This document shows, piece after piece, positions 1-22,112 of a stretch of DNA of 22,112 nt. Position numbers and translations under genes: made by a program. How positions within the stretch are numbered: position 1 is the stretch's first letter; every line of letters begins with the position of its first letter. Source of the DNA: a virus. The stretch covers positions 1 to 22,112 of IMG/VR virus record IMGVR_UViG_3300027708_000320. The stretch is one strand, 5' to 3'. The notes under the pieces are model-generated. The model was not told the DNA's origin. It did not search any database and saw nothing but the letters and a program-made list of their open reading frames with translations.

Positions 1-1
1 C

Positions 2-1768
2 GGTGGGGTTACTGGTGCTGTTTCTGGTTCTGTTGCTGGCACTGCTATCAAAGGTGGTGACGCTAGTCAGATTGTTACCAACGCATTTGCTGCTGGTGTT
101 GGTGCAGGCGTGCAGGGTGTAATGCCTGACAACCCTGACGCAGGCAAGATCATTGGGACTGCTGCTAGGACGTACATATCTTCTGGCGGCAACCTTGATC
201 AAACGCTGTTGAACACTGCTGCAACTGCTGTTGGGACGCTTGATGACAAACGAACAACTCCTGCGCCTATAGAGTCAAGAACAGCAGACCAAATTACAAA
301 CCAAATTCTTTCTGAATCTGAAAAAGTTGGTCAAAACATCGGCGCTGGAACTCAGGTTGCCGCAGCCGATACTGGCACTGTAAGTGACTCGGTACAAGAA
401 CAATTAGTTAGATCAAATTTGACAGAAGATCAAAAACAAGATTTAGATGCTACTGGAGTTTATCTCGATGACAATGGCATTGTTAGAGATAAATTTGGAA
501 ATGAAACAGTAATGAGAATTGACGTTGGAGGGTCTGCAAGTTCCGGTGGAGAAACCGGAGACGCTTCTTTCAAGCGACTTATTGCGGTAGCGGGATTGAA
601 CCCAGAAGGAACTGCTTTGGCAAACAGCAGTTCTCCTGACGCAAAATTGGCATCATTGTTTGGATCTACAACTGGCGACATCAAAGACGTACCTCTTAAT
701 TTTTTTACAAGCGCTGTTTTTGATAATCCAGCTCAAAAAGAATCATATTTAACTGTTTGGATGAACGAGCTTAAAACCGCTTCTCCAGATCAAAAAACAC
801 AAATTCAAAAACAAATAAATGACATTCAAAACTCTAGTGTAAAACCTTCAAATGTTTTTGTTGCATTGTCGGGTAGTGAGGCAAGCGAAAGTGGCGGAGG
901 TGGAGGAGCGTCCGGTGGAGGTGGAGGAGCGTCCGGCGGAGGTGGAGGAGCGTCCGGCGGAGGTGGAGGAGCGTCCGGCGGAGGTGCAAATGCTTCGGGG
1001 GCCATTGACATTGGAAATGATATAGCACTTTCTGGTGAAGGATTGGTTGGAGCAGGAACGGGAGCCGGAGCAGGCGGCGCTGGAGATCAATATTTAACAA
1101 GCATAGGAACAGGCGGAAAATTTGGTTTAGGAGCTGATTTAGGAACCGGATTAAGGGGCGGAACAGGAACGGTTGGCGGTAACGGCACTGGAGCTGGGAC
1201 TGGAAATCTTGGATTTGGTGGCGCAGGAGGCGCTGGTACCGGAGACGGTGGCGCAGGTAATAAAACGGGCGGAGATGGCGCGGATACTGGCGTCGTAATT
1301 GGAGATGGTGGAGGAACGGGAGGTGGAGGTGACGGTAGCGGAACAGGTGGAGGAACAGGCGGAGGAACAGGTGGAGGAACAGGCGGAGGAACAGGTGGAG
1401 GAACAGGTGGAGGAACAGGTGGAGGAACGGGCGGAGATGGCGACGTAGGCGGAGATGGCGACGTAGGCGGAGATGGCGACGTAGGCGGAGATGGCGACGT
1501 AGGCGGAGATGGCGACGTAGGCGGAGATGACGACACTAAAAACACAACCGTCCAAGAACCTACAACACCTATATACCCTACTGTTACCCAAGTTCCTCGT
1601 CCTAGAAAACCAGTTCCTACGACGATCACGGGACCGAGTCCTGCTCGATTGCTAGCAGACGCTTTGTCTGCTTATAGACCAGCGGGTGCTGTAGAAGGGG
1701 TAGAATCCGGCAAGGAAAGAGAGCCTGTCTGGAACACAGAATCACTGCGAAACGCATTGGGGATTTAA
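2..1768 (+). CDS. Glycine-repeat virion-associated protein, 5'-truncated by the window edge
   Basis: The reading frame is open from the first full codon at base 2, so the gene begins upstream; the GTG at 110 is only an internal codon. About 588 residues are visible. The N-terminal part is Gly/Ala-rich (VTGAVSGSVAGTAIKGG), then comes an ordinary acidic/polar stretch, then three blocks of in-frame glycine repeats (GGGGGAS x4, GGGT x7, GGDGDV x5), then a Pro/Thr linker and a conserved-looking tail (PARLLADALSAYRPAGAVEG). The stop TAA is followed directly by the next ATG. Its place at the head of a run of coiled-coil virion proteins suggests a large structural or internal virion component. That role is inference, and I cannot assign a named family. 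Long proline-rich ORFs on the opposite strand are a by-product of GGN codons. Confidence 0.75.
   Translation, partial: GGVTGAVSGSVAGTAIKGGDASQIVTNAFAAGVGAGVQGVMPDNPDAGKIIGTAARTYISSGGNLDQTLLNTAATAVGTLDDKRTTPAPIESRTADQITNQILSESEKVGQNIGAGTQVAAADTGTVSDSVQEQLVRSNLTEDQKQDLDATGVYLDDNGIVRDKFGNETVMRIDVGGSASSGGETGDASFKRLIAVAGLNPEGTALANSSSPDAKLASLFGSTTGDIKDVPLNFFTSAVFDNPAQKESYLTVWMNELKTASPDQKTQIQKQINDIQNSSVKPSNVFVALSGSEASESGGGGGASGGGGGASGGGGGASGGGGGASGGGANASGAIDIGNDIALSGEGLVGAGTGAGAGGAGDQYLTSIGTGGKFGLGADLGTGLRGGTGTVGGNGTGAGTGNLGFGGAGGAGTGDGGAGNKTGGDGADTGVVIGDGGGTGGGGDGSGTGGGTGGGTGGGTGGGTGGGTGGGTGGGTGGDGDVGGDGDVGGDGDVGGDGDVGGDGDVGGDDDTKNTTVQEPTTPIYPTVTQVPRPRKPVPTTITGPSPARLLADALSAYRPAGAVEGVESGKEREPVWNTESLRNALGI
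893..976 (+). repeat. 21-bp tandem repeat, 4 copies, coding GGGGGAS
   Basis: Four near-identical 21-bp units (893-913, 914-934, 935-955, 956-976), differing only at a T/C third position, followed by a degenerate fifth copy that begins at 977. The unit length is a multiple of three, so copy-number change keeps the frame of the host gene. Confidence 0.95.
1346..1429 (+). repeat. 12-bp tandem repeat, 7 copies, coding GGGT
   Basis: Seven units of GGYGGAGGAACA (the last ends in ACG), alternating T/C at the third base. It abuts the 18-bp array at 1430 without a gap and is in frame with the glycine-rich protein. Confidence 0.95.
1430..1519 (+). repeat. 18-bp tandem repeat, 5 perfect copies, coding GGDGDV
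   Basis: Five identical units of GGCGGAGATGGCGACGTA (1430-1447 through 1502-1519), then a diverged partial copy to about 1534. Perfect identity between units suggests recent expansion by slippage or recombination. Confidence 0.95.
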
Positions 1769-2782
1769 ATGAATGAACTTAAAAGTTTGACCCGCATGGG
1801 TGGCGACCTTCGCAAGATTGCCCGTCTGTTGCAAGACAAGGGCAGGAAGGGTGACACTATCCTGGCGCATATCAATCCCCGTGAGGCTGCTCTCCTGCGT
1901 GAACACGGTGGGTCTGGCACTACCAACCCAGAGACGGGCCTGATGGAGTTTTACGAAGACGATTACGGCAATCCATTAGAATTGAGCGCACCACAAACTC
2001 CTGCGTTTGACACACAAGGATATGAAGGCGTTACTCTTCCTGAAACAGTGTCTGGACCACCTGCTGTTTCTGGGATTGATTTGACTAGCCAACCAAGTGA
2101 ATTTATTTCTACAGAAGATTTCAGACTTCCTGCCGGTCGTTTGTCTACGCAAACTGGCGCTCCAGCATTTGACGTATCTCGCGTTGCCCCTGACGTTGGC
2201 AGCTCTTATCAACTAAGTGGTCGAGACTATTCTTTAGCCAAAGCAGGCGTTCCTGAAGCCACAGAAAAACCTGAGAAAGGGATCCTAGACAGCCTCAGCG
2301 GTGGCGACAAGCTAAGGCTTGGTCTTGGTCTTGCCGGAGGGGTGCAGACGGCTCTGACAGCTCGTAAAGCTCGTGAAGGGGCACAGAAATACGCTCAACA
2401 GATCCGTGAAATTGGTGCGCCTTATCAACAGAAAGGTCTGGCAGAACAAGCTGCTGCTTCTCGCGGAGAACTCAACGCTGTCGGCCAGCAGCAGTTAGAG
2501 GCACAACGTGCTCGTGCTGCCCAGGCAGGCGTTGCCCGTGGTGGCGTAGGGGTGGCACAGCAGCAGAGGGCAGAGGAAGACCTGCGCCAACGTCTGCTGG
2601 CAGCGCAGCAGGACTTTGGGTTAAAGTTGTCCGGTATTGGCGATCAGTACACTGCCAAGGCCATCCAAGAAGGCATCCGTGCTGACGCAGAGATCTCGGC
2701 CATGTACGGGAACTACTTCAGCAACCTGACTCGACTGGCTGCACCAACGATCATTCAGTCTAACCAACCTGCCAAGGGGTGA
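1769..2782 (+). CDS. Phage virion-associated coiled-coil protein (337 aa)
   Basis: The ATG abuts the upstream TAA (TAAATG), with a GGGG ribosome-binding sequence six bases before it. The N-terminus (residues about 20-60) has a compact motif around GDTILAHINPREAALL and HGGSGTTNPETGL, which from memory recurs in uncharacterised phage virion proteins. A variable, low-complexity middle follows. Residues about 190-310 are Ala/Gln/Arg-rich and read as long alpha helices, probably coiled coil. It overlaps the GTG that precedes the next gene's ATG. Position between the glycine-repeat protein and two more helical proteins suggests an internal-virion or tail-associated part. The precise role is unknown. 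Confidence 0.8.
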   Translation: MNELKSLTRMGGDLRKIARLLQDKGRKGDTILAHINPREAALLREHGGSGTTNPETGLMEFYEDDYGNPLELSAPQTPAFDTQGYEGVTLPETVSGPPAVSGIDLTSQPSEFISTEDFRLPAGRLSTQTGAPAFDVSRVAPDVGSSYQLSGRDYSLAKAGVPEATEKPEKGILDSLSGGDKLRLGLGLAGGVQTALTARKAREGAQKYAQQIREIGAPYQQKGLAEQAAASRGELNAVGQQQLEAQRARAAQAGVARGGVGVAQQQRAEEDLRQRLLAAQQDFGLKLSGIGDQYTAKAIQEGIRADAEISAMYGNYFSNLTRLAAPTIIQSNQPAKG

Positions 2783-2784
2783 TC

Positions 2785-4587
2785 ATGGCTAGTTCTGATC
2801 TTTTTTTTACTGAGGCTTTAAACAAACCTATTCCTGCTTTGCGGGAAGGTACAAAGCCAACTAAGACGTTTGAAGCAGAGGCAAAACCACCTCAATCTGG
2901 GAACTTGCTTGAGAAAGAGATTACTGATTTTGGAGCGGAAGAAACTAGGCGTCTTAACCAAAACATTGATTTAACCAAGCAACTTGGTGACGCTCTTCTA
3001 AAAGATGCTGAAGGAAAGAATCTTCTTGCAATAAGAGAAAAAGAGTTACAGGCAAAACACGACAGGGAAAGAAAGCGTATTAGAGATGAGTTGGGAGAGA
3101 AATTCTACAACTCTCCTGATATGCAAGAGTTTAAAAAATTTGCTGATGAGTCAGCAGATAAGATGGTGTTTGTCCCTAGTGAAACCACAGCGCCTTTGCT
3201 AGGCATTGTGTTTGCAACTATTGGTGCAACCGGAATGTTGTTGGGTGGCTTGAGCAAGGGCAATGCTAAGTCGGCTCTGGCGGCTATGAACGGCATGGCA
3301 GAAGGATTTACCAAGGGCAAGGAAGATTTGTACAAGCAAGAGCGACAGACGTTTGACACCAACGTCAAGGCAATGAATCAGCGCATGGGCATCTTAAAGG
3401 CAAAACTTGATGTTGCCAGAGAGAAAATGAAGTATGACGCTGAAGCAGCCGATCTTGAAGCTAACGCAGCGTTTGCAGAAGCCGGTGCTGACTTTTTAAA
3501 GCAGAACAAAGACAAGTTTGGTCTGCAAGACACCATTTCCAAACTTGAAACCCAGATCAAACAAAATGAAACTTGGGCAAAGTTGGTAACAACCAAAAAA
3601 GCCGATGCGGTTGCAAAACTGTCTGATCAAAAATTTAAAGCGTATCAAGATCAGTTAAGAAATTCAGAAAGAGAGTTCTTGCAAAGTCAGCTATTAGAAA
3701 GCAGAGAAAGGCAAGCGGCCTCTGATCGCGCTCTTAGAGCAAGTATTGCCCAAGGACAACTTTCAAGCCAAGCTCAAGGAAGGGCAATTCAATTGCAACT
3801 TGCACAATTAAGGCTTAGTGAAGCTAATACAAGAAGAGATATTAAAGCATTGCAAGACATTGGTCCTGCACTAAGAAATATTGCTGTTAATTATCCAGAC
3901 GGCACTGCAAACAATCTGGTTGGTGCGTCTGCGGATGACAAAAAGAAAATTCAGGGTGCGTTTAGAGCACTTCAAGAATCAGAAGAAACAGCAGACTTTA
4001 TTGCAAAAAACCCCAAGGCTGTTGGTGCTTTGGCAAAACTTCGTAACGTCATTAAAGTTGATGCTATCCAAAGTTTAAAAAGCGACGATGAAACTCAAAC
4101 GGTTGCTGGAAAATCGGCAATTCTTGAATCACAAATTGATGCTGCTGCCAATAAAGGAATAGTTACCAAAGACGAAGCTGAAGCGGCAAAAATTCTTGAA
4201 AAAAGATTGTTTGGTCTTGCTCTTGCGGACGTTCAAGGTTCTGGTCAAAGAGGTTCTGTGTATCTTGATAGACAGTTTCAAAACCTTTATGACCAAGCAT
4301 CTCGTCCTGACACTTTATTAAAAGTCATTAAAGAAAGGTCTGGGGAAAACAATAGAAACCTTAAGATTTATAGGCTTGGCGTTGAAAGGCACGAAAACCC
4401 AGAATTGTTTCCGTTAACTTTGTCCGAAACGCAAAACGATTTTAACAGGTATATTCAAGAAAGGTCTCCGGCTCCTCGTCAAGATCACATTGAAAGACTT
4501 AGAAGTGATCCATCTCCAAAAATGAAAAAATTTTTTGATGAGGCGTATGGAGAAGGTGCTGCCAACAGAATTTTAGGATCTAAGTAA
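2785..4587 (+). CDS. Large helical virion/ejection-type protein (600 aa)
   Basis: I chose ATG 2785 (MASSDLFF) over the GTG at 2779, because AGGGG lies five bases upstream of 2785 and the GTG sits inside the previous stop region. Residues about 55-115 are charged and helical. One hydrophobic stretch (about 130-155, APLLGIVFATIGATGMLLGG) could cross or insert into a membrane. The following 200 residues are Lys/Glu/Gln/Ala-rich and coiled-coil-like. This architecture (long helices plus a single hydrophobic patch) resembles internal virion or DNA-ejection proteins of podovirus-like phages; that comparison is inference. Composition is AT-rich in its second half (two hand-counted 60-base lines near 4141 and 4441 are each 42% GC). 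Confidence 0.8.
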   Translation: MASSDLFFTEALNKPIPALREGTKPTKTFEAEAKPPQSGNLLEKEITDFGAEETRRLNQNIDLTKQLGDALLKDAEGKNLLAIREKELQAKHDRERKRIRDELGEKFYNSPDMQEFKKFADESADKMVFVPSETTAPLLGIVFATIGATGMLLGGLSKGNAKSALAAMNGMAEGFTKGKEDLYKQERQTFDTNVKAMNQRMGILKAKLDVAREKMKYDAEAADLEANAAFAEAGADFLKQNKDKFGLQDTISKLETQIKQNETWAKLVTTKKADAVAKLSDQKFKAYQDQLRNSEREFLQSQLLESRERQAASDRALRASIAQGQLSSQAQGRAIQLQLAQLRLSEANTRRDIKALQDIGPALRNIAVNYPDGTANNLVGASADDKKKIQGAFRALQESEETADFIAKNPKAVGALAKLRNVIKVDAIQSLKSDDETQTVAGKSAILESQIDAAANKGIVTKDEAEAAKILEKRLFGLALADVQGSGQRGSVYLDRQFQNLYDQASRPDTLLKVIKERSGENNRNLKIYRLGVERHENPELFPLTLSETQNDFNRYIQERSPAPRQDHIERLRSDPSPKMKKFFDEAYGEGAANRILGSK

Positions 4588-5936
4588 TGGCTGAAAAGAA
4601 TCCTTTTCTTGAAGACGCAGAACCAACAAGGGTTTCTGAAGGTGGGTTGACAGGTGCTTTAAAAGCTGCTGGCCGAGGTCTTTACGAATCAGTACCTTTT
4701 GTTGGGGAAAAAAAAGCTGAAGAGGCGGGATTGCCTCAGCCGTCAAATTTTGCTGAACGTCTTACTCGTAGAGCTGCTAGAAACTTGCCATATGCTTTGG
4801 CTGCATCTCCATTTGTTACACCAGCAGGTGCTGCATTAGGATTGATGGGAAGCACTGCATTAGGCCAAGCTGCTGAAGAAATTGGTGTACCAGAGTCTTA
4901 TCAACCAGTTGCTGAAATGATTGGCGGTGGTCTTGGTCCTGGTGTAAGAGGCGTTGCAGGAAGAACTCTTGGATACACTCAACCAGCACTTGTAGAGTCT
5001 TCTAAAAAAGCCGCAAAGGCTGGATATGAGCTTGGTCCATCATCTAGAGCAGAACGCGGGATGATGTATGGCGCAGGTCCAACAGAAGAATCTGCAATAC
5101 GAAATTTGGATAAGTTTACTAAAGATGCTGCTCAAAGAGCAGGAAATCCATTGCAAGCAGGAAAAGGAATAGACGGATCTTGGATTGCTGATACTTCAAA
5201 AAAACTATCAAACGAAGCTAACAGAATTTTTTCTGGTAAATCGTTTGCTACAACTCCTCAATTTTCCAATGACATTGTTAACATTGAAAGGGAAGCTGCT
5301 GGGATTTTTGGAGAACAAGGCAACGCAGTATCAAACTTGTTGGAAAAAAACATCCAAGGATATCGTCCGGGCGGTGCATTTACCCAACCAAAATTCAAAG
5401 CAGAGGATCTTAGATCTGCAATTGTTGATGTCAATGAAAGATTAATGGGTGAAGCTCCTGCCAACCAAAAAAAGGTGCTTTACAAGTTAAAAGATTCTTT
5501 AGAGAAACTTGTTGAAGACAACTTTAAATCTCTCAACCAACCTCAGTTTGTTAAAGATTACAACGACTGGAAAAGCAATTACCATTCGTTTGCAACAATA
5601 AAAGACTTGGTTCAAAGAGGAACAGGCATCACTGGTGCAAAACAAATTGATCCAGCAAAGTTAAAATCTTTGGTTGAATCAAGAACTGGTGGCAATCCAG
5701 TAATCAATCCTTTGTATGATAATTTAGCTGAGTTTGGAAATATACTTTCGGCAAAAACTGTTGCCGCTCCAAACATTGCACAAGCAGCATATAGAACAAT
5801 TACTGAAAGTCCTCTTGCTAGAGCGTTGGGTGGAGTGTTCCAACCTAGTGTTGCAAAACGAGGAAGCTCTGCTGCTGCTGCCGCTCAAACAATGGCCCCA
5901 GCAACTCAATACACCCAACAGAAACCAGAACAATGA
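4587..5936 (+). CDS. Virion/ejection-type protein with hydrophobic N-terminal segment (449 aa)
   Basis: The ATG overlaps the previous stop by one base (TAATG), with AGGA nine bases upstream. The first 60 residues are polar (MAEKNPFLEDAEP). Residues about 65-95 are Ala/Gly-rich and hydrophobic (YALAASPFVTPAGAALGLMG) and could insert in a membrane. The remainder is mixed alpha-helical with several WxxDTSKKLSNEANRIF-like amphipathic segments, ending in an Ala-rich, Gln/Thr-rich tail. With the two preceding genes it forms a tight three-gene block, as expected for proteins that assemble together, probably the internal or ejection proteins. No catalytic motif is visible. Confidence 0.8.
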   Translation: MAEKNPFLEDAEPTRVSEGGLTGALKAAGRGLYESVPFVGEKKAEEAGLPQPSNFAERLTRRAARNLPYALAASPFVTPAGAALGLMGSTALGQAAEEIGVPESYQPVAEMIGGGLGPGVRGVAGRTLGYTQPALVESSKKAAKAGYELGPSSRAERGMMYGAGPTEESAIRNLDKFTKDAAQRAGNPLQAGKGIDGSWIADTSKKLSNEANRIFSGKSFATTPQFSNDIVNIEREAAGIFGEQGNAVSNLLEKNIQGYRPGGAFTQPKFKAEDLRSAIVDVNERLMGEAPANQKKVLYKLKDSLEKLVEDNFKSLNQPQFVKDYNDWKSNYHSFATIKDLVQRGTGITGAKQIDPAKLKSLVESRTGGNPVINPLYDNLAEFGNILSAKTVAAPNIAQAAYRTITESPLARALGGVFQPSVAKRGSSAAAAAQTMAPATQYTQQKPEQ

Positions 5937-6130
5937 GCAAAAAACGTGGCATCAGCACAGACTTGGAGAGGGCTATTTCGGATATGCTGCGGGTGACGAT
6001 CTCCGACCCCGAGGCTAGTCTTGATGCTAAGATGAAGGTCATCGACCGTGCGCTCAAGTTGGAAGCCTTGCGCCTCAAGGACGAGGGTTCTGACTGGGGT
6101 ACTGGCTTTATGAATGATGATGACGAGTAA
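5933..6130 (+). CDS. Small conserved-type phage protein (65 aa)
   Basis: Starts at an ATGA overlap with the previous stop, so it is probably translationally coupled. It is a short helical protein (residues about 8-50 amphipathic, DLERAISDML and AKMKVIDRALKLEALRLK) with an acidic C-terminus (MNDDDE). No motif allows a function. Its place after the ejection-type block and before the membrane and lysis genes suggests a minor virion or chaperone-like factor, but this is a guess. Confidence 0.75.
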   Translation: MSKKRGISTDLERAISDMLRVTISDPEASLDAKMKVIDRALKLEALRLKDEGSDWGTGFMNDDDE

Positions 6131-6134
6131 TCTT

Positions 6135-6356
6135 ATGGAAGCTATTCAACTGATCAAACTAGCCTTGTCTGTGGTGACAGACAGGCTTATCACCATTCTG
6201 GCCCTGCTGACTTCGTTTGGTCTTGGGTGCTGGACGATGTGGGATCCAACGTGGGAGCGGGTGGGAACACTCGGCATCTATGTGATCTTCTGTTACCTTA
6301 CGATCAATGCCAAGGAGCATAGGAATGAAGAATCGAGTCCAGCAACGGGACCATGA
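6135..6356 (+). CDS. Two-helix membrane protein, holin-like candidate (73 aa)
   Basis: Two hydrophobic segments are visible: roughly LITILALLTSFGLGCWTMW and VGTLGIYVIFCYLTINA, separated by a short charged turn (DPTWER). The C-terminus is hydrophilic (KEHRNEESS). Start choice is uncertain: three in-frame ATGs begin at 6114 without a ribosome-binding site, while 6135 (MEAIQLIKLAL) has a weak GAG eight bases before it and gives a more usual N-terminus. Small size, two membrane spans and location a few genes before the lysozyme fit a class II holin or antiholin. It could equally be an unrelated phage membrane protein. Confidence 0.7.
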   Translation: MEAIQLIKLALSVVTDRLITILALLTSFGLGCWTMWDPTWERVGTLGIYVIFCYLTINAKEHRNEESSPATGP

Positions 6357-6540
6357 CGTCAACCAGCAGATAGCCAAGTCCACCCGTCCTCAGCTACCGC
6401 GAGACGGTAGTAGGGACATGGTACGTTGGCAGCCGGGTGAACTACCAAAGGGTGGCTTCCGCCCTGTTCTGCCCTTCTGTGAGGGTCCGTACGACACCAA
6501 GCAGAGTCCTACTCGCGGCGGCGGATCAAAGGTCTACTGA
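6325..6540 (+). CDS. Small basic/polar phage protein (71 aa)
   Basis: ATG 6325 is preferred over 6307, because GGAG (in AAGGAGCATAGGA) lies seven bases upstream. It overlaps the end of the membrane-protein gene in another frame. The protein is hydrophilic with Arg, Gln and Pro (KNRVQQRDHDVNQQIAK, ELPKGGFRPVLPF) and ends GGGSKVY. No domain is recognised. The stop TGA overlaps the next ATG (TGATG), so it belongs to the same operon. It may be a minor virion or assembly component; the function is unknown. Confidence 0.7.
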   Translation: MKNRVQQRDHDVNQQIAKSTRPQLPRDGSRDMVRWQPGELPKGGFRPVLPFCEGPYDTKQSPTRGGGSKVY

Positions 6541-6890
6541 TGGCTTACAACCAGGCTTTTTACCCCATGGGGAAGACGTTTGTTTTGTCGGGAAGTTCTA
6601 CTCTCGCAACATCCAACGTCTTCGCAGACAGTCCTTGCAGCCAGTATCTGTTTGTCAACCATGAGACGTCAGGCAGTCAACCGTTGTACGTCAGGATCTC
6701 GGCTACTGCTGGTGCTAATGCTGCCGTACCAACGTCTGTCACTCCTGGGTATGGAGTACCTATCAGGCCACAAGAATCAATTGTGCTGAGTGGGCCTCAG
6801 TGTTCTAGCGGCGCGAATGTGTTCATATCTTATATTTCTTCGTCTTCAACTCCGACCGTCTACGTCACTCCTGGCGAGGGTATGGGCTGA
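6540..6890 (+). CDS. Beta-rich phage structural-type protein (116 aa)
   Basis: TGATG coupling with the previous gene. The sequence is Ser/Thr/Val/Gly-rich with alternating hydrophobics (FVLSGSSTLATSNVF, GSQPLYVRISATAGANAAV, VFISYISSSSTPTVYV), the look of an all-beta domain such as a head-decoration, tail or fibre-associated protein. There is no signal peptide. It ends with TGATG coupling to the holin candidate. Placement between virion and lysis genes supports a minor structural role, which is inference from composition only. Confidence 0.75.
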   Translation: MAYNQAFYPMGKTFVLSGSSTLATSNVFADSPCSQYLFVNHETSGSQPLYVRISATAGANAAVPTSVTPGYGVPIRPQESIVLSGPQCSSGANVFISYISSSSTPTVYVTPGEGMG

Positions 6891-7384
6891 TGTTTGAAGT
6901 CTTGTCCGGCGGGATCTTTGGGTCGCTCATAGGCGGGTTGTTCCGTCTTGCGCCAGAGGTTTTGAAATGGCTGGACAAGAAGGATGAGCGCGCTCACGAG
7001 CTGCTGATGTTCCAGCGGCAGTGTGACCTTGAGCAGTTGCGTGGTCAGATCAAGCTCAACGAAATAGGAGCGCAGAGGGATGCGGCGATTGATGTTGGCG
7101 TTATGGACGCTTTCGGTGCAGCGATACAATCTCAGACGGAAATGGTTAAATCTGCTGGCGGTTGGGCCGCTTCTTTATCTGCTTCTGTACGCCCTGTTGT
7201 CACCTACTGGGTCTTACTGATCTGGTCGTTTGCTCATCTGTGGTTTGCCTTCTGCGCCTGGGAAGACAACAACAACCCTATAGAAGTGTTCAAGGTAATG
7301 ATGTCACCAGACTTCTCTGCGCTGGTGGCAGGCACGTTGAACTTCTGGTTTTTGGACAGGACTCTTGCCAAGCGTGGCTTATGA
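6890..7384 (+). CDS. Phage membrane protein, probable holin of the three-helix type (164 aa)
   Basis: N-terminus MFEVLSGGIFGSLIGGLF is Gly-rich and hydrophobic, followed by LAPEVLKWLDKKDERAHELL and a charged coiled-coil stretch. Two hydrophobic segments follow near the C-terminus: SVRPVVTYWVLLIWSFAHLW and a segment ending ALVAGTLNFWFLDRTL. From memory this layout matches phage or gene-transfer-agent holin-like proteins with a SVRPVVTYWV core. Its 3' end overlaps the lysozyme start by 20 nt, as is usual in lysis cassettes. It likely controls timing of inner-membrane permeabilisation, but the holin activity itself is inferred. Confidence 0.75.
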   Translation: MFEVLSGGIFGSLIGGLFRLAPEVLKWLDKKDERAHELLMFQRQCDLEQLRGQIKLNEIGAQRDAAIDVGVMDAFGAAIQSQTEMVKSAGGWAASLSASVRPVVTYWVLLIWSFAHLWFAFCAWEDNNNPIEVFKVMMSPDFSALVAGTLNFWFLDRTLAKRGL

Positions 7385-7820
7385 CCTGTCTATCGCTATA
7401 GAGTTATGCCAGCGTTTCGAAGGTTTTCGAGAGGCTCCGTACCTTTGTCCGGCCAACGTACCGACAATTGGTTTCGGTTCAACGATGTACGCGGACGGAA
7501 GGAGAGTGACTCTGCAGGACTCTCACATCACACGGGCGGAGGCTCAGGCTCTGTTGGAATCAGAACTGAGGCACACATATTTACCGGGTACTCTGCGCCA
7601 CTGTCCTGGGCTAGTGGCAGACAACCGAAGATTAAACGCGATCGTTGACTTCACCTACAACCTTGGCGTTGGCAGACTCCAGACGTCTACCCTCAAGCGC
7701 AAGATCAACGAACAGGATTGGGTAGGAGCAAAAGAAGAGTTGCTCAAGTGGAGCAAGGCAGGTGGAAAAGTCTTGCCAGGATTGTTGAAACGTAGACAAG
7801 CAGAAGCCTTGTTGTTGTAA
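7365..7820 (+). CDS. Endolysin, T4-type lysozyme (glycoside hydrolase 24)
   Basis: Hydrolyses the beta-1,4 glycosidic bond of peptidoglycan at lysis. The catalytic pattern is clear: E19 in CQRFEGFR, then C28 and T34 in YLCPANVPTIGFG. Spacings of 9 and 6 equal those of the T4 lysozyme triad E11/D20/T26, with Cys at the Asp position. The later motif AIVDFTYNLGVGRLQTSTL is typical of the fold, and the length (about 150 aa) fits a single domain. There is no signal peptide or SAR helix, so export would need a true holin, consistent with the overlapping upstream gene. Start is uncertain: TTG 7365 with GGA eight bases before, or GTG 7374. No spanin gene was seen. Confidence 0.92.
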   Translation: MPSVAYDLSIAIELCQRFEGFREAPYLCPANVPTIGFGSTMYADGRRVTLQDSHITRAEAQALLESELRHTYLPGTLRHCPGLVADNRRLNAIVDFTYNLGVGRLQTSTLKRKINEQDWVGAKEELLKWSKAGGKVLPGLLKRRQAEALLL

Positions 7821-7837
7821 CAATAGTATGGTATCAA

Positions 7838-7859
7838 GCGCCTGCCATCACGGAGGCGC
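7838..7859 (+). promoter_or_regulatory. Hairpin overlapping the ribosome-binding site of the phosphoesterase gene
   Basis: GCGCCT (7838-7843) is complementary to AGGCGC (7854-7859). The right arm contains part of the GGAGG ribosome-binding sequence (7852-7856) that precedes ATG 7862, so folding would mask it. There is no U-tract, so it is not a standard terminator. A translational control role is inferred. Confidence 0.4.
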
Positions 7860-7861
7860 AC

Positions 7862-8833
7862 ATGGGACGTGAGCTACTAATATCTGATCAAGATTTCATA
7901 CAGCTCTGGGAAAAGCATAGATCTCCCAGAAAGATATCTAACGCTACCGGCATATCAGAAAGAGCAGTCTACGCAATAAGAACTAGAATAGAAGCCAACC
8001 ATAAGATAAGTCTCAGCGTAAGAGAGACAAAAGGACCAAGCACCACACACCTAGAGAAGGCAAGACACCACGCAGGGATCACGACAGGAACTGCGATAGT
8101 CTTCTCAGACGCACACTTCTGGCCTGGTATACGCAGCACGGCTTTCAAGGGCTTGCTCTGGGCTATAAAGACTTTAAAGCCTCATGTGATCGTCAACAAC
8201 GGCGATGCCTTTGACGGCGCTGCAATCTCCCGATTCCCACGCATAGGCTGGACGCATATGCCTAACGTCAAGCAGGAACTAGAAGCCTGCCAGGAGGCTC
8301 TAGGAGAGATCGAGAAGGCCACCAAGAAGGCTAGGCATCACACGCAGTTGATCTGGTCCCTGGGCAACCACGACGCGAGGTTTGAGACTCGTCTGGCGCA
8401 GGTAGGACCAGAGTTTGAAGGCGTGTACGGCACGGCTTTAAAGGATCACTTTATGGCTTGGACTCCATGTTGGAGTTGCTGGCTGACTCCAGAGGTGGTG
8501 GTCAAGCATCGGTACAAGAATGGTGTCCACGCCACGCACAACAACACGGTGGGGTCTGGCGTGTCGATTGTGACAGGGCATCTTCATAGTTTGAAGGTAA
8601 CGCCCTACAGCGACTACAACGGCACGCGGTGGGGCGTAGACACGGGTACGCTGGCGGAAACGAACGGACCACAATTCTTAGATTACTTGGAAGACAATCC
8701 TGTAAACTGGAGGTCTGGGTTTGCCGTGTTGACGTTCAGGGATGGCAAGATGCTGTGGCCTGAGCTGGTCAGTAAACACGATGATGGAGTGATTGACTTC
8801 CGTGGTGACCTTATAGATGTGAGTGAATTATGA
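7862..8833 (+). CDS. Metallophosphoesterase with N-terminal HTH-like region (323 aa)
   Basis: Start ATG with GGAGG five bases upstream. Residues about 8-45 (LWEKHRSPRKISNATGIS) look like a helix-turn-helix. The C-terminal part carries a full calcineurin-like metal-binding set: D83xH85 in FSDAHFWPG, NNGDAFDG at 112-119, GNHD at 168-171, and GHLH at 239-242. This is the two-metal centre of phosphoesterases acting on nucleic acids, nucleotides or proteins. The substrate here cannot be told. It is followed by an ATGA-coupled gene. Phage enzymes of this kind are common but mostly uncharacterised. The DNA-binding-like N-terminus makes a nucleic-acid substrate plausible (inference). Confidence 0.85.
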   Translation: MGRELLISDQDFIQLWEKHRSPRKISNATGISERAVYAIRTRIEANHKISLSVRETKGPSTTHLEKARHHAGITTGTAIVFSDAHFWPGIRSTAFKGLLWAIKTLKPHVIVNNGDAFDGAAISRFPRIGWTHMPNVKQELEACQEALGEIEKATKKARHHTQLIWSLGNHDARFETRLAQVGPEFEGVYGTALKDHFMAWTPCWSCWLTPEVVVKHRYKNGVHATHNNTVGSGVSIVTGHLHSLKVTPYSDYNGTRWGVDTGTLAETNGPQFLDYLEDNPVNWRSGFAVLTFRDGKMLWPELVSKHDDGVIDFRGDLIDVSEL

Positions 8834-9060
8834 GCAAGTTCCCCAATCTGTCAGTTGGTAGAGGCGAGAAACTCCCCGCATCAAGAGGTGCTGGCCTGAC
8901 GGAGAAGGGGCGGAGGAAAGCTAGGGCAGCGGGTAGCAACCTAAAAGCACCCACGAAAGACCCTAAGAATCCTCGCCATAAGAGTTTCTGTGCCCGTTCC
9001 AAGGGTTGGACGGGGGAGCGCGGGAAAGCAGCCAGGAGGCGTTGGGGATGTCGGTCTTAG
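8830..9060 (+). CDS. Small basic phage protein with SFCARSKG motif (DUF6321-like)
   Basis: ATGA overlap with the phosphoesterase stop. The protein has 76 residues, is rich in Lys/Arg, and has the order GLTEKGRRKARAAGSNLKAP followed by KSFCARSKGWTGERG and a basic end (KAARRRWGC). From memory this pattern belongs to a widespread family of short phage proteins (I believe DUF6321). Function unknown; the charge suggests nucleic-acid binding. The gene overlaps the methyltransferase start by 13 nt. Confidence 0.8.
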   Translation: MSKFPNLSVGRGEKLPASRGAGLTEKGRRKARAAGSNLKAPTKDPKNPRHKSFCARSKGWTGERGKAARRRWGCRS

Positions 9061-9710
9061 GAATTCATGTCAGGAAGGATGGTCTTGTTTCTGACAAGTG
9101 GGAATCTTATCTATATGCTTACGATCAAATCTTTTCTCTCTACAGAGATGATGAAATCAGACTCCTAGAGATAGGGGTACAGAACGGTGGCTCACTGGAA
9201 ACGTGGGCAGATTACTTTTGGGATGCTACCGAGATCATTGGGATCGACACGGATCCCAAGTGCGGAGAGCTGGAATTCGAGGACGGTCGCATCAAAGTGA
9301 TCGTTGGAGACTCCAAGGAAGTAGAGTTAGAGGGTGAGTTCGACATCATCATTGATGACGGATCTCACACTGCCCAAGACATCATTGCCAACTTCAACCG
9401 CTGGTGGCCCAAGTTAGCTAACGATGGCATCTACGTTGTGGAAGACTTCCACACGCAGTGGATTCCGGGTTATGGCTCACACGCCATACAGTTCTTTGCA
9501 GGTTTCATCCAGGCTGTGAACGACAAGTGCAAGATCCAGCACAACGTTCAGCGCCTGGAGTTCCGGCACTCTATGGTGATCCTAGAGAAGGGAGAGCCGT
9601 GGCTGGGAAACCGTCTGGTGAAGGGCAAGGATGCGCCCGTCAATCCAGATGTACTGAGGTTCCAAGATGAAAGCAAAGAAGGGTCTGTACTACAACATCA
9701 ACAGACGTAG
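9048..9710 (+). CDS. SAM-dependent class I methyltransferase (220 aa)
   Basis: ATG 9048 is chosen over an upstream TTG at 9006, because AGGAGG lies seven bases before it. Motif I is LLEIGVQNGGS (39-49), the ribose-binding acidic residue is in GIDTDP (65-70), and the motif IIIDDGSHT (100-108) follows. The IDDGSH and VVEDFHTQW signatures are those of the CmcI/macrocin-type and glycan O-methyltransferases, rather than DNA methylases, which would carry DPPY or PCQ motifs. With two glycosyltransferases elsewhere in the window it may act on a sugar chain; that target is inference. The 3' end overlaps the next small gene by 44 nt. Confidence 0.85.
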   Translation: MSVLGIHVRKDGLVSDKWESYLYAYDQIFSLYRDDEIRLLEIGVQNGGSLETWADYFWDATEIIGIDTDPKCGELEFEDGRIKVIVGDSKEVELEGEFDIIIDDGSHTAQDIIANFNRWWPKLANDGIYVVEDFHTQWIPGYGSHAIQFFAGFIQAVNDKCKIQHNVQRLEFRHSMVILEKGEPWLGNRLVKGKDAPVNPDVLRFQDESKEGSVLQHQQT

Positions 9711-9801
9711 AAAGCTGGGCCTACCAGCTAAAAAGCCTGGGCAGCGGGGGTTTCCCACTGCCGAGGCTTTCCGTAGATCCGCAAGAACTGCGAAGAAGTA
9801 A
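9667..9801 (+). CDS. Very small basic phage protein (44 aa)
   Basis: ATG 9667 lies inside the methyltransferase 3' end, with GAGG seven to eight bases upstream. The product begins MKAKKGLYYNINRRRKLGL and ends FRRSARTAKK; about a third of residues are Lys or Arg. The KKGLYxNI...RRK opening recurs, from memory, in short proteins of many phages. Function unknown, presumably nucleic-acid or virion associated. Its TAA is immediately followed by the TTA of the opposing gene. Confidence 0.75.
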   Translation: MKAKKGLYYNINRRRKLGLPAKKPGQRGFPTAEAFRRSARTAKK

Positions 9802-10032
9802 TTACTCTTCGGTTCCTTCGTCTTCCTCGACGCCGTCATCCTCGTCAAGACCATCGTCTTCGTCGGTAGACTCGATAGAGTAGGCCGTGTCAGCAAAGCC
9901 TTGGAAGAAATCTTTCAGGGCATACTTTTCGATGCTCATGGTTTGAGCAACGGTGACGGCAGCAGAGAAGAGCGCTGACAGGGCATCCATAGCGTCATTC
10001 CCGTCAATAGCGGCAAGGATCTGATCTTTCAC
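9802..10032 (-). CDS. Small protein with acidic C-terminal tail (76 aa)
   Basis: GTG start at 10032 with GGAG six bases upstream. Residues 1-50 are a helical domain (QILAAIDGNDAMDALSALF). The last 25 residues are almost entirely Asp, Glu and Gly (TDEDDGLDEDDGVEEDEG). Such tails are seen in DNA mimics and in single-strand-binding partners, but no family is recognised. It is the last gene of the leftward operon, downstream of a glycosyltransferase. Confidence 0.7.
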   Translation of the reverse strand: MKDQILAAIDGNDAMDALSALFSAAVTVAQTMSIEKYALKDFFQGFADTAYSIESTDEDDGLDEDDGVEEDEGTEE

Positions 10033-10044
10033 AAGAGACTCCGG

Positions 10045-10773
10045 TTAAGGTGCAGGGATAAGACTGCCTTCGAATAGGTAAGACCCGTAGTGTCCGAGCT
10101 TCACCCACGGGGCAGCATAGATCTTATACCCCTGCTTTCTTACAATTGTGCAAAAAGCAAAGTCCTCGGAGAGAAGACGTCCGCCTTCCACCATCACCGG
10201 GAAGTATTCGTAGATCTCGTCAGCCTTCATCGTGCCTGCCGTGTCTAGTACATCATTGGTATACACGGCGACAAATGGTCGCATAGCTTCAAACACTTCA
10301 CGCTTGATGAGCATGAAGCCCGTGCCTCCGTTGACGATCTCCAGCGGCTCATTCTGCGGCACTACAACCTGGCCTTGCTCTCCTACCAGGTTAACCACCA
10401 TCGCTCCTGTGTGGTTCTTGAGCTGATCCCACGGCACTCCGTTGCCTGCGGAGATAGCAACTTGCTGCCAGTTGATCTCTTTCTTGGGATAGAGTCCGCA
10501 AATGACATCCTTGTCTGCTGCCAGCATTGACATGACATCGTGTGGGTTAAACCGGATGTCAGCGTCTATGAACATCAGATGCGTGCAGTCTGTCTGTAGG
10601 AACTGATGTGCTAGTCCGTTGCGAGCACGCTGGATGAGAGACTCGTTGAACATGAAAGAACAATTAAGTTCTATTTTCTCCTTTGCTACTGACACCAACG
10701 CCAGCATAGATTGCAAATAAAACCCTGTGCACATTCCACCATACATAGGTGTAGCTACAAATACTTTAGTCAA
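10045..10773 (-). CDS. GT-A type glycosyltransferase (family 2-like, 242 aa)
   Basis: TTG start at 10773 overlapping the previous stop (TTGA), with GAGGA six bases upstream. The first strand is KVFVATPMYGG. The metal-binding DxD is D70-A-D72 in LMFIDADIRF. Later motifs are GGTGFMLIKREVF and the acceptor-base region LSEDFAFC, then LGHYG. These are the marks of a nucleotide-sugar-dependent GT-A transferase acting in the cytoplasm. The acceptor is unknown: host surface glycan, virion protein or modified DNA base are all possible. It shares an operon with recombination genes, which is unusual for surface modification. Confidence 0.85.
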   Translation of the reverse strand: MTKVFVATPMYGGMCTGFYLQSMLALVSVAKEKIELNCSFMFNESLIQRARNGLAHQFLQTDCTHLMFIDADIRFNPHDVMSMLAADKDVICGLYPKKEINWQQVAISAGNGVPWDQLKNHTGAMVVNLVGEQGQVVVPQNEPLEIVNGGTGFMLIKREVFEAMRPFVAVYTNDVLDTAGTMKADEIYEYFPVMVEGGRLLSEDFAFCTIVRKQGYKIYAAPWVKLGHYGSYLFEGSLIPAP

Positions 10774-11078
10774 GATATATCCTCTATTCTCATTACATAT
10801 TTACCAGCGGAGTTCTTCCGCCACCCATGTACTTCTATCCTGATACCAGCCTCCCGTACTGCACCCACTGTGTCAGACGCAAGGATCTTCTTGATCCGTT
10901 CTGCCACCCCAGATGCCGTTACCTGCACGGCAAGTACCTCATTACGACGTATTGCAAGGATGTCGCACCATCCCCAGAGATCCTGCCGTATTCGTGCGTG
11001 TGGATTCCACTTCTCAACTACAGCGCAGAGATAGCCCTGCTCACGCAGATACTCCAGTGATCTCTGGGTAGGAGTCAT
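10770..11078 (-). CDS. PD-(D/E)XK nuclease-like protein (102 aa)
   Basis: TGATG coupling with the HNH gene upstream. Residues about 30-55 (RQDLWGWCDILAIRRNEVLA) give the conserved Asp, followed by a VQVTASG strand where a restriction-like nuclease would have ExK. The lysine position is Thr here, so the active site may be altered or inactive. From memory this AVQxT variant is normal in a phage family of resolvase/VRR-like folds. Neighbours (HNH nuclease, SSB, RecT, exonuclease) support a role in DNA processing. Confidence 0.65.
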   Translation of the reverse strand: MTPTQRSLEYLREQGYLCAVVEKWNPHARIRQDLWGWCDILAIRRNEVLAVQVTASGVAERIKKILASDTVGAVREAGIRIEVHGWRKNSAGKYVMRIEDIS

Positions 11079-11512
11079 CAGAACTCTTCTTTCAGCTCTT
11101 TATGGCGCTGCTTGTGGCAGGGCTGGCAGAGCCACATCACTTCGAGTGGTTTGTCATAGTCCTCGTGATGAGCGAGAGATCGTTCAGAGCCGCAGCGACA
11201 GCATGGGGAGCGTACAAGCAATGCTTTCTTAATTGCTCGTGAAACCATGTTGTGCGCTCTTTGGCGTCTAAGATCCTCGGATCTCCAGGCTCGATTGACA
11301 GCGATATTGACAGCTTTTCTCTCGGGTCTTTTGGATCGCTCTTTGTCATATTCTCTAATCCTTTCGATGTTTTCTACTCGATGTTTCGCAACATCTGACT
11401 TGGTGCAGGCTTTGCATTTGTTGAGATGACCGTCAGCCATCATCCGGTGTTTGTAAAACTCTTCCAATGGCTTGACGGTCTTGCACTTGAAACACTCTTT
11501 AGAACTGATCAT
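11078..11512 (-). CDS. HNH endonuclease with N-terminal zinc ribbon (endonuclease VII-like, 144 aa)
   Basis: ATG 11512 is preferred over 11542, because AGAGG lies six bases before it and nothing precedes 11542. The N-terminus has C7-x2-C10 and C33-x2-C36 (ECFKCKTVKPLEEFY, KCKACTK), a ribbon common at the front of phage HNH and endonuclease VII-like proteins. The C-terminus holds CCRCGSERSLAHHEDYD and LCQPCHKQRH, a ββα-metal nuclease with paired Cys pairs. It could resolve branched DNA during recombination or packaging, or be a free-standing homing nuclease. Location inside the recombination operon favours the former (inference). Confidence 0.85.
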   Translation of the reverse strand: MISSKECFKCKTVKPLEEFYKHRMMADGHLNKCKACTKSDVAKHRVENIERIREYDKERSKRPERKAVNIAVNRAWRSEDLRRQRAHNMVSRAIKKALLVRSPCCRCGSERSLAHHEDYDKPLEVMWLCQPCHKQRHKELKEEF

Positions 11513-11554
11513 GCCGTACCTCTGTGCTGGTGGTACGACCATTATAGACCAGTT

Positions 11555-11881
11555 CTAATTAAAAGGTACGTCTTCGTCCATGTCATCCCGCTTAGATCCA
11601 AACCCTGTTGTGTGAGGTTTGTAATTAGGCGGTACTTCTTTATGCTCTTCCTTCTTGTCTTTGAAGTAAGTGTTTTCTTTAATGGTGAAGTAGGTTCCAC
11701 CGTTCTTGGTGGTGTTCTGCCAGATCGATAGTTTGATCGTCTCACCTACTGCGTACGATCTGGTGAGCAACAGATCACCATCCCAGTCAGGGCCGTTAGG
11801 ATTCTTTTTCTGTGCTGGATCTTTCGAGAAAAGATTTACCTTGCCTGGGGTCGGTTGAAATGCGTTTTCTTTGTAGCTCAT
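11555..11881 (-). CDS. ssb: Single-stranded DNA-binding protein (108 aa)
   Basis: ATG 11881 with AAGGG a few bases upstream. The body is a small beta-rich domain (GDLLLTRSYAVGETIKLSIW, GGTYFTIKENTYFKD), as for an OB-fold. The C-terminus is DDMDEDVPFN, which resembles the acidic DDDIPF tip by which SSB proteins recruit partners, with one extra Asn at the end. It lies between RecT and the HNH nuclease, a common recombination-module order. It probably coats single strands exposed by the exonuclease. Overall sequence is divergent from E. coli SSB, so the call rests on tail, size and context. Confidence 0.75.
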   Translation of the reverse strand: MSYKENAFQPTPGKVNLFSKDPAQKKNPNGPDWDGDLLLTRSYAVGETIKLSIWQNTTKNGGTYFTIKENTYFKDKKEEHKEVPPNYKPHTTGFGSKRDDMDEDVPFN

Positions 11882-11923
11882 GATATCCCTTGATAGTTAT
11901 ATTGCCGATACGATGGAATCCTC

Positions 11924-12766
11924 CTACAGATCCATTGATGTCTCCTGGTCTAACTGGTCCTCTAACACCTTTGGGAGATCGGATCCCTCCCCGATAAGCG
12001 CTGCCTTCAACTGGAACTTGAACAGCGCTGGCAGCTCTTCGATACCCTTGGCGTTGGCATTGAGTACGCTGGCGATCTTCTCCTTCTTGACCTCCGGCGT
12101 GAACTTCTGCGACCTCATAATCTTTTCAACCATCGACCTAACCCCTTCCAGGTAGCCTGAGAAATCGGGGTAGGACTCGTAGACGGAACCGTCTGCAAGA
12201 AAGAGTGAAAAGGGATGATCCTCCACCTCCCTAGGAGGGGGCTGCACGGGCTCTAGAACGTCCGCTGCGCCCATATCTTTCACGGGTGCATGGGTAGGTA
12301 TGTCCGACAGTTCTTCTGGCGTGTAGACGCCCACTACAACGCCCGGAAACACGGTGCGGATTCCTTCGCTCACTACCCTTGCTCGCAACATCGCACGAGG
12401 ATAGTTAGTCCAGTTGTCCTTGCCGGTTAACTTGGCTTTGACCGCCATATCCCAAGTCCAGGTGATCTTGGCACTTCCACCTTGCGGATGACTGAATGTT
12501 GCAGTTACCTCCTTATCAGTTAACACATCCCAGTTGACCTTGCCACCTTGTGCTTGGAAGCGTGCAAGCATTGCGTCTGCTTTAAGAGCAGGACGTCCTT
12601 GGATGATGTGATAGTCACGAGCAGCCAGAGCAGGGTGCATACCCTCTGCTTGTGCGATGAGCATCAGGGCAAGTGCCTGGTCAGGGGTCTTCATACCAAA
12701 GAGACCGGACTTGGCGATAGCGACGGCCATAGTCTGGACGTCATTCACAGGGATAAGATTACTCAT
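11924..12766 (-). CDS. recT: RecT-family single-strand annealing protein (280 aa)
   Basis: ATG 12766 overlaps the upstream 57-aa gene by 8 nt. The central conserved region is visible: FGMKTPDQALALMLIAQAEG, ARDYHIIQGRPALKADAMLA, GKVNWDVLTDKEVTATF and NYPRAMLRARVVSEGIRTVF. These are characteristic of RecT/Bet-type annealases. The protein anneals complementary strands after 5' resection by the partner exonuclease encoded just upstream (12929-13819). The C-terminus is variable and helical. Length fits the family (about 270-330 aa). Confidence 0.9.
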   Translation of the reverse strand: MSNLIPVNDVQTMAVAIAKSGLFGMKTPDQALALMLIAQAEGMHPALAARDYHIIQGRPALKADAMLARFQAQGGKVNWDVLTDKEVTATFSHPQGGSAKITWTWDMAVKAKLTGKDNWTNYPRAMLRARVVSEGIRTVFPGVVVGVYTPEELSDIPTHAPVKDMGAADVLEPVQPPPREVEDHPFSLFLADGSVYESYPDFSGYLEGVRSMVEKIMRSQKFTPEVKKEKIASVLNANAKGIEELPALFKFQLKAALIGEGSDLPKVLEDQLDQETSMDL

Positions 12767-12932
12767 TGAAACCTCGTAGATCTTTACACATAAGATTTGC
12801 GTACTCAGATGCTGATTCCATGATCAGTTGCTTGCTTCCACCGTGGTAGGGGTTCTCCCTCTTGATAATGAAAGCAGCCATCGCAAGTGCACGATATAGA
12901 TGCCAAATGTCTTCGTATTCTTCTTCGCTCAT
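12759..12932 (-). CDS. Small protein between exonuclease and RecT (57 aa)
   Basis: ATG 12932 overlaps the exonuclease stop (ATGA), and its TAA overlaps the RecT start by 8 nt, so it fills the gap exactly. The product starts MSEEEYEDIWHLYRALA and is wholly helical, ending NLMCKDLRGFNE. Size below typical ORF cutoffs explains why it could be missed. No family recognised. Position suggests a recombination accessory factor, but nothing in the sequence proves it. Confidence 0.7.
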   Translation of the reverse strand: MSEEEYEDIWHLYRALAMAAFIIKRENPYHGGSKQLIMESASEYANLMCKDLRGFNE

Positions 12933-13819
12933 TTAATTAGAAATCTCCGTGATCCAGGTACTTCCTGGACGAACTGGTCATACATCTGTGGGTACGCTGC
13001 TCTGAAAGCAGTCGTGTTGAACTTGGCAGACGCCTTGGCAGACTTCCAAGTAGCCAGCACCGTACCATCAATAGTGCTCAACACAGACTTGCTGCCCATC
13101 GCCTTCATGAGAGCCTGCTTACAGTTCTCTTCCTGATCTTCTGCTTCTTTACGAAGTTTGGAGTAGTAAGAGTAGTTACGAGCAGCAGTCTCCAGCTCCT
13201 TGCTGGCGATCACCGTGCCTTCTTCCGACACCGGGAAAGAGATCTTGCACTCCTCCACCGTCTGAGGTTCTGGCAAGGTGTTGGCAACAACGTGGCCCCA
13301 CCACCTGGCGCACCACTTGATATGCTCCTCCTTCATTTCTGGTGTGACTTCCTGTCGCACCACAATGAACTCAGATCCTCCAAGTAGTACTGCCAGGTAG
13401 ACGATCTCTGCACCGTGAACGGTGGCCTCGTGGATACACTGGATCCTGTCTGCGTCTGGCATGAGGCAAATTTCAGGATCGAACTTGCTCCTCATGAAAG
13501 AGCTGTAGTTCTTGGCTTCCACCAGCACCTTGTTGTCCGCTGAGATGAAGTCGAAGTGAGAACGCAGCCAACTTTCTTTGGGATGAGTAAGAGGGTAAGC
13601 GGCATCTTTGAGTTCTATGCCGAGCCTCTCCTGGGCCAGCCTGCCGATGACCGGCTGCATGACGTGACCCATCTTGACGTGTTCAAGATCAGAGATCTCT
13701 TCACGTTCCATCTTCCCCTGTTTGATGAGAATGGCAGTTGCTGCTTGACCGTTGGCGGCCATGCGGCTATCGCCAGACCACCACCCGCTGTTGCGGACCT
13801 CTGGGCTGAAATCACTCAT
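12929..13819 (-). CDS. YqaJ-type viral exonuclease (lambda Exo-like, 296 aa)
   Basis: ATG 13819 with GGAG seven bases upstream, overlapping the previous gene by 8 nt. The N-terminus RNSGWWSGDSRMAANG is followed by VKMGHVMQPVIGRLAQERLG and by the PD-(D/E)XK core: D90 in LRSHFDFIS and E101-A-K103 in VLVEAKNYSS. This is the YqaJ/lambda-exonuclease fold that degrades the 5' strand of double-stranded ends and hands 3' tails to RecT. The C-terminal third (about 200-296) is helical and probably accessory. It forms a two-component recombinase with the neighbouring RecT. Confidence 0.9.
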   Translation of the reverse strand: MSDFSPEVRNSGWWSGDSRMAANGQAATAILIKQGKMEREEISDLEHVKMGHVMQPVIGRLAQERLGIELKDAAYPLTHPKESWLRSHFDFISADNKVLVEAKNYSSFMRSKFDPEICLMPDADRIQCIHEATVHGAEIVYLAVLLGGSEFIVVRQEVTPEMKEEHIKWCARWWGHVVANTLPEPQTVEECKISFPVSEEGTVIASKELETAARNYSYYSKLRKEAEDQEENCKQALMKAMGSKSVLSTIDGTVLATWKSAKASAKFNTTAFRAAYPQMYDQFVQEVPGSRRFLIK

Positions 13820-14024
13820 CTTGAGTCTCCTCTTGTTTACGCTCCCAGAAGATCGCTCCCTCGCCGCACTTACCTGCTTCGAAGGTTCTCTGGTTGTAGG
13901 CGTAGGAATACAACTTGCGACCCGATACCGGGTGGATGTTGTAGAAGGCAGCGCACTTAGCTAGTGCGTAGTCATCGTCACCAGGCTTGGGTAGTAGGTG
14001 ACGGCAATCGATACATAACTTCAT
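13812..14024 (-). CDS. Cys-containing phage protein, zinc-ribbon-like (70 aa)
   Basis: ATG 14024 is chosen over an upstream ATG at 14111, because AGGTG lies six bases upstream and the extra N-terminus (SSFFFCSSD) spans the promoter-like region. The protein has C4-x2-C7 (MKLCIDCRHL), C24 and C53, the order seen from memory in short phage proteins starting MKxCxDCRH. A single metal site is possible. It is the first gene of the recombination operon and carries a leader motif shared with the first gene of the early operon. Confidence 0.75.
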   Translation of the reverse strand: MKLCIDCRHLLPKPGDDDYALAKCAAFYNIHPVSGRKLYSYAYNQRTFEAGKCGEGAIFWERKQEETQDE

Positions 14025-14030
14025 GTAACA

Positions 14031-14042
14031 CCTATAAGATAA
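14031..14042 (-). promoter_or_regulatory. Shared 5' leader motif, copy 1 (TTATCTTATAGG on the minus strand)
   Basis: The 12-mer reads CCTATAAGATAA on the plus strand and occurs identically at 16289-16300. Here it ends six bases before ATG 14024 and includes the AGG of the ribosome-binding site. It is followed on the plus strand by further AAGATAAGATAG repeats. It marks the first gene of each leftward operon. Confidence 0.5.
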
Positions 14043-14066
14043 GATAAGATAGATACGAGAAACATC

Positions 14067-14095
14067 ACTAGAACAGAAAAAAAAAGAACTGTCAA
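14067..14095 (-). promoter_or_regulatory. Candidate minus-strand sigma70 promoter for the recombination operon
   Basis: On the minus strand TTGACA (14095-14090) is followed by 17 bases and TCTAGT (14072-14067), a perfect -35 and a 4/6 -10. The spacer contains a T9 run. A tandem repeat AACTGTC AACTGTC (14087-14100) overlaps the -35 and could be an operator. It would start transcription about 40 nt before the 70-aa gene. Confidence 0.5.
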
Positions 14096-14111
14096 CTGTC
14101 CGTTCGTTCAC

Positions 14112-14368
14112 AGAACATCAGGACAAAAGAACCTCCAAGGTGGCATGGCAGCCAGCCTCACCCGCAGGGTCACTCATCTAAGATGGTTCCTGCCAGTGCT
14201 CCCTTGAGGCCAGATTCATTCATGCCGAGCCTGAGACCACCCAGGAGGTTCGACACTTGTGCAGTCGCTCTGGAACGCTGCGCGGCTCGCAGGGGGTGGC
14301 ATACCCTGGCCGATGTACTCTTCCCTGCGGCCCATCTAGGCCCACTGCTAACGCGAGGAGTGCGGGCG
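14112..14368 (-). other. GC-rich stretch without a credible gene
   Basis: Between the recombination promoter and the tandem terminators there is no ORF with a ribosome-binding site and plausible composition. A 39-aa minus-strand frame (14335-14216, starting MGRREEYIGQG) is open but lacks a good ribosome-binding site. The sequence is GC-rich (14221-14340 is above 60% by eye), unusual for an intergenic region. It contains CCCTGCGG (14323-14330), which could pair with either 14288-14294 or 14162-14169. A structured RNA or a decayed gene are both possible. Confidence 0.35.
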
Positions 14369-14435
14369 AAAAAAAAGGACTTACTGCTGCACCGGGTGGA
14401 ACACCCCGTTGGGGTCCGATGCATGAGTAAGTCCT
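14369..14435 (-). terminator. Rho-independent terminator with long stem (distal of the pair)
   Basis: A perfect 10-bp stem (AGTAAGTCCT at 14426-14435 with AGGACTTACT at 14376-14385) is followed on the minus strand by eight T (14376-14369). The 40-nt loop holds two mutually exclusive small hairpins sharing the segment 14402-14407: ACCCC-GTT-GGGGT (14403-14415) and GGGTG-GAA-CACCC (14394-14406). Confidence 0.85.
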
Positions 14436-14438
14436 CTT

Positions 14439-14458
14439 CGTTACGTTCCACGGTAACG
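14439..14458. repeat. Inverted repeat between the two terminators
   Basis: CGTTAC (14439-14444) and GTAACG (14453-14458) are separated by eight bases. It may be a small hairpin or a protein-binding site lying between the tandem terminators. Confidence 0.4.
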
Positions 14459-14474
14459 GGGTCAACACTAACAC

Positions 14475-14502
14475 AAAAAAAACCCCGATGCAAGACCGGG
14501 GT
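14475..14502 (-). terminator. Rho-independent terminator (proximal of the pair)
   Basis: On the minus strand the stem ACCCCG/CGGGGT (14502-14497 with 14487-14482, nine-base loop) is followed by eight T (14482-14475). A further hairpin GTCCC-GAGT-GGGAC (14506-14519) precedes it. It ends the early operon just after the 49-aa gene. Confidence 0.85.
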
Positions 14503-14546
14503 CAAGTCCCGAGTGGGACATCTAGGAGACAGCACGCGAGAAAGGT

Positions 14547-14696
14547 TCACTCTAGCACATCCTCGATCTCTAGCATTGCTCGGCGCAGCTCTTCCGCCTC
14601 CTCTCGGGGCGTGTGGGGCTGGATCATCAGGACGTAATAGGCGCTCTCCATGGCCGACAGAGCGCGTTGCAGGACACGGTTCAATTGTTCATCCAC
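14547..14696 (-). CDS. Very small helical protein (49 aa), last gene of the early operon
   Basis: GTG start at 14696 overlaps the upstream stop (GGTGGATGA), with GGAG seven bases before it. The product is helical and acidic (DEQLNRVLQRALSAMESAYY, REEAEELRRAMLEIEDVLE). No family recognised. It ends about 45 nt before the first terminator stem. The fit of start, overlap, amino-acid composition and terminator makes it a probable gene. Confidence 0.65.
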   Translation of the reverse strand: MDEQLNRVLQRALSAMESAYYVLMIQPHTPREEAEELRRAMLEIEDVLE

Positions 14697-14919
14697 CGTT
14701 CTTCTCCTTGAGTTTGGCTTCAATTAAACGAACAAACGTCTCTTCATACTCGCTATCAGCAATGTATTGCACCTCCTCATCCGTCAGACCGACCCACGGG
14801 CGCCCCCGCTCATGCGCGGCGACAAGGTTGGCGAAAGTTCCCATCATCTCCCCAAAAAACCCTACGCAAATAGGAAAGCCAGCCTCTTCCGCCATGCGGA
14901 TGATGTCATCGGGTTTCAT
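14689..14919 (-). CDS. Small phage protein of the early operon (76 aa)
   Basis: The in-frame ATG at 14919 has AGGAAG about six bases upstream and is preferred to the ATG at 14970, which lies inside the previous gene. The product is MKPDDIIRMAEEAGFPI followed by a Gly/Phe patch and FANLVAAHERGRP, ending in a Lys/Glu helix. From memory the opening IIRMAxEAGF and the FAxLVAxxER motif are frequent in short early proteins of phages, with no known function. Confidence 0.75.
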   Translation of the reverse strand: MKPDDIIRMAEEAGFPICVGFFGEMMGTFANLVAAHERGRPWVGLTDEEVQYIADSEYEETFVRLIEAKLKEKNGG

Positions 14920-15217
14920 GTCTTTCTTCCTGTAGTGGTAGTCGTGAGAAGTTCCGCAGGATGTACGCATACTCGGGTTCTCCTCGAAATGGGTTGGATG
15001 TCTTGTAAACCCTCTCCGCCTTGGGAGGGATGTACAACCAACACTGCTTACAGATGACCTCGTTCCACTCTAGTCTGCGTTCTATCTTCCCCGACTTCGC
15101 CATGATGGAAAGCCTGGCGTTCAGGGACGATCGGGGCATTCCAGAGATGCTCATGTCAGTAACGAACATCTCTCCTTTATCACTCAAATAGTTAAAGATC
15201 GCCTGTTCGTTATCCAT
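14906..15217 (-). CDS. Winged helix-turn-helix type DNA-binding protein (103 aa)
   Basis: ATG 15217 overlaps the upstream stop by 8 nt, with GAGGG six bases before it. Residues 1-50 (AIFNYLSDKGEMFVTDMSIS, PRSSLNARLSIMAKSGKIER) have the helix pattern of a winged HTH that senses an end of a helix and a short beta wing, as in MarR/replication-initiator-like small regulators. The rest has two cysteines (ICKQCWLYIPP). It may regulate early transcription. The assignment is fold-level and inferred by eye. Confidence 0.65.
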   Translation of the reverse strand: MDNEQAIFNYLSDKGEMFVTDMSISGMPRSSLNARLSIMAKSGKIERRLEWNEVICKQCWLYIPPKAERVYKTSNPFRGEPEYAYILRNFSRLPLQEERHETR

Positions 15218-15437
15218 TCTTTTCCCTCAATATCTTTTCTATCATCCTAGCGAATGCCACTGTCCACTTGCTAGGGTCTTTATAGAATATATATGCCTTG
15301 TCGAACTCTACATGGTAGAACGCTGCTTCAATATCTCCCGAGGTTAGTTCCTCCCACTGTTTATTAACGGGGTCTTGAATGATCTTAGGGATACCATCCT
15401 CATAATAAACATCTTTGACCATCCACTCGCCGTTCAC
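15210..15437 (-). CDS. Small protein of the early operon (75 aa)
   Basis: GTG 15437 overlaps the membrane-peptide stop (GTGA) and is chosen over a longer frame beginning at 15533, whose extra N-terminus is Cys/His/Arg-rich and out of character. The product VNGEWMVKDVYYEDGIPK continues as an acidic/aromatic domain and ends MIEKILREKNG. No family recognised. Coupled to both neighbours by short overlaps. Confidence 0.7.
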   Translation of the reverse strand: MNGEWMVKDVYYEDGIPKIIQDPVNKQWEELTSGDIEAAFYHVEFDKAYIFYKDPSKWTVAFARMIEKILREKNG

Positions 15438-15562
15438 GAGTCTATCCCCGCAATGCCTGACACGATGGCAATGATCAGGCCAACGAACGCAACCTCTAGG
15501 TCGCCTATCATGGCCCCGGCAATGCCGGTACAAAACGAAATTAAGAATATGATTGATAACAC
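15434..15562 (-). CDS. Two-helix membrane peptide (42 aa)
   Basis: GTG 15562 with GAGGA about six bases upstream. The product starts MLSIIFLISFCTGIAGAMIG and continues VAFVGLIIAIVSGIAGI, two hydrophobic helices joined by a short acidic turn (DLE), ending DS. It overlaps the next gene by 4 nt (GTGA). Small size and two spans fit a membrane effector such as superinfection exclusion, host-pore or early membrane protein; no family is recognised. Confidence 0.65.
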   Translation of the reverse strand: MLSIIFLISFCTGIAGAMIGDLEVAFVGLIIAIVSGIAGIDS

Positions 15563-15579
15563 GATGGGTCCTCGATGAT

Positions 15580-15600
15580 GGGGCGGTGGTTAGCCGCCCC
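15580..15600 (-). other. Strong intergenic hairpin without U-tract
   Basis: A perfect 7-bp GC stem (GGGGCGG at 15580-15586 with CCGCCCC at 15594-15600) with a seven-base loop lies between the H-NS-like gene stop and the membrane-peptide start. Lacking a T-run it may be an attenuator, an RNA-processing or mRNA-stability element. Confidence 0.5.
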
Positions 15601-15607
15601 GATAAGA

Positions 15608-15901
15608 TTAGATAACGTAAGCGGACTTGTCGTGCCCGTTGATCCAGCGCGGGGACTTGCCACGCCCGGACCAGGTTGCCCCTGATACCGGATCACGGTA
15701 CTTAGGCGGGACGGTCCTGCGTTCTCCCTTGCTCGGCAACGATCCTTTACCGGGCTGTAGCTTCAGATCGGCAGCGGTGATGCTGTAACTGGCGATCATG
15801 GCCTTGCAAGCCTCGATAGCTTGCCGCTTCTCTTCCTGCTTGACTTCCTCTGCTTGACGCAGAATCTCAGCGGCTTTTGCCTGTAGTTCTTCGTACAACA
15901 T
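15608..15901 (-). CDS. H-NS family DNA-binding protein (97 aa)
   Basis: ATG 15901 is chosen over GTG 15910, because GGAG lies eight bases upstream of it. Residues 1-45 form a Glu/Lys-rich helix (EELQAKAAEILRQAEEVKQ), the dimerisation part, then a linker, then the H-NS C-terminal domain with YRDPVSG (68-74) and TWSGRGKSPRWI (76-87). This domain binds the minor groove of AT-rich DNA. Length is that of short betaproteobacterial H-NS proteins, so it looks complete. A phage H-NS homologue can silence or antagonise host H-NS; which applies cannot be told. It sits in the early operon, preceded by a hairpin-rich leader. Confidence 0.9.
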   Translation of the reverse strand: MLYEELQAKAAEILRQAEEVKQEEKRQAIEACKAMIASYSITAADLKLQPGKGSLPSKGERRTVPPKYRDPVSGATWSGRGKSPRWINGHDKSAYVI

Positions 15902-15919
15902 GGTCAACACTCCAAAGAT

Positions 15920-16062
15920 GCCCCGAAAGGGGCGATAAGAGGCCCAACACGGGCCGGGAAATGTGCAGGCAAGGCTACCCTACCTGCACGGGTTCAAGAT
16001 CGGTTGTAGGGTGTTCTACGCTCATCAGTGCCGGCACTACCGGTAGACCCTCCGAAGAGGGT
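15920..16062 (-). other. Hairpin-rich leader between the 66-aa gene and the H-NS-like gene
   Basis: Five self-complementary elements lie in about 140 nt: GCCCC-GAAA-GGGGC (15920-15933), GGCCC-AACAC-GGGCC (15941-15955), GTGCAGG/CCTGCAC (15963-15989), palindromes AGTGCCGGCACT (16027-16038) and CTACCGGTAG (16037-16046), and ACCCTC-CGAA-GAGGGT (16047-16062). On the minus-strand RNA the last reads as a six-bp stem capped by a UUCG tetraloop. No ORF or T-run accompanies them. They may attenuate or stabilise the H-NS-like mRNA. Confidence 0.6.
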
Positions 16063-16079
16063 TTCGCGTTGTCAGCAGA

Positions 16080-16280
16080 TCAGCGTTTAGAGTACTGGTT
16101 GAGTGTCTGGAAATGTTTCATGTTCCCGGCCCATGACACCACAACAACACCATTAGCCTTGATACGGCAGAACCTACCCATGGAAGACCTGCTACCCGCA
16201 TACACCCACTGACCTGGTTGCAACTTGTTGAGCTTGTCTTCTGTAGTACTGAAGATGTTGAGTGCTTGTTGATACTGCAT
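16080..16280 (-). CDS. First gene of the leftward early operon, small conserved-type protein (66 aa)
   Basis: ATG 16280 with AGGGG six bases upstream, downstream of a near-consensus promoter. The product has helical N-terminus NIFSTTEDKLNKL, then QPGQWVYAGSRSSMGRF and a beta-rich end (GVVVVSWAGNMKHF). From memory a LQPGQWVYAG motif recurs in short early proteins of phages of betaproteobacteria. Function unknown. Being first in the strongest leftward unit, it is likely made immediately after infection. Confidence 0.75.
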   Translation of the reverse strand: MQYQQALNIFSTTEDKLNKLQPGQWVYAGSRSSMGRFCRIKANGVVVVSWAGNMKHFQTLNQYSKR

Positions 16281-16288
16281 GATGTTCC

Positions 16289-16300
16289 CCTATAAGATAA
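16289..16300 (-). promoter_or_regulatory. Shared 5' leader motif, copy 2 (TTATCTTATAGG on the minus strand)
   Basis: Exact match to the 12-mer at 14031-14042, again just before the first gene of an operon (eight bases before ATG 16280) and containing the start of the AGGGG ribosome-binding site. Confidence 0.5.
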
Positions 16301-16301
16301 T

Positions 16302-16320
16302 CTGTCTTGATCTAAGACAG
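16302..16320 (-). promoter_or_regulatory. Hairpin at the 5' end of the early leftward transcript
   Basis: CTGTCTT (16302-16308) pairs with AAGACAG (16314-16320), loop of five. It begins about eight bases after the -10 box of the promoter at 16328-16356, so it lies at the transcript start. It could be an operator or a 5' stability hairpin. Confidence 0.45.
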
Positions 16321-16327
16321 TGAGAAC

Positions 16328-16375
16328 ATAATATCAATCTGATTATCTCCTGTCAACCGATAATACTTTTTTTTT
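16328..16375 (-). promoter_or_regulatory. Strong minus-strand sigma70 promoter with A-tract UP element
   Basis: On the minus strand TTGACA (16356-16351, perfect -35) is separated by 17 bases from TATTAT (16333-16328, 5/6 match to -10). Directly upstream of the -35 an A9 tract (T9 at 16367-16375 on the plus strand) plus TATTAT forms an UP-like element. Transcription should start near 16320 and drive the early leftward genes from 16280 onward. It is the clearest promoter in the window. Confidence 0.8.
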
Positions 16376-16529
16376 ACTAGGTACTTTCCCTAATGGTTAT
16401 CTATACAGTACTACAGCATCACCGATCCTACCTGTCAACCTGTCCTACCTGTACCACCTGTCAACCTCTCTACACTGTCCTACCTGTACCTACTGTATAT
16501 ATAGTATAGGTAAGGATGTTCCTACCTGT
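16349..16529. repeat. Iteron-like direct repeats in the divergent control region
   Basis: TCCTACCTGT occurs exactly at 16426, 16443, 16478 and 16520; a 15-mer TGTCCTACCTGTACC occurs twice (16441, 16476), 35 bp apart; CCTGTCAACC occurs at 16349, 16431 and 16457. The last contains the complement of TTGACA, so one copy is the -35 box of the early promoter. They are candidate operators or a replication-origin iteron cluster. No plus-strand promoter of quality was found, only an AT-rich stretch near 16494-16508. Confidence 0.7.
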
Positions 16530-16560
16530 ACTGCAGACCCGACGGATGAGGAAGTGAGCG

Positions 16561-16570
16561 GGTGATCACC
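16561..16570. promoter_or_regulatory. Palindrome GGTGATCACC, possible operator
   Basis: A perfect 10-bp palindrome centred on GATC between the repeat cluster and the terminase gene. No other copy was noticed. Dimeric HTH proteins bind sites of this size. The remaining 16571-16757 holds a tandem GAGCACT GAGCACT (16674-16687) and no credible gene. Confidence 0.35.
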
Positions 16571-16757
16571 ACAATCCTCCCTTTCATACGTTTTGGTCGA
16601 TTCTTCTTACACGGGACACTGGCCGTTCCTGCTCTGCTCTAACCGCATCACTGCTTGATCTGTAGACCTGTCTGAGCACTGAGCACTGATCAGGATCGGT
16701 CTGGGCAGTACCACCGACAACCGTGCTACCATCCGAGCACAGCAGTAGGCCCAGGCG

Positions 16758-18599
16758 ATGGGTCATGACCCCCGTGTAGGCGTGCACCCAACGCTTCTCC
16801 CCCCCAAGAAAAAACGGGTTGGATCTATGTTTAATCTAGCGCAGTTCTATAAATTCTGTAGTGAGTTAAAGATTGAGACCAAGGAACATGGTCTTAAGAA
16901 AATGGATAAACTATTAGGTACTCAGACATATATTATGGATGAGATATCTAAAGGTTTACAGGATGACATCCATTTCTTTGTGATATTGAAGGGTAGACAG
17001 TTAGGTATTACTACTATCTCTTTGGCATTGGATCTGTATTGGCATTTTGTACATCCTGGATTACAGGGTACATTGACGACAGACACAGAAGAGAACAGGG
17101 ATATGTTTAGGAGTACCTTGTCTATGTACATAGATGGTCTCCCAAGAGAATATAAAATTCCTATGATTGCTCATAATAGGAATCATCTATCTCTCAAGAA
17201 CAGGTCAAGACTGTTTTACCAGGTTGCTGGGTTGCGCTCTAAGGGGTCTCTGGGGCGCGGTAAGGCCATAACGTACCTGCATGGTACTGAGACATCCAGT
17301 TGGGGTGATGAGGAGGGCCTAGCGTCTCTCTTGGCTTCTCTTGCCGAGACCAACCCGCAGCGGTTGTACTTGTTCGAGAGCACTGCTCGTGGGTTCAATA
17401 TGTTCCACGATATGTATGTGACGGCTAAGAAGGCTAGAACTCAGAGGGCTATCTTCTGTGGCTGGTGGAGAAATGAACTATATTCCGTGCCTGCAGACTC
17501 TGCGGTCTATAAAGTTTATTGGGATGGCAAATTAACTGGGGAAGAAAAAGAGTGGGTGAAGGACATCAAGAAGTTGTACGGTGTGGAGATCAACAGCAGG
17601 CAAATGGCGTGGTGGAGATGGAAGCTGCACGAGGGGATCAAGGACGATGCGCTGATGTACCAGGAGTTTCCTCCTACGGAAGACTACGCATTCGTGATGA
17701 CTGGTACGAGCTTCTTCTCAAATGCCCGGTGTACTGATGCTGCCAAGGCTTCTAAGTCTTTAACGCCGGAGTGTTTCCGTTATGCTTTTGGGGCGTTGTT
17801 CCAAGACACGGACGTTCTGCGCTCTACTGAGAAACTTGGCACGCTCAAGGTTTGGGAGCAGCCGGTAGATTCTGCCTACTACGTCATCGGTGCAGACCCT
17901 GCTTATGGGTCATCCGATTGGGCAGACCGTTTCTCTATCCAAGTCTTCCGTGTTTACGCAGATGGTCTAGAGCAGGTGGCAGAGTTTGCCACTAGCGAGA
18001 TGAACACTTACCAGTTTGCGTGGGTTATTGCCCACCTTGCCGGTGCGTACAAGAACTCTACGCTTAACCTAGAGGTGAACGGGCCTGGTCAGGCAGTCAT
18101 CAACGAGTTGCGTAACCTCAAGAGGATGGCGTCTGCTCAGTCTGGTGGGGCTGGCAAGAACCTGCTAGACGTATTGGGTTCTATGTCCAACTACATCTGG
18201 CGTCGCAACGATACGATGGGTGGGCTTTCTAACTCCATAGGCTTCTTGACGACTAGCCAGACAAAGGAGAGGATGCTCACCTACATGAAAGACTACTTCG
18301 AGCGTGGTCTCATGGACATCAAATCTATGGACCTTCTTGACGAGATGAAGGGCATCGTCCGAGAAGGTGGGTTTATTGGTGCGCCCGGTCGAGGCAAGGA
18401 TGACCGTGTTATTGCGGCAGCGCTGGCAACCGTCGCGTGGGCAGAGCAAGTACAGCCCCGACTCATTGCGATGCGACATACCAGAAAAGTTTCCCACGAC
18501 GAGGAAGTCTCTACTCCTGAGCAACTCGCAGGTGGTCGCAACGTCTCAACCTACCTAAAACGGATTGGGCTATATGGCGACCCCGGCACGACACACTGA
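16758..18599 (+). CDS. terL: Terminase large subunit (613 aa)
   Basis: Packaging motor with ATPase and nuclease. Walker A-like LKGRQLGIT lies near 78-85, the conserved region TYLHGTETSSWGDEE with catalytic E178 near 172-186, and the coupling motif FESTARG near 206-212. The nuclease half carries the acidic residues of VIGADPAYGSSDWADRF (D380) and GRGKDDRVIAAALA near the C-terminus. Both possible starts, 16758 and an in-frame ATG at 16827 (MFNLAQFYKF), have weak ribosome-binding sites; homologues recalled from memory could begin at either. The gene overlaps the next by 26 nt. The first 400 nt are AT-rich, then composition switches abruptly inside the ATPase domain. No obvious small terminase precedes it. 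Confidence 0.93.
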   Translation: MGHDPRVGVHPTLLPPKKKRVGSMFNLAQFYKFCSELKIETKEHGLKKMDKLLGTQTYIMDEISKGLQDDIHFFVILKGRQLGITTISLALDLYWHFVHPGLQGTLTTDTEENRDMFRSTLSMYIDGLPREYKIPMIAHNRNHLSLKNRSRLFYQVAGLRSKGSLGRGKAITYLHGTETSSWGDEEGLASLLASLAETNPQRLYLFESTARGFNMFHDMYVTAKKARTQRAIFCGWWRNELYSVPADSAVYKVYWDGKLTGEEKEWVKDIKKLYGVEINSRQMAWWRWKLHEGIKDDALMYQEFPPTEDYAFVMTGTSFFSNARCTDAAKASKSLTPECFRYAFGALFQDTDVLRSTEKLGTLKVWEQPVDSAYYVIGADPAYGSSDWADRFSIQVFRVYADGLEQVAEFATSEMNTYQFAWVIAHLAGAYKNSTLNLEVNGPGQAVINELRNLKRMASAQSGGAGKNLLDVLGSMSNYIWRRNDTMGGLSNSIGFLTTSQTKERMLTYMKDYFERGLMDIKSMDLLDEMKGIVREGGFIGAPGRGKDDRVIAAALATVAWAEQVQPRLIAMRHTRKVSHDEEVSTPEQLAGGRNVSTYLKRIGLYGDPGTTH

Positions 18600-19380
18600 C
18601 CTCACCATCGTTGCCATCTACGGGCATAACGACGGCTCTAGCGCGATTCCCAGCCTCGTACACAGCCTGCGGGAACTACCCGGTAGCAAAGGTCTGCTGA
18701 TCTCGCCGGATCGCCCTGCGACCCTGCCAGACCACATAGCGTGGAAGCAGACTGCACCGCTGGACTACTACCAGTATTCCATCTTCTGTATGTACGCCCT
18801 GCAGCACTACATCGAGACTGAATACTGCTTGGTTGTCCAAGACGATGGCTGGGTTCTCAACGGTGAGAACTTCACGGATGTCTACTACGAGTACGACTAT
18901 GTGGGCGCTCCTACCCACATGGGTATAAAAGGCGAGCAAGCGTTCTTCAACTTCACCTGGCAGACAGAGACAGATGTGACCGTTGTGCAGAACGGCGGGT
19001 TCTCTCTGCGTAGCCGCAAGTTCTTGCAGGCTCCCAGCAAGCACGGCATCTTGCACAAACTCTTTAACGTCCAGCCGTATATCAACGAGGATGTACAGCT
19101 CTCAGGGCTGCTGCGTCCCCAGTTGGAGAACGTGGGCGTGAGATATGCCCCTAACCACATTGCCAAACAATTCTCGGTGGAGTACCTGGGGCCGGGTTTC
19201 CACGATGACCTAGAGTTTGATACCCTTGTCGGGCATCACGCTACGTCCAGAAAGCTGGTGGGCCACAAGCACATTTCATGCACTCTTTCACCTGAGCTTG
19301 TCCAGAAGGTCTACGGCGAGATAGAGTTCTTTATGTTCCTGAGCCGCATCGGATACAGAATTGAACACCGTAATTCCTAA
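18574..19380 (+). CDS. DUF5672-like glycosyltransferase (268 aa)
   Basis: ATG 18574 is chosen over TTG 18565. The N-terminal strand TIVAIYGHNDG, the acidic motif VVQDDGW (87-93), YDYVGAPTHMG and VVQNGGFSLRSRKFLQ, and then NEDVQLSGLLRPQLE and a final GHHAT follow the order I recall for the DUF5672 family of putative GT-A transferases. The QDDGW site would bind nucleotide-sugar and metal. The gene overlaps the terminase end, an unusual neighbour for a transferase. The target is unknown. With the methyltransferase at 9048 and the GT at 10045 it may be part of one modification pathway. Confidence 0.8.
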   Translation: MATPARHTDLTIVAIYGHNDGSSAIPSLVHSLRELPGSKGLLISPDRPATLPDHIAWKQTAPLDYYQYSIFCMYALQHYIETEYCLVVQDDGWVLNGENFTDVYYEYDYVGAPTHMGIKGEQAFFNFTWQTETDVTVVQNGGFSLRSRKFLQAPSKHGILHKLFNVQPYINEDVQLSGLLRPQLENVGVRYAPNHIAKQFSVEYLGPGFHDDLEFDTLVGHHATSRKLVGHKHISCTLSPELVQKVYGEIEFFMFLSRIGYRIEHRNS

Positions 19381-19747
19381 ACACGAACTGAAAATGTTGA
19401 TGAGAAGGTTCATCAACGACCAGTCTCGTGGCATCTCGCTGGAAAAGTTTGCCGAACTGTGCGGCATGAAAAAGAGAACATTTGCAGACGTTTTCGTATA
19501 CGAGAACACTAAACTCACAGAGCAGGTTCAGCGTCGCGTATCCTCCGCCTACCAGCACTGGCGCGACGGCAACGTCAGGATCATGAAGCGTCCTGACAAG
19601 ACTCAATACGTTGACTATCGTAAGACACCGCAACCCGTTATCATTCCACACATGGGGATTACTCACACACCAGACGGATTTAAATTATCTATTGGGCCAC
19701 GCAATCGTCACGACTATTCTTATTCCACTCTGGATGACATCTTATGA
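19361..19747 (+). CDS. Helix-turn-helix phage protein next to the terminase (128 aa)
   Basis: TTG 19361 with GGA seven bases upstream overlaps the previous gene by 20 nt; ATG 19394 is an alternative without a ribosome-binding site. Residues about 18-60 (GISLEKFAELCGMKKRTFAD, LTEQVQRRVSSAYQHW) form an HTH-like DNA-binding domain. The C-terminal half is basic and beta-rich (QYVDYRKTPQPVIIPHMG) and ends in an acidic STLDDIL. Neighbourhood of terminase and portal and the HTH make a small terminase subunit conceivable, though it lies downstream of the large subunit, so this is only a suggestion. Confidence 0.75.
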   Translation: MNTVIPKHELKMLMRRFINDQSRGISLEKFAELCGMKKRTFADVFVYENTKLTEQVQRRVSSAYQHWRDGNVRIMKRPDKTQYVDYRKTPQPVIIPHMGITHTPDGFKLSIGPRNRHDYSYSTLDDIL

Positions 19748-20205
19748 GCGTTCTACACGACTATCTTTGCTCCTCACACGGCTTGTTTGAATCCTACGAA
19801 CCCGTCTGCCCTATCAAATTCTGCACCGCAGAACTCAACATGGTTTTCCTAAAGCCGGTGTCTCTCAAGTCTGACAAGACTAAGCACGCCGACAATACCC
19901 TGCGTAACCTCGCGCAAGACTTCAACATGACCGATATCAAGTCGGTCCGTGAGGGCGAGTCTCAATCCGGGATGCACCACCACCAGATCCCGGTGGAGCA
20001 GAAGAAAGAACCCCGCCCAGGCGACGCTGCAATCTGGGGCGGCGGGTTCCAGAACATCAACCTAGAAACCGCTATGGCCGGACGAGTTGCCAAGCCCGTG
20101 CGTGACGAGCCAGTCTCGATGAACCCGCACGAGACAGGCCGTCTGGTTGGCCCGAAAGCGGCAAGCTATATGTCTGACCACGAAAACCTAAGCATACCCA
20201 CATGA
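19744..20205 (+). CDS. FmdB-like zinc-ribbon phage protein (153 aa)
   Basis: ATGA coupling with the HTH gene. The N-terminus DYLCSSHGLFESYEPVCP with a following C (IKFCTAEL) resembles the FmdB/zinc-ribbon pattern Cx2HGxFE...CPxxxC. The remaining 110 residues are hydrophilic and probably disordered, with GDAAIWGGGFQN and VGPKAASYM segments. It is encoded immediately before the portal gene with ATGA coupling. It may be an assembly or DNA-binding accessory; the function is unknown. Confidence 0.75.
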   Translation: MSVLHDYLCSSHGLFESYEPVCPIKFCTAELNMVFLKPVSLKSDKTKHADNTLRNLAQDFNMTDIKSVREGESQSGMHHHQIPVEQKKEPRPGDAAIWGGGFQNINLETAMAGRVAKPVRDEPVSMNPHETGRLVGPKAASYMSDHENLSIPT

Positions 20206-21800
20206 GAATTCCTAGCTCACCTCTAGATCGAGAACTATTCTTTCTCGACGTCATTGAGAAGTGTTCCGTCTCCATGGCAGACCGGCGCACTGACTACGGT
20301 GGGCTACGCTCTTGGTATCTCTTTGGTAACGGGCCGGACGAAGCGCCGGCTCTCTATAACAAAATCTTTCCGCACATAGATCAGCTATCTTCTTTTCTCT
20401 ACTCTGCCGAGACCACGCGGTTCTCTATCGATCTCGGTGCAGACGTAGCAGAGGAAGAACAAGCCAAGCTGCCGGTTCTAACCCGCGCACTAAACGACGA
20501 GTGGCTCAACAGCAACGCTGACCAAGTGTTTTCCTCCGCCGTGTCGTGGGCGCTGGCCTACAACACGACGTTTGTCAAACTCGTCTACCGCAACGGAATC
20601 AACCCGTACCTAGTCGAGCCAAGCACGATCGGCGTGTTGCGCGAAGATGTGCCGTACACGGACCGCCAAGAGGCGCTGATCCAGACGTACTACATCACCA
20701 AGTCTGAGTTGTACAACCGGCTCTACAGCCACCCTAGACGGGAAGAGCTGGTCAACCGCGTGACCTATGCCCAGCACGACCGCACGGAAGTTGCTAACGG
20801 CGTGCAGCGCATCATTATGAGCCAGACGGACCCGACTCTGTATGGCAACGTCAACCTTGATCTGTCTGGCGGCAATCGCTACAAAGCCCAAGTCTCTGAG
20901 CCAACCGTGCAGATGACGGAACTCTGGCTGTGGAACGACGACACCAACGACTATCAGGTTGTCACCAAGGCAGACCCTGATATCATCATCTACGACAGGC
21001 CGGGTGAAACAGTTTTCCTAAAAGGGGAGCTGCCTTTTGTGCAGGTTTGCCCCTTACCCTTGTACGACTACTTCTGGGGTCAGTCAGAAGTGTCGCGTCT
21101 GATCTATCTCCAGCAGATGCGTAACAAACGCATGACGGAGATTCTTGACCTGCTATCCAAGCAGGTGAACCCACCGTCTGCCCTCATTGGCTTTACGGGG
21201 ATCCTAGATGAGAAGAACTTCGCTCTTAACCGCGCTGGAGGAATTCTCTCTACCGATATGCCAAATGCGAAGGTTGAGAAACTTGCACCTCAAGTCCCGC
21301 CCGACTTGTTCCGTGAGATCCAAGAGATCGATGGAATGTTTGAAGAAGCATCTGGCATCGTCTCTGTCTTGCAAGGCCGGGGTGAAGCAGGGGTAAGATC
21401 TAGCGGTCACGCCTCGCAACTTGCCCGTCTGGGGTCATCCAGAGCCAAGAAACGGGCGTTAGTGATCGAAGATGCGCTGGAAAAGATGGCTACGCTGTAT
21501 CTCAAGCTGATGCAGTGCTATTCCGACACGCATTACACCGACATCAAGGGCAATCGGTTCATTGCAGAGCAATTGCCTAAGAATTACGCCGTAAAAGTGG
21601 ACGCACACTCCAATTCTCCAATCTTTATGGAGGATACGAGGCAATTGGCGTTCAATCTCCTCAAAGCAGGTGCAATTGACAAGGAATCCTTGCTAGACTT
21701 GCTGGAACCGCCAATGAAGCAGCAGTTGAAAGAGCGTCTCAAGAAGATGGAGGCCGCTCAAGCCCAGCAAGCCGCTATGCAGCCTCTTAAGGAGAAGTAA
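20202..21800 (+). CDS. Portal protein (head-tail connector, 532 aa)
   Basis: ATGA coupled to the zinc-ribbon gene. Length, position after the terminase and the long helical C-terminus fit a portal. Motifs seen include YNKIFPHIDQLSSFLYSAET near 50-70, FSSAVSWALAYNTTFVKL near 110-127, PLYDYFWGQSEVSRLIYLQQ near 285-305, and the helical crown GEAGVRSSGHASQLARLGS near 395-415. It would form the dodecameric ring through which DNA is packaged. The C-terminus is Gln/Ala/Lys-rich (QAQQAAMQPLKEK). Exact family (siphovirus-like or podovirus-like) is not determinable by eye. Confidence 0.88.
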   Translation: MRIPSSPLDRELFFLDVIEKCSVSMADRRTDYGGLRSWYLFGNGPDEAPALYNKIFPHIDQLSSFLYSAETTRFSIDLGADVAEEEQAKLPVLTRALNDEWLNSNADQVFSSAVSWALAYNTTFVKLVYRNGINPYLVEPSTIGVLREDVPYTDRQEALIQTYYITKSELYNRLYSHPRREELVNRVTYAQHDRTEVANGVQRIIMSQTDPTLYGNVNLDLSGGNRYKAQVSEPTVQMTELWLWNDDTNDYQVVTKADPDIIIYDRPGETVFLKGELPFVQVCPLPLYDYFWGQSEVSRLIYLQQMRNKRMTEILDLLSKQVNPPSALIGFTGILDEKNFALNRAGGILSTDMPNAKVEKLAPQVPPDLFREIQEIDGMFEEASGIVSVLQGRGEAGVRSSGHASQLARLGSSRAKKRALVIEDALEKMATLYLKLMQCYSDTHYTDIKGNRFIAEQLPKNYAVKVDAHSNSPIFMEDTRQLAFNLLKAGAIDKESLLDLLEPPMKQQLKERLKKMEAAQAQQAAMQPLKEK

Positions 21801-21961
21801 TGGCAATGCAAAACACCACCCGCACGGGTGATCAGCCAAGAATTACGACAAAGACATTGGACAAACCTACAACTCCATCCTTGACGTATCGCACACAGAC
21901 GAATAGGATGGGCAATGCAGGAAATTCATCCCGCATGACTCGGGACTATTCCCGAAAGTGA
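21800..21961 (+). CDS. Small protein after the portal (53 aa)
   Basis: ATG overlaps the portal stop (TAATG), with AAGGAG a few bases upstream, one of the stronger ribosome-binding sites in the window. The product is Thr/Arg/Asn-rich and looks unstructured (MAMQNTTRTGDQPRITTKT, ending TRDYSRK), lacking acidic domains. It is followed after seven bases by the first tiny basic ORF. No family recognised; probably a minor assembly or scaffold-like factor. Confidence 0.7.
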   Translation: MAMQNTTRTGDQPRITTKTLDKPTTPSLTYRTQTNRMGNAGNSSRMTRDYSRK

Positions 21962-21968
21962 GGTTTCA

Positions 21969-22010
21969 ATGTATCGCACCAGCAAACGCGGTCGTAAAAC
22001 CCGCCGCTAA
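21969..22010 (+). CDS. Tiny arginine-rich peptide (13 aa)
   Basis: ATG TAT ... TAA encodes MYRTSKRGRKTRR, seven of 13 residues Lys/Arg, with an AGG five bases upstream. It shares RGRKxRR with the next tiny ORF, which suggests the pair is real rather than chance. It could bind nucleic acid. It is below the size of most gene calls, so confidence is limited. Confidence 0.4.
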   Translation: MYRTSKRGRKTRR

Positions 22011-22071
22011 TTGAGTTTGATGGGTATGGCTGCTTGCCCTTACAAGTGGCCCTCTTTACTTGGAGTATGCC

Positions 22072-22104
22072 ATGCGCCGTGGTCGTAAAGCTCGTCGGAA
22101 GTAA
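22072..22104 (+). CDS. Tiny arginine-rich peptide (10 aa), partner of the previous one
   Basis: ATG CGC CGT ... TAA encodes MRRGRKARRK, seven of ten residues Lys/Arg, with GGAG six bases upstream. The core GGTCGTAAA codons match those of the 13-aa ORF. An overlapping frame (ATG 22067) stays open to the window end, so the true 3' context is unknown. Confidence 0.35.
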   Translation: MRRGRKARRK

Positions 22105-22112
22105 TCCGACCG

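Follow-up and report, generated by a model that had tools for sequence, protein, structure and literature searches.

Arrays of short protein-binding sites at divergent early phage promoters are well known from lambda-type operators and tandem operator boxes. Short direct repeats also make up the origin of the PLE satellite, in which three ~30-bp repeats are bound by the element-encoded RepA (PMC8263062). The junction described here lies in a single IMG/VR virus record of 22,112 bases, all of which was analysed (the window), and it resembles each of these systems in part. As in phage operator arrays, repeated and partly symmetric short sites are found by an early promoter between divergent operons, but the array is located 70-173 bp upstream (to the right) of the -35 element, without overlap with the promoter elements, and it has candidate regulators in place of an assigned cognate repressor. 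As in the PLE origin, so far as the available part of its description goes, short direct repeats with inner symmetry occupy a non-coding stretch; here, however, the words measure 8-10 bp and no Rep was found.

Two further sets of phages invite comparison. EBPR podovirus 1 (JF412294) also encodes an H-NS-like protein and RecT/exonuclease genes, according to the available part of its description (PMC3097231), although its H-NS-like protein is only 35% identical to that of the window and it carries a helicase, Cro and its own TerS/TerL/portal order. The same part of that source predicts the H-NS sites of this phage by a TCGANNAATT pattern and not by such an array (PMC3097231). The metagenomic phages MW202753 and MW202825 from Manatee Spring have terminases 77-78% identical to that of the window, the same early/late layout and exonuclease/RecT genes, but they have no H-NS-like gene, no such junction array and, at up to three mismatches, no copy of the 23-bp site discussed below. 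Neither the array nor this 23-bp site is described in the available parts of PMC3088659, PMC8263062, PMC3097231, PMC9959647 and PMC7074111. A literature query combining the repeat letters CTACCTGT with 'phage' gave unrelated titles among the matches listed, which does not in itself establish that the array is undescribed.

The early genes of the window run leftward, from 16280 down to 9802, and the late genes run rightward from 16827. This places the repeat array (16426-16529, + strand) in the only divergent switch of gene direction, as the first-pass annotation had stated; the switch near 9.7-9.8 kb is convergent. The first late gene encodes the large terminase subunit (16827-18599, +; Pfam PF17289 in a longer frame, phrog_2). 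The early side begins with a gene for a 66-aa protein (16080-16280, -; phrog_21585) and also encodes a RecE/YqaJ-type exonuclease, RecT, an HNH/endonuclease VII-like protein, an H-NS-like protein and proteins with no assigned function. Some of the underlying ORF lists were produced by a greedy longest-frame rule or mechanically and include spurious frames. The gene adjacent to the junction is swapped between relatives, being the 66-aa phrog_21585 protein, an ArdC-like antirestriction protein or one of two kinds of cysteine-rich proteins, and its identity bears no relation to the array word.

The array consists of four exact copies of TCCTACCTGT with weaker ACCTGT copies in between. The exact copies start at 16426, 16443, 16478 and 16520 on the + strand, at spacings of 17, 35 and 42, and none occurs elsewhere in the 22,112-nt window. 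Allowing one mismatch adds a single match at 8398 (-), giving five in the whole window as against a mean of 1.12 and a maximum of four in dinucleotide shuffles. When the 153-bp junction was dinucleotide-shuffled 5000 times, the exact 10-mer never appeared more than once, and no shuffle reached four copies. The 15-mer TGTCCTACCTGTACC is duplicated at 16441-16455 and 16476-16490, an offset of 35 bp, and is likewise absent from the rest of the window. An AT-rich inverted repeat, ACCTACTGTATATATAGTATAGGT, is located inside the array at 16488-16511 and has counterparts in relatives, such as CCTATATATATATAGG. The A/T content of the array is 55%, while 69 of the 101 bases at 16290-16390 alongside it are A or T. 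Four exact repeats, a 15-mer duplicated 35 bp apart and AT-rich flanking DNA had all been reported in the initial annotation, and all three hold. The repeat observation itself is confirmed, and its location is meaningful.

Immediately to the left of the array is a sigma-70-like leftward promoter (16328-16356, -), in which a TTGACA -35 element (16356-16351) is separated by a 17-bp spacer from a TATTAT -10 element (16333-16328). The good consensus match suggests that it acts as the early promoter; the 66-aa first early gene, starting at 16280, follows it. A T-run on the + strand (A-tract on the coding strand) at 16363-16380 is positioned between this promoter and the 23-bp site, is seen in most clade rows and may be UP-element-like by virtue of its position. 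To the right of the array the leader is variable among relatives until two conserved blocks are reached in an alignment of 25 leaders. The first, ACCGTGCTACCATCCG (16720-16735, +), about 190 bp right of the array, could belong to a packaging site or be a late promoter, in which case TGCTACCAT would be its extended -10-like element. The second (16766-16806, +) comprises TGACCCCCGTG..GCGTGCACCCAACG followed by a C-run and directly precedes the terminase gene; the roles suggested for both blocks are putative. By-eye reading of the junctions of relatives revealed no convincing promoter that overlaps the array; the scan for the -35 element across junction rows, given below, covered its left side.

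The array recurs in relatives. A terminase search confirmed at least 598 relatives among 600 stretches examined, of which the best 80 were kept; most of their contigs are fragments, and the near-identical contigs L004, L101, L122 and L130 represent the phage of the window itself or a close one and add little. Among these best 80, the relatives with ~91% identical terminases that reach far enough upstream mostly carry a CTACCTGTA-like array at the equivalent position, often with a period of 9-11 bp, and the general unit can be written as TACNNGTA. The TCCTACCTGT form with longer spacing is found in the window and its near relatives L004, L005, L128 and L179. L152 and L162 have a different array word, GGTGTACAGTA, and the type C relatives L181, L183, L172 and L176 have no array (the clade labels A, Ag, B and C were assigned by eye). 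A crude test for ACCTGT clusters over 136 loci was positive only in the window's own loci, near relatives and L015, which shows that the exact array word varies. The exact TACCTGTA or its reverse complement TACAGGTA is confined to the junction in the window (3 of 3), G005 (5 of 5) and G006 (3 of 3); G014 has one copy at the junction and one elsewhere, and G022 has none. Across viral contigs, tandem CTACCTGTA was found in 34 stretches, 15 of which are known clade loci. Seventeen of the 19 others look coding by open frame (two of the frames being only 78 and 88 aa), and the remaining two, L246 and L248, look non-coding and unrelated.

Could such an array be a decaying or slipping simple repeat with no function of its own? 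Copy number and spacing do differ among relatives, as would be expected. Against this, the unit is kept in place despite 9% divergence of the terminase protein and a leader that has mostly changed and aligns poorly, and the exact unit is absent outside the junction in three genomes. A functionless repeat is accordingly judged improbable.

Between the early promoter and the array, at 16388-16410 (+), is a conserved and partly symmetric 23-bp site, CCCTAATGGTTATCTATACAGTA, the sole match in the window at up to three mismatches. The pattern CCCTAATGNNNATCNNTACAGTA retrieved 56 stretches from the viral collection, 43 of them distinct after identical segments were removed (segments and rows being deduplicated by sequence and not by phylogeny). 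Across 84,980 bacterial and archaeal species genomes it retrieved one stretch, in Halorientalis, which is taken for a chance match. In 15 of 50 junction rows the TTGACA is exactly 31 bp from the 23-bp site, and in six more it is at other nearby distances; the remaining rows are without such an exact -35 element. The site also occurs near early/late junctions, between divergent genes and upstream of early promoters, in phage groups whose terminases fall in no cluster with those of the window family, namely L143/L158/L154/L137, L144/L150/L168, L151/L160 and L167/L185/L159 (grouped by eye from gene content). Approximately five phage groups with different terminases and replication genes thus have it at the early/late junction, and its sharing by unrelated phages is the more unusual part of the findings. 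Because it is nearly absent from cellular genomes, the site could serve as a marker for such junctions in metagenomes. By comparison, G007-G013, which are seven longer records from the 80% terminase group, lack it at up to two mismatches.

The form of the site fits a protein target. Eighteen variants were counted over 51 junctions, some with a reversed centre (for example GTATATCCATAC versus GTATGGATATAC), and in L151/L160 the entire site appears by eye to point the other way with respect to the TerS-like and early genes; a roughly symmetric protein-binding site could accommodate both. The LexA box is CTGT-N8-ACAG, and in many relatives the 23-bp site shares the outline TGT-N8-ACA, although its left half is ATGT instead, or ATGG in the window. 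A LexA box proper was rejected for the window, where 16281-16830 holds no exact match and one place with a single mismatch, at 16401. The site is not tied to one replication module, since it is found both with and without a DnaB helicase gene. Among 13 records, DnaB_C is present in the site-bearing G001, G002 and G004 and absent from the site-bearing G015; in the window family it is found in 0 of 9 records, seven of which carry the site (G000, G003, G005, G006, G014, G022 and G023). Two side observations concern individual junctions. In L143 and L158 the early/late junction contains, just right of the 23-bp site, a parS-like sequence equal or nearly equal, respectively, to the bacterial parS consensus TGTTTCACGTGAAACA. 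G002 has a copy of the 23-bp junction close to either end (356 and 40633 of 41027). The two copies differ slightly, as though assembly of a circular genome had run past its start with sequence from two strains.

Taken together, these features are best read as an operator-like, protein-binding control array of the early/late region, a reading held tentatively and with not quite even confidence. It is favoured because the early promoter adjoins the array, the unit is conserved in place and the 23-bp site is independent of the replication module. As in an operator, the repeats are found at an early promoter with a consensus match, between divergent operons, and they persist in place in relatives. 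Repeats, in-place conservation, promoter match and divergent layout can all be read from the DNA. Binding by a protein, its action on transcription and the identity of the binder are what we infer. The leftward early promoter would fire first; a DNA-binding protein could then occupy the TACNNGTA-type sites and the AT-rich inverted repeat, alongside a binder of the 23-bp site. The resulting nucleoprotein complex might modulate the early promoter and help to keep early and late transcription apart. Because there is no overlap between the array and the early promoter, it would not obviously act by simply blocking RNA polymerase, and to its right there is no more than a possible late promoter. Also weighing against the control reading, TACCTGTA at up to one mismatch exceeds shuffles at p<0.01 in only 11 of 25 loci and fails to do so in the other 14, and the four type C relatives and the two complete records MW202753 and MW202825 have no array. 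The first-pass annotation had offered 'origin or operator array' as alternatives. Its operator half gained ground from the early promoter 70 bp to the left and from the retention of the unit in relatives, while its origin half was neither established nor refuted. A control function would make the array a marker of the early/late switch in a large family of uncultivated phages, and a bait for their regulator.

The best phage-encoded candidates for the binder would be the H-NS-like early protein and a helix-turn-helix protein encoded behind the terminase, and a host protein is also possible. The H-NS-like protein (15608-15901, -; PF00816, E 1.8e-10) is a candidate partner; H-NS nucleation sites are AT-rich and TpA-rich stretches, and the AT-rich inverted repeat might be one. 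Its gene is found in 34 of the 56 rows and is absent from 22. It accompanies 33 of the 36 array-bearing rows, and the early side of the three misses amounts to only 375, 439 and 850 bp. The 34th positive row, L186, has no 23-bp site within the 700 bp searched, and the other negative rows comprise three of type C, three whose sequence stops short of the array, and 13 from the 80% terminase group or from other groups. In tblastn searches the gene is present in 6 of 6 array genomes versus 0 of 7 others, and a scan of viral contigs for H-NS yielded only 10 near relatives. In a terminase tree of 27 rows, however, type C is sister to the array-bearing group, so that one change suffices to explain the co-occurrence, which is therefore weak and not independent evidence. 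Furthermore, array types A and B, which have two different array words, go with similar DNA-binding regions in the H-NS-like protein. H-NS thus does not explain the specificity of the array, and its role as the setter of the array word was set aside as unsupported.

The second candidate is a 128-aa helix-turn-helix protein (19361-19747, +), whose gene is found with the terminase gene in nearly all relatives and whose product could be either a small terminase subunit or a Cro/CI-like regulator. HTH_3 is matched by 12 of 47 family members at E<=0.05, the window's own member not being among them. Its AlphaFold model has a mean pLDDT of 83, and Cro/CI-type domains are among the top structural matches to its N-terminal part, at E >0.1 in the PDB, with no match reaching E 0.001. 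Its recognition helix is not the same in the window as in other array-bearing relatives. Neither candidate tracks the array word.

An extension of the control reading treats the 23-bp site and the variable array as a single, undescribed and virus-specific control site. A conserved factor still to be found would read the 23-bp site, the array would confer specificity on each phage, and the whole would perhaps serve as both origin and operator in phages without replisome genes. This is possible, although on the unlikely side. It draws on the sharing of the 23-bp site by phage groups that differ in terminase and replication genes, and on its near absence from bacterial and archaeal genomes.

A replication origin is the less likely alternative. 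Here the repeats would be iterons, the inverted repeat and promoter region would melt, the host replisome would start synthesis and RecE/RecT would carry on. The direct repeats and inverted repeat do resemble iteron origins, and in eight of nine genomes the junction ranks first or nearly first in instability among 100-bp stretches (at most 0.2% of them being weaker), with G001 as the exception. In complete or near-complete relatives, the minimum of the cumulative GC skew, with counting begun at the junction, falls at the junction or close by. GC skew was among the checks proposed in the first-pass annotation, but melting and skew alike are confounded with the promoter and the flip of gene direction. 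The same annotation had seen no recognisable replication proteins, which agrees with the scanned early proteins: DnaB_C and Rep_3 (PF01051) have no match in the window record, Rep_3 initiators number 0 of 13 records, and no initiator was detected among the scanned early proteins of the window or among ten each of MW202753 and G003. Any origin would therefore depend on host factors, given that neither DnaB_C nor Rep_3 was found in the window-family records searched. The stretch 16281-16830 contains no DnaA box (TTWTNCACA) at up to one mismatch, and neither IHF nor parS sites were found there. In addition, the array word changes in close relatives or vanishes, as in type C, some of which keep RecE (L183). 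Should the junction nevertheless be an origin, replication would begin there in phages that seem to have recombination genes only and no helicase, and their mode of replication would be directly testable. As a separate observation, an early protein of G003 (21404-22039, -; L211:1404-2039) gives a weak PF02767 match (E 4.2e-5, 24.2 bits, cut-off 27) and is perhaps a phage sliding clamp, this being the central domain of the DNA polymerase III beta subunit.

In phage lambda the R sites of cosB are docking sites for the small terminase subunit, and the array could by analogy belong to a packaging site, with the conserved block before the terminase gene as the cutting site. In favour of this, the array is about 300 bp before the terminase gene, the very conserved block is directly in front of that gene, and a family-wide helix-turn-helix protein is encoded behind it. 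Yet that protein is only weakly Cro/CI-like, and no ACCTGT array was found by the crude cluster test in the relatives of the 80% terminase group. Contig ends, which need not be virion ends, fall 110, 111, 115, 149 and 189 bp from the start of the block; as these are different bases, no single cut is visible. A cos site marked by shared contig ends was sought and not seen, the ends being scattered. Packaging is judged improbable. An RNA-level element, in which UACCUGU words in the late leader transcript would serve as targets for a small RNA or a protein, is the least credible proposal of all: the repeats would be transcribed if a late promoter were left of the array, but the possible late promoter at 16720-16735 is to its right, the array has no credible Rfam match and the leader pieces tested fold no better than shuffles.

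Elsewhere, the early region does contain matches to known structured RNAs. Within the window, a poorly coding stretch at 14475-14531 (-) gives a weak match to the Betaproteobacteria toxic small RNA (29.8 bits versus a cut-off of 50), and similarly weak matches occur in L010, L122, L128, L179, L193, L156, L170, L199 and L009. Type II hammerhead ribozymes are common in bacteria, and hammerheads are also found in phage intergenic regions, as the available part of PMC3088659 describes. The window has a type II hammerhead match (RF02276) at 16010-16069 (-), in the gap that separates the first early gene from the H-NS-like gene on the early transcript, scoring 36 bits against a cut-off of 37; the family is above cut-off in L005 (43.2 bits), L189 (40.5), L010 (39.4), L194 (39.3) and L009 (38.1). 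The Betaproteobacteria-1 RNA (RF02932, cut-off 49.4 bits) is matched inside the early regions of L179 (1306-1423, -; 104.5 bits), L009 (1832-1949, -; 105.2) and L181 (1-108, -; 74.5), a hint at betaproteobacterial hosts.
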